Below, piece by piece: positions 1 to 64,000 of a DNA stretch of 64,000 nucleotides. The notes under the pieces are model-generated. The model was not told the origin of the DNA and did no database searches. It saw only the letters and a list, made by a program, of their open reading frames with translations. Where the stretch lies: contig NZ_CP049250.1 in assembly GCF_011046895.1 (NCBI RefSeq), positions 1,283,501 through 1,347,500 of the forward strand, written 5' to 3'. The DNA comes from Rhizobium rhizoryzae. GTDB lineage: Bacteria > Pseudomonadota > Alphaproteobacteria > Rhizobiales > Rhizobiaceae. The translations under genes and the position numbers were made by a program. Position 1 is the first letter of the stretch. Each line of letters opens with the position of its first letter.

Positions 1-17
1 AGTTTTGCCGCAGTCAT
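1..17 (-). CDS. Start of an ABC transporter permease (partial)
   Basis: Only the first five codons (MTAAK) are inside the window. The ATG overlaps the stop codon of the upstream ATPase gene in an ATGA arrangement, which is typical of translational coupling. In E. coli the ATPase ybbA is followed by the large permease ybbP and is divergent from tesA. The same layout here (ATPase divergent from a TesA-like esterase) suggests that this is a YbbP/FtsX-type permease. That identity rests on context alone. Confidence 0.45.
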
Positions 18-724
18 GCAAATGCCGCCACAGGCTTGGAGGGTTCCCGGCTGTCGCCTGCAATCTCGCCCGAGCGGACGCGGATCTGACGAGAGCAACG
101 GGCGGCGAGCGCATTGTCATGGGTCACCAGCAGCAGCGTCATCTTGCGTTCCGTCTGCTTGGAGAAAAGAAGGTCCGCAATCTGCTTGCCGGTTTCCGTA
201 TCCAGGTTGCCTGTCGGCTCATCGGCGATGAGAACGGCCGGTGAGGGCGCCAAGGCACGGGCGATCGCCACACGCTGCTGTTCACCACCGGAAAGCTGCC
301 CTGGATAATGGTTCAGCCGCTCACCGAGACCGACGGCCGTCAACTCTCGCCTGGCAATATCGAAGGGATTGGAAACATTGGCCAGTTCCAGCGGCACGGC
401 GACGTTTTCAAGCGCCGTCATATTGGCAATGAGATGGAACGACTGGAAGACGATACCGATGTTGCGGCCTCGGAAATCCGCCAGCGCATCCTCTCCGAGA
501 TTGTGAAGCGGCGTGTTGCGAATGTGAATCTCGCCGGAATCAAGCCGCTCAAGACCCGCAAGGACCATCAGAAGCGTCGATTTTCCCGATCCAGAAGGGC
601 CAACGATACCAACGGCTTCACCCTCATCAATCTTGAGGTCGATCCCTTTCAGAACGTGGACCGAGGCGGCAGCACTGCCCAGGGTCAAATCGGCCTTCTT
701 CAATTCGATGATGGTGTTGCTCAC
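14..724 (-). CDS. ABC transporter ATP-binding protein, YbbA/LolD type
   Basis: This is a 236-residue cytoplasmic ATPase subunit. The Walker A motif GPSGSGKST is at residues 42-50, the signature LSGGE at 144-148, Walker B plus the LolD-like DEPTGNLD at 168-175, and the H-loop histidine near 202. The family energises FtsX/MacB-type permeases that act on envelope lipids, lipoproteins or peptides rather than importing solutes. The gene is divergent from a TesA-like esterase, as ybbA is from tesA in E. coli, and a permease gene starts inside its stop codon. YbbA is therefore preferred over LolD or MacB. The substrate cannot be read from the sequence. Confidence 0.85.
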   Translation of the reverse strand: MSNTIIELKKADLTLGSAAASVHVLKGIDLKIDEGEAVGIVGPSGSGKSTLLMVLAGLERLDSGEIHIRNTPLHNLGEDALADFRGRNIGIVFQSFHLIANMTALENVAVPLELANVSNPFDIARRELTAVGLGERLNHYPGQLSGGEQQRVAIARALAPSPAVLIADEPTGNLDTETGKQIADLLFSKQTERKMTLLLVTHDNALAARCSRQIRVRSGEIAGDSREPSKPVAAFA

Positions 725-812
725 GAAAATCGGTCCTATATCGAGGCGGAAAAATCTTATTCAGCAGGATTTGTCGCCTCGCGGCAACCTGACCAATCTA
801 GGAAGTGGGTTC

Positions 813-1457
813 ATGAAATTCAAAGCGGCTTTGCTTCACGTGATTGTCATCGTCTCGACCGTTCTCGGCGGGCTCGGCTCTGCGCGGGCAGAAAGCCTGC
901 AGATCGTGGGTTTCGGCGATAGCCTGATGGCCGGTTATCAACTGCCCCAGACTGAGTCCTACACCGCACAGCTTGAGGCGGCATTGAAGGCAAAGGGGAT
1001 CGACGTCACAATAACCAATGCCGGTGTGTCCGGCGACACCACATCGGCAGGTCTTGCGCGGCTCGACTGGTCTATCCCGGACGGCACACAGGGTGTGATC
1101 CTCGAGCTGGGTGCCAATGATGCCCTGCGCGGTATCTCGCCGGACCAGACCGAGAAGAATCTCGATGCCATGCTTGCGCGGCTGAAGGAGCGCAATATTC
1201 CGGTGGTTCTGGCCGGCATGCTGGCGCCGCCAAACCTTGGCAAGGACTATCAGGATCGCTTCAACAGCATCTATCCGCGGCTGTCACAGAAATATGGCGT
1301 GCCGCTTTATCCTTTCTTCCTGGATGGAGTCGTGACGCAGGCAAATCTTCAGCTGGAGGATGGCATGCATCCCAATGCAAAAGGGATTGCTGTCATGGTC
1401 GAGCGCAGTCTTCCTACCATTGAAAGTTTTATAAAATCGCTTCCCGCCCACAGGTGA
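813..1457 (+). CDS. tesA: Arylesterase / lysophospholipase TesA-like, SGNH hydrolase
   Basis: This is a secreted esterase of 214 residues. It has a signal peptide (about 1-26, ending SARA) and the SGNH blocks: GFGDSL with nucleophile Ser37, NAGVSGDT around 69-76 carrying the block II Gly, GAND around 100-103 carrying the block III Asn, and DGMHP with Asp183 and His186 completing the triad. The family hydrolyses acyl and aryl esters, thioesters and lysophospholipids in the periplasm. The start at 813 was chosen because it gives a clean signal peptide; an upstream in-frame start at 633 would add about 60 non-homologous residues overlapping the divergent gene. The ybbA-tesA divergence matches E. 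coli. Confidence 0.88.
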   Translation: MKFKAALLHVIVIVSTVLGGLGSARAESLQIVGFGDSLMAGYQLPQTESYTAQLEAALKAKGIDVTITNAGVSGDTTSAGLARLDWSIPDGTQGVILELGANDALRGISPDQTEKNLDAMLARLKERNIPVVLAGMLAPPNLGKDYQDRFNSIYPRLSQKYGVPLYPFFLDGVVTQANLQLEDGMHPNAKGIAVMVERSLPTIESFIKSLPAHR

Positions 1458-1544
1458 TTTTTGCAGGGCAAAAAAAGCGGCTTGCACGGAACGCAATTGC
1501 GTGTTCCGCTGTTGATACTGCATTAGATTCGAGGAGGTTCGCGT

Positions 1545-2132
1545 ATGCCGAGACTTTTCACCGCCCTCGAAATCCCGCGCCATATTGCCCTCAGCCTCTC
1601 CCTGCTGAGGGGCGGATTGCCCGGAGCGCGCTGGATCGATGTCGATAACTACCACATCACCTTGCGCTTCATCGGCGACGTCGACGGACGGACTGCCGAT
1701 GAGATCGTCGATCGTCTGGATCGTATAGATCGCGAGGAATTCCAGCTGACGTTGACGGGAATTGGTGCGTTCGGATCGAAGAAGCCGCATTCGATCTGGG
1801 CTGGCGTCTCTCCATCTCCGGAACTTCAGGCCTTGCAAGGCGAGATCGACCGCATCTGCATGCGCGTGGGGCTTGCGCCGGATCCGCGCAAGTTTACGCC
1901 GCATGTGACGCTGGCACGCCTGAAAAACTCCCGGCTGGACGATGTAGTCCAGTACCTGTCAGGGCGCGGAAACTTTCATACAATGTCATTCACCGTTCCG
2001 CGTTTCGTGCTGATGTCGTCCAAGGAATCGGTTGGCGGCGGGCCTTATCTGACGGAAGAGGTTTTTCCGCTTCAGGAAAGTCTGGCATCCTACGCGGCTG
2101 GTGAACTGGCCAGCGAAAGCAGCGTGTACTGA
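1545..2132 (+). CDS. thpR: RNA 2',3'-cyclic phosphodiesterase (2H family)
   Basis: This 195-residue cytoplasmic protein has the two HxTx motifs of the 2H phosphoesterase fold: HITL at 37-40 and HVTL at 120-123. The family opens 2',3'-cyclic phosphate ends of RNA (LigT/ThpR). Its length fits the family. The start ATG follows a GGAGG-like ribosome-binding site a few bases upstream. It is followed after 3 bases by the pterin dehydratase gene, so the two are probably cotranscribed. No direct functional link between them is evident. Confidence 0.88.
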   Translation: MPRLFTALEIPRHIALSLSLLRGGLPGARWIDVDNYHITLRFIGDVDGRTADEIVDRLDRIDREEFQLTLTGIGAFGSKKPHSIWAGVSPSPELQALQGEIDRICMRVGLAPDPRKFTPHVTLARLKNSRLDDVVQYLSGRGNFHTMSFTVPRFVLMSSKESVGGGPYLTEEVFPLQESLASYAAGELASESSVY

Positions 2133-2135
2133 TCG

Positions 2136-2438
2136 ATGGCCAGATCGCGGCTGACACCGGAAGCTATCGAAACGGCACTTGCCTCCCTGTCTGGCTGGAA
2201 GCTGCGGGAGGACGGGCTCGCTATCTCCAAGACCTTCAAATTTCGCAATTTCGTGGAAGCTTTCGGCTTCATGGCCCAAAGCGCGCTGGTTGCCGAAAAG
2301 CTCGATCATCATCCTGAATGGTTCAACGTCTACTCGCGTGTGGATGTGACGCTCACCACCCATGATGCCCAGGGCGTGACGGAGCTGGACGTGAAATTGG
2401 CTCAGGCCATGGAGCAGGCCGGCATGCACCGGATTTGA
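2136..2438 (+). CDS. phhB: 4a-hydroxytetrahydrobiopterin (pterin-4a-carbinolamine) dehydratase
   Basis: This 100-residue protein has the family signature from Glu54 to Asp85: HHPEW at 58-62, a conserved His76 and Asp85. The enzyme dehydrates 4a-hydroxytetrahydropterin formed by aromatic amino-acid hydroxylases. Many bacterial copies lie far from any hydroxylase gene, as here, and may serve other pterin or molybdopterin roles. It follows thpR by 3 bases. The short length and motif spacing are normal for the family. Confidence 0.88.
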
Positions 2439-2496
2439 ATGCCGGGATGGGCGAACCCATATAGGAGGCACTTGCAAGGCTTCAGCGGAGATCACG

Positions 2497-2907
2497 ATGG
2501 ACGATGTCAAGATTGGCGAGATTCTGCTTCCCGGTGACGAAGCGACACAAACCAAACGGGAAAAGTCCGTCCGCTCGAAGTTCTGGCCAACAATGAAGCG
2601 TGCCGCCCGCTATGTTCCGTTTAGCCGTGATATGGTTGCTGCCTATTATTGTGCAACGGATCCGGCAACGCCCACGCGTGTTCGTGGTGTCTTGCTTGCA
2701 GCCCTCGGCTACTTCGTCCTCCCCATCGATGTCGTGCCGGATTTCCTGGCGGTGGTCGGCTTTACGGACGATGTGGCTGTTCTGGCGGCCGCTTTCCGGA
2801 TGATACAGACGCACATCAAGGATCGTCATTATGAGGCCGCCGATGAGGCTCTCGCCGCCGATCCCGCCATGGCTGAGGCGACGACATCAGACGGCTCCAG
2901 ACCCTGA
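2497..2907 (+). CDS. YkvA-family DUF1232 membrane-associated protein
   Basis: The product is 136 residues. The DUF1232 core spans about 62-100, with a hydrophobic segment reading GYFVLPIDVVPDF (71-83) and the conserved DD pair at 91-92. The family is small, probably membrane-associated and of unknown function. A good AGGAGG-like site is not present; the ATG at 2497 follows CGGAGATCACG, which gives acceptable spacing. It is in tandem with the pterin dehydratase gene, 58 bases downstream. Confidence 0.8.
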   Translation: MDDVKIGEILLPGDEATQTKREKSVRSKFWPTMKRAARYVPFSRDMVAAYYCATDPATPTRVRGVLLAALGYFVLPIDVVPDFLAVVGFTDDVAVLAAAFRMIQTHIKDRHYEAADEALAADPAMAEATTSDGSRP

Positions 2908-3189
2908 CGAAGGTTCCATTTTCGGCGTCGTTCGTGCTGCCGGTTCATGATGTCAAATTCCTGCCCTAATCATCGCATCTTTCGTAAGCGGGAGAGATTA
3001 CGGGACATAATGGAGGCAAATGCCTCGGTTTGGTTCGTGATCAGCCTTTCGAGCCGGGATAGCTGTTTTTATTGAAGGCGGCGTTGACGGTTTGGTAACC
3101 AGAATTAAGTCAAAGTCTAACTGATCGCGACCCCTGAGGCCCGGCCATGTCGTGCGGTCGGCCTTTCATCAGAACACTGGCAGGACAAC

Positions 3190-3699
3190 ATGTTTCTTAA
3201 GAAGATCGCCATCGCGTCGACTCTCTTGCTCGCTGGCGCAAGTGTCGCTGCAGCGCAGGCACCGTCTCCGACGCGTATCCAGCAATTCAAGGCCTGGGGC
3301 GCCTATTCCTACAAGTCCGGCAATTCCACCGTCTGCTATGTCTTGTCCGTTCCGACATCGAAGGAGCCGGCAAGTGTTGATCATGGCGATATCTTCTTCA
3401 TCATCTCCCAGCGTCCGGGTCAGAACATTTCCTACGAGCCGCAGGCCATGATGGGCTATCCCCTCAAGGCGGACTCCAAGGTGAATGTCACGATCGACAA
3501 GAAGAACTTCGTGATGTTCGTGAAGGACAAGGCTGCCTGGGTGGAGAATGCTGCCGAAGAGCCCGCCCTCGTGGCTGCCATGAAGACCGGCTCCAACATG
3601 ACCGTCAAGGCGACCTCGCTGCGTGGAACAGGCACCAGCTATTCCTATTCGCTGGCAGGCCTTTCCCAGGCGCTCAAGCAGATCGAAACCTGCAAGTAA
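3190..3699 (+). CDS. Secreted invasion-associated locus B (IalB) family protein
   Basis: The product is 169 residues with a signal peptide (1-24, ending AAAQA) and a single soluble domain of the IalB type: an early AWGAY segment, a cysteine in VCYVL near 50 and a C-terminal ETCK cysteine, which could form a disulfide. IalB was named in Bartonella for a role in erythrocyte invasion, but free-living Rhizobiales carry several paralogues whose role is unknown. The gene has its own 280-base upstream region and a strong terminator just after it, so it is probably monocistronic. Confidence 0.75.
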   Translation: MFLKKIAIASTLLLAGASVAAAQAPSPTRIQQFKAWGAYSYKSGNSTVCYVLSVPTSKEPASVDHGDIFFIISQRPGQNISYEPQAMMGYPLKADSKVNVTIDKKNFVMFVKDKAAWVENAAEEPALVAAMKTGSNMTVKATSLRGTGTSYSYSLAGLSQALKQIETCK

Positions 3700-3723
3700 G
3701 CCTCTATTCCTGTTTTTTGCTTT

Positions 3724-3747
3724 AAGGCCGGTTGTTCCGGCCTTTTT
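3724..3747 (+). terminator. Intrinsic terminator after the IalB-like gene
   Basis: Perfect 8-bp stem AAGGCCGG / CCGGCCTT (3724-3731 with 3737-3744), loop TTGTT, followed by a run of five T (3743-3747). Confidence 0.9.
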
Positions 3748-3954
3748 GCGTTGGGGGTGACGAATGGTCAAAACAGTGCTAAAGCGCGGCCCTGCGAGCC
3801 AATCTGCGGGGGTTCTTGTGAATTCCCATTGCGCGGAGCGGAACTCGTTCGCATTTCACACACGACATCGGGTCACGCAATGCGTCTGGCTGCGCATCTG
3901 GCAGGCTGGCCGCAACCGGGTTATGATTTGGCCCGCTCGAATAGGATTTTTGGA

Positions 3955-5199
3955 ATGACTGTTTCCAACGTGATGGCAGTTGCGGATCTCGTGAAGGCAC
4001 CGCTGGTGGCGAACCCGGATCTTCTCTCCGGCAAACCCTCTCTGGTCGGCCTCACGCGTGATCAGCTTGCAGACGCCTTGCGGGAAAAGGGTGTGCCGGA
4101 CAAGCAGGTGCGCATGCGTGTGAGCCAGCTCTGGCACTGGCTTTACATTCGCGGCGTTTCCGATTTCGATGCAATGACCAATGTCGCCAAGGACATGCGC
4201 GAGATGCTGAAGCAGCATTTCACCATTGCGCGTCCCGAAGTGGTCGAAGAGCAGGTTTCCAATGATGGCACGCGCAAGTGGCTGCTGCGTTTTCCGCCGC
4301 GCGGCGCTGGCCGTCCGGTCGAAGTCGAGACCGTCTATATCCCTGAAGAAGGTCGCGGCACGCTGTGCATTTCCAGCCAGGTTGGTTGTTCGCTGACCTG
4401 TTCCTTCTGTCACACGGGGACTCAGCGGCTGGTTCGCAACCTGACATCGGAAGAAATTCTTTCCCAGCTATTGCTGGCGCGAGATCGTCTGGGCGATTTT
4501 CCGGGCGCTGATACGCCACCGGGCGCCTTCGTACCAACGGGGGATCGTAAGGTCACCAACATCGTCATGATGGGCATGGGCGAGCCGCTCTACAATTTCG
4601 AGCATGTGAAAAACGCGCTGCTGATCGCATCCGATGGAGACGGCCTCTCGCTCTCCAAGCGCCGCATTACGCTTTCGACCTCGGGCGTCGTTCCGGAAAT
4701 CTATCGCACCGGTGATGAGATCGGCGTGATGCTCGCCATCTCTCTTCATGCCGTGCGCGACGAGTTGCGCGACATGCTGGTGCCGATCAACAAGAAGTAT
4801 CCGCTGAAGGAGTTGATCGAAGCCTGCCGCAACTATCCCGGCCTTTCCAATGCGCGCCGTATCACGTTCGAATATGTGATGCTGAAGGACGTCAACGACA
4901 GTCTCGAAGATGCCAAGGAACTGATCAAGCTGCTGAAGGGTGTTCCGGCAAAGATCAACCTCATTCCCTTCAACCCCTGGCCGGGCACCAATTACCAGTG
5001 CTCCGACTGGGCGACGATCGAGAAGTTCGCCGATTTCATCAATCAGGCCGGTTATGCTTCACCGATCCGTACGCCGCGTGGTCGCGATATCCTTGCGGCC
5101 TGCGGACAGCTGAAGTCCGAATCGGAACGCATGCGCAAGACGGAGCGGCTTGCCTTCGAGGCCATGATGATTGCCGGTCATGGCGAAGACGACGATTGA
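3955..5199 (+). CDS. rlmN: 23S rRNA (A2503)-C2 / tRNA A37 methyltransferase RlmN
   Basis: This is a radical-SAM methyltransferase of 414 residues that methylates C2 of A2503 in 23S rRNA and A37 of some tRNAs. The radical-SAM cluster motif CxxxCxxC is Cys145, Cys149 and Cys152. The methyl-carrying and resolving cysteines are most likely Cys383 in ILAACGQL near the C-terminus and Cys138 just before the cluster. The GMGEPL motif is present. The reading frame stays open back to 3751, but the added 68 residues look non-conserved, and AGGA lies 8 bases before the ATG at 3955, so that start was chosen. It is monocistronic by context. Confidence 0.92.
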
Positions 5200-5283
5200 T
5201 TGTAGGAAATTGCTGTAGCTATTTCTAATGTGCTCCTTCTTGAGGCGTACTGCGGCAAATTTGTGCAGATATCGCGCAAAGGT

Positions 5284-5357
5284 GAGGTGAAACCGCTTTC
5301 CTCCGGTTGTCTTGCGGCCTAAAAGACAGCCGCAATGACAACAACCGGAGGACAACC
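5284..5357 (+). promoter_or_regulatory. Structured leader masking the ribosome-binding site of the ABC importer
   Basis: A two-tier hairpin lies directly before the ATG at 5358. The outer stem is 11 bp, perfect (5299-5309 with 5342-5352), and buries the Shine-Dalgarno GGAGGA (5347-5352). The inner stem is TTGCGGC / GCCGCAA (5312-5318 with 5329-5335), with a 10-base loop. A competing upstream hairpin, GAG-bulge-GAAA / TTTC-CTC (5284-5303), would use bases 5299-5303 of the masking stem and so free the site. This is the geometry of a translational switch. I do not recognise it as a known riboswitch class. The folding was done by eye. Confidence 0.5.
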
Positions 5358-6311
5358 ATGCGCCGCCTGATCCTGGCTCTTGCAGCCGCAACTGCTTTTA
5401 TCCTTCCCGCCCATGCGGAAAATGTGACCGTTGCCGTGACTGCCATCGTCGAGCATCCGGCGCTTGATGCCGCTCGTGATGGCGTGAAGCAGGCTCTTGC
5501 GGAAGCGGGTTACAAGGAAGGCGAGAACCTCAAGTTCGTCTATCAGTCGGCACAGGGCAATCCTGGAACGGCTGCGCAGATCGCACGCCAGTTCGTGGGC
5601 GATGCTCCCAATGTCATCGTGCCGATTTCCACACCGTCCGCGCAGGCGGTCGTCGGGGCAACGCGTGATATTCCGATCGTCTTTACAGCCGTTTCGGATC
5701 CGGTTGGTGCTCAGCTGGTCAAGGACATGGAAAAGCCGGGTCGTAACGTGACAGGTCTTTCCGACATGCTGCCGGTTGCCGATCATCTGGCGCTGATCAA
5801 GGAAATTACGCCAAACGCGAAGACGATTGGCTATATCTACAATTCCGCCGAAGCCAACTCCGTTTCGACACTTGCTGCGTTGAAGGCTGCTGCTGAAAAG
5901 TCCGGCCTGAAGGTTGTGGAATCGGTTGCGACCAAATCTGCCGAAGTGCAGGGCGCAACGCGTGCGCTGGTTGGCAAGGCGGATGTGATCTACGTGCCGA
6001 CCGATAACACCATAGTCTCCGCGTTCGAAGCGGCCGCCGGCGTTGCCGCAGAAGCGAAGCTTCCGCTCTATGCCGCCGATACGGATTCCGTGGCCCGTGG
6101 CGCCATTGCTGCTCTCGGCTTCAATTACTTCGATGTCGGCAAGCAGACGGGCGCCATCGTCGTGAAGGTTCTGAAGGGCGAAAAGCCGGGTAACATTCCG
6201 GCCAAGGTTGCTGTTGGTACCGATCTCGTTCTCAACAAGAAGGCTGCCAGTGCAATCGGGGTCACCTTCCCGGAAAGTGCCACCAAGCGCGCGACCAAGA
6301 TCATCGAATAA
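5358..6311 (+). CDS. ABC transporter substrate-binding protein (PF04392-type)
   Basis: The product is 317 residues with a signal peptide (1-20, ending PAHA), so it is a periplasmic binding protein. The fold resembles LacI/PBP-type receptors: repeated VTAIVEHPALDA-like start, GNPGTAAQIARQF and a central IVFTAVSDPVG segment, as in the ABC_sub_bind (TrpX-like) family. The start was chosen for the signal peptide and the GGAGGA site 5 bases upstream. It is the first gene of a three-gene importer with the permease and ATPase that follow. The ligand is not evident; family members have been linked to aromatic amino acids. The leader hairpin suggests regulated translation. Confidence 0.85.
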   Translation: MRRLILALAAATAFILPAHAENVTVAVTAIVEHPALDAARDGVKQALAEAGYKEGENLKFVYQSAQGNPGTAAQIARQFVGDAPNVIVPISTPSAQAVVGATRDIPIVFTAVSDPVGAQLVKDMEKPGRNVTGLSDMLPVADHLALIKEITPNAKTIGYIYNSAEANSVSTLAALKAAAEKSGLKVVESVATKSAEVQGATRALVGKADVIYVPTDNTIVSAFEAAAGVAAEAKLPLYAADTDSVARGAIAALGFNYFDVGKQTGAIVVKVLKGEKPGNIPAKVAVGTDLVLNKKAASAIGVTFPESATKRATKIIE

Positions 6312-6378
6312 TTGACCTCAGAGGAGGCTTTGGGTCATTACCCGAGGCCTCCTCCTCCTGCCCATCAAGGACTTGACT

Positions 6379-7260
6379 GTGAGCCAAATTGCATTCTGGG
6401 GCGCTGTCGAACTGGGCCTCGTCTTCGCCTTCGTTGCGATCGGGGTTTATCTCGCCTTCCGCATTCTCGATTTTCCGGACCTCACCGTGGACGGATCCTT
6501 TCCGCTCGGTGCCGCTGTTGCTGCGGTGCTGATCATCAGCGGTCTCGACCCGTGGCTTTCGACTGCGGTTGCCATGGTGGCCGGTGCGGCTGCCGGTCTG
6601 GTGACGGCCACATTGAATGTGCGCTTCAAGATCCTGAACCTGCTCGCCTCGATCCTGACGATGATTGCGCTGTTTTCCGTGAATTTGCGTGTGATGGGCA
6701 AACCGAATGTCGCGCTGCTGAACCAGGATACGATGCTCTCGCCCTTTTTCGGGCAGGGCGTGCCGGAATATCTCGTGCGTCCCATCTTTGTCGGGCTGCT
6801 GGTTATCGTGGCGGTGGTCCTCGTTTGGCGGTTTCTGGAAAGCGATGCTGGCCTTGCCATGCGGGCGACAGGGGCCAATTCCCGGATGGCGCGGGCGCAG
6901 GGTGTAAACACCGGCGGCCAGATCTATCTCGGCATGGCGCTCTCCAATGCGCTCGTCGCTCTCGGCGGCGCGCTGTTTGCGCAGACCAATGGCTTTGCCG
7001 ATGTAACTTCGGGTGTCGGAACGATCGTCGTCGGTCTCGCTGCCGTCATCATCGGTGAGACGCTGCTCGGTGCCCGTGGCATTCTTCTGGCGCTGATTGG
7101 CTGTGTCTTTGGCTCCATCGCCTATCGTCTGGCCATACAGCTTGCGCTGTCCAGCGATGCGCTGGGTCTGAAAGCCTCCGATCTCAATTTTGTCACGGCC
7201 GTGCTGGTTGCCATCGCCCTCATTCTGCCGCGCCTGCGTCGCTCGGGAGGTGCCGCATGA
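6379..7260 (+). CDS. ABC transporter permease of the TrpX-like importer
   Basis: This integral membrane protein has 293 residues and about eight hydrophobic segments. It resembles the branched-chain-type permeases (BPD_transp_2) that pair with PF04392 binding proteins. The GTG at 6379 is preferred as start because AAGGA sits 7 bases before it; a TTG six bases earlier would be too close to that site. The gene follows the binding protein by 67 bases and its stop overlaps the ATPase start by 4 bases (ATGA), so it is translationally coupled. Confidence 0.83.
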   Translation: MSQIAFWGAVELGLVFAFVAIGVYLAFRILDFPDLTVDGSFPLGAAVAAVLIISGLDPWLSTAVAMVAGAAAGLVTATLNVRFKILNLLASILTMIALFSVNLRVMGKPNVALLNQDTMLSPFFGQGVPEYLVRPIFVGLLVIVAVVLVWRFLESDAGLAMRATGANSRMARAQGVNTGGQIYLGMALSNALVALGGALFAQTNGFADVTSGVGTIVVGLAAVIIGETLLGARGILLALIGCVFGSIAYRLAIQLALSSDALGLKASDLNFVTAVLVAIALILPRLRRSGGAA

Positions 7261-8051
7261 TTTCGCTCAGTGATATCCAGGTGGTGTTCGGTCGCGGCAC
7301 GCCACTGCAAAAGCAGGCGTTGAAGAAGATCGATCTGACGATCGAAACCGGTTCCTTCGTGACCGTGATCGGATCGAATGGTGCCGGCAAATCGACGCTG
7401 CTGGGCGTGCTGGCGGGCGATGTTCTGCCAACGGCAGGCCGGGTGACGATCGGCAATGTGGATGTGAGCCGCAAGCCGACGGCAGCGCGTGCCGGACAGG
7501 TGGCGCGCGTGTTTCAGGATCCCTTGGCCGGCAGCTGCGGCGCGTTGACCATCGAGGAAAATCTGGCGCTGGCGGCGGCGCGTGGCAAGGTGCGAGGCCT
7601 GATGCCTGCGCTCGGCTCGAAGCGGCGGGAATTCTTCAAGGAGCGCATTGCTTCGCTCAATCTGGGGCTCGAAAATCGGCTGAAGGACCGCATGGATCTT
7701 CTGTCCGGCGGGCAGCGTCAGGCGGTATCGCTCGTCATGGCGACGCTTGCCGGGTCAGACGTGCTGCTGCTAGATGAGCACACGGCGGCGCTCGATCCCG
7801 GAATGGCGGAATTCGTCATGCAGTTGACGGATCAGGTGGTCACAGAACGCAAACTGACGACGCTGATGGTGACGCATTCCATGCGTCAGGCGCTGGATTA
7901 CGGTGACCGCACTGTAATGCTGCATGGCGGCGAAATTGTTCTCGATGTGTCTGGAGACAGTCGCAAGGATCTTCAGGTGGAAGATCTGATCGAGATGTTC
8001 CGCAAGATCCGTGGCCAGAAGCTGGACGACGACGAACTGCTGATTGGATAA
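7257..8051 (+). CDS. ABC transporter ATP-binding protein of the TrpX-like importer
   Basis: This 264-residue cytoplasmic ATPase has Walker A GSNGAGKST at 39-47, signature LSGGQ at 149-153 and Walker B ending LLLDEH at 170-175. The residue after the catalytic Glu is His (DEHTAALD) instead of the more usual Pro, a form I associate with the group of ATPases that pairs with these permeases. A histidine in VTHS serves as the H-loop. Coupled to the permease by a 4-base overlap, it completes the importer operon (binding protein, permease, ATPase). Confidence 0.87.
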   Translation: MISLSDIQVVFGRGTPLQKQALKKIDLTIETGSFVTVIGSNGAGKSTLLGVLAGDVLPTAGRVTIGNVDVSRKPTAARAGQVARVFQDPLAGSCGALTIEENLALAAARGKVRGLMPALGSKRREFFKERIASLNLGLENRLKDRMDLLSGGQRQAVSLVMATLAGSDVLLLDEHTAALDPGMAEFVMQLTDQVVTERKLTTLMVTHSMRQALDYGDRTVMLHGGEIVLDVSGDSRKDLQVEDLIEMFRKIRGQKLDDDELLIG

Positions 8052-8058
8052 GGCGGCG

Positions 8059-8076
8059 AGGCGGGTCTTCCGCCTT
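8059..8076 (+). terminator. Weak hairpin at the end of the ABC importer operon
   Basis: A 6-bp stem AGGCGG / CCGCCT (8059-8064 with 8070-8075) follows the stop of the ATPase gene by 7 bases. The downstream tract is only weakly T-rich, so termination is uncertain. Confidence 0.35.
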
Positions 8077-8108
8077 CCTATCCCTTTCTCGTCACTTAGC
8101 CCTTATCC

Positions 8109-8750
8109 TCACTTTGCCTGTGTCATGAAGATCTTGAGAGCAAAGACCGAAAATACACCGGCAAAGGTGTAATCTATGCCGCGCAGGATCTTCGGATTGG
8201 CCTGCAGCCATTTTGCCAGACGGTCGGCGGCAAAAATCACCAGAACGTTGATGGGGCTACCCACGAAGATGAAGAAGAAGCCGAGGAAAATCAGCTTCTG
8301 CGTTACCGCCGGATCCCCTGCCGTCACGAATTGCGGAAGGAAGGTCATGAAGAAGATGATGACCTTCGGGTTCAGCAGATTGACCCAGAGACCTGTCGAG
8401 ATATTGCTCCAGACGGATGTCTTTTCGCCTTCGACGGCCTCCACCTTCAGGTTCGAGCCATAGCGAACGGCCTGTATGGCGAGCCACAGCAGATAGGCTG
8501 CGCCGCCTGTCTTGAGCAGAAAGAAGGCTGTTGGCGAAGCGGTGATGAGCGCCGAAACGCCGAAGGCGACCAGCAGCGTATGGATCATGATGCCGATGGT
8601 CGTTCCAAGCACCACATAAAGTGCGCGCTTGCTGCCTTGGGAAAGCGCGCGACTGATGGACAGTGTCATGTCCGGACCGGGCGTGATGGCCAGCAGCAGG
8701 CACATTCCGGTAAATGTGATCAGGGTGGCGGCGCTGGGCAGAAAATCCAT
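8109..8750 (-). CDS. LysE/RhtB family amino-acid exporter
   Basis: This inner-membrane protein has 213 residues and about six hydrophobic segments. The N-terminal ITPGPDMTL segment (about residues 23-31) is the hallmark of the LysE/RhtB exporters, followed by the usual GxxxGxxxHxxL-like stretch. The family exports amino acids such as homoserine, threonine, lysine or leucine; the substrate here is unknown. The start is preceded by GAGG at about 9 bases. The gene converges with the ABC importer and is followed upstream by an SDR gene on the same strand. Confidence 0.85.
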   Translation of the reverse strand: MDFLPSAATLITFTGMCLLLAITPGPDMTLSISRALSQGSKRALYVVLGTTIGIMIHTLLVAFGVSALITASPTAFFLLKTGGAAYLLWLAIQAVRYGSNLKVEAVEGEKTSVWSNISTGLWVNLLNPKVIIFFMTFLPQFVTAGDPAVTQKLIFLGFFFIFVGSPINVLVIFAADRLAKWLQANPKILRGIDYTFAGVFSVFALKIFMTQAK

Positions 8751-8812
8751 GGGGGTGGGCCTCGGAACAGTGATTGTTCCGAAGCTTTATCCTGCCTTGC
8801 CTAATTTGCCAA

Positions 8813-9670
8813 TCAGCGCTTGGCGATGAAGGCGCTTGCCGCTTCAGCGTGGTCCTTGTGCCAGCGCGACAAGGGCGGGCGGTTTTCGATGATATCGCCT
8901 GCGGCCCAGGCAATCCGGCGCTCGTCTGTCGGACGGTCCACGTCGTTATCCGGGCAGAGAATGTAGAAGTCGCCGCGTTCTATGCTTCTCAGCATGAAGT
9001 CGACGGTCTGTTCCGGCGTCCATGCACCTGAGGGTTTCTCCGTGCGGCCGTTTGCTGTCAGGCCGGTGTAGACAAAGCCCGGAATGAGTAGGTGCGCCTC
9101 GACATGGCAGCCTTCGGTGTTGCGCAGCTCATGCTGAAGCGCCTCGGTAAACGCCTTCACGCCTGCCTTTGCCACGTTATAGGCCGGGTCGCCGGGTGGC
9201 GTGGTGATGCCCTGTTTCGAGCCGGTGTTGATGATCACCGCCGGGTCGTTATGCGCCATCATGTCGTTGGCGAAAATCCGGGTTCCATGAATGACGCCCA
9301 TCAGGTTGACGGCAAAAACGCTATCCCAATTGGCCTGTGGCCCGAACAGGCTGCTGCCCGGCTGAATGCCTGCATTGTTCATGAGGACATGGACGCGTCC
9401 GAACCGCTGGATGACAGCCCGTTCCAGGGATTCGAGCTGTTCCGGCTTCGACACGTCGGTCGCGATTGCCACGACATCGGCCTCGCCGCCTTCGGCCAGA
9501 GCCTGCACATCTCGGCAGGCTTCATCGAGTTTGTCGCCCTCCAGATCTGCCAGCACGACACACAAACCGTTTCGTGCAAACTCCTTGGCCGCAGCAAGGC
9601 CGATGCCGGAGGCGGCACCGGTGATGACGGCCACATGGCCCTTCGCAAATGCAGGATGTTGAATGCTCAT
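8813..9670 (-). CDS. Short-chain dehydrogenase/reductase (SDR)
   Basis: This is a classical SDR oxidoreductase of 285 residues. The cofactor motif TGAASGIG is at 17-24, NNAG at 98-101 and the catalytic Ser151-Tyr164-xxx-Lys168. A Asp in the second strand (VLADLEG, about 42) suggests NAD(H) preference. The C-terminal extension contains a proline- and acid-rich stretch not seen in minimal SDRs. The ATG at 9670 has GAGG 7 bases before it; an in-frame start 141 bases upstream would lack homologous sequence. Substrate unknown. It is divergent from argG across 196 bases. Confidence 0.85.
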   Translation of the reverse strand: MSIQHPAFAKGHVAVITGAASGIGLAAAKEFARNGLCVVLADLEGDKLDEACRDVQALAEGGEADVVAIATDVSKPEQLESLERAVIQRFGRVHVLMNNAGIQPGSSLFGPQANWDSVFAVNLMGVIHGTRIFANDMMAHNDPAVIINTGSKQGITTPPGDPAYNVAKAGVKAFTEALQHELRNTEGCHVEAHLLIPGFVYTGLTANGRTEKPSGAWTPEQTVDFMLRSIERGDFYILCPDNDVDRPTDERRIAWAAGDIIENRPPLSRWHKDHAEAASAFIAKR

Positions 9671-9866
9671 GGTGATCCTCTTCGAACGATAGGGTCGGCA
9701 AAGGCATATGGGGCCTTTACGTGTCGTTTCAACGGAACGAGCGAAGTTCCGGCCATCTGGCTGCCTGCACTTGAACCGCGCCGTAAACTCGCTAAAAGTG
9801 CCGCCATTCAAAACCTGAAGGCGGATTTGCCGGTCAAACCGCCCCCTCCAGACGGAAGTTTTCGAT

Positions 9867-11090
9867 ATGGCACTCCCGAAAGACGTGAAGAAAGTCGTCC
9901 TTGCCTATTCCGGCGGTCTCGACACCTCGATCATCCTGAAATGGCTCCAGACGGAGCTTGGCGCTGAAGTCGTGACCTTTACGGCCGATCTCGGTCAGGG
10001 CGAAGAGCTTGAGCCTGCGCGCAAGAAGGCTGAGATGCTGGGCATCAAGGAAATCTTCATCGAGGATGTGCGCGAAGAATTCGTCCGTGACTTCGTCTTC
10101 CCAATGTTCCGCGCCAATGCCGTTTATGAAGGCGTTTATCTGCTCGGCACGTCTATCGCCCGCCCGCTGATCTCGAAGCACCTGATCGATATTGCCAAGA
10201 AGACTGGCGCCGATGCAATCGCGCATGGCGCGACCGGCAAGGGCAATGACCAGGTCCGTTTCGAGCTTTCGGCCTACGCGCTGAACCCGGATATCAAGAT
10301 CATCGCGCCATGGCGCGACTGGACCTTCAAGAGCCGTACAGATCTCTTGAACTTCGCTGAACAGCACCAGATCCCGGTTGCCAAGGACAAGAAGGGTGAG
10401 GCACCGTTTTCTGTCGACGCCAACCTCCTGCACTCGTCCTCCGAAGGCAAGGTTCTGGAAGACCCGGCACAGGAAGCGCCGGAATACGTGCATATGCGCA
10501 CGATTTCGCCGGAAGCGGCGCCCGATCAGGCAACCACCATCAAGATCGGCTTCCGCAAGGGTGATGCCTGCTCGATCAACGGTGTGGAGATGAGTCCGGC
10601 AACGCTTCTGAAGACGTTGAACGATTACGGCCGCGACAACGGCATCGGCCGTCTCGATCTGGTCGAAAACCGCTTCGTCGGCATGAAGAGCCGTGGCGTT
10701 TACGAGACCCCCGGCGGCACGATCCTGCTGTCGGCCCATCGTGCGATCGAATCGATCACGCTCGACCGGGGTGCAGCGCACCTGAAGGATGAGATCATGC
10801 CGCGTTACGCGGAGCTGATCTATTACGGCTTCTGGTTCTCGCCGGAGCGCGAAATGCTGCAGGCTCTGATCGACAAGAGCCAGGAGCATGTGGAAGGCGA
10901 AGTGACGCTGAAGCTCTACAAGGGCAATGTCATGGTTATCGGTCGCGAGTCGGCCAAGTCGCTTTATTCCGACAAGCTCGTGACCTTCGAAGACGATCAG
11001 GGCGCTTATGACCAGAAGGATGCGGCGGGCTTCATCAAGCTCAATGCTCTGCGTCTTCGCACGCTGGCCAAGCGCAATCTCGGCAAGTAA
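9867..11090 (+). CDS. argG: Argininosuccinate synthase
   Basis: The enzyme joins citrulline and aspartate with ATP to form argininosuccinate, the penultimate step of arginine synthesis. The 407 residues match the family length. The N-type ATP pyrophosphatase P-loop AYSGGLDTS is at 13-21. Conserved blocks such as [10 protein letters not shown] (about 115-124) and [10 protein letters not shown] are clear. The ribosome-binding site is ACGGAAG about 8 bases upstream. It ends with a strong terminator shared with the convergent MFS gene, so it is monocistronic. Confidence 0.96.
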
Positions 11091-11115
11091 CGCCTGCATC
11101 TCGCGAGAATCTTTA

Positions 11116-11145
11116 ACCCGCCTTCAGTGTTGGAGGCGGGTTTTT
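11116..11145 (+). terminator. Bidirectional terminator between argG and the MFS gene
   Basis: Stem ACCCGCCT / AGGCGGGT (11116-11123 with 11134-11141), loop of 10 bases, followed by TTTTT on the plus strand. The convergent MFS gene ends at 11146, so the hairpin fills the whole space between the two stop codons. Confidence 0.85.
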
Positions 11146-12357
11146 CTATGCCTTCTGGTGCTTCAGAAGATAGGTCAGCCAGAGGAATGCGGCGCAGGCC
11201 ATGATTTCCATGGCAGGGATAATGATCCCAAACGCCGTCAGAGGATCGCCCAAGGATGCGGCGAGAAAACCGCCCACGAAGCCGCCCGCCATCTGCAGAA
11301 AGCCAGTCAGGGCGGAGGCGGACCCGGCAATATGAGGGAAGGGCGCCATTCCGACTGTCACGACATAGGGCGATACGAGCGCCAGCCCGAAGGCGCAGAT
11401 CGCGACCGGCCCCATGATCGACAGGAAAAACGGCTCAAGCCACGCGACCGAAAGCGCCATGACAATTGCGCCGATGCCGCAAAGCGTAATCCCCACTCTC
11501 GCACAGACAAGATTGCCCAGTCTGGCAGACAGCATCTTCAGCGTGATCGAGCCAAGCAGGAAGAAGCCGGACTGCATGAGCATGCCTATCCCAAACTGGG
11601 TCGGTGTCAGCCCTACGCGGTTGATCAGGATGAAGGCCAGCATGGTCGCTTGTGCGTAAAGCGCGCCGATGGTGCCGCTGAGAACGAGAGAGGTTGCAAG
11701 GAAGATCGGCTTTCGAGCCACTTCCGCATAGTTCACGATCAACTGTTTCGGTTCCAGCCGTGAGGGGTCCGGGACGACCGTTTCCTTCAGCAGGAAAAAG
11801 GTACAGGCTGTCGCTACCACGCCGAAGGCGATCATCAGGACGAAAACGGCATGCCAATCGAAGGCGGCGAGCGCAAGGCCTCCGAGTGTCGGGCCAAGGG
11901 CCGGACCTATGGCCAGGAAGATGCCGATCATGTTGAGAATACGTGCCGCATTGGCGCCCGTATAGAGATCGCGAACAATTGCCCGACCAATCACGACGCC
12001 TACCGAGGCGCCAATTCCTTGCACGAGGCGTGCAACGAGGATCGCCTCCACCGTTGGCGCGACGAAGGCGAGCGCAGAGCCGATCAGATAGATCGCCAGA
12101 AAGATCAGCGTTGCCGTTCGACGGCCAAGCGCATCCGACAGCGGGCCTGCCACGAGTTGTGCGACGGCAAAGCCGCCAAAGAAGAGCGACAGGCTGAGTT
12201 TGATCGCGGCTTCCGTCGTGCCGAAAGCCTGCACGAGTTGCGGCATGGCGGGCGTATAGATGGCCATGGAAATCGGCCCGAGCGTGGTCAGAAGCGCGCC
12301 GACGAATGTCACGCGCCGTTCGCTCATCACGGCAGTGGGCCTTGTGATATCCTGCAT
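11146..12357 (-). CDS. MFS multidrug efflux transporter, Bcr/CflA type
   Basis: This 403-residue inner-membrane protein has about twelve hydrophobic segments. The segment GPLSDALGRRT after helix 2 is the MFS motif A, and the N-terminal SMAIYTPAMPQL resembles Bcr/CflA drug:proton antiporters (bicyclomycin, chloramphenicol). The ATG at 12357 lies one base after the TGA of the upstream marR-type gene, so the two are translationally linked and the MarR protein is the likely regulator. A start 36 bases further upstream would overlap marR. The substrate is not predicted. Confidence 0.83.
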   Translation of the reverse strand: MQDITRPTAVMSERRVTFVGALLTTLGPISMAIYTPAMPQLVQAFGTTEAAIKLSLSLFFGGFAVAQLVAGPLSDALGRRTATLIFLAIYLIGSALAFVAPTVEAILVARLVQGIGASVGVVIGRAIVRDLYTGANAARILNMIGIFLAIGPALGPTLGGLALAAFDWHAVFVLMIAFGVVATACTFFLLKETVVPDPSRLEPKQLIVNYAEVARKPIFLATSLVLSGTIGALYAQATMLAFILINRVGLTPTQFGIGMLMQSGFFLLGSITLKMLSARLGNLVCARVGITLCGIGAIVMALSVAWLEPFFLSIMGPVAICAFGLALVSPYVVTVGMAPFPHIAGSASALTGFLQMAGGFVGGFLAASLGDPLTAFGIIIPAMEIMACAAFLWLTYLLKHQKA

Positions 12358-12358
12358 G

Positions 12359-12832
12359 TCAGGCTGATTTCGCCTCTTCCACCGAATTGGCAAGTTCGCC
12401 CTGCAAATTGGTGATCACCATTTGAAGCGCGCGCTTCAGGGCCGATGTTTCCTGAGCATCCAATCCCTGTGTTGCCTGGGTCAGCAGATGATCGAGCTCT
12501 TCTTCCAACGCTGCGATCAAGGGCTGCGAGCGCTCGGTCAGCGTGACGCGCTTGGCGCGCCGATCGGTCGGGTCTGTCTGCCGTTCGATGAAGCCGAGGT
12601 TCTGCAAACGATCAAGAAACGAGCAGACGGTCATGGGTTCTACGCCCATGCGCTGTGCCAGATCCATCTGGCGACAGGCCTGCATGGCATGCAGGTTGAG
12701 GATCGTCCTTGCTTCGCCAGCCGTAATGCCCAAGCCCGCTTCTGCGATACGGCGTTCGAACGCGAGCCTCAACCAGCGTGCACTGTCGATCAACAGGAAG
12801 CCCAAACCGTGAATGCCGATACTGTCTGTCAT
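12359..12832 (-). CDS. MarR-family transcriptional regulator
   Basis: This winged-helix repressor of about 157 residues has the MarR core: a helix-turn-helix around MDLAQRMGVEPMTVCSF and the DRRAKRVTLT wing. Such proteins usually repress themselves and an adjacent efflux gene in response to phenolic or other ligands, which fits the MFS gene directly downstream. A start at 12856 (8 more residues) is also possible. A perfect TATAAT on the minus strand at 12883-12878 is a candidate -10 element for this operon, although no good -35 is seen. Confidence 0.85.
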   Translation of the reverse strand: MTDSIGIHGLGFLLIDSARWLRLAFERRIAEAGLGITAGEARTILNLHAMQACRQMDLAQRMGVEPMTVCSFLDRLQNLGFIERQTDPTDRRAKRVTLTERSQPLIAALEEELDHLLTQATQGLDAQETSALKRALQMVITNLQGELANSVEEAKSA

Positions 12833-12907
12833 GCCCTGACCCGCGATAATAAGCATGACTTAATATCACCAATAGGGATTATATGACAGCCGCTGGCCGA
12901 AAGAAGT

Positions 12908-13351
12908 TCAGGAATTCAGAAATTTAAGGACGGAGGTCAGCGTTGCCGCCTTTTCATCATCGCCCAGCGAAATGGCCAGTTCGCGTTGATCCGTGTAATA
13001 GGCCGCGAAGTCGAACTCCGTGTCATCGGTCACAGACGAGAGGTCGAGAACGTTTCCAGCAGTATCGGAAATCTGCATTGGCAGTTCTTGCGCCAGCGCG
13101 ATGTAGGTATCCTGGTCTATATCGCCCGATACGTATCGCTGAAGGGCGACTTCCCGAAGCAGGCGCGGTGCTATGGCGGAATAATCCAGTGCCTTCTCGT
13201 CAACGGCAGGCACCTCGAAAGCAGGTGTTGCTTCCGAGGGTACGGAGAACTGCGGTTTTTCTGCCCTGGCGTCACGGGTTTGATCGCGATGAAACAAACC
13301 GCTCGACCAGTGAAGGGAAGTGATTTCCACGTCGGCCATATCCATCATCAT
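12908..13351 (-). CDS. Uncharacterised protein
   Basis: I do not recognise this 147-residue protein. It is soluble, acidic, without signal peptide or membrane segment, with a middle part that could be helical (APRLLREVALQRYV) and an acidic C-terminal half. The frame opens upstream to a TTG at 13402, but the codons between hold promoter-like sequence (TTGACC, 16 bases, TAGTGT), so an ATG in the cluster at 13339-13351 is more likely the start. It is divergent from the M3 peptidase gene, with an AT-rich region of about 150 bases between them. Confidence 0.6.
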   Translation of the reverse strand: MMMDMADVEITSLHWSSGLFHRDQTRDARAEKPQFSVPSEATPAFEVPAVDEKALDYSAIAPRLLREVALQRYVSGDIDQDTYIALAQELPMQISDTAGNVLDLSSVTDDTEFDFAAYYTDQRELAISLGDDEKAATLTSVLKFLNS

Positions 13352-13500
13352 TTGGATAGCATGCCGCACACTAGCGCCAGTTACGAATCGGTCAACTGTC
13401 AATAATTAGTTAATATTTCTTCTATTCCTTGTTGTTTCGCTTCCCAGAATCGCCATTTTGGCGAGGATGATGGCATGCTCCACAAGAAGGAAATCGATCG

Positions 13501-15594
13501 ATGACTATGGCTTCGCAAATCAACCCGGCTCTTGTCGAATGGAGCGGTCCGAACGGTCTGCCACGCTTCGAGAGTGTACGGGACGAAGACTTCGGACAGG
13601 CCTTCGATGCTGCGTTGAAACTGCATGATGCTGAAATCGATTCGATCGCAAACAATACAGAGGCGGCAAGTTTCTCGAATACGATCAAGGCGCTTGAGAT
13701 TGCGGGCGACGAGCTGTCGCGCGTATCGGCGCTGTTCTGGAACCGCGCCGGCGCTCATACCAATGATGCGATCCAGGCCCTGGAGCGGGAGATCGCGCCG
13801 AAGATGTCCCGGCACTATTCGCGCATCGCCATGAACGAGGGCCTGTTTCGCCGCGTCGACAGCCTTTGGGAAAAGCGCCAGGAGCTTGGCCTGACCGTCG
13901 AGGAAATGCGCGTCCTGGAACGCCACTGGAAAGGTTTCGTGCGCGCCGGTGCCAAGCTTTCGCGCGAACAGCAGGAGCGTCTGGCTTCCATCAATGAGAC
14001 GTTGGCGGGCCTTGGCGCGCAGTTCGGCCAGAATGTTCTGGGCGACGAGAAGGATTGGTCGCTGGTTCTGACCGATGAGCAGGATCTGGCCGGTCTTCCG
14101 GGTTTCCTGAAAGATGCGATGTCGGCTGCCGCCCGCGAGCGGAGCGCGCCTGAAGGTGCCTATGCGGTGACGCTGTCGCGTTCGATCATCGAGCCATTCC
14201 TGACGTTTTCCAGCCGCCGCGACCTTCGCGAGAAGGCGTTTCATGCCTGGGTGAAGCGTGGCGAGAATGGTGGCGAGCGGGATAATGTCGCTATCGTCCG
14301 GCAGGTGCTGGCGCTTCGGCTCGAAAAGGCCAAGCTGCTGGGTTACGAGAATTTCGCCGCCTACAAGCTGGATGATACGATGGCGAAGACGCCCGCCAAT
14401 GTGAACAATCTGCTCATGAAGGTGTGGGCCAAAGCGCGTTCCAAGGCTTCAGAAGAAGAGGCGTCGCTGCAAGGGCTTATGGCGGAAGATGGCATCAACG
14501 GGAAGGTTCAGCCCTGGGACTGGCGCTATTATGCGGAGAAGCTGCGCGAGCGGATGTTCGATTTTTCCGAATCGGAACTGAAGCCCTATCTGCAGCTCGA
14601 AAAGATCATCGAAGCCTGCTTTGACGTTGCGCATCGCCTGTTCGGCATCACCATCACCGAAACGAAGGGCATCGCCGCCTATCATCCAGACGTGCGTGTC
14701 TTCGAGGTTCGCGATGCGGAGGGAACATTGAAGGCGATGTTCCTTGGCGATTACTTCGCTCGCTCCTCGAAGCGCTCGGGTGCGTGGATGAGTTCGTTCC
14801 AGAGCCAGCACAAGCTGCCTCTGAAGAATGGTGCCGAGGGCGAACTGCCGATCATCTATAATGTCTGCAACTTCGCAAAACCCGCGCCCGGCAAGCCCGC
14901 GCTGCTTTCGCTGGATGATGCACGCACATTGTTCCACGAATTCGGCCATGGTCTGCATGGCATGCTGTCGGACGTGACCTATCCTTCCGTTTCGGGCACG
15001 GGTGTCTCGCGCGACTTCGTCGAGCTTCCATCGCAGCTCTACGAACACTGGCTGACGGTGCCGGAGATTCTCACCCGCTATGCCGTTCATTACGAGACCG
15101 GTGAACCCATGCCAAAGGCGCTGCTGGACAAGGTGCTGGCGGCTCGCACCTTCAATGCCGGGTTCAATACGGTCGAATTCACCTCGTCGGCCCTGGTGGA
15201 CATGGCCTTCCATACGCGTGGAGCGGTAGACGATCCGATGAAGGTGCAGGCTCAGATTCTTTCGGAAATCGGCATGCCGTCCTCGATCGTCATGCGCCAT
15301 GCGACGCCGCACTTCCAGCATGTCTTTTCTGGCGACGGCTATTCGGCTGGCTATTATTCCTACATGTGGTCGGAAGTGCTGGATGCGGATGCCTTTGCGG
15401 CCTTCGAGGAGACAGGCAATGCGTTTGATCCCGTCATGGCGCGCAAGCTGAAGAACAACATCTATTCCGTTGGTGGCTCCATCGATCCGGAAGAGGCTTA
15501 CAAGGCATTCCGCGGCAAGCTTCCGGATCCCGAGGCCATGCTGAAGAAGAAGGGCCTTGCCATGGTGGGAGAACTTTCTGGCAGCGACGCCTGA
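13501..15594 (+). CDS. M3 family oligopeptidase (PrlC/Dcp-like)
   Basis: This is a cytoplasmic zinc metallopeptidase of 697 residues. The zinc motif is HEFGH at 479-483 (His479, Glu480, His483), with a downstream Glu in DFVELPSQLYEHW as the third ligand. Oligopeptidase A and dipeptidyl carboxypeptidase share this fold and degrade short peptides, including cleaved signal peptides. No signal peptide is present. AAGGA lies about 9 bases before the ATG. The length fits both PrlC (about 680) and Dcp; I cannot separate them by reading. Confidence 0.9.
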   Translation: MTMASQINPALVEWSGPNGLPRFESVRDEDFGQAFDAALKLHDAEIDSIANNTEAASFSNTIKALEIAGDELSRVSALFWNRAGAHTNDAIQALEREIAPKMSRHYSRIAMNEGLFRRVDSLWEKRQELGLTVEEMRVLERHWKGFVRAGAKLSREQQERLASINETLAGLGAQFGQNVLGDEKDWSLVLTDEQDLAGLPGFLKDAMSAAARERSAPEGAYAVTLSRSIIEPFLTFSSRRDLREKAFHAWVKRGENGGERDNVAIVRQVLALRLEKAKLLGYENFAAYKLDDTMAKTPANVNNLLMKVWAKARSKASEEEASLQGLMAEDGINGKVQPWDWRYYAEKLRERMFDFSESELKPYLQLEKIIEACFDVAHRLFGITITETKGIAAYHPDVRVFEVRDAEGTLKAMFLGDYFARSSKRSGAWMSSFQSQHKLPLKNGAEGELPIIYNVCNFAKPAPGKPALLSLDDARTLFHEFGHGLHGMLSDVTYPSVSGTGVSRDFVELPSQLYEHWLTVPEILTRYAVHYETGEPMPKALLDKVLAARTFNAGFNTVEFTSSALVDMAFHTRGAVDDPMKVQAQILSEIGMPSSIVMRHATPHFQHVFSGDGYSAGYYSYMWSEVLDADAFAAFEETGNAFDPVMARKLKNNIYSVGGSIDPEEAYKAFRGKLPDPEAMLKKKGLAMVGELSGSDA

Positions 15595-15608
15595 GGCATC
15601 GTAATAGC

Positions 15609-15644
15609 GTTTCCGGGGCGGAGTTCGATCTCCGTCACGGAAAC
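15609..15644 (+). terminator. Hairpin after the M3 peptidase gene
   Basis: Interrupted stem: GTTTCCG / CGGAAAC outside (15609-15615 with 15638-15644) and CGGAG / CTCCG inside. No T-run follows, so it may be a 3'-end stabiliser or factor-dependent terminator rather than an intrinsic one. Confidence 0.35.
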
Positions 15645-15755
15645 ATCAACAAACCTTCATTTAGGCATGATGAATCTGACACGTGCGCATGGTGGGTTCC
15701 GGTCAGCGAGTTTTCGTACCGACCGCTTCCATCCATCGAGCTCCAGGAGAGTTTC

Positions 15756-17336
15756 ATGCGCAACACACTCGGACAGGTGTCACGCCGTTCCTTCCTCGTT
15801 TCCACAGCTGCAACCGGCCTTGTCGCGGGTTCCGGTCTTGCTGTTCCGTTCTACGCCCGTAGCGCCGACCGCCCAACCTTTACCCATGGCGTTCAGTCGG
15901 GCGATGTCGATATGTCATCCGGCATGATCTGGACCCGTGTCGATCGTCCGTCGCGCATCATGATGGAATATTCGACCACCGAGAGCTTCAAGAACCCGGT
16001 GCGACTTGCGCCGATGGATGCGCTGGCCGAGACGGATTTTGCCGTGAAGCGCCTGCTGGCCGACCTGCCGTCCGATCAGGACATTTTCTATCGTTTCGTT
16101 GCAGCCGACCTTGCTCACATAAACAGCGTCTCCGAGCCGATCACTGGACGTTTCCGCACGGCGCCGGCTTCGCGCCGTTCCGTGCGCTTCGTCTGGTCGG
16201 GCGATACGGCCGGTCAGGGCTGGGGTATCGACGAGACGGGCATGAAGACCTATGCGACGATGGCGCGGCATCAGCCGGATTTCTTCATCCATTCGGGCGA
16301 TACGATCTATGCCGATGGCCCGATGAAGGATGAGGTCGCCTTCAAGGACGGGACCACATGGAAAAACACGGTGCTGATCGACGAAAAGCGCAAGGTGGCA
16401 GAGACGCTGGACGAATACCGCGCCCAGTGGAAATACAACATGATGGACCGGCATGTGCGGGAGCTTTCCGCCGTCTGTCCGACCTTCTACCAGTGGGACG
16501 ATCATGAAGTCGTCAACAACTGGTCATCCAGCAAGAACCTGATGGCGGATGACCGCTACAAGGAAAAATCCGTTTCCCTGCTGACGGCGCGCGCCGCCCG
16601 TGCTTTCCACGAAATGTCGCCCATCCGCTATACGCCCGCCGAACCGGGCCGGGTCTATCGCAAGATCGCCTATGGGCCGCTGGTCGATGTCTTTTTCCTT
16701 GATATGCGCAGCTATCGCGGTTCGAACCATGACGGCATGGAGACGGAGCAGACGCCGGAATCGCGCATTCTGGGCGAGCAGCAGGTGGCCTGGCTGAAGC
16801 AGGAGCTTTCCGCCTCCAAGGCCACGTGGAAGATCATAGCGGCTGACATGCCGCTCGGTGTCATCGTCTGGGACGATTTTGCCAATCGCAAGGGTACGGA
16901 AGCGGTTGCCCAGGGCGACAATGGCGCGCCGAAGGGCCGCGAACTGGAGATCGCCGATCTGCTCCGCTTCATCAAGACGGCGGGGATTTACAACACCGTG
17001 TGGCTGACGGCGGATGTGCACTACACCGCAGCCCACTATTACAATCCCGACAAGGCCAAGTTCCAGGACTTCGAACCCTTCTGGGAATTCATTTCCGGTC
17101 CGTTGCATGCGGGAACATTCGGCCCGAACGACCTCGACATGACGTTTGGTCCTGAGCTGAAGTTCATCAAGGCACCGACCGCCGAACAGGGACAGAACCT
17201 GCCGCCATCCGCCGGTCTGCAGTTCTTTGGCCTTGTGGACGTGGACGGCCAGACCGAGCAATTGACCGTGCGGCTGATGGACCGTGACGACGTGGAACTC
17301 TACAAGGTGACGCTCGATCCGGTTCGCAGGGCATGA
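15756..17336 (+). CDS. phoD: PhoD-like alkaline phosphatase, Tat-exported
   Basis: This is a periplasmic phosphodiesterase/phosphomonoesterase of 526 residues. A twin-arginine signal is clear: SRRSFLV at 9-15 followed by a hydrophobic stretch. PhoD-family metal motifs are present: SGDT twice (GDTAGQ and HSGDTIYADG), WDDHEVVNNW, and a late TADVHYTAAHYY. PhoD enzymes use Fe3+/Ca2+, release phosphate from organic phosphates and are often under PhoB control, but I see no convincing Pho box in the 160 bases upstream. The gene stands alone. Confidence 0.88.
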   Translation: MRNTLGQVSRRSFLVSTAATGLVAGSGLAVPFYARSADRPTFTHGVQSGDVDMSSGMIWTRVDRPSRIMMEYSTTESFKNPVRLAPMDALAETDFAVKRLLADLPSDQDIFYRFVAADLAHINSVSEPITGRFRTAPASRRSVRFVWSGDTAGQGWGIDETGMKTYATMARHQPDFFIHSGDTIYADGPMKDEVAFKDGTTWKNTVLIDEKRKVAETLDEYRAQWKYNMMDRHVRELSAVCPTFYQWDDHEVVNNWSSSKNLMADDRYKEKSVSLLTARAARAFHEMSPIRYTPAEPGRVYRKIAYGPLVDVFFLDMRSYRGSNHDGMETEQTPESRILGEQQVAWLKQELSASKATWKIIAADMPLGVIVWDDFANRKGTEAVAQGDNGAPKGRELEIADLLRFIKTAGIYNTVWLTADVHYTAAHYYNPDKAKFQDFEPFWEFISGPLHAGTFGPNDLDMTFGPELKFIKAPTAEQGQNLPPSAGLQFFGLVDVDGQTEQLTVRLMDRDDVELYKVTLDPVRRA

Positions 17337-17481
17337 TTTAAGCGGGTTGACGGGCTGGAATTAACTGTTCCGGTCCCGCCCCCTTTCGCGTTTGCGAAAA
17401 ACAGGCTATGAGCGCGCCAACGAAAATTGGCGCGTTCTCATTATTGATGGTTCAAGCGCCGCAGCTTCAGAGATTTTTGAT

Positions 17482-19302
17482 ATGGCACTACGCAACATCG
17501 CGATCATCGCGCACGTTGACCATGGGAAAACGACCCTCGTCGACGAACTCCTGAAACAGTCGGGCTCCTTCCGTGAAAACCAGCGCGTTGCAGAACGCGT
17601 GATGGACAGCAACGACCTGGAAAAAGAGCGCGGCATCACGATTCTTGCCAAGGCGACCTCTGTCGAGTGGAAGGGTGTTCGCATCAACATCGTCGACACC
17701 CCCGGCCACGCCGACTTTGGCGGTGAAGTCGAGCGTATTCTCTCGATGGTGGACGGCGCAATCGTGCTGGTCGACAGCTCCGAAGGCCCGATGCCGCAGA
17801 CGAAGTTCGTTGTCTCCAAGGCTCTGAAGGTTGGTCTTCGCCCGATCGTGGCGATCAACAAGATCGACCGTCCGGACGGCCGCCATGAAGAAGTCATCAA
17901 CGAAGTGTTCGACCTGTTCGCCAACCTGGACGCAACGGACGAGCAGCTCGACTTCCCGATTCTCTACGGTTCGGGCCGCGATGGCTGGATGAACTTCAAT
18001 CCGGAAGGCCCGAAGGATGAGGGTCTCGCACCGCTTCTCGATCTCGTGCTGAAGCACGTGCCGGAGCCGACCGTCGAAGAAGGCCCGTTCCGCATGATCG
18101 GCACGATCCTGGAAGCCAACAACTTCCTCGGCCGTATCATCACCGGCCGTATCGCGTCGGGTTCCATCAAGCCGAACCAGGCTGTGAAGGTTCTGGGTCA
18201 GGACGGCAAGACGATCGAAACCGGTCGTATTTCTAAGATCCTCGCCTTCCGTGGTATCGAGCGCACGGCAATCGACGAAGCCCATGCGGGCGATATCGTG
18301 GCCATCGCCGGTCTTTCCAAGGGAACTGTTGCCGACACGTTCTGCGATCCGTCCGTGACGGAAGCCATGACGGCCCAGCCAATCGATCCGCCTACCGTCA
18401 CCATGTCCTTCATCGTCAATGACAGCCCACTGGCTGGCACGGAAGGCGACAAGGTGACGAGCCGCGTCATCCGCGACCGTCTGTTGAAGGAAGCCGAAGG
18501 CAACGTCGCCCTGAAGATCGAAGAAGCCGAAGGCAAGGATTCCTTCTTCGTGTCCGGCCGCGGCGAATTGCAGCTCGCGGTTCTCATCGAAACCATGCGT
18601 CGTGAAGGCTTCGAACTGGCCGTGTCGCGTCCGCGCGTCGTCATGCACAAGGACGAAACAACCGGTGAAACGATGGAGCCGATCGAAGAAGTCGTTATCG
18701 ACGTCGACGAAGAGCATTCCGGCGTGGTTGTGCAGAAGATGTCCGAGCGCAAGGCCGAAATGACAGAACTGCGCCCCTCCGGTGGCAACCGCATCCGCCT
18801 GAAATTCCTGGCACCGACCCGTGGTCTTATCGGCTACCAGTCGGAACTGCTGACGGATACGCGTGGTACCGCGATCATGAACCGCCTGTTCCACAGCTAC
18901 CAGCCGTTCAAGGGTGCCATTGCTGGCCGCAACAACGGTGTTCTTCTGTCGAACGGTTCCGGTGAAGCGGTTGCCTACGCCATGTTCAACCTGGAAGATC
19001 GCGGCCCGATGATCATCGAGCCGGGTGAAAAGGTGTATCAGGGCATGATCATCGGCATTCACTCCCGCGACAACGATCTGGAAGTGAACGTACTGAAGGG
19101 CAAGCAGCTGACCAACATCCGCGCTGCCGGCAAGGACGAAGCCGTCAAGCTCACGCCGCCGATCCGCATGACGCTGGACCGCGCGCTGTCCTGGATCCAG
19201 GACGACGAGTTGATGGAAGTGACGCCAAAGTCGATCCGTCTGCGCAAGATGTATCTCGATCCGAATGATCGCAAGCGTTTCGAGAAGCAGAAGATCGCCT
19301 GA
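17482..19302 (+). CDS. typA: Ribosome-associated translational GTPase TypA/BipA
   Basis: This translational GTPase of 606 residues is the usual BipA length. G-motifs: G1 AHVDHGKTT at 10-18, switch I ERGITI at 49-54, G3 DTPGH at 72-76, G4 NKID at 126-129. Elongation-factor domains II-V follow, and the C-terminal BipA-specific domain is intact. It acts in 50S assembly and in stress or cold adaptation. The start at 17482 was chosen because the protein begins MALRNIAIIAHVDHG; an ATG 90 bases upstream would add non-homologous residues. Confidence 0.95.
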   Translation: MALRNIAIIAHVDHGKTTLVDELLKQSGSFRENQRVAERVMDSNDLEKERGITILAKATSVEWKGVRINIVDTPGHADFGGEVERILSMVDGAIVLVDSSEGPMPQTKFVVSKALKVGLRPIVAINKIDRPDGRHEEVINEVFDLFANLDATDEQLDFPILYGSGRDGWMNFNPEGPKDEGLAPLLDLVLKHVPEPTVEEGPFRMIGTILEANNFLGRIITGRIASGSIKPNQAVKVLGQDGKTIETGRISKILAFRGIERTAIDEAHAGDIVAIAGLSKGTVADTFCDPSVTEAMTAQPIDPPTVTMSFIVNDSPLAGTEGDKVTSRVIRDRLLKEAEGNVALKIEEAEGKDSFFVSGRGELQLAVLIETMRREGFELAVSRPRVVMHKDETTGETMEPIEEVVIDVDEEHSGVVVQKMSERKAEMTELRPSGGNRIRLKFLAPTRGLIGYQSELLTDTRGTAIMNRLFHSYQPFKGAIAGRNNGVLLSNGSGEAVAYAMFNLEDRGPMIIEPGEKVYQGMIIGIHSRDNDLEVNVLKGKQLTNIRAAGKDEAVKLTPPIRMTLDRALSWIQDDELMEVTPKSIRLRKMYLDPNDRKRFEKQKIA

Positions 19303-19328
19303 TCGATTTCGACAGGTTTGAATTGTGG

Positions 19329-19359
19329 AAGGGCTTCGGTATCAACCGGGGCCCTTTTT
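19329..19359 (+). terminator. Intrinsic terminator after typA
   Basis: A 12-bp stem (19329-19340 with 19345-19356, two G-T pairs), tetraloop ATCA, and TTTTT ending at 19359. Confidence 0.85.
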
Positions 19360-19474
19360 CGTGGGCAGTGGTCGCTCCCGTCTTGTGGGGAAGGTTAAGA
19401 ATGCGTTAACTTCATGAGGCACGGATGAGGCGTGCGGCGCACCTGGATTGCGTCAGACATGAGTGAGCACGGTC

Positions 19475-19981
19475 ATGAAGACACTAACCATCGACGTCCG
19501 ACGCGCAGAACCCAACGATGCGACAGCGGTTTCCGAGGTTCACCGGGAAGCGTGGTCTCAAGCCTATGCAGGCCTCATTCCGCACAGACAGTTGACGGAG
19601 ATGCTGGAGCGTCGAGGTGAAGCCTGGTGGCGTCGGGCGACACGGGGACCGGCAACGCTGCTGGTGCTGGACGTTGCCGGTACGATTGCAGGCTATGCAA
19701 CGGTTGGTCTCAATCGCGCACGGGCGCTGCCGCAGGACGGGGAAATCTACGAAATCTATCTGCGTCCTGAGTTTCAGGGTATCGGCATGGGCCGCAAGCT
19801 GTTCGGCGAGTCCTGCCGTCTTCTGCGCTCGCTGGGCTGCAAGGGTCTCGTGGTCTGGTGCCTTGAAGACAGCGAGCACGCCGTGCGTTTCTTCCGTCGG
19901 CACGGAGGCCAGGATATGGTCGAAGGCATGGAAGGTTTTGGCGAGGTGAACCTGCGAAAGCTGGGCTTCGTCTGGTCCTGA
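19475..19981 (+). CDS. GNAT-family N-acetyltransferase
   Basis: The product is 168 residues with a single GNAT domain. The acetyl-CoA binding motif (R/Q-x-x-G-x-G/A) is visible as EFQGIGMGRKL (about 106-116), preceded by the strand EIYEIYLRP and followed by a helix and the segment FFRRHGGQD. The acceptor could be a small molecule, a peptide or a ribosomal protein. The ATG at 19475 is preferred; a GTG 12 bases earlier is in frame. Standalone gene between typA and ppa. Confidence 0.82.
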   Translation: MKTLTIDVRRAEPNDATAVSEVHREAWSQAYAGLIPHRQLTEMLERRGEAWWRRATRGPATLLVLDVAGTIAGYATVGLNRARALPQDGEIYEIYLRPEFQGIGMGRKLFGESCRLLRSLGCKGLVVWCLEDSEHAVRFFRRHGGQDMVEGMEGFGEVNLRKLGFVWS

Positions 19982-20083
19982 CACTGCAGCGGTTCAAAGC
20001 CGCTTCTTCGCACATGGTCGTGTTGCAATGCGGCGGTTTTCCCAGTATCGAGGCGTCACTATTCAACGCACTCGGGGAGAACC

Positions 20084-20617
20084 ATGCGTATCGATGCGAT
20101 CAAGATCGGCAAGAACCCGCCGGACGACGTGAATGTCATCGTAGAAGTGCCAGTCGGCGGCCATCCCATCAAGTATGAGATGGACAAGGATGCAGGCGCT
20201 TTGATCGTTGACCGCTTCCTTTACACCCCGATGACCTATCCGGGGAACTACGGCTTCGTGCCGCATACGCTGTCTGAAGATGGCGATCCGGTGGACGTTC
20301 TCATCTGCAACACACGTCCGCTGATCCCGGGCTGCGTGATCAATGTTCGCCCGATCGGCGTCATGATCATGGAAGACGATGGCGGCAAGGATGAGAAGAT
20401 CATTGCCGTGCCGGTGCCGAAGCTGACCCGCCGTTATGACAAGATCGAAAACTACACCGATCTGCCGGAAATCACGCTGAAGCAGATCGAACACTTCTTC
20501 GAGCACTACAAGGATCTGGAGCCCGGCAAGTGGGTGAAGATCGGTGGCTGGCAGGATGTGACGGTTGCCAAGCGGCTGATCGTCGAAGCGATCGAGCGTT
20601 ACAACGTACAGAAGTGA
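20084..20617 (+). CDS. ppa: Inorganic pyrophosphatase (family I)
   Basis: The enzyme hydrolyses PPi to two phosphates and drives biosynthetic reactions. The 177 residues have the family I signature DGDPVDV at 66-72, with metal-binding Asp66, Asp68 and Asp71, plus the YPGNYGFVP segment at 52-60 and the KxxxRYD-like stretch near 115. AGGGAG-like site GGGGAG 6 bases upstream of ATG. Its stop codon abuts the stop of the convergent yggU-type gene, so its transcription terminator has to lie inside that gene. Confidence 0.95.
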
Positions 20618-20941
20618 TCAGTCAGCCAGACGGCTCTTGATCTTGCTTTGCAAATCCTCCGGGTCGCCTTCGATCCGGAGGATTTTTTTGCGCGATGTTT
20701 CGCCGGAAATGAATGAGATCGAGGATTTCGGAACACGAAGCCATTTGGCAAGCAGCTGGACCAGCGCCTTGTTGGCCTTGCCATCTTCCGGGACCGAAGT
20801 CACGCGGGCGCGCAGCCAGCATTCGCCATCATCGCCGGTCTCTCGCCCCTCGACGGCATCGCGCGAGGCATTGGGCGTCAGCCTCACACTCAGCCGAATG
20901 TGGTCAGCATAGGCACTGACCGGATGGCCTGCGTCGCTCAC
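20618..20941 (-). CDS. DUF167 (YggU-like) protein
   Basis: The product is 107 residues. The DUF167 core is present: [18 protein letters not shown] at the start, [26 protein letters not shown] in the middle and a C-terminal KKILRIEGD. Function is unknown; the structure of E. coli YggU is known but not its role. It overlaps the upstream yggT-type gene by 4 bases (ATGA), the usual yggT-yggU pairing. The antisense of its C-terminal codons forms the ppa terminator. Confidence 0.85.
20653..20689 (+). terminator. ppa terminator inside the convergent DUF167 gene
   Basis: Perfect 10-bp stem AATCCTCCGG / CCGGAGGATT (20653-20662 with 20675-20684), 12-base loop, run of seven T to 20689. It lies 35 bases after the ppa stop, wholly within the coding sequence of the opposite-strand DUF167 gene. 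Confidence 0.88.
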
Positions 20942-21231
20942 CGAATGAACATCGGAGCGATGGATGTCCAGAGCAGCGAGCGGAGGAAGAAGATGATGAG
21001 CAGCAGGATCACCGGCGAGATATCGATACCGCCGAGGTTCGGCATGAAGCGACGAATGGGGCGCAAAGCCGGTTCGGTCAGGTTATACAGCATCGTTCCG
21101 ATGGTATTGACGACCTGGTTGCTCGAATTGATGACGTTGAACGCAAACAGCCACGAGAAGATGGCACTGAGGATCAGGACCCAGGTATAAAGGTTCAAAG
21201 CCAGATCGATGGTCTGAAACAGCGCGAGCAT
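20938..21231 (-). CDS. YggT family membrane protein
   Basis: The product is 97 residues with two hydrophobic segments separated by a short polar loop containing [14 protein letters not shown], the typical YggT hairpin. Homologues in plants and bacteria influence membrane or septum organisation, osmotic tolerance and cation uptake, but the biochemical role is open. GGAG lies 7 bases before the ATG. The gene is coupled to the DUF167 gene downstream by a 4-base overlap. Confidence 0.87.
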
Positions 21232-21366
21232 TCATATCTCCATTTCTCGGTTGACAGACATTTAGCTATTGACGACTTAAGCCACAAGGGCTGACCCTCG
21301 GCCCATTGCGAATCATAGTGAACGGCGTTCCGTTTCTGTCGGGAGCGTTGCGAAAGCCAAGCATCC

Positions 21367-22605
21367 ATGTCCATTACCGCCTCAGCTGATCGCTTTGCCG
21401 CATTCCGGCATTCCGCCTATGCGCGCTTCTTCTTCTCGCGTTTTTTGGCAGCCTTTGCGATCCAGATCGTCAGCGTATCCGTCGGCTGGCAGATGTATGA
21501 TGTGACCGGCAATGCTCTCTATCTCGGGCTCATCGGCCTTTTTCAGTTCTTGCCGTCGCTTTTGCTGATCCTCGTGACGGGCTCCGTGGCCGATCGCTAC
21601 AACAGACGCGCCATCGTCGCGATCTGCCTCGGGATTGGTGGTTTATGCACGGCGGCCTTGCTGGGCTTGACCCTGACGCATAGTTTCTCGCCCTGGCCTG
21701 TTTTCGGGATCCTGGTGGTTTTCGGCATAGAGCGCGCCTTCATGGGGCCCGCCGTACAGTCGCTCGCGCCGAACCTTGTGCCGGAGGCGGACCTGCCCAA
21801 CGCGATTGCCTGGAACTCTTCCTCCTGGCAGACGGCCTCGATCCTTGGGCCTGTCGCTGGAGGTTTGCTTTACGGTGTCAGCCCGGTTGCCGCTTACAGC
21901 GTCGCTCTCTTCTTCATGGCGGCAGGAATGGTGCTGATCATCAGCATCCCGAAGCCGAACCAGCGCACGGCGTCGAAGGCGGTCAGCTGGAACACGATCC
22001 TTGCAGGTTTCCGCTTCATCTTCAGCGAAAAGGTGGTGCTGGGGGCGATATCGCTCGATCTGTTTGCGGTTCTGCTGGGCGGTGCTGTTGCTCTCATGCC
22101 AGTGTTCGCCCGGGATATTCTGGCGCTCGGACCATGGGGTCTAGGCTTGCTGCGCGCAGCTCCCGGCATCGGGGCGCTTGTTGTCGCCGTGCTTCTGGCT
22201 GCCTATCCGATCCGTCACCATGCGGGCCTGCTGATGTTTGTCGGCGTCGGACTGTTCGGGGCAGGGACCATTGTATTCGGTTTGTCGCAAGTCGCCTGGC
22301 TCTCGATCGCCGCGCTGATGCTGATGGGTGCGTCGGACATGATCTCAGTCTATGTGCGTGAGAGCCTCATCATGCTGTGGACGCCGGATGAGGTGCGCGG
22401 CCGGGTGAACGCCGTGAACATGGTCTTTGTCGGTGCGTCGAACGAGCTTGGCGAATTCCGTGCGGGCACAATGGCGCATTTGATCGGCGCTGTCCCGGCG
22501 GTCGTGGTCGGCGGTTTCGGAACTCTGGCGGTTGCCATTATCTGGGCGATCGGCTTCCCGAAACTGCGTCGGATCGATAATCTCGATGCGCCGAGCGATC
22601 GATAG
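21367..22605 (+). CDS. MFS transporter (MFS_3/EntS-like)
   Basis: This 412-residue inner-membrane protein has about twelve hydrophobic segments. The motif GSVADRYNRRAIV after helix 2 is MFS motif A, and the order of helices and the phrase FLAAFAIQIVSVSVGWQMYD match the enterobactin-exporter-like MFS_3 group. Substrate unknown; no siderophore genes are nearby. It runs towards the glutamine amidotransferase gene and stops 3 bases before its end, with no room for a separate terminator. Confidence 0.82.
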   Translation: MSITASADRFAAFRHSAYARFFFSRFLAAFAIQIVSVSVGWQMYDVTGNALYLGLIGLFQFLPSLLLILVTGSVADRYNRRAIVAICLGIGGLCTAALLGLTLTHSFSPWPVFGILVVFGIERAFMGPAVQSLAPNLVPEADLPNAIAWNSSSWQTASILGPVAGGLLYGVSPVAAYSVALFFMAAGMVLIISIPKPNQRTASKAVSWNTILAGFRFIFSEKVVLGAISLDLFAVLLGGAVALMPVFARDILALGPWGLGLLRAAPGIGALVVAVLLAAYPIRHHAGLLMFVGVGLFGAGTIVFGLSQVAWLSIAALMLMGASDMISVYVRESLIMLWTPDEVRGRVNAVNMVFVGASNELGEFRAGTMAHLIGAVPAVVVGGFGTLAVAIIWAIGFPKLRRIDNLDAPSDR

Positions 22606-22608
22606 CGC

Positions 22609-23370
22609 CTATACGCTTTCCAGGTTCGGTTTGACGGGCTGCGCCGTCTCAAAAGCTGGCTTGTCGAAGACGAGATCGAGAAAATTCCAAAGCCATGCGC
22701 GTAACGGTGCATCGAAGATCATCCGGCCTTCCAGATGCTCCCGGCCTTGTTGCGCATTGGGCATGGTGAAGCGCGATGCGCCGCGCACCACCCAGCTGTG
22801 CATCATGGCCCGTGTCAGTTCTGCGTGGAACTGGACGCCCCAGGCATTTTCGCCATAGCGGATGGCCTGATGCGGATAAGCATCGCCCTCTGCCAGAAGC
22901 TTGACCCCGCGTGGGACATCGAAACCTTCTCGATGGAAATGGTATACCATGGATGGCCAGTCCATCAGCAGGCGGCCATGCGCCGTGGGGCGGATGGGAT
23001 ACCAGCCGATCTCGGTCATGCCTTCCCGGTCCGGACCAACATTTCCGCCCAGGTTTTTCACCATCATCTGTGCGCCGAGACAGATTCCGAGATAGGGCTT
23101 GTTTTCTTTCAGGGGAACCGAGATCCAGTCGATCTCTGTCTTCACAAAAGGTTCCGGATCGTTGGCGCTCATCGGGCCGCCGAAGATGACCGCGCCTGCG
23201 TGACCTGCTAGGGTATCGGGTAGCGGATCACCGAGGACTGGTCGGCGAATGTCAAGCGGGTAGCCCTTTTCCGTCAGCATCTGGCCGACGCGACCGGGAG
23301 AAGAGCGTTCCTGATGCAGAACGACGAGAATGGGTTGCTTTTCAGTTCGACGGTTAGGCACCATCAGCAT
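22609..23370 (-). CDS. Class I glutamine amidotransferase-like protein
   Basis: This 253-residue protein has the GATase1 triad: nucleophile Cys97 in GICLGAQ, His182 and Glu184 in QFHAE. It resembles the GMP-synthase-like stand-alone amidotransferases (YLR126C/PfpI-neighbour group) that act on glutamine or gamma-glutamyl compounds. The oxyanion-type GGPMSAND segment is at 64-71. The start at 23370 is preferred because AAGGA lies about 10 bases upstream; the site falls inside the TerB-like gene end. It is the last gene of the heme/mitofilin operon, but a link to heme is not obvious. Confidence 0.8.
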   Translation of the reverse strand: MLMVPNRRTEKQPILVVLHQERSSPGRVGQMLTEKGYPLDIRRPVLGDPLPDTLAGHAGAVIFGGPMSANDPEPFVKTEIDWISVPLKENKPYLGICLGAQMMVKNLGGNVGPDREGMTEIGWYPIRPTAHGRLLMDWPSMVYHFHREGFDVPRGVKLLAEGDAYPHQAIRYGENAWGVQFHAELTRAMMHSWVVRGASRFTMPNAQQGREHLEGRMIFDAPLRAWLWNFLDLVFDKPAFETAQPVKPNLESV

Positions 23371-23383
23371 CGACGACCAATCC

Positions 23384-23872
23384 TTAATCTCCTCCCGCAT
23401 CCTTTCCTACCGTCCGAGCCGCCACTTTCTGCCGCTCCGTTACTCTATCCCGCGCCGAAACCCCCAGAAGATCGGCAATACGCCAGATCACATGGTCCTC
23501 CATCTCGCTGCGCTCGCCATCGGCATAGACCAGATCCCAGAGGGCTCCGATCAGTGCGACGCATTCGTCGGGATTTAGATGTCGCTTAAGATCGGAGGTA
23601 AAACGATAATAGTCAACCGCTTCCGACCCTGCGGAGCGCCCTGCTTCCATCAGGCTATCGAGATGCGACTTGTCCAGCTGGTAGCGTTCGCGCAGCATAT
23701 CTTCCAGGCGCAGCTTCTCCTTGTCTGAAATGGAGCCATCGGCCTCCATCACCTGAAAGCAGAGGGCTGCGAAGGCCACGCGCGGATCGTCCGGAGAGTA
23801 GGCATCATCCGGACGCCCAACGCCGAGTTCCTGAAAAAATTCCTGAATTCGCTCGAACATCAGCATGGTCAA
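23384..23872 (-). CDS. TerB-like domain protein
   Basis: The product is 162 residues, mostly helical and acidic, with the TerB/COG4103 pattern: DDPRVAFAALCFQVMEADGSISDKEK-like metal-binding helix pair in the middle and a second copy, LIGALWDLVYADGERSEMED, near the C-terminus. TerB domains bind divalent metal at Asp/Glu pairs and often attach to membranes. Nothing here points to tellurite resistance. The gene overlaps the end of the HemY-like gene by 4 bases and precedes the amidotransferase. Confidence 0.75.
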   Translation of the reverse strand: MTMLMFERIQEFFQELGVGRPDDAYSPDDPRVAFAALCFQVMEADGSISDKEKLRLEDMLRERYQLDKSHLDSLMEAGRSAGSEAVDYYRFTSDLKRHLNPDECVALIGALWDLVYADGERSEMEDHVIWRIADLLGVSARDRVTERQKVAARTVGKDAGGD

Positions 23873-25485
23873 AACAGCCGCAGTCTGGTTGCGCTTGAAG
23901 TGGAAGCCGTCTCATCCTTGACGCCTGGATCATCTGGCGGACGACCGTTGAACGGATCCGGCGCCTTTATCTCTTCCACGGGTGGGGTCGAGGGCTTTGA
24001 ATGGGCGGGACTTGCGGCGGAAGGCTGGATGACCTCCAGTTTGACCGGCTTTTGTGGTGCCGGCTTGATGGCTGAAGATACCGTCGACGGTTCGGGTTCA
24101 GGTGCCTGCTCCCCTGTGCTCGATTGAGCGATGACCGGCGGAAGATTTGCGATGGCCGTTTCGGCAGCAACCGTGCCTTCCTCGACCGGACCTTCGAGCT
24201 GTCCGAAGGGCCGCTTCCATTCGAACGCATCAAGCCTTCCTGTCACGGGCGAGACCGGCAGCCAATGGTCCGATACAAAACCATCTGCCACCCAGGCCTG
24301 GTCGCGCGGGGCGCGAACCGCCTGCGCCATCCAGTGGCGAATGCGGCCCTGATCACCGGTTTCTGCATCTTCGATATCGGCCAGAAGCAGATAGATGCCT
24401 TCTCTCGGATCCATGCGAAGTGCTGCTTGCGCCTTCTCACGCGCAAGTTTGAAATCCTGTTTGTCCAGCGCGGCTTGCGCCATGATCAGAAGCGATTCCG
24501 GGTTGTTGGGTTTGAGCTTTTCCAGCCGTTCGGCGCGCAACATGCGATCCGCCGCACTGTCGCCGGGACGGGCGCGGAGATAGAGCATGCCCACATCCGG
24601 GTGGGGTTGGTGTTTCCACAGACCCTCAAGGACATTTGCAGCCTTGCGCAGATTGTCTTCCCGAAGATAAGCCTTGGCGGCGATAATGCCCGCCGGAACA
24701 AGATCCTTCGCGAGCTTCAAAGCGGCATTTGCATCGTCTTTTGCCCCCTTTGGGTCACCTTCGAGCCGTTCCGTGGCGCGGGCGGTGAGAAGCACGGCCT
24801 TCAGACGGTCTGCCCGCTTCCGCTCGATGACATTGGCCACCTTCTGCTGGTCGAGCAGGCGAATGGCCTCTTCCCATCGCGCAGACTGCGAGCGGTATTC
24901 GAGGGTCGCCTCAGCGGCCCAGGGCAGATAGGGGGCATTCTCGACGGCTGCTTCCGCGTATTGCCGTGCTGCTTCGTTGGCGCCCAGCCGACGCGCTTCC
25001 ATGTAAAGGCCGCGCAGACCCAGTTCCCGCGTTTCGGGATCATCGGCCATTCGCTCGAACTTTTCGCGGGCTTCCTCGTGACGACCCTCGATGAGCGCCG
25101 TCTGCGCTTCCAGCAGGTGAATGAGCGGCTCCTGATCCGCCCGCAACAGGCCACGGGCGCGAGCGGTCATCTTGCGCGCCAGAAGCGCGTTGCCAGCACC
25201 GGCGGCAATAAGGCCGGTCGAGAGCGCCTGATAGCCGCGATCCCGCTTGCGCGCACGGAAGAAGCGGCGCACCGAATGCGGAGAGGTCCAGATTGTCTGG
25301 ATCAGCCACCAGACGAACATGACCGCGCCGATGAGTGCAACTAGCGCCGTGGCGGCAACCATGATGCTGGTCTCGATCAACTGGTCCTGCCAGGTGATGG
25401 CAATCAGGCCGGGGCGATCTGCCAGCCAGGAAAAGCCCCAACCGAGGGCAAGAGTAACGATCGCGAAGATAAACAGACGGATCAT
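23869..25485 (-). CDS. HemY-like inner-membrane TPR protein
   Basis: The product is 538 residues. Two N-terminal hydrophobic segments (about 1-20 and 38-62) match the HemY_N domain, followed by tetratricopeptide-like helices (about 90-400) and a proline/serine-rich tail. This is the proteobacterial HemY family of heme operons, not the Bacillus HemY protoporphyrinogen/coproporphyrinogen oxidase. Role uncertain; in alphaproteobacteria it is found beside mitofilin. It lies 11 bases after the mitofilin gene and overlaps the TerB-like gene by 4 bases. Confidence 0.85.
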   Translation of the reverse strand: MIRLFIFAIVTLALGWGFSWLADRPGLIAITWQDQLIETSIMVAATALVALIGAVMFVWWLIQTIWTSPHSVRRFFRARKRDRGYQALSTGLIAAGAGNALLARKMTARARGLLRADQEPLIHLLEAQTALIEGRHEEAREKFERMADDPETRELGLRGLYMEARRLGANEAARQYAEAAVENAPYLPWAAEATLEYRSQSARWEEAIRLLDQQKVANVIERKRADRLKAVLLTARATERLEGDPKGAKDDANAALKLAKDLVPAGIIAAKAYLREDNLRKAANVLEGLWKHQPHPDVGMLYLRARPGDSAADRMLRAERLEKLKPNNPESLLIMAQAALDKQDFKLAREKAQAALRMDPREGIYLLLADIEDAETGDQGRIRHWMAQAVRAPRDQAWVADGFVSDHWLPVSPVTGRLDAFEWKRPFGQLEGPVEEGTVAAETAIANLPPVIAQSSTGEQAPEPEPSTVSSAIKPAPQKPVKLEVIQPSAASPAHSKPSTPPVEEIKAPDPFNGRPPDDPGVKDETASTSSATRLRLF

Positions 25486-25496
25486 TCAGATGCTCC

Positions 25497-26864
25497 TCAA
25501 CCGTTCGAACCACTGGCAGCCATGGCACGCGTCAGCGTCCCGGCAGCGAGTTCATCCACGTCTATGCGCGCATCGAGTGCCTGTTTGTAGGCTGAGGCTG
25601 CCTGCTTTGCTGCATCCGGCAGGCCGTTGAACTCCGCTGCTGCAGCCTTCAGGTCGCCATTCTTGATGCGCTCTTCCATGCGGGCCACGCGCGCTTCCGG
25701 CGTATCGCCGTCGACATCTCCAACCGGACGAACCTTCACTACGCGCATGGCGCTCGACATCAGGCGCGCTGCTATGCCTTCCTCAGCGGCGGGCTGGTGA
25801 ATGGCATCGATCATGGCATTTGCAGCGGCAGGAAAGCGGCGGACCAGATCGGCGCGAGTCGGTACACCCTTGTCCGCGTAGGCTTGCAGTTTCGAGGCTG
25901 CCGGATCGTCGGTTGCCACGCTCGCAAAGGTATCGAGTTCAGCCTTGAACGAGCCGCCTCTGTCCGTTGCGGCCTTCAGCCCTGCCGCAGCCAGTGCGCG
26001 GGCAATGGCCTGCTCCCGGCCCGGCTGGGTGATCCGCTGTTCAAGCGCCTGCATGCGCTGGCCAAGCTTGGCGCTGTTATCGCCCATGGCGGCACTGGCG
26101 GATTTTGCCGCGGCCAGATCTCGCTGCAGGCTTTCCACCTGTTGGGCAAGCTCAGCATTTCCGCCACCGTTCTTTTCAAGTGCCGCAATGCGCGCGGTCA
26201 GATCTGCCGGAGGCTTGGCGGTCTGGAGAGCGGCGACCTGTTGACGCAATTGGTCGATAGCCGCTGCATCGCCACGCCCTTGCGGGCCGAGACCGGGAAT
26301 AATGCCCGCATACTGCATGCTTCCGGCAAGCAGAAGCGCAACAAGACCGCCTGCAATGCCAGCGGCGATCATGGCAGATGTGGAGGGTGATTTTTTCGAG
26401 GTCTCGCCTGCGTGATTGGAAGCCAGAGGCGCAGTCGTCGACGATGCTGGCGACACAGGAGCCTCAGGCTGTGTTTCCGCTGCCTGACTGAAGGGCGACG
26501 GATTTTGCTCGGAGGAGGCGATGTCCGCAGGCTTCAGCGTGTCATTCAATGTCGCTGGCGCGCCGGCGGAAGAGGCCGGATCGGCTTCTGACCCGAGTTT
26601 GGCCGGTGGTGCGTCGGGAGCGGTTGCTTCGCCTGATGCCGGAGCGCTTTGTGCGGGCGCATCGTCTGCTGCCGACGTGGTTTGCGTGATGGCGTCGGCG
26701 GTCGCATGGTCGGCCACGGGGTCGACCGGTGTGCTCGCAGTCGGCTCGTCCGTGTCATTGGCGCGCACGGGTTCGGCGATGATGCCCTTGTCCTCGGCCG
26801 CCAGATCAAGTGTGACTGGGGTCTTTCCCGAACGGGAGCGGCGGGGCGGCTTATCCGAAACCAT
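25497..26864 (-). CDS. Mitofilin/Mic60-like inner-membrane protein
   Basis: The product is 455 residues. Order: a long low-complexity Pro/Ala/Thr-rich N-terminal region (about 1-155), one transmembrane helix (about 163-185, followed by GIIPGLG), a coiled-coil stretch with LRQQVAAL-type heptads, and a C-terminal helical mitofilin-like domain. This layout matches alphaproteobacterial Mic60, the proposed ancestor of the mitochondrial cristae-junction protein, which is typically encoded in heme-gene clusters as here. An AGAGG site precedes the ATG. Whether this species uses it to shape membranes is unknown. Confidence 0.8.
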   Translation of the reverse strand: MVSDKPPRRSRSGKTPVTLDLAAEDKGIIAEPVRANDTDEPTASTPVDPVADHATADAITQTTSAADDAPAQSAPASGEATAPDAPPAKLGSEADPASSAGAPATLNDTLKPADIASSEQNPSPFSQAAETQPEAPVSPASSTTAPLASNHAGETSKKSPSTSAMIAAGIAGGLVALLLAGSMQYAGIIPGLGPQGRGDAAAIDQLRQQVAALQTAKPPADLTARIAALEKNGGGNAELAQQVESLQRDLAAAKSASAAMGDNSAKLGQRMQALEQRITQPGREQAIARALAAAGLKAATDRGGSFKAELDTFASVATDDPAASKLQAYADKGVPTRADLVRRFPAAANAMIDAIHQPAAEEGIAARLMSSAMRVVKVRPVGDVDGDTPEARVARMEERIKNGDLKAAAAEFNGLPDAAKQAASAYKQALDARIDVDELAAGTLTRAMAASGSNG

Positions 26865-26952
26865 GGCAACCTCTTCTAGAACTGTTCCAGCTCAAAACTA
26901 GTCAGCCGGATGGATGATGGAAAGGGGCTCGAGGGATTTTGGTTCCGGTTGT

Positions 26953-27651
26953 TCAAGAAAGGAGAGCGAACAGCGCCTCTTCCGTTGGCTGGCTGGCAAC
27001 CGAAACCTTCATTTTCGTCGCTTCGCCAAGGCTGCGGGCAACTTTACCGCTGAGGCATAGGGCGCGGCAGTTTTGCCAGAAGTCAGGATTATCCCTAACC
27101 AATGGTTGCTCCATGAACAGCCGCGCTGCTTCGCCGGAATACAGAAGCACCGCATCGGGAGCTGTTTCCAGCACTTGCACCTCAGAACGTATCCAGACAA
27201 GCGGTAGCATCTCATAACAGACGGTGGTGGAGAAGCGGATGCCCGCAGCGGTGAGGCCCCGTTCAAGATCCGGTGAACGCGGATGCCCTGCCAGATAGAG
27301 AAGATCCTGACGGTCGAGGTCAATCAGCAGACGGGCAAGCCCTTCGCCGGTGCCATCTGCCACCCGGACGGTGCAAAATCCGGCGTGACGCACCTCGTCT
27401 GCCGTTGCAGAGCCAACCGCAAACACCGGAACATCGAGATATGCAGAAAGGTCGAGTTTGGAAATCGCCCGCACCGCTTCAGCGCTGGTGACGACCAGTG
27501 CAGAATGGGGGCGGCCAAGCGCTTTTTCTGCGTCTTCAGGCAGATGACGCGGGCGTGTGAGCGGCAGGATGAGAGGTTGATGACCAAGCTTGTGCAGTCT
27601 TTCTGCCGTGCGTTCAGCACTCTGCCGTGGTCGGGTCACCAATACCCGCAT
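26953..27651 (-). CDS. hemD: Uroporphyrinogen-III synthase
   Basis: The enzyme closes and isomerises hydroxymethylbilane to uroporphyrinogen III. The 232 residues show the characteristic weakly conserved two-lobed pattern: MRVLVTRPRQSAERTAERL at the N-terminus, VTSAEAVR in lobe 1, LYLAGHPRSPDL and YEMLP at the hinge. Its place 6 bases after hemC is the strongest support, as HemD sequences are poorly conserved. It is followed by the mitofilin gene. Confidence 0.9.
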   Translation of the reverse strand: MRVLVTRPRQSAERTAERLHKLGHQPLILPLTRPRHLPEDAEKALGRPHSALVVTSAEAVRAISKLDLSAYLDVPVFAVGSATADEVRHAGFCTVRVADGTGEGLARLLIDLDRQDLLYLAGHPRSPDLERGLTAAGIRFSTTVCYEMLPLVWIRSEVQVLETAPDAVLLYSGEAARLFMEQPLVRDNPDFWQNCRALCLSGKVARSLGEATKMKVSVASQPTEEALFALLS

Positions 27652-27657
27652 ATCGGA

Positions 27658-28587
27658 CTACACCCAGCCTTCGAAGAAACCTGTGCCAGCCGCTTCCCGC
27701 ACCGTCGTTCCGGCCTTCACGCCGATGGTGCCCGCATCGATGCGCGGACCTTCCATCTGAACAGCGTGCTCTTTCGTGCCATCCGGTGTCAGGATCAGGC
27801 CGGAGAACTTCAGGTTATCGCCATCGCAAACCGCATAGCCGGCGATGGGTGTGCGGCAGGAGCCATCCAGTGCGGCGAGAAAGGCGCGTTCGCAGGAAAC
27901 GGCATCCCAGGTGGGGCGATGATTGATCGCGTCGAGCAGTTCCAGCACACGCCGGTCGCCGATGCGGCTTTCGATGCAGATCGCGCCTTGCGCCGGTGCT
28001 GGCGGAAATTCGGCCGGGTCCATCAATTCGGTGGCAACATCCGGCATGGACAGACGATTCAATCCGGCGAGTGCCAGAAGCGTGGCATCCACCTGACCTT
28101 CCTCCAGCTTGCGCAGGCGCGTTTCCACCAGGCCGCGGAAGATGATGACCGAGATATCCGGACGGCGGCGGCGAATGAGGGCCTGGCGGCGCAGCGACGA
28201 TGAGCCGATGGTTGCACCTTCTGGCAGTTCCATCAGCGTCGGTGCCGTGCGACCGATGAAGGCATCGCGAAAATCCTCGCGCGGCAGATAGGCCGAGATC
28301 TCAAGCCCGGGAGGCAGAAGCGTCGGCATGTCCTTGGAGGAGTGCACGGCAAAATCCAGCTCCCCGGTCAGGAGTTGTGCCTCCAGTTCCTCGGTGAACA
28401 GACCTTTGCCGCCGACTTCCGCCAGCGACCGGTCGGTGATGCGGTCACCCTTGGTGGAGAGAACGACGATCTCAAACATCTCTTCCGGCAGGTTGTGCGC
28501 AGCCATCAGGCGGGCGCGCGTTTCGGAAGCCTGTGCAAGTGCCAGCGGGCTGCCGCGGGTGCCAATGCGGAAAGGTTTTGTTTGCAT
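27658..28587 (-). CDS. hemC: Porphobilinogen deaminase (hydroxymethylbilane synthase)
   Basis: The enzyme condenses four porphobilinogens into hydroxymethylbilane. The 309 residues have the N-terminal [13 protein letters not shown], the catalytic Asp in HSSKDMPT, the arginine-rich [16 protein letters not shown] segment, and Cys244 in DGSCRTP, which carries the dipyrromethane cofactor. It is the first gene of the minus-strand operon hemC-hemD-mic60-hemY-terB-amidotransferase and is divergent from tsaD with 81 bases between the starts. Confidence 0.96.
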
Positions 28588-28668
28588 CTGTCGTCATCCA
28601 TTGTTACGCGATAGCTTCGTAAACGGGTTTCGCCCGCATCGCAATTCATCCAAAGACGTCTGGCCTTT

Positions 28669-29763
28669 ATGACACGCCCTCTTCGCATTCTCGGCATCGA
28701 AACAAGCTGCGATGAGACAGCTGCTTCCATTGTGGTGCGCCATGAGGACGGGCGCGGCGAGATTATCTCCGATGTCGTTTTGTCGCAGCTGGAAGAGCAC
28801 AGCGCTTTCGGAGGCGTGGTGCCTGAAATCGCGGCGCGTGCTCATGTCGAGGCTCTTGATGGCCTGATCGAGGAAGCTCTCTCCCGCGCAGGTATCAAAC
28901 TGTCAGATGTGGATGCGGTTGCAGCGACGGCCGGTCCGGGCCTTATCGGCGGACTTCTGGTGGGGCTGATGACCGGCAAAGCGATTGCCATGTCAGCCAA
29001 CAAGCCACTCTATGCGGTCAACCATCTGGAAGGCCACGCGTTGACGGCACGTCTGACGGATGGTCTCGGTTTTCCCTATCTGATGCTGCTCGTCTCCGGC
29101 GGTCACACCCAACTCGTGCTGGTGAAGGGCGTTGGCGATTACGAGCGCTGGGGCACGACGATTGATGATGCCTTGGGCGAAGCCTTCGACAAGACGGCCA
29201 AGCTTCTTGGTCTTCCCTATCCCGGCGGTCCAGCGGTGGAGAAAGCAGCACGCACCGGCGATGCCACGCGATTCGATTTTCCGCGTCCTCTGGTCGGGGA
29301 AGCGCGGCTCGATTTTTCGTTTTCGGGTCTGAAGACGGCGGTGCGGCAGGCGGCAACCGCCATCCAGCCACTGACTGAGCAGGATATCGCCGATATCTGC
29401 GCCTCCTTCCAACGCGCCATCTCACGAACCTTGAAGGACCGGATCGGACGTGGGCTTGCGCGCTTTCGCGAGCGTTCTCCCGCGCTTTCCGAGCCTTCGC
29501 TTGTGGTGGCGGGCGGCGTGGCGGCCAATCAGGTTATCCGATCCACGCTGCAGGATCTGTGCAACGAGCATCGCTTTGCCTTCATCGCGCCGCCATTGAA
29601 CCTGTGTACCGATAATGCCGCCATGATTGCCTGGGCCGGGTTGGAACGTATGGCAGCGGGTCTTCCCGCCGATCCGATTTCTGTTGCTCCGCGCTCTCGC
29701 TGGCCACTCGACAATGAAGCGGCCGCCCTCATCGGGTCCGGCAAGCGGGGAGCAAAGGCATGA
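28669..29763 (+). CDS. tsaD: tRNA N6-threonylcarbamoyladenosine transferase TsaD
   Basis: The enzyme transfers threonylcarbamoyl to A37 of ANN-decoding tRNAs, with TsaB and TsaE. The 364 residues carry ETSCDET at 11-17, metal-binding His119 and His123 in NHLEGH, the ATP-binding SGGHTQLV, and the conserved [10 protein letters not shown] segment. The gene is divergent from hemC and overlaps gpsA by 4 bases (ATGA), the first of a row of co-directional genes ending near 32.2 kb. Confidence 0.95.
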
Positions 29764-30749
29764 GCGAACGGGAAAACATCGTCGTCGTCGGGGCAGGAAG
29801 CTTCGGGACGGCGCTGGCAACGGTTGTGGCGCTGGAAGGCCGCGTGCCGGTGACGCTGATCGGGCGGGATCCATCCCTGATGGCGGATCTGCGCAATGAT
29901 CGAGTCCACAATGCAGCGCTTCCCGGCGTGCCGCTGCCAGATAATCTTGTCTTTTCCGCTGAGCCCGATGCGCTGGAAGAGGCAAGCATCGTGCTGTTTG
30001 CAATGCCCTCCCAGGCGCATGCGGATGCGGCACGCCACTATGGGCCCTACATCCGGTCCGAGACCATCATCGTGTCCTGTGCTAAAGGGATCGAGCGTTC
30101 TTCGGGGCGTTTGCTGACAGAGGTGCTGGGCCATGAATTGCCGCATCACTCGGCTGCCGTTCTCTCCGGTCCAGGCTTTGCGGCGGATATTGCCCGCGGT
30201 CTGCCGACTGCAATGGCCGTCGCTGCCGCCGATCTTTCGATCGCGGAGCGATTGGCGCGGGTTATCTCCGGTCGCACCTTCCGGCTCTATGCCTCTGCCG
30301 ATCCGATTGGCGTTCAATTGGGTGGGGCGCTCAAGAACGTGCTGGCGATTGCCTGCGGCATTGCAGAGGGAGCGGGCCTGGGTGAATCGGCGAGAGCCGC
30401 GCTCATCTCGCGAGGGCTTGCGGAAATGTCCCGCCTTGCGGAAGCGCTTGGCGGTCGGGGAGAGACGATCCGCGGCCTTTCCGGTCTGGGCGATCTGGTG
30501 CTGACCGGCACCAGCCACCAATCGCGCAACCTGCGCTTCGGCATTTCGCTGGGGCAGGGGCATCCGGCGGATATGGCTGGTGGTGCGCTGGTGGAAGGTG
30601 CGTTCACCGCCGCGATTGCCTCGGATCTTGCCTCGCGCCATCACGTCGAGCTTCCAATCACCGATGCAGTTGCCGCCATCATCGAGGGCAGGCTGGATGT
30701 CACCACTGCGCTGGAGCGGCTGATGAGCCGCCCCATTACAACCGAATGA
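29760..30749 (+). CDS. gpsA: Glycerol-3-phosphate dehydrogenase [NAD(P)+]
   Basis: The enzyme reduces dihydroxyacetone phosphate to sn-glycerol 3-phosphate for phospholipid synthesis. The 329 residues contain the Rossmann motif GAGSFG at 11-16, SCAKGIE in the middle (about 101-107), the catalytic Lys in [11 protein letters not shown], and a conserved [11 protein letters not shown] stretch. Translational coupling to tsaD (4-base overlap) is seen in many alphaproteobacteria. Length is standard. Confidence 0.95.
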
Positions 30750-30773
30750 TTTTTCGACAGGAGAGCATGAACC

Positions 30774-31070
30774 ATGGCGCTTTTCGCCTTTCTCTGCACC
30801 GATAAACCCGGCCACCTGAATGTGCGCATGGAGACGCGTCCGGCGCATCTAGATCACCTCAACGCGCTGAATGACAAGGGTATCCTGAAGATCGCCGGTC
30901 CGTTTCTGGATGCTGAAGGCAAGCCGAATGGCAGCCTGATCATTGTCGAAACGGAGACGCTTGAGGAGGCGCAGGCGCTTGCCGATGCCGATCCTTATGC
31001 CAAGGCTGGGTTGTTTTCCTCTGTCGAGGTGAAGCCCTATAACTGGGTCTTCAACAAGCCGGGAGCGTAA
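30774..31070 (+). CDS. YciI-family protein
   Basis: The product is 98 residues forming a single YciI/ferredoxin-like domain: MALFAFLCTDKPGHLN, R-P-A-H-L-D-H around 22-28 (likely the active-site His/Asp pair of the family), AGPFLDAEGKPNGSL and a C-terminal ADADPYAKAGLF. Family members are thought to be small lyases or muconolactone-isomerase-like enzymes; the reaction here is unknown. GGAGAG lies about 9 bases upstream. It follows gpsA by 24 bases and precedes the EVE-domain gene by 5. Confidence 0.85.
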   Translation: MALFAFLCTDKPGHLNVRMETRPAHLDHLNALNDKGILKIAGPFLDAEGKPNGSLIIVETETLEEAQALADADPYAKAGLFSSVEVKPYNWVFNKPGA

Positions 31071-31075
31071 GCGGC

Positions 31076-31519
31076 ATGGCTTACTGGCTGTACAAGTCCG
31101 AACCCTTCAAGTGGTCCTGGGAGATGCAGAAGGCCAAGGGCGCAGAAGGCGAAGAATGGACCGGCGTTCGCAACTATCTGGCGCGCAACAATATGCGGGC
31201 CATGAAGATTGGTGACAAAGGCTTCTTCTATCACTCCAACGAGGGGCTGGAGGTCGTCGGCATAACCGAGGTCTGCACGCTTTCTCATCCGGATTCCACG
31301 GCAGAGGGGGATCTGCGCTGGGATTGCGTGGATATACGCGCCGTCTGCGATATGCCGAAGCCCGTCTCGCTCAAGGATATCAAGGCGAACCCGAAGCTCG
31401 CCAAGATGTCTCTCGTCACCTCCATGCGGCTCTCCGTGCAGCCCGTGACGGAAGAGGAGTGGTTTGAGGTTTGCCGGATGGGCGGGCTCGATAATCCGCC
31501 GCTTTCTCCTTCTGAATAG
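31076..31519 (+). CDS. EVE-domain protein (THYN1-like)
   Basis: The product is 147 residues, a single EVE domain: YWLYKSEPFKWSW at the start, WTGVRNYLARNNMRAM, GDKGFFYHSN and the ASR/VTSMRLSVQP C-terminal strand. EVE domains belong to the PUA-like superfamily and are proposed to bind modified DNA or RNA bases; human THYN1 is the reference protein. In alphaproteobacteria it commonly sits beside tsaD, gpsA and YciI, as here. The function is not established. Confidence 0.88.
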   Translation: MAYWLYKSEPFKWSWEMQKAKGAEGEEWTGVRNYLARNNMRAMKIGDKGFFYHSNEGLEVVGITEVCTLSHPDSTAEGDLRWDCVDIRAVCDMPKPVSLKDIKANPKLAKMSLVTSMRLSVQPVTEEEWFEVCRMGGLDNPPLSPSE

Positions 31520-31526
31520 GTGACGC

Positions 31527-32180
31527 CTGAAAACCGACCCGGTTGAGTTCATCCTTGCCAATACAAGCCTGACGGCGCCGCCGCATGTGCCGGAGATACA
31601 ACTGCATCTTGCCGATGAAGCGCATGATCTATGGCTGAAAACAGAGGATGAGCTGCAGCAGATAGGTCTGCAGCCGCCGTTCTGGGCCTTTGCCTGGGCC
31701 GGAGGGCAGGGGCTTGCGCGGCATGTGCTCAATCATCCGGACTGTGTGTCGGGCAAGTCTGTTCTCGATTTTGCATCGGGTTCGGGGCTGGTGGGAATAG
31801 CGGCGGCCATGGCGGGAGCGAGCTCCGTACTGGCTGTCGATATCGACCCCTGGGCGAAAAGCGCGATCGCGCTGAACGCTGAGGTCAATGGCGTCGAGCT
31901 TGATTTCTCCGCTGAAGATCTGGTGGGGCACTCAATCGATCAGGATGTCGTGCTTGCGGGAGACGTTTTCTATGATCGCGAATTTGCGGCACGCATAACC
32001 GTCTGGTTCGATGAGCTTCTGGCGCAGGGAAAGGATATCATCGTCGGTGATCCCGGTCGCTACTACCTCCCCAAGCGGCGGCTGGAAGCGCTCGGCACCT
32101 ATGAGGTGCCGGTTACGCGGGCGCTGGAAGACAGCGAGATCAAGCGCACGACGGTCTGGCGATTTCTGCCTTCCGAATGA
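31527..32180 (+). CDS. Class I SAM methyltransferase, ETFB-lysine-methyltransferase-like
   Basis: This SAM-dependent methyltransferase has motif I LDFASGSGLVG, an acidic VDIDPWA strand 2, and motif IV LAGDVFYD. It resembles the mitochondrial ETFB lysine methyltransferase and its alphaproteobacterial homologues. The first normal start is the GTG at 31587 (197 residues), but the codons from 31527 (CTG AAA ACC GAC ...) already encode an FILANTSL-type segment that family members share ahead of PPHVPEI. So translation may begin at CTG 31527, or an indel has separated it from the GTG at 31520. The start is therefore uncertain. It is the last gene of the tsaD row. Confidence 0.78.
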   Translation: MKTDPVEFILANTSLTAPPHVPEIQLHLADEAHDLWLKTEDELQQIGLQPPFWAFAWAGGQGLARHVLNHPDCVSGKSVLDFASGSGLVGIAAAMAGASSVLAVDIDPWAKSAIALNAEVNGVELDFSAEDLVGHSIDQDVVLAGDVFYDREFAARITVWFDELLAQGKDIIVGDPGRYYLPKRRLEALGTYEVPVTRALEDSEIKRTTVWRFLPSE

Positions 32181-32654
32181 TTACGGCGAGCCGCGCACCA
32201 CGCAGACACCATGTTCCATGGCGCAGGCCGATTTCCCGTTTGTCTTGCCCGTCGGGGACACAGTGATGATCTTGGCGCCGGGACCAACATCGGATGCGCT
32301 CCCATTCCCGATGCCATCTGCAAAGAAGTAGATGCCGTTTCCGCGGAAGCGAACGGCGCTCAGCCCGCCTGCGAAGGTGCCGAGGCCGCGGACGTAAGAA
32401 GGCAGACCGTTGCCGCCCACGACGTCACGCCGCTGATGGCCGGATTGATAATGATAGGTATTCTGAGCGCTGAAGCGATATTCGTTTCGCGGTGAACGGT
32501 GGTTCGTCCAGCTTCCGTGACGATCCGACGGACCAGACTGTTTTGCGAGGGAATTGGGTGAAGATCCCCAGACCATATCTGCCCGCGCACCTGCCAGCGG
32601 CGCTGTCAGGCAGATTGCGACAATAAGCGCATGCTTTATCAGTCCGGCCATCAT
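32181..32654 (-). CDS. Secreted protein of unknown function
   Basis: The product is 157 residues with a signal peptide (1-24, ending AGARA). The mature part is rich in Gly, Ser, Asn and aromatic residues, with a central FAGGLSAVRFRGNGIYFFADG stretch and two cysteines near the C-terminus (SACAMEHGVCVV) that could form a disulfide. I do not recognise a family. GAGAGG lies 7 bases before the ATG pair at 32654/32651. It converges with the methyltransferase and its stop abuts that gene's stop. Confidence 0.7.
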   Translation of the reverse strand: MMAGLIKHALIVAICLTAPLAGARADMVWGSSPNSLAKQSGPSDRHGSWTNHRSPRNEYRFSAQNTYHYQSGHQRRDVVGGNGLPSYVRGLGTFAGGLSAVRFRGNGIYFFADGIGNGSASDVGPGAKIITVSPTGKTNGKSACAMEHGVCVVRGSP

Positions 32655-32945
32655 GGCTTTTCCTCTCGAAATTAAGAGTAAGTTAACCATAGTATTGGCA
32701 GAAAGTTGCATTGATCAACCCGTCATCTCGCTCGATCGTATAAAGAGGCGATGGGAAGCATGATGCTTGCGACAGAATGCGCTGTCTCCACAATCGATTA
32801 AATTTAAAAACCTTCTGAATCCGGCTTGTGATATGCCAAATCGATGGGTAAATCAGCCGATGATGCGATGCACATACTCTATGGTGAGCATGCTGCGCCG
32901 GGACCGTGCCCGTTTCAATCACGCACGAACGCCGCGAGGATTATG

Positions 32946-33338
32946 ATGGCGAATGTAACAAACAAGCGGCCACTGTCGCCGCACCTTCAGGTCTATCGTT
33001 TTATTCCTACCATGGCCATGTCGATCGTCCACCGCATTACCGGTGGCGCCTTGTATTTCGGCACGGTTCTGGTGGCCGCCTGGCTCGTTGCCGCCGCCTC
33101 CGGCGAGCACGCCTTCAATCAGGTGAACTGGTTCTTCGGTTCCATCGTAGGACAGCTTATCCTGTTCGGTTACACCTGGGCCATGCTGCATCATCTTCTG
33201 GGTGGCCTTCGCCACATCATGTGGGATCTGGGCTATGGTTTCGAGAAGGAATTCTCGACAAAGCTCGCCAAGGCCAATCTGGTTGCTTCGATCGCGCTCA
33301 CGGTTCTCGTGTGGATCGTGGTTCTGATCGTACGGTAA
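32946..33338 (+). CDS. sdhC: Succinate dehydrogenase cytochrome b556 subunit
   Basis: This is the membrane anchor subunit, 130 residues with three transmembrane helices. The SdhC signature is present: RPLSPHLQVYRF near the start, SIVHRITGG at helix 1, and HHLLGGLRHIMWD with the heme b His. The ATG at 32946 was chosen because GAGGA lies 5 bases upstream; the frame is open further 5' but without homologous sequence. It is the first gene of the sdhC-sdhD-sdhA-(GT25)-sdhB run. Confidence 0.94.
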   Translation: MANVTNKRPLSPHLQVYRFIPTMAMSIVHRITGGALYFGTVLVAAWLVAAASGEHAFNQVNWFFGSIVGQLILFGYTWAMLHHLLGGLRHIMWDLGYGFEKEFSTKLAKANLVASIALTVLVWIVVLIVR

Positions 33339-33349
33339 GGAAACACCTT

Positions 33350-33730
33350 ATGGATATGCGTACTCCACTCGGCAAGGTTCGCGGGCTTGGCTCCGCCAAG
33401 AGCGGCACGGAGCACTTCTGGAAAGTGCGGACAACGTCGATCGCGCTGGTTCCGCTTCTGCTGTTTTATGTCGGCTTCCTGATCATGTATGCGGGCAAGC
33501 CCTACGCAGAGGTTGTTTCAGCCCTGTCCAACCCGTTCATCGCGACGATCAATGCGCTGACGATCATTGCCTCGATCGTCCACATGAAGCTCGGCATGGA
33601 AGAAATCATTCAGGATTACATCCACACCGAAGGGACGAAGTTTGCGCTTCTGATCCTCAATTCCTTCTTTTCGCTTCTGGCCGGTGGACTCTGTCTTTTC
33701 GCCGCCCTGAAGATCGCATTCGCAGGATAA
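33350..33730 (+). CDS. sdhD: Succinate dehydrogenase membrane anchor subunit
   Basis: The product is 126 residues with three transmembrane helices. It begins MDMRTPLGKVRGLGSAKSG, the usual alphaproteobacterial SdhD opening, and contains the heme-ligand region SIVHMKLGMEEIIQDYIH. With SdhC it forms the quinone site and heme pocket of complex II. The start at 33350 is 12 bases after the sdhC stop with AAGGA upstream; the surrounding frame is open from far upstream across sdhC but that part is not coding. Confidence 0.92.
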   Translation: MDMRTPLGKVRGLGSAKSGTEHFWKVRTTSIALVPLLLFYVGFLIMYAGKPYAEVVSALSNPFIATINALTIIASIVHMKLGMEEIIQDYIHTEGTKFALLILNSFFSLLAGGLCLFAALKIAFAG

Positions 33731-33736
33731 CATCCA

Positions 33737-35578
33737 ATGGCTTCGATCACACCTATTGCGCAGAACGGCAAGGCCTATACCTACGTCGATCACTCCTATG
33801 ACGTGATTGTCGTGGGAGCCGGCGGCGCCGGTCTTCGCGCCACACTTGGCATGGCCGAGCAGGGCTTCAAGACGGCCTGCATCACCAAGGTTTTCCCGAC
33901 CCGCAGCCACACCGTTGCGGCGCAGGGCGGTATTGCGGCCTCGCTGCAGAACATGACGCCGGACAGCTGGCAGTGGCACCTTTACGACACCGTGAAGGGT
34001 TCCGACTGGCTGGGCGACGTGGATGCCATGCAGTACATGGTCATGGAAGCGCCGAAGGCGGTCTATGAACTTGAGCACTATGGCGTGCCGTTCTCGCGTA
34101 ACGAGGAAGGCAAGATCTACCAGCGTCCGTTCGGCGGCCACATGCAGAACTTCGGCGCCGGTCCGCCGGTGCAGCGCACCTGCGCGGCCGCTGACCGTAC
34201 GGGCCACGCCATCCTGCACACGCTCTATGGCCAGTCGCTGAAAAACAATGCGGAATTCTTCATCGAATATTTCGCGCTTGATCTGATCATGTCCGATGAC
34301 GGTCGCTGCACCGGCGTCGTGGCCTGGAACCTCGATGACGGCACGATCCACCGTTTTGCGGCCAAGATGGTCGTGCTGGCAACCGGCGGTTATGGCCGTG
34401 CCTACTTCTCGGCGACCTCTGCCCATACCTGCACGGGCGATGGCGGCGGCATGGTGGCCCGCGCCGGCTTCCCGCTTCAGGACATGGAATTCGTTCAGTT
34501 CCACCCGACCGGCATCTACGGTTCAGGCTGCCTGATCACCGAAGGTGCACGCGGCGAAGGCGGTTACCTCGTCAACTCCGAAGGCGAGCGCTTCATGGAG
34601 CGCTATGCCCCATCCGCCAAGGATCTGGCATCACGCGACGTCGTGTCTCGCTGCATGACGATGGAAATTCGCGAAGGCCGTGGCGTTGGCAAGAACAAGG
34701 ACCACATCTTCCTGCATCTGGACCACCTCGATCCGGCTGTACTGCACGAGCGTCTGCCGGGCATTTCCGAGAGCGCGAAGATCTTTGCAGGTGTTGACGT
34801 GACGCGTGAGCCGATCCCGGTTCTGCCGACGGTCCACTACAACATGGGTGGCATTCCGACGAACTATTGGGGCGAAGTGCTGAACGCCGACTCCAATAAT
34901 CCGGATCGTATTCTGCCCGGTCTGATGGCCGTTGGCGAAGCCGGCTGCGCATCGGTTCACGGTGCAAACCGCCTCGGCTCCAACTCGCTGATCGACCTCG
35001 TGGTCTTTGGTCGCGCCGCTGCCATCCGTGCAGCGCAGGTCGTTAATCGCGATGAGCCGATCCCGGCTCTGAATGTTGCTGCCTGCGACAAGATCATGGA
35101 TCGCTTCGACGGTCTGCGTCATGCCTCCGGTGCCACGCCGACGGCGGTGCTTCGCGACAAGATGCAGCGCGCCATGCAGGAAGACGCAGCCGTGTTCCGG
35201 ACGCAGGAATCGCTCGAAAGCGGTTGCCAGCGTCTCTCGTCAATCTGGACCGAAATGAAGGATCTGAAGGTCACCGACCGTTCGATGATCTGGAACTCGG
35301 ATCTGGTGGAAACGCTGGAACTGCAGAACCTGATGGCCAATGCCATCACAACGGTCTATGGCGCGGAAGCCCGTAAGGAAAGCCGCGGCGCGCATGCCCG
35401 TGAGGACTACAAGGATGGTCCGATGGGCGGTCGCGATGACGAAAACTGGCGCAAGCATACGCTGGCCTGGGTTGCCGACAACGGTGACGTGAAGCTGGAC
35501 TATCGTCCGGTCCACACAGACCTGATTGCCGACGGCATCGATGATGCGAAGATCGCGCCAAAGGCGCGTGTGTACTGA
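33737..35578 (+). CDS. sdhA: Succinate dehydrogenase flavoprotein subunit
   Basis: This is the catalytic FAD subunit of complex II, 613 residues, that oxidises succinate to fumarate. The dinucleotide motif GAGGAG is at 27-32; the FAD-linked His58 is in [10 protein letters not shown]. Substrate-binding motifs HPTGIYG and REGRGVG and the C-terminal region REDYKDGP are present. AGGA lies 9 bases before the ATG. A glycosyltransferase gene starts 3 bases after its stop, which separates it from sdhB. Confidence 0.97.
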
Positions 35579-35581
35579 TCG

Positions 35582-36508
35582 ATGAGCATGGTGGTCTCCT
35601 TTCCCGGAACAGTGAATAGCGCTTCTGGTGGGAGGCCACTCGGCCTGTTCGCAATCAATCTCGATCGGTCGCCGGATCGATGGCGGCAGATCGAGGCAGG
35701 GTTCGGCAGCCTGCCATGGCCCTTGCAGAGGATTGCGGGGATCGACGCCCGGCTTGACCCGGCAGCGGTTCTGGCGGTCAGACGTTTGCCGTTGCGGGTT
35801 CCGCCCAATGCTCTGGGATGGAACGCGCATCGCAACCGCTTGTTCATGCTGACGGAGGAGGCCTGCCTGGCCGGTCACATTCTGGCATGGCGAACGTTTC
35901 TGGAATCCGAATTCGACCACGGCATCATCCTCGAAGACGATGCCGTGCCGCAGCAAGGGTTCGAGGCCGCTATCGAGGCTCTGCTCCGGCAGGGGTTCGA
36001 TGCGGACATCGTCAAGCTTGAGGGCATCTATCGGCCAGGTGCGCGAAAAGCGCTGAGACTCGGCAATGCCGGAGATCGGGCGTTTGTGCGTTCTCTGCGT
36101 CCGTGTTCGGGGGCAGCCGCTTACATGCTGACGCGCAAGGCAGCGCAGCGGTTGCTGGATCGTATCGGTGATGTGCTTATGCCGGCGGATGACTTCCTCT
36201 GGGCGCCGTCCTGGCACGGATTGAAGATCGCTGATCTGTCGCCGTGGGTCGTGATGCAATCCGGTGCGGCGAGCGTCATTGCGACCGATCGCGCTGCCAA
36301 AAAGGCGGATCGGGTGCCTCCGCCAGGACGCAATGTCTGGATGGCAGTGCGCCGTGGCCTAGAAAGACTTCTGCTTCTGTGGTCTGCCACCGATGGCAAG
36401 CCCTGGAAGATGGCAAATGCAGCATTGGCGCAATGGGCGCCGAATGATTATATCAAGATGAACAGTCAGGCGGTTACCGCCGAGGATCGAAGGTCCAAAA
36501 ATGGTTGA
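35582..36508 (+). CDS. Glycosyltransferase family 25 (LPS-type) inside the sdh operon
   Basis: The product is 308 residues with the GT25 pattern: [11 protein letters not shown] (24-34), ILEDDAVP with the metal-binding EDD at 118-120, and later [14 protein letters not shown] and PADDF. GT25 enzymes add galactose or glucose to lipopolysaccharide cores or glycans. No signal peptide. It starts 3 bases after sdhA and overlaps sdhB by 8 bases, so it is probably cotranslated with the sdh genes. It has no obvious functional tie to complex II. Lowest-homology neighbour in this block. Confidence 0.82.
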
Positions 36509-37280
36509 ACTCGCTCTTCCAAAGAACTCCCAGATGACCGAAGGCAAGGTCTGGCCCAAGCCGACCGGTGCTACCAATGTTCGCGAATTCCGCATTTATC
36601 GCTGGAATCCGGATGATGGCCAGAATCCGCGGATCGATACCTATTTCGTCGATATCGACGATTGCGGCCCGATGGTTCTGGATGCGCTGCTCTACATCAA
36701 GAACAAGGTCGATCCGACGCTGACGCTGCGCCGTTCGTGCCGTGAAGGCATTTGCGGTTCCTGCGCCATGAACATTGATGGCTCCAACACGCTGGCCTGC
36801 ACCAAGGGCATGGACGACATCAACGGGACGGTCAAGATCTACCCGCTGCCGCATATGCCGGTCGTGAAGGATCTGGTTCCGGATCTGACGAATTTCTATG
36901 CGCAGCATCGCTCGATCGAGCCTTGGCTGAAGACGGTATCCCCGACTCCTGCCAAGGAGTGGAAGCAGAGCCATGAAGACCGCCAGAAGCTCGACGGTCT
37001 CTATGAGTGCATTCTCTGCGCCTGCTGCTCGACCTCCTGTCCGTCCTACTGGTGGAACGGCGACCGTTACCTCGGTCCGGCTGTTCTTCTGCAGGCTTAC
37101 CGCTGGCTGATCGACAGCCGCGACGAAGCCAAGGGCGAGCGTCTCGACAATCTCGAGGATCCCTTCCGCCTCTACCGTTGCCACACCATCATGAACTGTG
37201 CGCAGACCTGTCCGAAGGGTCTAAACCCCGCCAAGGCAATTGCCGAGATCAAGAAGATGATGGTCGAGCGCCGCATCTAG
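36501..37280 (+). CDS. sdhB: Succinate dehydrogenase iron-sulfur subunit
   Basis: The product is 259 residues, passing electrons from FAD to ubiquinone. The [2Fe-2S] ligands are Cys80, Cys85, Cys88 and Cys100. The cluster-binding C-terminal domain has Cys170-xx-Cys173-xx-Cys176 with Cys180, then Cys227, Cys233 and Cys237 in [14 protein letters not shown], which together hold the [4Fe-4S] and [3Fe-4S] centres. The start overlaps the stop of the GT25 gene by 8 bases. A long bulged hairpin follows the stop. Confidence 0.97.
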
Positions 37281-37297
37281 TCCTGTCTTCATGGTTG

Positions 37298-37330
37298 ACC
37301 TCGCCCTCAAATGTACCATTTGGGCGAGGT
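37298..37330 (+). terminator. Bulged hairpin after sdhB
   Basis: Stem ACCTCGCC / GGCGAGGT (37298-37305 with 37323-37330), a CT bulge, then CAAATG / CATTTG (37308-37313 with 37317-37322) and a 3-base loop. No T-run follows, so it is either a factor-dependent terminator or a 3'-end protector. Confidence 0.45.
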
Positions 37331-37447
37331 AACCGCGTGAATGCATGGTTCATTCATGCGCAATGACTTGATTTGAGACAATCATCAGCGATAATCCTTG
37401 TGCGCCGCACAGGTGTCGGTTGAGCGAAGCGGAGATTTGGGAGCTTA

Positions 37448-37993
37448 ATGATGCAGTTCAGATATGTGGTGACCGGCGTTTTGGTCGCAGTGTCCTTGGC
37501 CGGCTGCCAGAGAACCTCTTCAAGCCCCTACAGCAATCTGCCTGGCCCCGCTCCCCTGCAGGCGCAGCCGGTTCCATCGGTACAGGCCAACCAGTTGCCT
37601 CCTCCGGGTGCTTCGGATCCGTCGCAGTTTCCGGCAGCCCCCAACAATGGCGCAGCAGGCACAGCCGTTGCTTCCTTGCCGCCAGGCGGTGGGCAGGCAC
37701 CTGCTACTGCGCTTGACGTGACCAAGGAGTCGATGGTCGGCAATTGGCGTGTCAATAGCGGCGGAACGAGCTGCGACATGTTCCTCACGCTCACCAACCT
37801 CGGCAGTGGTTCGCGCGGCGGCACGCGTGGCTGTGCGGGCGAACTCACCACCATGGGCTCATGGGAAGTCTCCGGCAAGAACGTGCTGTTCAAGAACCGC
37901 AATGGTGATGTCATCGGCCGCGTCTACAAAAGCGCCGATACACGTTTTGACGGCACAACGAATTCCGGCCAGGCGATCAGCCTGAGCCGATAA
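37448..37993 (+). CDS. omp19: Omp19-like outer-membrane lipoprotein, AprI/Inh inhibitor domain
   Basis: The product is 181 residues. A lipobox LAGC puts the lipidated Cys at residue 20. A Pro/Ala-rich linker (ASLPPGGG) leads to a C-terminal domain of about 90 residues: GNWRV near the start, [20 protein letters not shown] and [16 protein letters not shown] at the end. This closely matches what I remember of Brucella Omp19, whose C-terminal domain is of the AprI/Inh metalloprotease-inhibitor type. The two domain cysteines (CDMFL and GCAG) could pair. Role in this organism unknown; Omp19 in Brucella inhibits host proteases. Confidence 0.8.
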
Positions 37994-38051
37994 GCAAATC
38001 TGATCAGATCGGACAAACGCCACCGCTTGCTGTCTCATTGGGCATCCGACT

Positions 38052-38151
38052 AGAGCATTTCGGTAAAACGGGATCGCCTGAAATGCTCTCTACTTCTGCT
38101 TTACGCAGTCCGGACGCAAAACCGCTGACGCACTTTTGCTGGACCTGCTCT
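38052..38151 (+). repeat. Intergenic palindromic repeat element (rhizobial type)
   Basis: Two hairpins: AGAGCATTTC / GAAATGCTCT (38052-38061 with 38080-38089), then GCAAAA / TTTTGC (38116-38121 with 38134-38139), the latter within the phrase CCGGACGCAAAACCGCT. The end TGCTCT (38146-38151) also pairs with the starting AGAGCA. I recognise this pattern from memory as a short dispersed repeat between genes in Rhizobiaceae. It lies between the lipoprotein gene and zapE; only one copy is in this window. Confidence 0.55.
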
Positions 38152-38212
38152 GGCCGTGTTTGTCCGATGACGTTTGAGATTGCTGGTTTGGTTGGCGCAA
38201 TGAGCAACATGC

Positions 38213-39379
38213 ATGGCCAAACTGCCTGATTACAACAACAGCGTGACTGATGAACTGGCAAGCCTTACGGCTGCCGGTTCGCTGCAACTTGACAGGGCGC
38301 AGTTGTCTGTTGCCGGTCATCTAGACCGGGTACTTTCGCAGTTGCGCAGTCGCGTCCCGGCGAAAAAGACGAGCGCGCTTGGCTGGCTGTTCGCCAAGAA
38401 GAGCAAGCGCTCGGATCAGGCCATACGCGGTCTTTATGTTCACGGCTCGGTGGGTCGGGGCAAGACCATGCTGATGGACATGTTCTTTGCCAAGGCTCCG
38501 GTTGCCGCCAAGCGACGCTGCCACTTTCATGAATTTATGGCGGATGTGCATGGACGGATCCATGCCCACCGGCAGAAGCTGAAGAATGGGGAAACGAAGG
38601 AAACGGATCCGGTTCCGCCGGTTGCCGCCAGCATCTTTGCCGAGGCGGAACTGCTCTGCTTCGATGAATTCTCCGTCACGGATATTGCCGATGCAATGAT
38701 CCTCGGGCGCCTCTTTACCGAACTGTTCCGGCTTGGCTGCATTCTCGTGACAACGTCCAACGTCGCGCCGGATAATCTCTACAAGGACGGCCTGAATCGT
38801 TCGCTGTTTTTGCCCTCCGTCGAGCTCTTGAAGCAGTATGTCGATGTGGTGACGCTGGATTCACCGACCGATTACCGGATGGAGAAAACAGCGAGCCTGC
38901 CGGTCTATCTTTCACCGCTTGATGGACGCTCGGAAGCAGCGATGGAATCCGCCTGGCATCAGATCACCGATGGCAGGAAGATCGAAGCGACGGAAATTCC
39001 GCGCAAGGGGCGGGTGATCCCCGTTCCCTGTGCTGTCGGGCGCGTTGCCCGTTTCAGTTTTGCAGATCTTTGCGAAAAGCCTCTTGGTGCTGCCGATTAC
39101 CTGGAGATTGCGAAGCGCTTCGATATCGTCTTCATCGAGCGCGTGCCGCGGCTCGGTCTCAACAAGCGCAACGAAACCAAGCGCTTCATAAATCTCATCG
39201 ATACATTCTACGATCGGACGGTCCGGGTGTTCATCACAGCGGAAGCACCTGCGGAATCCCTGCTCTTGGAACGTCATGGCACCGAAGGCTTCGAGTTCGA
39301 CCGCACGGTTTCTCGTCTCTTCGAAATGCGTAGCCCTGATTATCTGGTACTTCATCAGGAAAAGCATAAACAAATCTGA
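38213..39379 (+). CDS. zapE: Cell division protein ZapE (AFG1-like ATPase)
   Basis: This AFG1-type P-loop ATPase has 388 residues. Walker A GSVGRGKT is at 78-85, Walker B is LLCFDEF, and the family motifs HFHEFM and SNVAPDNLYKDGL are present. ZapE destabilises FtsZ rings in E. coli and its yeast homologue acts in mitochondrial protein degradation. Its place just ahead of mdh and the suc operon is common in alphaproteobacteria; the link is probably historical. The ATG has no strong ribosome-binding site. Confidence 0.9.
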   Translation: MAKLPDYNNSVTDELASLTAAGSLQLDRAQLSVAGHLDRVLSQLRSRVPAKKTSALGWLFAKKSKRSDQAIRGLYVHGSVGRGKTMLMDMFFAKAPVAAKRRCHFHEFMADVHGRIHAHRQKLKNGETKETDPVPPVAASIFAEAELLCFDEFSVTDIADAMILGRLFTELFRLGCILVTTSNVAPDNLYKDGLNRSLFLPSVELLKQYVDVVTLDSPTDYRMEKTASLPVYLSPLDGRSEAAMESAWHQITDGRKIEATEIPRKGRVIPVPCAVGRVARFSFADLCEKPLGAADYLEIAKRFDIVFIERVPRLGLNKRNETKRFINLIDTFYDRTVRVFITAEAPAESLLLERHGTEGFEFDRTVSRLFEMRSPDYLVLHQEKHKQI

Positions 39380-39397
39380 CGGAATCATGACGAAATA

Positions 39398-39415
39398 TCT
39401 TACGTTTACGTAAGA
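39398..39415. promoter_or_regulatory. Perfect 18-base palindrome upstream of mdh
   Basis: TCTTACGTTTACGTAAGA: two 8-base arms with a 2-base centre. It is 18 bases after the zapE stop and 46 bases before the candidate mdh -35. Such compact dyads are usually operators. The core TTACGTTTACGTAA resembles sites I remember for MerR-family acyl-CoA/branched-chain regulators (LiuR/GnyR); this match is from memory and tentative. Confidence 0.5.
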
Positions 39416-39461
39416 ATTTAATGCTTTAACCGATTGAAAATACTGGCTCCAAAATAATCGT

Positions 39462-39490
39462 TTGCCAATTTCAAGTATTAGAGCTATGCG
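39462..39490 (+). promoter_or_regulatory. Candidate sigma-70 promoter of mdh
   Basis: TTGCCA (39462-39467), spacer of 17, TATGCG (39485-39490), with a start expected near 39497, some 58 bases before mdh. The palindrome at 39398 lies upstream of it. Chosen by eye. Confidence 0.4.
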
Positions 39491-39539
39491 GATGCCCAGA
39501 TCGGTCGACAGGTCTCATGCCGGCCGTGCCTTCGAATAG

Positions 39540-40517
<978 letters not shown>

Positions 40518-40550
40518 TCCGTTCGCGGACCAGGATTTAAGGACCAGACG

Positions 40551-41744
<1,194 letters not shown>

Positions 41745-41761
41745 TCTGAGGAACCTATTCG

Positions 41762-42664
41762 ATGTCCATTCTTGTAAACAAGAACACAAAGGTCCTCGTA
41801 CAGGGCCTGACCGGCAAGACCGGCACCTTCCACACCGAACAGGCGCTGGCCTATTACGGCACGCAGATGGTCGGCGGCATCCACCCGTCCAAGGGCGGCA
41901 GCAACTGGACCGGTTCCAAGGGTGAAACCCTGCCGATCTTTGCCTCCGTTGTCGAAGGCAAGGAAAAGACCGGCGCTGACGCGACCGTGATCTATGTTCC
42001 GCCAGCAGGTGCAGCGGACGCCATCATCGAAGCGATCGACGCCGAAATCCCGTTCATCACCTGCATCACCGAAGGCATTCCGGTTGCGGACATGGTGCGC
42101 GTCAAGGCGAAGCTCGACAAGTCGAAGTCGCGCCTGCTCGGACCAAACTGCCCGGGTATCCTGACACCGGAAGAGTGCAAGATCGGCATCATGCCGGGCT
42201 CCATCTTCCGCAAGGGTTCGGTCGGTATCGTTTCCCGCTCCGGCACGCTGACCTACGAAGCCGTGTTCCAGACTTCGAATGAAGGCCTTGGCCAGACGAC
42301 GGCTGTCGGCATCGGCGGCGACCCGGTCAAGGGCACCGAGTTCATCGACGTGCTGGAAATGTTCCTTGCGGACGAAGCCACGACCTCGATCATCATGATC
42401 GGCGAAATCGGTGGTTCGGCCGAAGAAGATGCGGCTCAGTTCCTCATCGACGAAGCCAAGAAGGGCCGCAAAAAGCCGATGGCGGGCTTCATCGCAGGCC
42501 GCACTGCTCCGAAGGGCCGCACCATGGGTCATGCCGGTGCTGTCGTCTCCGGCGGCAAGGGTGATGCGGAATCCAAGATCTCTGCCATGGAAGCAGCTGG
42601 TATCAAGGTTTCGCCTTCTCCGGCACGTCTCGGCAAGACACTGGTTGAAGTCCTCAAGGGCTAG
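41762..42664 (+). CDS. sucD: Succinyl-CoA synthetase, alpha subunit
   Basis: The product is 300 residues, with the CoA-binding domain ([17 protein letters not shown]) and the phosphohistidine His257 in [14 protein letters not shown]. The motif GPNCPG and the [11 protein letters not shown] segment are in place. With SucC it forms the heterodimer/heterotetramer enzyme. A structured 187-base space separates it from sucA. Confidence 0.97.
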
Positions 42665-42693
42665 CGCCAGATAAGTTGCGAGTATCAAGCTTT

Positions 42694-42851
42694 AGGCAGG
42701 CGAATCAGTCGATGGTTCGCCTGCCTCAGCCGCAAAAAGGGCCTGTTCCGCAGTTACGCCCGCGGCACTACGAATGAAAGCGATAACCGGCGCTTGAAGA
42801 TCCGGTTTCAAGATTACGTCAGGAGGCGGGCGTTACGTCCGCGGTAGCACC
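42694..42851 (+). promoter_or_regulatory. Structured leader between sucD and sucA
   Basis: Three hairpins can be drawn. (1) An 11-bp perfect stem 42694-42704 with 42716-42726. (2) AACCGG / CCGGTT (42785-42790 with 42802-42807). (3) GCGGGCG-TTA-CGTCCGC (42826-42842). The third lies between AGGAG (42821-42825) and the sucA ATG (42852), 26 bases apart; removing the hairpin leaves 9 bases, an ideal spacing. A competing pairing ACGCCCGC (42756-42763) with GCGGGCGT (42826-42833) excludes hairpin 3. Confidence 0.45.
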
Positions 42852-45848
42852 ATGGCACGGCAAGAAGCCAACGAGCAGTTCCTTATCACCTCGTTCCTCG
42901 ACGGCGCGAATGCTGCCTATATCGAGCAGCTCTATGCGAAGTACGAGGACGATCCCAATTCGGTCGGTCCGGAATGGCAGTCCTTTTTCAAGGCGCTTGC
43001 CGATAATCCGGAAGACGTGAAGAAGGCCGCCAAGGGCGCCTCCTGGCAGCGCAGGAACTGGCCTATTCCGGCAAACGGCGAACTGGTTTCCGCGCTTGAT
43101 GGAAACTGGCCGGTCGTCGAGAAGGCCATCGAAAAGAAGGTTCAGGCCAAGGCCGAGGCAACCGCAGCCGCCGCCGGAAAGCCAGTGGATGCGACGGAAG
43201 TCCTGCAGGCAACGCGTGATAGCGTTCGCGCCATCATGATGATCCGCGCCTACCGCATGCGCGGCCACCTGCATGCAAAGCTCGATCCGCTTGGCCTTGC
43301 CGCACCGGTCGAAGATTACAACGAGCTGTCTCCAACCGCCTATGGCTTCACGGAAGCCGATTACGACCGCAAGATCTTCATCGATAATGTGCTGGGTCTG
43401 GAATATGCCACGATCCGCGAGATGCTGGAGATCCTGCAGCGGACCTACTGCTCGACGCTCGGCGTTGAATTCATGCATATCTCCAACCCGGAGGAAAAGG
43501 CCTGGATTCAGGAGCGCATCGAAGGCCCAAACAAGGGCGTCGAATTCACGGCGAACGGCAAGAAGGCAATTCTGTCCAAGCTCATTGAGGCCGAAGGCTT
43601 CGAGCAGTTCATCGACGTCAAGTACAAGGGCACGAAGCGCTTCGGTCTCGACGGTGGTGAAGCGCTCATTCCGGCTCTTGAGCAGATCATCAAGCGCGGT
43701 GGTCAGGACGGTCTGGAAGAAGTCGTTCTCGGCATGGCGCATCGTGGCCGTCTGAACGTTCTGACGAACGTGATGCACAAGCCGCACCGCGCCGTGTTCC
43801 ATGAGTTCAAGGGCGGTTCCTTCAAGCCGGATGAAGTCGAAGGTTCCGGCGACGTGAAGTACCACCTCGGTGCTTCCTCTGACCGTGAGTTCGACAACAA
43901 CAAGGTTCACCTGTCGCTGACGGCCAACCCGTCGCACCTGGAAATCGTCAACCCGGTCGTGATGGGCAAGGCGCGTGCCAAGCAGGACATGCTGACCAAG
44001 AGCTGGGATGGCGACATCATTCCGCTCAAGGAGCGCGCAAAGGTTCTGCCGCTGCTGATCCACGGTGATGCGGCGTTTGCCGGTCAGGGTGTCGTCGCTG
44101 AAATTCTCGGCCTGTCCGGCCTGCGCGGTCACCGCGTGGCTGGCACGATGCACTTCATCATCAACAACCAGATCGGCTTTACGACGAACCCGGCCTTCTC
44201 CCGTTCGTCGCCCTATCCGTCCGACGTTGCCAAGATGATCGAGGCCCCGATCTTCCACGTCAACGGCGACGATCCGGAAGCGGTGACCTACGCGGCCAAG
44301 ATCGCAACCGAATACCGCATGAAGTTCCACAAGCCGGTTGTTGTGGACATGTTCTGCTACCGCCGCTTCGGCCACAACGAAGGCGACGAGCCCGCGTTCA
44401 CGCAGCCGAAGATGTACAAGGTCATCCGCGCCCACAAGACGGTGACGGAACTCTATGCCGAGCGTCTGATTGCCGAGGGTCTGATCACCGACGGCGAATT
44501 CCAGAAGATGAAGGCCGATTGGCGTGCCCATCTGGAGCAGGAATTCGAGGCTGGCCAGAGCTACAAGCCTAACAAGGCCGACTGGCTGGATGGTCAGTGG
44601 TCCGGCCTGCGTTCGGCTGACAATGCCGACGAGCAGCGTCGTGGCAAGACGGCCGTACCGATGAAGAGCCTCAAGGAAATCGGTCGCAAGCTGTCGACCG
44701 TTCCGGACGGCTTCAACGCGCACCGCACGATCAAGCGCTTCATGGAAAACCGTTCGCAGATGGTCGAGACCGGCGAAGGGATCGATTGGGCGATGGCGGA
44801 AGCGCTGGCCTTCGGTTCGCTGGTCACGGAAGGCCACAAGATTCGTCTGTCCGGTCAGGATTGCGAGCGCGGCACCTTCTCGCAGCGTCATTCGGTTCTC
44901 TACGATCAGGACACGGAAGAGCGTTACATTCCGCTGGCAAACCTGGCTCCCAACCAGGCCCGCTACGAGGTCATCAACTCGATGCTTTCGGAAGAAGCGG
45001 TTCTCGGCTTCGAGTACGGCTACTCCCTGGCGCGCCCGAACGCCCTGACGCTTTGGGAAGCCCAGTTCGGTGACTTCGCCAACGGTGCGCAGGTCGTGTT
45101 CGACCAGTTCATCTCGTCGGGTGAGCGCAAGTGGCTTCGCATGTCCGGTCTCGTCTGCCTTCTGCCGCACGGCTACGAAGGTCAGGGTCCGGAACACTCT
45201 TCGGCACGTCTCGAGCGCTGGCTTCAGATGTGCGCGGAAGACAACATGCAGGTCGCGAACTGCACGACGCCTGCCAACTACTTCCACATCCTGCGCCGTC
45301 AGCTGAAGCGTGATTTCCGCAAGCCGTTGATCCTGATGACGCCGAAGTCGCTGCTGCGCCACAAGCGCGCAACGTCCTCGCTGGCGGAAATGGCGGGCGA
45401 AAGCTCGTTCCACCGTCTGCTGTGGGATGATGCGGAAGTGATCAAGGACGGCCCGATCAAGCTCCAGAAGGACAACAAGATCCGCCGCGTTGTGATGTGC
45501 ACCGGCAAGGTCTATTACGATCTGCTGGAAGAGCGTGAAAAGCGCGGCATTGATGACATCTACCTGCTGCGTCTGGAACAGCTTTATCCGTTCCCGGCCA
45601 AGGCGCTCATCAACGAGCTGTCCCGCTTCCGCCATGCCGAAATGGTCTGGTGCCAGGAAGAGCCGAAGAACATGGGTGCATGGGCATTCATCGATCCGTA
45701 TCTCGAATGGGTTCTGGCGCATATCGACGCCAAGTACCAGCGCGTTCGCTACACGGGTCGTCCGGCAGCCGCTTCTCCGGCAACGGGCCTGATGTCCAAG
45801 CACCTCGCACAGCTTGAAGCATTCCTCGAAGACGCGCTCGGCGGCTGA
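42852..45848 (+). CDS. sucA: 2-oxoglutarate dehydrogenase E1 component
   Basis: The product is 998 residues, the thiamine diphosphate-dependent E1 that decarboxylates 2-oxoglutarate. The E1o N-terminus (FLDGANAAYIEQLYAKY) and the YRMRGHL segment are present, then the TPP motif GDAAFAGQG and HHH-type phrases such as MAHRGRLNVL and HLGASSDR, and the C-terminal QEEPKNMGAW. It is the first gene after the structured leader and precedes sucB. There is no alternative in-frame start nearer the Shine-Dalgarno. Confidence 0.97.
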   Translation: MARQEANEQFLITSFLDGANAAYIEQLYAKYEDDPNSVGPEWQSFFKALADNPEDVKKAAKGASWQRRNWPIPANGELVSALDGNWPVVEKAIEKKVQAKAEATAAAAGKPVDATEVLQATRDSVRAIMMIRAYRMRGHLHAKLDPLGLAAPVEDYNELSPTAYGFTEADYDRKIFIDNVLGLEYATIREMLEILQRTYCSTLGVEFMHISNPEEKAWIQERIEGPNKGVEFTANGKKAILSKLIEAEGFEQFIDVKYKGTKRFGLDGGEALIPALEQIIKRGGQDGLEEVVLGMAHRGRLNVLTNVMHKPHRAVFHEFKGGSFKPDEVEGSGDVKYHLGASSDREFDNNKVHLSLTANPSHLEIVNPVVMGKARAKQDMLTKSWDGDIIPLKERAKVLPLLIHGDAAFAGQGVVAEILGLSGLRGHRVAGTMHFIINNQIGFTTNPAFSRSSPYPSDVAKMIEAPIFHVNGDDPEAVTYAAKIATEYRMKFHKPVVVDMFCYRRFGHNEGDEPAFTQPKMYKVIRAHKTVTELYAERLIAEGLITDGEFQKMKADWRAHLEQEFEAGQSYKPNKADWLDGQWSGLRSADNADEQRRGKTAVPMKSLKEIGRKLSTVPDGFNAHRTIKRFMENRSQMVETGEGIDWAMAEALAFGSLVTEGHKIRLSGQDCERGTFSQRHSVLYDQDTEERYIPLANLAPNQARYEVINSMLSEEAVLGFEYGYSLARPNALTLWEAQFGDFANGAQVVFDQFISSGERKWLRMSGLVCLLPHGYEGQGPEHSSARLERWLQMCAEDNMQVANCTTPANYFHILRRQLKRDFRKPLILMTPKSLLRHKRATSSLAEMAGESSFHRLLWDDAEVIKDGPIKLQKDNKIRRVVMCTGKVYYDLLEEREKRGIDDIYLLRLEQLYPFPAKALINELSRFRHAEMVWCQEEPKNMGAWAFIDPYLEWVLAHIDAKYQRVRYTGRPAAASPATGLMSKHLAQLEAFLEDALGG

Positions 45849-45908
45849 TTTCAGCCGCCCCGCCTTCACTCGTAAAACACGATATCGGATTTAAAACGGA
45901 AACAGATC

Positions 45909-47135
45909 ATGGCCACCGAAATTCGCGTCCCTACTCTTGGCGAATCCGTCAGCGAGGCAACCGTCGGCACCTGGTTCAAGAAGGTGGGCGACACGGTCAA
46001 GGCTGACGAGCCGATCGTCGAACTGGAAACCGACAAGGTTACTGTCGAGGTTCCGGCGCCGGCATCCGGCGTTCTCACGGAAATCGTCGCTCAGGCCGGC
46101 GAGACCGTTGGTCTCGGCGCGCTGCTCGGCCAGATTGCCGAAGGTGCTGCCGGTTCTGCTTCGGCTCAGCCTGCCGCTGCCCCGGCGGCCGCTCCGGCCC
46201 CGGCTGCCCAGCCTGCCGCCGCCGCTGCACCCGCAACGTCCTCGATGCCCGCTGCTCCGGCTGCGGCAAAGCTTGCTGCCGACAACAACATCAACACGGC
46301 TGATGTTGATGGTTCCGGCAAGCGCGGCCAGGTGCTGAAGGGCGATGTGCTGGCGGCGATCGCCAAGGGTCCGGTGGCTTCCGCACCGGCTCCGGTTGCT
46401 GCCGCTCCGCGCGCACCGTCTTCCACGGACGATGCTGTTCGCGAAGAGCGCGTGAAGATGACGCGTCTGCGCCAGACGATCGCCAAGCGTCTGAAGGATG
46501 CACAGAACACAGCTGCCATGCTGACCACCTACAACGAGGTGGACATGAAGGCGGTCATGGACCTGCGTAACCGTTACAAGGACGTTTTTGAAAAGAAGCA
46601 CGGCGTAAAGCTTGGCTTCATGGGCTTCTTCACCAAGGCTGTCACGCACGCCCTGAAGGAACTGCCAGCCGTCAACGCCGAAATCGACGGCACGGACATC
46701 ATCTACAAGAACTATTGTCACGTCGGCATGGCTGTCGGCACTGACAAGGGTCTTGTCGTTCCGGTCATCCGCGATGCGGACCAGCTGTCGATTGCTGGCG
46801 TCGAGAAGGAACTCGGCCGTCTCGCCAAGGCTGCACGCGACGGTTCTCTGGGCATGGCAGACATGCAGGGCGGCACCTTCACCATCACCAATGGTGGTGT
46901 TTACGGTTCGCTGATGTCTTCGCCGATCCTGAATGCGCCGCAGTCCGGTATCCTGGGCATGCACAAGATCCAGGATCGCCCGGTCGTGGTCGGTGGCCAG
47001 ATCGTCATTCGTCCGATGATGTATCTCGCGCTGTCCTACGATCACCGTATCGTTGACGGCAAGGAAGCGGTGACCTTCCTTGTTCGCGTCAAGGAAAGCC
47101 TGGAAGATCCGGAACGTCTGGTTCTCGATCTCTGA
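45909..47135 (+). CDS. sucB: Dihydrolipoamide succinyltransferase (E2)
   Basis: The product is 408 residues. Order: lipoyl domain with lipoylated Lys43 in ETDKVTVEV; an Ala/Pro-rich hinge (about 80-120); E3/E1-binding domain ([19 protein letters not shown]); and a catalytic domain ending with His379 in SYDHRIVDG. It forms the core of the 2-oxoglutarate dehydrogenase complex with SucA and LpdA (gene 1.3 kb downstream). 60 bases after sucA, followed by a long hairpin. Confidence 0.97.
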
Positions 47136-47145
47136 TCTTTGAATA

Positions 47146-47176
47146 AGACGCCCGCGAAGAGTGTTCGCGGGCGTCT
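47146..47176 (+). terminator. 13-bp hairpin after sucB
   Basis: A perfect 13-bp stem (47146-47158 with 47164-47176) with loop GAGTG starts 10 bases after the sucB stop. The downstream sequence has few T in a row, so it may end transcription partially and protect the upstream message, allowing lpdA and its neighbours a separate level. Confidence 0.55.
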
Positions 47177-47267
47177 CGTCATTCTCAATTCGATTGTCTG
47201 ATATCGAAGAAGCTGCGCCTGCTGCGCGCTTCATGGTCGTTCGAACGCCGAAAACGAGGTAGACAGA

Positions 47268-47681
47268 ATGGATCCGATCGCTGCGCATGCAACGCCCTAC
47301 ATGGCGCTTCTGGTTTGCAGCGTCGTGCTGCTGATCGTTCATGTCATGCTGCAAGGCTTCTTCGCGACCCGTGAACTGGGACCGAAATGGAATGCCGGTC
47401 CGCGCGATGAAGGTCTGAAGCCCAAGGCTCCGATCGCCGGTCGCGCCGAGCGTGCCTCATTGAATTACCGCGAAACCTATCCAGCCGTCGTGGCACTGAT
47501 CCTGGCTCTGGCCTTTTACAGCGATGCTCGCGGTATCGGTCTGATCGGCGGATGGGTCTGGTTCCTGGCGCGCATCGCCTACATCCCGCTTTACCTTCAA
47601 GGTATTCCAAAAGTCCGCTCGTTGATCTGGATGGTCTCGCTGCTCGGCATCGCCATGATGGTCGTCGGACTGATAGTCTAG
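47268..47681 (+). CDS. MAPEG family membrane protein
   Basis: The product is 137 residues with four hydrophobic segments and the MAPEG phrases GPKWNAGPRDEG, GRAERASLNYRETYPAV and LARIAYIPLYLQGI. The family covers glutathione transferases/peroxidases and eicosanoid enzymes in eukaryotes; bacterial members often lack an assigned substrate. It lies between sucB and the SDR gene and may be cotranscribed with lpdA. Confidence 0.85.
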   Translation: MDPIAAHATPYMALLVCSVVLLIVHVMLQGFFATRELGPKWNAGPRDEGLKPKAPIAGRAERASLNYRETYPAVVALILALAFYSDARGIGLIGGWVWFLARIAYIPLYLQGIPKVRSLIWMVSLLGIAMMVVGLIV

Positions 47682-47700
47682 AACCCAGTCTGTAGGAGCG

Positions 47701-48456
47701 ATGATGGCACACGAAAAAGTTCTGCTGGTCACGGGTGGAAGCCGGGGTATTGGTGCTGCGGTTGCGCTGAAGGCCGCCGAACAGGGCTGGTCCGTGCTTA
47801 TCAACTACGTCTCGAATGCTCAGGCAGCAGACGCTGTTGCTGCGAAGATCCGTAGCCTTGGTGGGGCTGCCGAGATCGTACAGGGCGATACCGGCAGTGA
47901 AGATGGAATTGCAGCGATCTTTCGTGCGGTTGACGAGAGATTCGGCAGGCTCGACGGCCTCGTCAATAATGCAGGTGTTGTCGATCAGACGGCCCGCGTC
48001 GACGAGATGTCACGCGAGCGGCTGGACCGCATGTTTGCGATTAATGTGGTGGGCAAGATCCGCTGTGCTTCGGAAGCGGTGAAGCGGATGTCGACGCGTC
48101 ATGGCGGGCAGGGCGGCAGCATCGTCAATCTGTCCTCAATGGCGGCGGTTCTCGGCAGTCCGGGTCAGTATGTGGATTACGCCGCTGCCAAAGGCGCTGT
48201 GGACACGTTTACCGTGGGCCTTGCGCGGGAAGTTGCTGCCGAGGGTGTGCGGGTCAATGCAATCCGCCCCGGTATTATCGATACTGATATCCATGCATCC
48301 GGTGGGCTACCGGATCGCGCAAAAGATCTGGCACCCAGCGTGCCAATGCAACGCGCCGGAACGGCAGATGAAGTGGCGGAGGCGGTTCTTTATCTGCTCT
48401 CGCCTCATGCATCCTATGTGACTGGCACAATCATGAACGTGAGCGGCGGCAGATAA
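47701..48456 (+). CDS. Short-chain dehydrogenase/reductase
   Basis: This 251-residue SDR oxidoreductase has VTGGSRGIGAA (about 10-20), NNAGVV (about 89-94), catalytic Ser about 141, and Tyr/Lys in DYAAAKGAV (about 160-164). The tetramer-type C-terminus ends TGTIMNVSGGR, characteristic of glucose/3-oxoacyl-type reductases. Substrate unknown. Two ATG codons in a row (47701 and 47704) are both possible. It follows MAPEG by 19 bases and precedes lpdA by 27. Confidence 0.85.
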   Translation: MMAHEKVLLVTGGSRGIGAAVALKAAEQGWSVLINYVSNAQAADAVAAKIRSLGGAAEIVQGDTGSEDGIAAIFRAVDERFGRLDGLVNNAGVVDQTARVDEMSRERLDRMFAINVVGKIRCASEAVKRMSTRHGGQGGSIVNLSSMAAVLGSPGQYVDYAAAKGAVDTFTVGLAREVAAEGVRVNAIRPGIIDTDIHASGGLPDRAKDLAPSVPMQRAGTADEVAEAVLYLLSPHASYVTGTIMNVSGGR

Positions 48457-48483
48457 GCCGTCTTAAGCAGAGGAATTTGATCA

Positions 48484-49890
48484 ATGGCATATGATCTGGT
48501 CGTTATCGGTACGGGCCCTGGCGGCTATGTCTGCGCAATCAAGGCAGCACAACTCGGCATGAAGGTGGCCGTCGTCGAAAAGCGCGCGACCTTTGGCGGT
48601 ACCTGCCTCAATGTCGGCTGCATCCCCTCCAAGGCTCTGCTGCATGCCTCCGAAGTCTTCGCGCATGCCAAGCACGGCATGGCGGATCTGGGTGTCGAAG
48701 TGTCTGGCACAACCCTCAACCTTGAAAAGATGATGGGCCACAAGGACGCGACCGTAAAGGCGAACGTCGATGGTGTGGCCTTCCTGTTCAAGAAGAACAA
48801 GATCGACAGCTTCATCGGCACCGGCAAGATCGTTTCCGCTGGCAAGGTCTCTGTCACCGGCGCCGACGGTCAGGTCCAGGAGATCGAGACGAAGAACATC
48901 GTCATCGCGACCGGTTCTGATGTGGCTGGCATTCCGGGCGTTGCCGTCGAGATCGACGAGAAAGTCATCGTGTCCTCCACGGGCGGTATCGCGCTCGAAA
49001 AGGTGCCGGGCCATATGGTTGTCGTCGGCGGCGGCGTTATCGGTCTCGAGCTTGGTTCCGTCTGGTCTCGCCTCGGTGCAAAGGTAACGGTCGTCGAGTA
49101 TCTCGACACGATCCTCGGCGGCATGGACGGCGAAGTGTCCAAGCAGTTCCAGCGCATCCTCGGCAAGCAGGGCGTCACCTTCAATCTCGGTGCCAAGGTT
49201 ACCGGCGTTGAAAAGACGGAAGCGGGCGCAAAGGTTACCTTCGAGCCTGTCAAGGGCGGTGAAGCGCAGACCATCGATGCCGATGTCGTGCTCGTTGCAA
49301 CGGGCCGCAAGCCCTACACGGCTGGCCTTGGTCTGGAAGAGGCAGGTGTTGCTCTCGATAACCGCGGTCGTGTGGAGATCGATGCTCACTACCGCACAAA
49401 TGTTGCGGGCATCTATGCCATTGGCGATGTCGTCAAGGGACCGATGCTGGCGCACAAGGCGGAAGACGAGGGCGTTGCCCTTGCGGAGATTCTCGCCGGG
49501 CAGCATGGCCATGTGAATTACGACGTCATTCCGGGCGTCGTCTACACCCAGCCGGAAGTGGCTTCGGTCGGCAAGACGGAAGAAGAACTGAAGGCAGCCG
49601 GTGCTTCCTACAAGGTTGGCAAATTCCCGTTCACGGCCAATGGCCGTGCGCGCGCCATGCAGGCGACCGAAGGCTTCGTGAAGGTTCTGGCCGACAAGGA
49701 AACGGATCGCGTTCTGGGTGTGCACATCATCGGCTTCGGTGCGGGTGAAATGATCCACGAAGCAGCCGTGCTGATGGAGTTCGGCGGTTCGTCCGAAGAT
49801 CTGGGTCGTACCTGCCACGCGCACCCGACCATGTCCGAAGCCGTGAAGGAAGCGGCCCTGGCCACGTTCTTCAAGCCGCTCCACATGTAA
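48484..49890 (+). CDS. lpdA: Dihydrolipoyl dehydrogenase (E3)
   Basis: The product is 468 residues, reoxidising dihydrolipoyl-E2 with FAD and NAD. FAD motif GTGPGG near residue 10; redox disulfide Cys41-Cys46 in [13 protein letters not shown]; catalytic His447 with Glu452 in HAHPTMSE. Cotranscription with the SDR gene is likely. It serves the 2-oxoglutarate dehydrogenase complex, and perhaps the pyruvate and glycine systems as no second copy is visible here. Followed by a strong terminator. Confidence 0.97.
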
Positions 49891-49923
49891 TCGACCGGCC
49901 TCATCGAAGGTCATACGTCAGAC

Positions 49924-49954
49924 ACCCCGCCGGCTCACGCAGGCGGGGTTTTTT
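49924..49954 (+). terminator. Intrinsic terminator after lpdA
   Basis: Stem ACCCCGCC / GGCGGGGT (49924-49931 with 49942-49949), 10-base loop, followed by six T. Confidence 0.88.
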
Positions 49955-50090
49955 GCGTTCTGCGTTCAGCCAGATTGCAGGTTTTACGGCCATAACCCGA
50001 TTGCTGAAGCCAACCAGATTTCTGCGCCTCCCGGCGATGGGCGTCTGGTTCTGCTTCGAGGGACATCGACTGCATTTGAAGAGGTGATGT

Positions 50091-50585
50091 ATGAACCCGG
50101 TTTCTTATTCAATTCCCCAGCGGGCGCTTCATTGGGGCATGGCAGCGCTGATTTTATTCAATTTGCTTTTCACGGAAGGCATGGAGCATTGGCACCACCT
50201 GGTTAAGCGAGGCCAGACTGTAACGCCGGATGATCTGGCAAGCGCGAATATTCACGCGTACGTCGGCATCGCCATTCTGGTGCTCGCTGTCGTGCGCATT
50301 GGTTTGCGTCTGGTGCAGGGCGCGCCGCAGCCGCCCGCGCAAGAGCCACCACTGCTCAAACTCGTCGCGCAGGCGACGCATGGCTTACTTTACGTGCTTC
50401 TTTTCGCAATGCCGCTGAGTGGTGCTGCCGCCTATTACTTCAACATCGGTTCAGCGGGTGACTTGCATGCCGACGTGCTGAAGGTGGTTCTGTGGCTTCT
50501 GCTCGGCGCGCATATTGCCGGCGCACTGGTCCATCAGTTCTATTGGAAGACCAATGTTCTGGCTCGGATGACACGGGGTGCCTAG
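50091..50585 (+). CDS. Cytochrome b561 (CybB-type)
   Basis: This 164-residue di-heme membrane protein has four hydrophobic segments. Histidines sit at the expected places: ALHW near residue 13, HAYVG near 55, HGLLY near 98 and HIAGALVHQFYW near 143-150. The family shuttles electrons from quinol, probably superoxide-linked in E. coli. GAGG lies 7 bases before the ATG. It converges with the TraB/GumN gene and overlaps its end by 4 bases. Confidence 0.88.
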   Translation: MNPVSYSIPQRALHWGMAALILFNLLFTEGMEHWHHLVKRGQTVTPDDLASANIHAYVGIAILVLAVVRIGLRLVQGAPQPPAQEPPLLKLVAQATHGLLYVLLFAMPLSGAAAYYFNIGSAGDLHADVLKVVLWLLLGAHIAGALVHQFYWKTNVLARMTRGA

Positions 50586-51682
50586 TCCGCGCGGGTGACG
50601 GTGAAGCCTTGCTTTCTCAGCAGAGCAACAAGGCCTTCGTCACCCACCAGATGCAGGGCTCCAACGGCCATGAATGCACCGCCTGCGTTCAGCATGGGAA
50701 GGGCGCGGTCCACCATGGTGTGATTGCGCTGACGGACGATCCGTTCTTCGAATTCGGCATAGCCTTCGCCTTCGGCTCCGTCGGGGGCCAGCGACTTCAG
50801 CATCGGCATCGTCATGCCAATGTCGCCGGCCAGATACAGGTCGCGCATCGTGACGCTGACATCATCCATCTTGGAGCCAAGCCCGATCATCTCGATCAGC
50901 GACTTGATATGGAAGTCGGTCGGGATAGACGCCATTGCGGAGAGCTGCTCCTGCATGGTTTCAAGGCCTTTGACCGGGATATTGGCCCTTATCGCGTCGT
51001 CGGCGATCTTTTTGTCCAGGAATGCGGCGCCCTTTGCTTTCCGGCTGAGCTCGCAGGCCGGCAGTGCCAGAAAGCTGGAAAGCATCCATGGCTGCATGCG
51101 TGATACGGCCGTCAGCGGTATGCCTCGCTCCTTGAGAGCCGTCTCCAGTTTTGCCTTGTCTTCCGGCGCGAGAAAATCCTGGATGGATTTTCCATTCATC
51201 ATCATCGTCAGTTCCGGACGCGCCAGCATGCCCGCCATGGCTTTCTTTTCATCCAGGATTTCATCGGACTCGATGATGACGACCTTGGACTTGGAGAGCG
51301 CATAGGGCGCACCTGTCGGCATCTTCAGGACGCTCGGATCCGTCACATGCATGGTGCCCAGCAGCCAGGACGGTGCGGTACCCGGCTTCTCGACCTTCCA
51401 GAAGACACCCTTGCCGTTTGCCACCTCGGCGCCTTCGGCCTGAATGGATCGGTAACGTGCCGGATCAGTTCGCTCCATCTCGCTAAGCAGATTGCTACCC
51501 CGGCAAATGTCCTCTGCCGATCTTGCCTGGGCGGCGAAACCCAGCACGACGAAGAAGGAAATCAGGGCCAATACGTGGATCAGGGCGATCATGCCGAGGG
51601 CACCGCTGCTGATGACGGATTGATGCAGACCCCGGGTCAGGAGACGACGGAGGACGAAGAAATGGGGTGCGCGCGTGTTCAT
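50582..51682 (-). CDS. TraB/GumN family protein
   Basis: The product is 366 residues with an N-terminal hydrophobic anchor or signal (about 29-52). The TraB motifs are visible: WLLGTMHVTDP (GxxH-type), later VIIESDE, and a C-terminal AVGALHLVGDEGL. Members are proposed metalloproteases of the Tiki/TraB superfamily with two GxxH motifs. A start at the Met before IALIHVLA (residue 31) would make a standard signal sequence. The physiological role is unknown. Confidence 0.8.
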   Translation of the reverse strand: MNTRAPHFFVLRRLLTRGLHQSVISSGALGMIALIHVLALISFFVVLGFAAQARSAEDICRGSNLLSEMERTDPARYRSIQAEGAEVANGKGVFWKVEKPGTAPSWLLGTMHVTDPSVLKMPTGAPYALSKSKVVIIESDEILDEKKAMAGMLARPELTMMMNGKSIQDFLAPEDKAKLETALKERGIPLTAVSRMQPWMLSSFLALPACELSRKAKGAAFLDKKIADDAIRANIPVKGLETMQEQLSAMASIPTDFHIKSLIEMIGLGSKMDDVSVTMRDLYLAGDIGMTMPMLKSLAPDGAEGEGYAEFEERIVRQRNHTMVDRALPMLNAGGAFMAVGALHLVGDEGLVALLRKQGFTVTRAD

Positions 51683-51775
51683 GGTCGTTACCCTAGTGTC
51701 CCAAGATCGCTGCAGTCTTAACGGATATGGTTAATGCCGTGGCCGCGTGATCATCCGCGCAGGAATCGATAGAAT

Positions 51776-52711
51776 TCATGCGCGCGGATGCGCACGGTCA
51801 TAGACTTCCAGCAAACGAGCGGCATCCACGCCGGTATAAACCTGGGTGGTGGAAAGGCTGGCATGGCCCAGCAATTCCTGGATCGTTCGCAAATCGCCAC
51901 CGCCGGCCAGAAGATGTGTTGCGAAGGAATGGCGAAGGGCGTGGGGCGTTGCGCTGTCCGGCAGGCCCAAGGCTCCGCGCAGCTTCTGCATTTCGCGTTG
52001 AATGATTGCGGGCTGCAGCGGTCCACCCCGTGCGCCACGAAACAGTGGTTTCTCTGCCTCCAGCTCAAAAGGGCAAAGCGTCTTGTACCGCGCGATGGCA
52101 TCCAGAACGATCTCCAGCAGCGGAACGAGCCGGGTCTTGCCTCCCTTGCCGGTAATCCGGATCGATTTTGCGTCCGGTGGCAAGTCGGCAGGGGTCAGCG
52201 AAAGGGCTTCGGAAATGCGCAGGCCACAGCCATAGAGAAGTGTCAGGAGCGCTGAATCTCTCGCGGCAATCCAACCCTCTTCCTGCAACTGCGCCTGTGT
52301 GCTGACCACTTCAAGGGCTTGCCGGTCGGTGAGGGGCTTGGGCAGCGATTTGGGCTGGCGCGGCGCCCGGATGGCGCCAGCGGCCGCTGCATTGATAAGG
52401 CCCTTTCGCTCGAGATAGCGCAGGAACGACCGCAGACCGGCGAGGTGACGCCCAAGGGACCGGGCACCCGATCCATCCCTTCGCCGTTGTGCCAGAAAAG
52501 CGCGGAGATCGGCTGTGCGCAGAGTATGAATCTCGGCGAGGCCCGGTGGGTTGCCGAAATGGACGGTCAGGAACTGGAGGAACTGACGTGTATCCCGCTC
52601 ATAGGCCGTCAGCGTGTTTGCAGAGAAGCGTTTCTCGTTGGCGAGGCTGTCCAGCCATTGCCGCCGATGGTCCAGAAGTTCGGGCGTCGCCAGAATGAGG
52701 ATCTCGTTCAT
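51776..52711 (-). CDS. xerC: Tyrosine recombinase XerC
   Basis: The product is 311 residues, cytoplasmic, and resolves chromosome dimers with XerD at dif. Core residues are present: Arg in GCGLRISEAL, Lys in GKGGKTRLVPL, His-xx-Arg in HALRHSFATHL, then GHASLSTTQVYT with the His and the nucleophile Tyr. ACGGAG lies 6 bases before the ATG. It is divergent from priA across 171 bases, as in other Rhizobiales. This is the host housekeeping recombinase, not a phage integrase. Confidence 0.9.
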   Translation of the reverse strand: MNEILILATPELLDHRRQWLDSLANEKRFSANTLTAYERDTRQFLQFLTVHFGNPPGLAEIHTLRTADLRAFLAQRRRDGSGARSLGRHLAGLRSFLRYLERKGLINAAAAGAIRAPRQPKSLPKPLTDRQALEVVSTQAQLQEEGWIAARDSALLTLLYGCGLRISEALSLTPADLPPDAKSIRITGKGGKTRLVPLLEIVLDAIARYKTLCPFELEAEKPLFRGARGGPLQPAIIQREMQKLRGALGLPDSATPHALRHSFATHLLAGGGDLRTIQELLGHASLSTTQVYTGVDAARLLEVYDRAHPRA

Positions 52712-52882
52712 CGTCGCTCCGTATGTGTCCGACATTGGCTCGCAGAGTCACAATTGAGCATTACAATTTGATTAAGCATGCAGAATTTGTCGCTGCTGCC
52801 TGTGTCGATCCCCAGTCCCCGGTGGAAAAAGCGGCCTTGTCATGGTTCCCTTTTGTTCTTCTTCGGGGCATGGTCCAGCCCG

Positions 52883-55114
52883 ATGACGCAAGATTCGCAT
52901 AGCCTGTTCGGCGCCCTGTTTGACACACCGGCGTCCAAGCGCGTTGTACCCGTTCTGGTGCCTCTGCCGGTGCCGGAAGCCTATAGTTATGCCGTGCCGG
53001 AAGGCATGGCGGTCGAAGCCGGTTCTGTCGTGCAGGTGCCGATCGGTCCGCGCCAGCACATTGGTGTCGTGTGGGACGAGCCGGAGGTGCGCGATAACCA
53101 AAAGGCATTGGATCCGAAGAAGCTCCGGGCGATCGATCAGGTTTTCGATTGTCCACCCCTGACGAAAGACATGCGGGAATTCATCGAATGGGTATCGGCT
53201 TATACACTGTCTCCGCCCGGACTGGTGGCCCGCATGGCAATCCGTGCTCCTGCGGCACTGGAACCAGAGCCGATGATCGAGGCATTGCGGTTCACAGGCG
53301 GTGAACCTGATCGCGTGACCCCTGCACGTCAACGCGTTCTTCAGACGCTGGAAGACGACATTCCCTGGACGCGGAGCGGCCTTGCGCATGCTGCCGGTGT
53401 TTCGCTGAGCGTCGTGGATGGTCTGGTCAAACAGGGACTGTTCGAGACTGTCTTTCTTCCGCCGCCGCCGGTCGTTGCCGTTCCCGATCCGGACTATGTC
53501 GCGCCGCGCATCGATGGACCGCAGAAGCAGGCCGCCTCCGAGCTGGTGGAAGCGGTGCAAACGGCTGGCTTCTCGGCCTCTTTGATCGATGGCGTGACCG
53601 GGTCGGGGAAAACGGAAGTCTATTTCGAAGCAATTGCCGAAGCTTTGCGTCTGGGGAAGCAGGTTCTGATCCTGTTGCCGGAAATCGCACTCACTTCAAG
53701 CTTTCTGGAACGGTTTCAGGACCGCTTCGGTGCCAAGCCTGCCGAGTGGCATTCAGATCTTGCGCCCCGCATGCGGGAAAAAGTGTGGCGCGGTGTCGTG
53801 ACCGGCGAGGTGCGTGTCGTGGCCGGAGCGCGGTCCGCTCTCTTTCTTCCCTTTGAGGAGCTTGGTCTTATCGTTGTCGATGAGGAGCATGATCCCGCCT
53901 ACAAGCAGGAAGACCGTATCTTCTACAATGCGCGCGACATGGCCGTGGTGCGGGCCCGCATTGGCAAATTTCCCATCGTTCTTGTGTCTGCCACGCCGTC
54001 CGTCGAAAGCCAGGTCAACGGCCAGAGCGGTCGATATCATGTCGTTCATCTGCCGACGCGATTTGGCGATGCGGCCATGCCGGACCTGCATCTCGTTGAC
54101 ATGCGGCGGCATCCGCCTGCCAAGGGTGGCTTTCTCTCGCCCGTCATGCTGCGGGCCATTGGAAAGACGATCGAGAAGAAAGAGCAGGCGCTTCTGTTTC
54201 TCAATCGGCGTGGTTATGCGCCGCTGACGCTCTGCCGTGTGTGCGGGCATCGCTTCCAGTGTCCGCAATGCTCGAGCTGGCTGGTTGAGCATCGGTTCCG
54301 CAACCAGATCCAGTGCCATCAATGCGGCTATTCGGAGAAAACGCCGGAGGCCTGTCCCGAATGCGGCACCTTCGATCACCTGGTCGCCTGCGGTCCGGGC
54401 GTCGAGCGGATTGCCGAGGAAGTGGAGCGTCATTTTCCCGATGCCCGAACCATCGTCATGTCGTCCGATCTCCTGGGTGGCGTGAAGCGCATGCGGCTGG
54501 AACTGGAAGCCATCGCCAAGGGGGAGGCGGATATCGTTATCGGCACGCAGCTCGTTGCCAAAGGTCACAACTTCCCTCTGATGACGCTTGTCGGGATTGT
54601 CGATGCGGATCTTGGCCTTGCCAATGGCGATCCGCGCGCCGCCGAGCGCACGTTTCAGCTGCTCAGTCAGGTCACCGGTCGCGCCGGGAGAACCGGTCTG
54701 AAGAGCTACGGGCTCTTGCAAACCTATCAACCGCAGCATCCTGTCATGCAGGCGATCGCATCCGGCGATGCCTCGGCGTTTTACGAGCGCGAGATCGGCG
54801 AGCGGGAAAAGGCATTGCTACCTCCCTTTGGGCGCCTCGCCTCCATTATCGTTTCCGCCGACACGCGCCTCGATGCCGAAACACATGCGCGAGGACTTCG
54901 TAACGCTGCGCCGAAGATGTCTGGCGTCACCGTGCTTGGACCTGCCGAGGCGCCACTTGCCATCGTACGTGGGCGCCACCGGTTCCGTCTGCTGGTGCAC
55001 GGACGCCGCAACAGCGACATGCAGGGCTTTCTGAGGGCGATGCTGTCAAGCGGACCGAAGGCACGCGGCTCAGTTCAGGTTCAGCTGGATGTGGATCCAC
55101 AAAGCTTTCTTTGA
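52883..55114 (+). CDS. priA: Primosomal protein N' (replication restart helicase PriA)
   Basis: The product is 743 residues. Walker A GVTGSGKT is at 237-244, Walker B VVDEEH follows, and a zinc-binding insert has Cys pairs in CRVCG, CPQCSS, CHQCG and CPECG. PriA reloads the replisome at stalled forks. The start at 52883 (MTQDSHSLFG) gives the usual length; the frame is open 35 residues further but that part is not conserved. Divergent from xerC. Confidence 0.95.
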   Translation: MTQDSHSLFGALFDTPASKRVVPVLVPLPVPEAYSYAVPEGMAVEAGSVVQVPIGPRQHIGVVWDEPEVRDNQKALDPKKLRAIDQVFDCPPLTKDMREFIEWVSAYTLSPPGLVARMAIRAPAALEPEPMIEALRFTGGEPDRVTPARQRVLQTLEDDIPWTRSGLAHAAGVSLSVVDGLVKQGLFETVFLPPPPVVAVPDPDYVAPRIDGPQKQAASELVEAVQTAGFSASLIDGVTGSGKTEVYFEAIAEALRLGKQVLILLPEIALTSSFLERFQDRFGAKPAEWHSDLAPRMREKVWRGVVTGEVRVVAGARSALFLPFEELGLIVVDEEHDPAYKQEDRIFYNARDMAVVRARIGKFPIVLVSATPSVESQVNGQSGRYHVVHLPTRFGDAAMPDLHLVDMRRHPPAKGGFLSPVMLRAIGKTIEKKEQALLFLNRRGYAPLTLCRVCGHRFQCPQCSSWLVEHRFRNQIQCHQCGYSEKTPEACPECGTFDHLVACGPGVERIAEEVERHFPDARTIVMSSDLLGGVKRMRLELEAIAKGEADIVIGTQLVAKGHNFPLMTLVGIVDADLGLANGDPRAAERTFQLLSQVTGRAGRTGLKSYGLLQTYQPQHPVMQAIASGDASAFYEREIGEREKALLPPFGRLASIIVSADTRLDAETHARGLRNAAPKMSGVTVLGPAEAPLAIVRGRHRFRLLVHGRRNSDMQGFLRAMLSSGPKARGSVQVQLDVDPQSFL

Positions 55115-55174
55115 AAATCCGGGCTTCCCCTGATATTTCGCAGGCTTGCGATTCGTGAAACATGGCAGGATGAC

Positions 55175-55558
55175 ATGGAACTTTACTTTCCAACCGAACT
55201 TCCTGAACGGCTGGCCTATCTGGGTGCGTGTCTTCTTGCGCTCCATGGCCTCCTTCAGTTCGCCCTGCCTTCAACGGCGCTCAAGCTTTTTGGATTTACC
55301 GTCGGAGAAGTGACACCTGAAGGTTATGCCGCAATCCGGTCCAATGGCGGTTTGCAGCTCGGCCTTGGCCTGACGGCGCTTTTCCTGGCTCAGGACTGGA
55401 CCTATCTGGCCCTTGGCGTTTCTGCCGGAGTGGCGGCACTCGGGCGGCTCATCTCACTGATCTTTGATCGGGGCGTGACCGCTAGAAATATTGTACAGCT
55501 TCTCGCCCAGATTGTGATTGCGGCTCTGCCATTGGGCTATGTCTTCGGTTATTTCTAA
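55175..55558 (+). CDS. Small membrane protein (DUF4345-like)
   Basis: The product is 127 residues with four hydrophobic segments. The pattern ARSNGGLQLGLGLTAL-type loop and the small, Gly-rich helices resemble the DUF4345 family, but I am not certain. AGGA lies about 5 bases before the ATG. It sits between priA and the atp operon; a functional link is not evident. Confidence 0.6.
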   Translation: MELYFPTELPERLAYLGACLLALHGLLQFALPSTALKLFGFTVGEVTPEGYAAIRSNGGLQLGLGLTALFLAQDWTYLALGVSAGVAALGRLISLIFDRGVTARNIVQLLAQIVIAALPLGYVFGYF

Positions 55559-55816
55559 GCAAGGCATTTGAGAGGTATCGTCCGGTAAGGGAACCCGACG
55601 CTGTGAAAAGCGAGAAAATCGTTTTAACGCCTTGCCTCTCAGGCGATTTGCGCCCTTCGGCGTGTTGCGCCTGTTGAACTCCTATGCTAGACGAACCGCG
55701 AATTTCGGAGAACGGCGGAGGGGGGCCTCTGGCCGTGTTGAGAAAAAGAAGCAAATTCAGATGCTTGCCTGAATTCCGAAAACTGGCTGGTAATTTGAAT
55801 AGAAATCAGGGAATTC

Positions 55817-56383
55817 GTGCCCGTGGCTGACACATCCCATCGGACTTCCGGCGTAGCGGAACGCTACGCTTCTTCGCTCTTTGAGCTTGCTCTGCAGTCG
55901 AATTCTATCGATTCAGTGCGCGCCGATCTTGACCGTTTTCAGGCAATGATCGACGAGAGCGATGATCTCAAGCGTTTGATTGCCAGCCCGGTCTTCTCTT
56001 CGGAAGATCAGGCGCGTGCAATCGCGGCCCTCTGCGACAAGGCTGGAATTTCCGGTCTCGTTGCAAACTTCGTCAAGGTCGTTGCGGGCAACCGCCGCCT
56101 GTTTGCCCTGCCGGGCATGATCCGCGCTTATCGCGACTTCGTCGCCCAGCATAAGGGCGAAGTGACTGCCGAGGTTGTCTCGGCCCATGCGCTTTCTTCG
56201 GCGCAGGAAGATGAACTGAAATCGACGCTGAAGGGCGTAACGGGCAAGGATGTCACTCTCGACGTATCCGTTGATCCGTCGATCCTGGGTGGGCTGATCG
56301 TCAAGGTCGGTTCGCGTCAGATCGATACGTCTCTCCGCACCAAACTTTCCACGCTTAAGCTTGCACTGAAAGAGGTTGGCTGA
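55817..56383 (+). CDS. atpH: ATP synthase subunit delta
   Basis: The product is 188 residues, the peripheral stalk subunit OSCP-like delta. The pattern [14 protein letters not shown] at the N-terminus and [20 protein letters not shown] at the C-terminus is typical. The start is a GTG at 55817 with AGG six bases upstream; a second GTG at 55823 is possible. The upstream 258 bases hold a dyad CAGGCG / CGCCTG (55640-55645 with 55668-55673) and AATTCAG / CTGAATT (55754-55760 with 55769-55775), but no clear promoter. Confidence 0.93.
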
Positions 56384-57912
56384 TGGATATCCGCGCCGCG
56401 GAAATTTCCGCAATTCTCAAAGATCAAATCAAGAACTTCGGCCAGGAGGCTGAGGTTTCCGAAGTCGGCCAGGTTCTTTCCGTAGGTGACGGTATCGCCC
56501 GTGTTTATGGTCTGGACAATGTTCAGGCCGGTGAAATGGTCGAGTTCCCCGGCGGCATCCGCGGCATGGCGCTCAACCTCGAAGCTGATAACGTCGGTGT
56601 CGTTATTTTCGGTTCCGACCGCGACATCAAGGAAGGCGACACCGTCAAGCGGACTGGCGCCATCGTGGACGTTCCGGTTGGTCCGGAACTGCTCGGCCGC
56701 GTTGTCGACGCACTCGGCAATCCGATCGACGGCAAGGGCCCGATCAACGCTTCGCGCCGCTCGCGCGTTGACGTGAAGGCTCCGGGCATCATTCCGCGCA
56801 AGTCGGTTCATGAGCCGATGTCGACGGGCCTCAAGGCTATCGACGCCCTGATCCCGGTTGGACGTGGTCAGCGCGAGCTGGTCATCGGCGACCGTCAGAC
56901 CGGCAAGACCGCGATCATTCTCGACGCCTTCCTCAACCAGAAGGCAATCCACGACAATGGTCCCGAGAACGACAAGCTGTTCTGCGTTTACGTGGCTATC
57001 GGCCAGAAGCGTTCGACTGTTGCGCAGTTCGTGAAGGTTCTGGAAGAGCGTGGCGCTCTGCAGTACTCGATCGTTGTTGCAGCGACTGCCTCTGACCCGG
57101 CTCCGATGCAGTATCTTGCGCCATTCGCAGGTTGCGCAATGGGCGAGTACTTCCGTGACAACGGCCAGCACGCTCTCATCGCTTACGACGACTTGTCCAA
57201 GCAGGCTGTCGCCTACCGTCAGATGTCGCTTCTGCTGCGTCGTCCTCCGGGCCGCGAAGCTTATCCGGGCGACGTTTTCTATCTGCACTCGCGTCTTCTC
57301 GAGCGCGCTGCCAAGCTCTCCGACGAGCGTGGCGCTGGTTCGCTGACGGCTCTGCCGGTCATCGAAACGCAGGGTAACGACGTTTCGGCGTTCATTCCGA
57401 CGAACGTGATCTCGATCACCGACGGTCAGATCTTCCTTGAAACCGACCTGTTCTACCAGGGCATTCGTCCGGCCGTTAACGTCGGTCTGTCGGTTTCCCG
57501 CGTTGGTTCTGCTGCGCAGATCAAGGCCATGAAGCAGGTTGCCGGCTCCATCAAGGGTGAACTGGCCCAGTACCGCGAAATGGCGGCCTTCGCCCAGTTC
57601 GGTTCCGACCTCGACGCTTCCACGCAGCGCCTGCTGAACCGTGGTGCACGCCTGACGGAACTCCTCAAGCAGCCGCAGTTCTCTCCGCTCAAGACGGAAG
57701 AGCAGGTTGCAGTGATCTTCGCTGGCGTCAACGGCTACCTCGACAAGCTGCCTGTCAACCAGGTCGGCAAGTTCGAACAGGGCCTGCTCGCGTACCTCCG
57801 CAACGACGGCAAGTCGATCCTCGACGCTATTCGTGCGGAAAAGCAGCTGTCTGACGACACCCGTGCAAAGCTGAAGTCGGCGCTGGATTCCTTCGCCAAG
57901 ACTTTCGCCTGA
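56383..57912 (+). CDS. atpA: ATP synthase subunit alpha
   Basis: The product is 509 residues, the non-catalytic nucleotide-binding subunit of F1. P-loop GDRQTGKT (about 169-176) and the alpha signature [14 protein letters not shown] are present. The ATG overlaps the atpH stop by one base (TGATG). Length and motifs are standard. Confidence 0.97.
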
Positions 57913-57939
57913 ACGGACAAGCTCAAGGACCGATAACGG

Positions 57940-58815
57940 ATGCCTTCACTTAAGGATCTGAAAAACCGGATCGCCTCCGTCAAGGCGACGCAGAAGATCA
58001 CCAAGGCGATGAAAATGGTCGCCGCGGCGAAGCTGCGCCGTGCGCAAGAGGCGGCCGAAGCGGCCCGCCCCTATGCGGAACGGATGAACCGCGTTCTTGC
58101 CGGCCTCAGCGCCGCCTCTGCCAATAGCGCAGAGGCACCGCTGCTGCTGACCGGTACCGGCAAGAGCCAGACCCACCTGCTGATCGTTGCCACGGGTGAG
58201 CGCGGACTGGCTGGAGGTTTCAACTCCTCCATCATCCGTCTGGCTCGTGACCATGCGCTGAAGCTTCTTTCGGAAGGCAAGACCGTCAAGATCCTGACTG
58301 TCGGCCGCAAGGGTAACGATATCCTGCGCCGCAGCTTCCGTGAGAACATTGTCGACTACGTCACGTTCCGCGAAGTCAAGCAGCTTGGCTTCGTACAGGC
58401 GAATGAAGTGGCCCAGAAGGTTCTGGCCCTCTTCAACGCCGGCGAGTTCGACGTCGCAACGCTGTTCTATGCCCGCTTCGCTTCCGTCATCTCGCAGGTG
58501 GCGACGGCGCAGCAAATCATTCCGGCCAAGTTCGATCAGGCGGAAGTGCCAGCGACTGCTGCACTTTATGAGTACGAGCCGGGCGAACAGGAGATCCTGG
58601 AAGAACTGCTGCCGCGCAACATCGCGGTGCAGATTTTCCGTGCCCTGCTGGAAAACAACGCTTCCTTCTACGGTGCGCAGATGTCCGCCATGGACAACGC
58701 GACACGTAATGCTGGCGACATGATCAACAAGCTGACCTTGTCTTACAACCGTCAGCGTCAGGCGCAGATCACGAAGGAACTCATCGAAATCATTTCGGGC
58801 GCGGAAGCGCTCTAA
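57940..58815 (+). CDS. atpG: ATP synthase subunit gamma
   Basis: The product is 291 residues, the central rotor shaft. The N-terminal coiled-coil begins [24 protein letters not shown], and the C-terminal helix contains [14 protein letters not shown] and [13 protein letters not shown]. Located 27 bases after atpA, 21 before atpD, with AAGGA upstream. Confidence 0.96.
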
Positions 58816-60267
<1,452 letters not shown>

Positions 60268-60278
60268 TGTCATCGACG

Positions 60279-60306
60279 GAAGGCGCGCCCTGATTGGGCG
60301 CGCTTC
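60279..60306 (+). other. Hairpin between atpD and atpC
   Basis: Stem GAAG-(G bulge)-CGCGCCC / GGGCGCG-CTTC (60279-60290 with 60296-60306), loop TGATT. No T-run. It sits in the only sizeable internal gap of the atp operon. It may set the beta/epsilon ratio by partial termination or by protecting the message; that is inference. Confidence 0.4.
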
Positions 60307-60341
60307 TCCATCCTGCATAACGCCCGGAGAAGTGGACCGTC

Positions 60342-60749
60342 ATGGCCGACTCTTTTGATTTTGAATTGGTGTCTCCCGAGCGCCTGCTGGTTTCGGAAAA
60401 GGTGACGGAAGTCATCATTCCGGCAACTCTCGGTGAGATGACCGTATTGGCGAAGCATGCGCCAACGATGACGACGATCAAGCCAGGCGTGCTGACCGTC
60501 AAGCTGGTCTCTGGCCAGGTCAAGAAGTACGTCGTGTTCGGCGGGTTCGCGGACATTCTGCCTTCGGGCTGCACCGTGCTGGCGGAGTCTGCTGTTGCCC
60601 AGGAAGACGCAAATCGCGATCTCTTCCAGCAGCGGATTGAAGCTCTGCGCGCCGATATCTCGGATGCGCCCACGGATGAGCATCGCACGAAGCTCGAGCA
60701 CATGCTGGCCGAACTCACGCATCTCAACCATTCGATTCTGCCTGGTTGA
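60342..60749 (+). CDS. atpC: ATP synthase subunit epsilon
   Basis: The product is 135 residues, the regulatory F1 subunit. The N-terminal beta-sandwich (DFELVSPERLLVSEKVTEV, ATLGEMTVLAKHAPTMTTIKPG) and the C-terminal two-helix domain (NRDLFQQRIEAL, KLEHMLAELTHL) match the family. The last gene of the F1 operon, followed by a strong terminator. F0 genes are not in the window, as expected in Rhizobiales. Confidence 0.95.
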   Translation: MADSFDFELVSPERLLVSEKVTEVIIPATLGEMTVLAKHAPTMTTIKPGVLTVKLVSGQVKKYVVFGGFADILPSGCTVLAESAVAQEDANRDLFQQRIEALRADISDAPTDEHRTKLEHMLAELTHLNHSILPG

Positions 60750-60776
60750 AGTGCGAAGTTGAGTCTGATTTTTGGA

Positions 60777-60804
60777 AAGGCGGTCCATTGGGCCGCCTTT
60801 TTCA
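60777..60804 (+). terminator. Intrinsic terminator of the atp operon
   Basis: Stem AAAGGCGGTCC / GGGCCGCCTTT (60777-60787 with 60791-60801, one T-G pair), loop ATT, T-run to 60803. Confidence 0.88.
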
Positions 60805-60965
60805 TTTGGACGGATCCGCTTTATTGGACTTTCGCCAGGTCAAGCGCGCTGGACTGTCGGTCGAGGATCGAGGCGGCTGCTGCCAGAGAAAGCACTATCC
60901 ATCCTTTGGTTGTCATCTGCCGCTGTTCGTGTACCTATCCCCGTGGCCAGTATGAGAGGTAGGGC

Positions 60966-61898
60966 ATGAAAGTCGGCATCGTGGGTGCAGGCATGGTCGG
61001 CAGTGCGGCAGGGTTTGCGCTCGCGCTTGCAGGAACCGCCAGCGAAATCGTTTTCGTCGATCAGAACCGCGCACTTGCGCTGGCGCAGGCAGAAGATATC
61101 TCCCACGCGACTCCGTTCCATTCGGCGACCAAGGTCACATCCGGTGGTTATGACGCGCTGGACGGCGCCGACATGGTCATCCTCGCAGCTGGTGTCAGCC
61201 AGAAGCCGGGTGAAACGCGTCTGGCCCTCCTCGAACGGAATACGGAGGTATTTCGTGTTGTCGTCGGCGCCGTGCTGGCTGTGGTTTCTGATCCTATCCT
61301 TTTGATCGCGTCGAACCCGGTCGATATCATGACGCATGTCGCAACACGGCTTTCCGGCCTGCCGAGAAGCAAGGTCATCGGGTCTGGAACCATTCTGGAT
61401 ACGGCGCGCTTCCGGAGCCTCATCGGCCGTCATCTCGGCATCTCCCCACAATCCGTGCACGCCTATGTGCTGGGGGAACATGGTGACAGCGAGGTGTTGA
61501 CGTGGTCGAATGCACGGGCCGGTTCCATCGGGCTCAGTGCTTTCGCCGAACAGGTCGGCCGGCCTCTGACGCAGGACCTGCGTCAATCAATCGATCACGA
61601 TGTCCGTAACGCGGCCTATCGCATCATTGAAGGTAAAGGATCAACCTATTACGGGATCGGTGGGGGCCTGGCCCGGATCGTGAAAGCCATAGCGCAGGAT
61701 CAGCAGGCGATCCTATCTGTCTCGACCACCACAGACGTTGTCGAGGGCATCGAGAATGTCACGCTCTCCTTGCCCCGCGTCATCGGTCGGGCCGGGGTCC
61801 ACCTTGATCTTCATCCCGACCTCGACGACGAGGAGAGGGAAGGGCTCAGGAGAAGTGCCGAGATGTTGAAGGATTTGTCTGGAAAGCTCGCATTGTAG
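60966..61898 (+). CDS. ldh: L-lactate dehydrogenase-like enzyme
   Basis: The product is 310 residues, Rossmann motif GAGMVGS at 7-13. The specificity loop reads SQKPGETR (78-85), with Gln79 at the position that selects lactate rather than malate (contrast the Arg of the mdh gene in this window). The conserved Arg150 is in DTARFR, and the catalytic His172 in GEHGDSE. GAGAGG lies upstream of the ATG. A LysR gene follows 84 bases later; they may or may not be linked. Confidence 0.85.
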   Translation: MKVGIVGAGMVGSAAGFALALAGTASEIVFVDQNRALALAQAEDISHATPFHSATKVTSGGYDALDGADMVILAAGVSQKPGETRLALLERNTEVFRVVVGAVLAVVSDPILLIASNPVDIMTHVATRLSGLPRSKVIGSGTILDTARFRSLIGRHLGISPQSVHAYVLGEHGDSEVLTWSNARAGSIGLSAFAEQVGRPLTQDLRQSIDHDVRNAAYRIIEGKGSTYYGIGGGLARIVKAIAQDQQAILSVSTTTDVVEGIENVTLSLPRVIGRAGVHLDLHPDLDDEEREGLRRSAEMLKDLSGKLAL

Positions 61899-61982
61899 CG
61901 CGAAAGCGGGGGCTTCTTCTGTTGTCGATCCTGACACCGTGTGGAACTGTTGCGTCAGCAAGCGAATGGGGTCCTGACAGGC

Positions 61983-62918
61983 ATGATCGATAAGCTCGAA
62001 TTCTTCATTGCTTTGGCCGGTGCTGGTCATTTCGGTCGCGCCGCGGAGGAGTGTGGGGTCTCCCAGCCCACACTCTCGGCGGCCATTCGCCAGCTTGAAG
62101 ACCAGCTGGGCGTCATTCTTGTCGTGCGCGGTTCCCGCTATCAGGGCCTTACACCCGAGGGACAGCGCGTGCTGGAATGGGCGCGACGGATCGTCAGCGA
62201 TACCCGCACCATGCGCGAAGAGATGCGGGCCGCGCGGAAAGGTCTCGCCGGTCATATCCGGCTTGCCGTCATTCCCACTGCGCTGGCCATGGTGCCACGC
62301 CTCACGGAGCCATTTCAGGCGCGCCATCCGGCAGTTACGTTCTCTGTCACGTCGCGCACGTCACTCCTGGTGCTCAGTCAGCTGGAAAATCTCGAGATCG
62401 ACGCCGGCATCACATACCTCGACAATGAACCGCTTGGCCGCGTGACGACGGTTCCGCTCTATTCGGAGCGGTATCACCTGATTGCCGCAACAGGAACGCC
62501 ACTGGCAGACCAGGAATCGGTGACCTGGAAAGAGGTTTCCGCTCTTCGGCTTTGCCTATTGACGCCGGATATGCAAAACCGCCGCATCATCAACAAGCAC
62601 ATGGCAGAAGCTGGTGTCTGGGCCAAGCCAACGCTTGAATCGAATTCGATGATCGTGCTGTTTTCCCATATCAGGACCGGTCAATGGGCGTCGATCATGC
62701 CGCGTAACGTCGCGGAATCCTTTGGTTTTCCGGAACAGATCCGAATGGTTCCGATCGTCGAGCCAGATGCCGAACATCTGGTTGGGCTGGTCGCAACGCA
62801 TCGCGAACCACATACTCCGCTGGTCTCTGCCCTGCTGCACGAGGCGCGATTGCGCGCTGCAGCATTGGATTTCGATAGAAATCTCCTATCGAGCGACGGA
62901 AAGCCGTTATTGACCTAG
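61983..62918 (+). CDS. LysR-family transcriptional regulator
   Basis: The product is 311 residues. The N-terminal helix-turn-helix (MIDKLEFFIALAGAGHFGRAA and CGVSQPTLSAAI) and a type-2 periplasmic-binding effector domain are intact. Its position directly upstream of fdsG suggests it regulates the formate dehydrogenase operon (as FdsR does in other proteobacteria). The start at 61983 was chosen over an in-frame one 42 bases upstream because LysR proteins begin at this helix. The effector is unknown. Confidence 0.87.
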   Translation: MIDKLEFFIALAGAGHFGRAAEECGVSQPTLSAAIRQLEDQLGVILVVRGSRYQGLTPEGQRVLEWARRIVSDTRTMREEMRAARKGLAGHIRLAVIPTALAMVPRLTEPFQARHPAVTFSVTSRTSLLVLSQLENLEIDAGITYLDNEPLGRVTTVPLYSERYHLIAATGTPLADQESVTWKEVSALRLCLLTPDMQNRRIINKHMAEAGVWAKPTLESNSMIVLFSHIRTGQWASIMPRNVAESFGFPEQIRMVPIVEPDAEHLVGLVATHREPHTPLVSALLHEARLRAAALDFDRNLLSSDGKPLLT

Positions 62919-63038
62919 TGTCGGCAAATTCGCCATTCTTCGCAAAAGACAAATATACGTCGTCGCAGATGAGCGAGCCGACTTAACAGGAAGCTCTCTG
63001 GAGCGACCTGGGTCTTGTCGGTTTGGGAGGACTGACTG

Positions 63039-63518
63039 ATGAACATTCGTGCCGTTGCCGTCGATGAGGCAACACGGGTTTCCGAGATCGTTGAAAGCTG
63101 TCGCCATCTGGAAGGGCCGCTTCTTCCTGTTCTTCATAAGGTGCAGGCTGAATTCGGTTTCGTTCCCGAGAGTGCAAAGCAAATCATCGCCAAAGCTCTC
63201 AACCTGTCACGGGCCGAGGTTCACGGGGTCGTCACCTTCTACCACGATTTTCGCGATCATCCTGCCGGACGGCATACGCTGAAGCTCTGTCGCGCCGAGG
63301 CTTGCCAGTCGATGGGCTGCGAGTCTCTGGCGGAGCAGATCAAGGCAAAGCTGGGCGTTGATTGGCATGGGACGACTTCGGACGGTGCGATCACGCTTGA
63401 GCCGGTCTTCTGTCTTGGCCTTTGTGCGCAGGCGCCTGCCGCGATGCTGGATGGCGATGTCTATGCCCGCCTGGACGAAGACTGTCTTGGCGAAATCCTG
63501 ACGGAGGCGCGCCGATGA
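63039..63518 (+). CDS. fdsG: NAD-dependent formate dehydrogenase, gamma subunit
   Basis: The product is 159 residues, NuoE-like. The [2Fe-2S] ligands are Cys84, Cys89, Cys125 and Cys129 (C-x4-C-x35-C-x3-C). It transfers electrons within the soluble molybdenum-dependent, NAD-linked formate dehydrogenase FdsABG. GGGAGGA lies about 7 bases before the ATG. Its stop overlaps fdsB by 4 bases (ATGA). Confidence 0.9.
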   Translation: MNIRAVAVDEATRVSEIVESCRHLEGPLLPVLHKVQAEFGFVPESAKQIIAKALNLSRAEVHGVVTFYHDFRDHPAGRHTLKLCRAEACQSMGCESLAEQIKAKLGVDWHGTTSDGAITLEPVFCLGLCAQAPAAMLDGDVYARLDEDCLGEILTEARR

Positions 63519-64000
63519 GTGTCACCGTTTTCGTTCCTCGCGATGCTGCCGCCCTGGCTGTTGGTGCTGACAGGGTTGCTGCGGCAATCGAGAAGGAAGC
63601 TGCCGCGCGCGGCGTGGATGTCCGCATCGTCCGCAACGGTTCGCGCGGCATGCTGTGGCTGGAAGTTCTGGTGGAGGTTCGCACTTCCAAGGGCCGTATA
63701 GCCTATGGACCGGTGAAAGCTTCCGATGCCGCATCTTTGTTCGATGCGGATTTTCTGAGTGGCGGCGATCACCCGCTTTGTCATGGGCTGACCAAGGAAA
63801 TCCCGTTCCTCAAAAGCCAGACGCGGCTGACATTCGCCCGCTGTGGTGTGACGGATCCATTGTCGCTCGAAGACTACCGGCATTACCAGGGCATGAAGGG
63901 TCTGGCCAACGCGCTTGCCATGGCGCCTGCAGATATCGTGAAACAGGTGACCGATAGTGGCCTGCGTGGTCGAGGTGGTGCAGGCTTCCCGACCGGTATC
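63515..64000 (+). CDS. fdsB: NAD-dependent formate dehydrogenase, beta subunit (partial)
   Basis: The first 162 residues are visible; the gene runs off the window. An N-terminal thioredoxin-like (NuoE-type fused) part leads into the NuoF-like flavin domain, whose FMN-binding GLRGRGGAGFPTG motif begins at about residue 149, just before the end. FdsB carries FMN and the 4Fe-4S cluster and reduces NAD. It starts in the stop codon of fdsG. Confidence 0.9.
   Translation, partial: MSVTVFVPRDAAALAVGADRVAAAIEKEAAARGVDVRIVRNGSRGMLWLEVLVEVRTSKGRIAYGPVKASDAASLFDADFLSGGDHPLCHGLTKEIPFLKSQTRLTFARCGVTDPLSLEDYRHYQGMKGLANALAMAPADIVKQVTDSGLRGRGGAGFPTGI

Follow-up and report, generated by a model that had tools for sequence, protein, structure and literature searches.

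A ribosome-binding-site-masking hairpin before an ABC importer operon of Rhizobium rhizoryzae, possibly a fold-back mask across the operon's own promoter

Background

The closest described systems are those of phage T4, in which, according to the passages cited, the ribosome-binding site (RBS) of gene e (lysozyme), of soc, of I-TevI and of mobE-type genes is masked by a helix in long RNAs started upstream, and in which transcripts of gene e and I-TevI from nearby late promoters lack the 5' strand of this helix and are translated (PMC3014915, PMC2988022). These are phage genes with late promoters, for which starts and effects have been measured.

The transposase mRNAs of IS10, IS30 and IS200 also possess 5' structure near the translation start, and their read-through RNA stays untranslated (the fold-back idea). 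Concerning the silencing of such transposases, antisense RNA, Hfq and 5'-UTR structure are named in the part of the literature cited here (PMC8450116), and T-box control is stated for trpX of Streptococcus suis in the cited part of a further publication (PMC9382623).

The locus considered here lies in a stretch of 64,000 nucleotides of the Rhizobium rhizoryzae genome (contig NZ_CP049250.1, positions 1,283,501 to 1,347,500 of the forward strand), hereafter the window, from the first letter of which all coordinates are counted. As in T4 gene e, the long RNA is predicted to sequester the RBS within a stable helix. Unlike in T4, however, it belongs to an importer encoded on a bacterial chromosome downstream of rlmN; the counterpart of the gene e promoter is a sequence prediction (CTTTCC-N17-CTAAAA) outscored by a second candidate at 5195; and Rhizobiaceae lineages appear to reach masking via different base pairs. 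Unlike in IS10, IS30 and IS200, no transposon was seen at the site. With S. suis trpX the locus shares a related binding protein and, putatively, regulation through an RNA leader, but no Rfam family reaches its gathering score in the window, and the binding protein attains 293.3 bits against NCBIfam NF041285 (TrpX), i.e., less than the cut-off of 390. Among the matches listed in our searches of the open-licence literature, several of which were narrow, there was no paper on the leader of this importer operon or on a Rhizobiaceae chromosomal operon of such a design.

Organization of the locus

The operon follows rlmN on the same strand:

3751..5199, + strand: rlmN (longest open reading frame, true start uncertain), the putative source of read-through RNA
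5358..6311, + strand: binding-protein gene of the ABC importer (PF04392; TrpX-like, below the NCBIfam cut-off)
6373..7260, + strand: ABC permease (PF02653)
7257..8051, + strand: ABC ATPase (PF00005)

The importer had been called an orphan in the initial annotation; since a permease and an ATPase gene lie downstream of the binding-protein gene, it is none. The solved proteins 3lkv, 6hni and 3lft are related to the binding protein of the window, as is TrpX. From the end of rlmN to the start of the binding-protein gene there are 158 nt in the window vs. around 108-110 nt in loci similar to that of A. tumefaciens, and a simple scan of the + strand from 5000 to 5420 yielded no terminator-like site. 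An upstream leader peptide in the window was considered and rejected: its frame is partly common to Rhizobium sp. FKY42, no RBS was seen, and the ends differ by eye. A further strong hairpin is situated at 6315-6355 (GAGGAGGC...GCCTCCTC), in the gap between the stop codon of the binding-protein gene and the permease gene, and a hairpin of changed sequence is found at the same place in locus L003 of a relative; it resembles the intergenic stem that is common downstream of binding-protein genes.

The genome of the window is close to those of R. lemnae and Rhizobium sp. FKY42. Within the genus, the leader DNA is present in 3 of 57 genomes (that of the window included) and the binding-protein gene in 19. 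Leaders of close relatives lacking both the stem and its alternative had been named beforehand as an observation that would speak against a regulatory role; by this test the specific stem is limited to a clade. Predicted masking is also found outside this clade. The window, R. lemnae and FKY42 share a well-conserved tract of around 80 nt (about 5260-5338) that includes TTTGTGCAGATATCGCG-AAAGGTGAGGTGAA. An alignment of the window with Agrobacterium via an 11-nt deletion was discarded, since MAFFT placed substitutions instead.

The hairpin and its stability

The following elements make up the masking structure and its presumed competitor:

5299..5318, + strand: left (5') arm of the hairpin (RNAfold and sequence), overlapping the putative promoter
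5329..5352, + strand: right (3') arm of the hairpin, with the Shine-Dalgarno sequence at its end (RNAfold)
5347..5352, + strand: Shine-Dalgarno sequence GGAGGA, around 95% paired in the long RNA at 37 C
5281..5306, + strand: weak upstream hairpin (-3.5 to -6.0 kcal/mol), the alternative fold of the initial annotation

Positions 5299-5310 (TCCTCCGGTTGT) and 5341-5352 (ACAACCGGAGGA) are perfectly complementary over 12 bp, and 5312-5318 (TTGCGGC) pairs with 5329-5335 (GCCGCAA) over 7 bp. The outer stem had been reported as perfect and 11 bp long, of which the perfect pairing holds and the length does not; the perfect inner stem of 7 bp was described correctly, and so, by prediction, was the burial of GGAGGA just upstream of the binding-protein start. 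In the optimal fold of 5299-5352 (RNAfold), the pairs fall into runs of 9, 4 and 7 bp interrupted by two small bulges, at -31.7 kcal/mol. Folding of the leader region, a check proposed together with the hairpin, gave a z of -3.44 for 5180-5400, and none of 200 dinucleotide shuffles was as stable. The predicted cost of opening the RBS amounts to 15.1 kcal/mol and ranks fourth among 32 gene starts of the window (mean 9.0, sd 4.6), these starts being approximate and one of the three ranked above looking like a spurious open reading frame; the cost is therefore high, yet not unique in the window. Taken as predictions, these values support masking of the RBS in the long RNA.

The hairpin that had been proposed to compete with the mask does exist and overlaps with it, but at -3.5 kcal/mol (5284-5303) or -6.0 kcal/mol (within 5281-5306) vs. 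around -32 kcal/mol for the mask it is too weak to displace the masking stem unaided.

A promoter-like element in the left arm

A consensus scan places a candidate promoter across the left arm:

5296..5301, + strand: putative -35 hexamer CTTTCC (four of six consensus bases), at the place of TTGATT in relatives
5319..5324, + strand: putative -10 hexamer CTAAAA, 17 bp past the -35 hexamer; often CTAAGA in relatives
5332, + strand: approximate predicted transcription start, within the hairpin, estimated from the position of the -10 hexamer

The window clade has lost TTGATT and carries CTTTCC-N17-CTAAAA at this place and distance. In 77 of 80 near named relatives, this place is occupied by TTGATT-N17/18-TAAGAA or a close variant, four of them judged by eye (L066, L086, L089 and L112, which fall outside the search pattern). 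The pattern itself (TTGATT-N15..19-TAAGAA-like) was matched by 73 of the 80 named Rhizobiaceae leaders, with a spacer of 17 in 70 and of 18 in three; among the 80 named loci (L033-L112), the three without the element are two of the window clade and L061. The distance of the element to the start codon is 56-65 nt, or 90-116 nt in part of the Sinorhizobium and Ensifer leaders. In many species it follows the stop of rlmN by only 15-50 nt, and it persists in seven leaders from the genus and the near family in which rlmN is not adjacent. In a family-wide draw, from which L144-L146 and six further matches were left out, the pattern was missing in 11 of the 26 loci read, such that the element is not universal in the family.

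Two variations accompany the element. In L081, L103 and L111 (some Ensifer/Sinorhizobium) it lies 113 nt from the ATG, and the hairpin downstream of it is another one (GAGCGGGATG...CATCCCGCTC in the case of L111). A second TTGAT(G) is found around 26 nt upstream of TTGATTT at a near-constant distance (L043, L062, L082, L104 and others), and this copy might be an activator site.

For Sinorhizobium meliloti, the cited parts of two publications give CTTGAC-N17-CTATAT as sigma70 consensus (PMC2873474), describe the sigma70 -10 hexamer as poorly conserved and state that promoters found in silico require experimental proof (PMC3616915). Compared to the sigma70 consensus, the hexamers of the relatives are fair at -35 and poor at -10, where the usual final T is missing; in the window clade the -35 hexamer is poor. 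When the 150 bases preceding the start were scored by the published S. meliloti consensus with weights of our own choice, the place of the element came first among the sigma70-like candidates in 93 of 99 leaders and never below third; three of these 99 leaders belong to the window clade and were placed by hand. Four leaders (L014, L015, L016 and L061) were omitted from this scoring by hand, and twelve leaders without the pattern were skipped, namely L066 and the 11 pattern-free loci of the family-wide set (L118-L143).

In a scan of 165 bases, CTTTCC-N17-CTAAAA is the best site in the leaders of R. lemnae and FKY42 and the second in the window. There, and only there, ATTGAT-N18-CTATTT (5195-5224), which overlaps the stop of rlmN, scores higher (8.9 vs. 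7.8). Neither sister leader conserves the second hexamer of this candidate, whereas both keep the candidate inside the hairpin.

Concerning the occurrence of the element elsewhere, a relaxed string was not enriched in 36 genomes (13 matches vs. 13 in the reversed control, 14 with a spacer longer by 3 nt), and three of the 13 matches were the importer operon itself; a general promoter string was therefore rejected. The strict pattern gave five matches in 151 family genomes and none in the control. Three of the five are situated at the importer operon, and the remaining two precede other genes by 53-78 nt. The latter are found near position 1500 on the minus strand in loci L113 and L116, and we take the genes from their translations to be IalB-like and iolE-like.

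Covariation of the promoter side and the RBS side

In the swap test, the part of the leader preceding the predicted start was exchanged between species and the opening cost of the RBS was measured; this lessens the effect of relatedness and does not remove it. Native leaders exhibit higher opening costs than exchanged ones in all three data sets, namely 9.23 vs. 7.55 (n = 49), 8.99 vs. 7.43 (n = 39) and 9.58 vs. 7.54 (n = 25, sd 0.45), a difference reached by none of 3000 permutations in each case. Without the window clade, the respective numbers at the three cut-offs are 0, 1 and 0 of 3000.

The control genes were flat: there was no effect at the starts of the ATPase (z -0.6, n = 17), of rlmN (z -1.7, n = 20, all representatives) and of the permease (z -1.3, n = 30 of 53 representatives), with gene starts approximate in the run of the latter two, whereas the binding protein in that run gave a z of 4.0 (n = 30 of 72 representatives). 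Identity cut-offs were looser than in the main test (ATPase <73/90; rlmN, permease and the accompanying binding-protein run <66/90), and argG was too rare (3) to serve as a control. When single segments were exchanged, the -35/-10 segment had the largest effect (z 3.6), followed by the upstream segment (z 2.1) and the discriminator (z 2.0).

The leaders in the promoter, shuffle, swap, segment and adjacency tests were admitted by a pattern that requires TTGAT and TA, such that part of the invariance at these bases is built in; in the window clade the position was set by hand at CCTAAAAGAC, and the folding tests omit L033 and L034 as duplicates of L001 and L003. Compared to shuffles that keep the composition and the promoter bases, 12 of 49 leaders are more masked (p<=0.05) but nine are less masked (p>=0.9), and thus lineages differ; with dinucleotide shuffles, 9 of 42 leaders are at p<=0.05. 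Strong masking, defined as a rank <=0.1 (no more than 10% of the exchanged stretches giving masking as strong), is found in 23 of 102 leaders with adjacent rlmN and in none of eight without it, a contrast resting on about three independent changes as counted by eye. Overall, strong masking exists in only about a quarter of the lineages, and RBS masking appears to behave like a selected property across species in this part of them.

A first swap test on pairing energies gave a native mean of -12.6 vs. -10.2 kcal/mol for the exchanges, with strong pairing in the A. rubi-like and the short-leader Ensifer clades; native pairing was no better than that of the exchanges in A. tumefaciens, in L082 and in L004-L028 except L009. 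By inspection, the register of the stem shifts between clades while the 17-nt spacing is kept, which favours a promoter with lineage-specific hairpins. The small flanking hairpins also vary by clade: they are not always present and their register differs. This speaks against one common aptamer, and a conserved aptamer (TTGATTT...CCTAAGA with these hairpins) was dropped after this test and inspection. What near relatives conserve is an element with promoter spacing, not an aptamer, and the lineages with masking seem to use different base pairs. In L082, L087 and L099, the stem masking the Shine-Dalgarno sequence (AAGACTG/CAGTCTT and CTTCC/GGAGG) competes with GATTGATTT/AAATCAGTC, a two-state arrangement that is more switch-like than that of the window.

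Possible roles of the hairpin

We prefer, with a probability of roughly 45%, to read the hairpin as an insulating fold-back mask that spans the operon's own promoter: its left arm falls within the predicted -35/-10 region, and the predicted start is located inside the hairpin. Read-through RNA from rlmN would carry both arms, such that the Shine-Dalgarno sequence would be hidden and the importer would not be made, whereas transcripts from the operon's own promoter would begin past the left arm, such that they could not form the mask and their RBS would be open, as in T4 gene e and I-TevI. The predicted opening costs agree with this: in the window they amount to 12.2-15.1 kcal/mol with the left arm, and at 37 C the comparison is 12.2-13.9 kcal/mol with the left arm vs. 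3.7 kcal/mol from the predicted start, on the placement of which the latter value depends (about 4 kcal/mol in general). The conserved element of near relatives, the covariation of the two halves with flat control genes and the contrast by rlmN adjacency also speak for this reading. Against it speak the poor -35 hexamer of the window clade, the higher-scoring candidate at 5195, the missing enrichment of the element string in genomes, the family-wide loci without the pattern, the restriction of strong masking to about a quarter of the lineages and the incomplete control for relatedness. We infer that the promoter is active, where it starts transcription, that read-through occurs and to what extent, and how translation is affected.

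Alternatively, transcription could start upstream of 5284, such that the hairpin would be part of every mRNA and would be opened by a ligand, a small RNA or a protein. The strength of the mask (-31.7 kcal/mol), the covariation of the promoter-side and RBS-side halves and the conservation of around 80 nt (5260-5338) in the window, R. lemnae and FKY42 would suit such a leader switch, and the 158-nt gap behind rlmN leaves room for a further promoter, for which the higher-scoring candidate at 5195 is available. This candidate, however, is not kept in the two sister leaders whereas the hairpin-internal one is, a conserved aptamer was not seen, and the alternative fold is weak; two exclusive folds of similar stability, as in a translational riboswitch, are not given by the two that had been named. 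Rfam, to the families of which the T-box belongs, yielded no match at the gathering score either in the window or in the loci of 18 relatives, in agreement with the initial annotation, which had recognised no riboswitch class upstream, and a known riboswitch was dropped on this ground. Permissive searches with the leaders of the window and of one relative returned only low-scoring matches below the gathering scores (microRNA in one; microRNA, snoRNA, CRISPR repeat and a plastid family in the other). Control by a ligand or metabolite through a riboswitch, as had been suggested, is left unsupported, with no Rfam match at the gathering score and the alternative fold far too weak, and we regard a leader switch in general as less likely than the fold-back mask.

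The hairpin could also be functionless, if the promoter were conserved and drift in the window clade happened to complement the Shine-Dalgarno region. The confinement of the leader to 3 of 57 genus genomes, the lack of strong masking in most lineages and the mere fourth rank of the opening cost among the 32 starts of the window fit this neutral explanation. Masking is nevertheless kept despite changes in the right arm (opening costs with the left arm of 16.9 kcal/mol in the R. lemnae leader vs. 18.2 kcal/mol in that of FKY42), the swap test remains significant without the window clade, and the control genes show no effect. We rate a neutral structure as likely as a leader switch.

An RNA thermosensor, consistent with the sequestered Shine-Dalgarno sequence and suggested initially, is hardly credible and was dropped, since no melting of the RBS is predicted within 20-50 C (between these temperatures, the mean pairing of the Shine-Dalgarno sequence in RNA from 5268 goes from 0.94 to 0.955, and the opening cost drops only from 16.1 to 12.1 kcal/mol); together with the lack of an Rfam match, this leaves both a known riboswitch and a thermosensor unsupported.

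Implications for the Rhizobiaceae

Extended to the family, the fold-back mask would imply that promoter and RBS co-evolve across the Rhizobiaceae in such a manner that read-through RNA is silent and the operon's own transcripts are open, with masking rather than particular base pairs being conserved and with different pairings in several lineages, that of the window included. We hold this extension, in which the operon would be a chromosomal counterpart of T4 gene e, only tentatively and at somewhat less than even odds.

When genomes are scanned, sites of this kind resemble riboswitches and may be mistaken for them, and the swap test could find further cases wherever close gene pairs lack a terminator. 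If the preferred reading is true, a bacterial chromosomal operon would insulate itself translationally from the gene that precedes it, and the same DNA would double as promoter and as left arm of the RNA mask.
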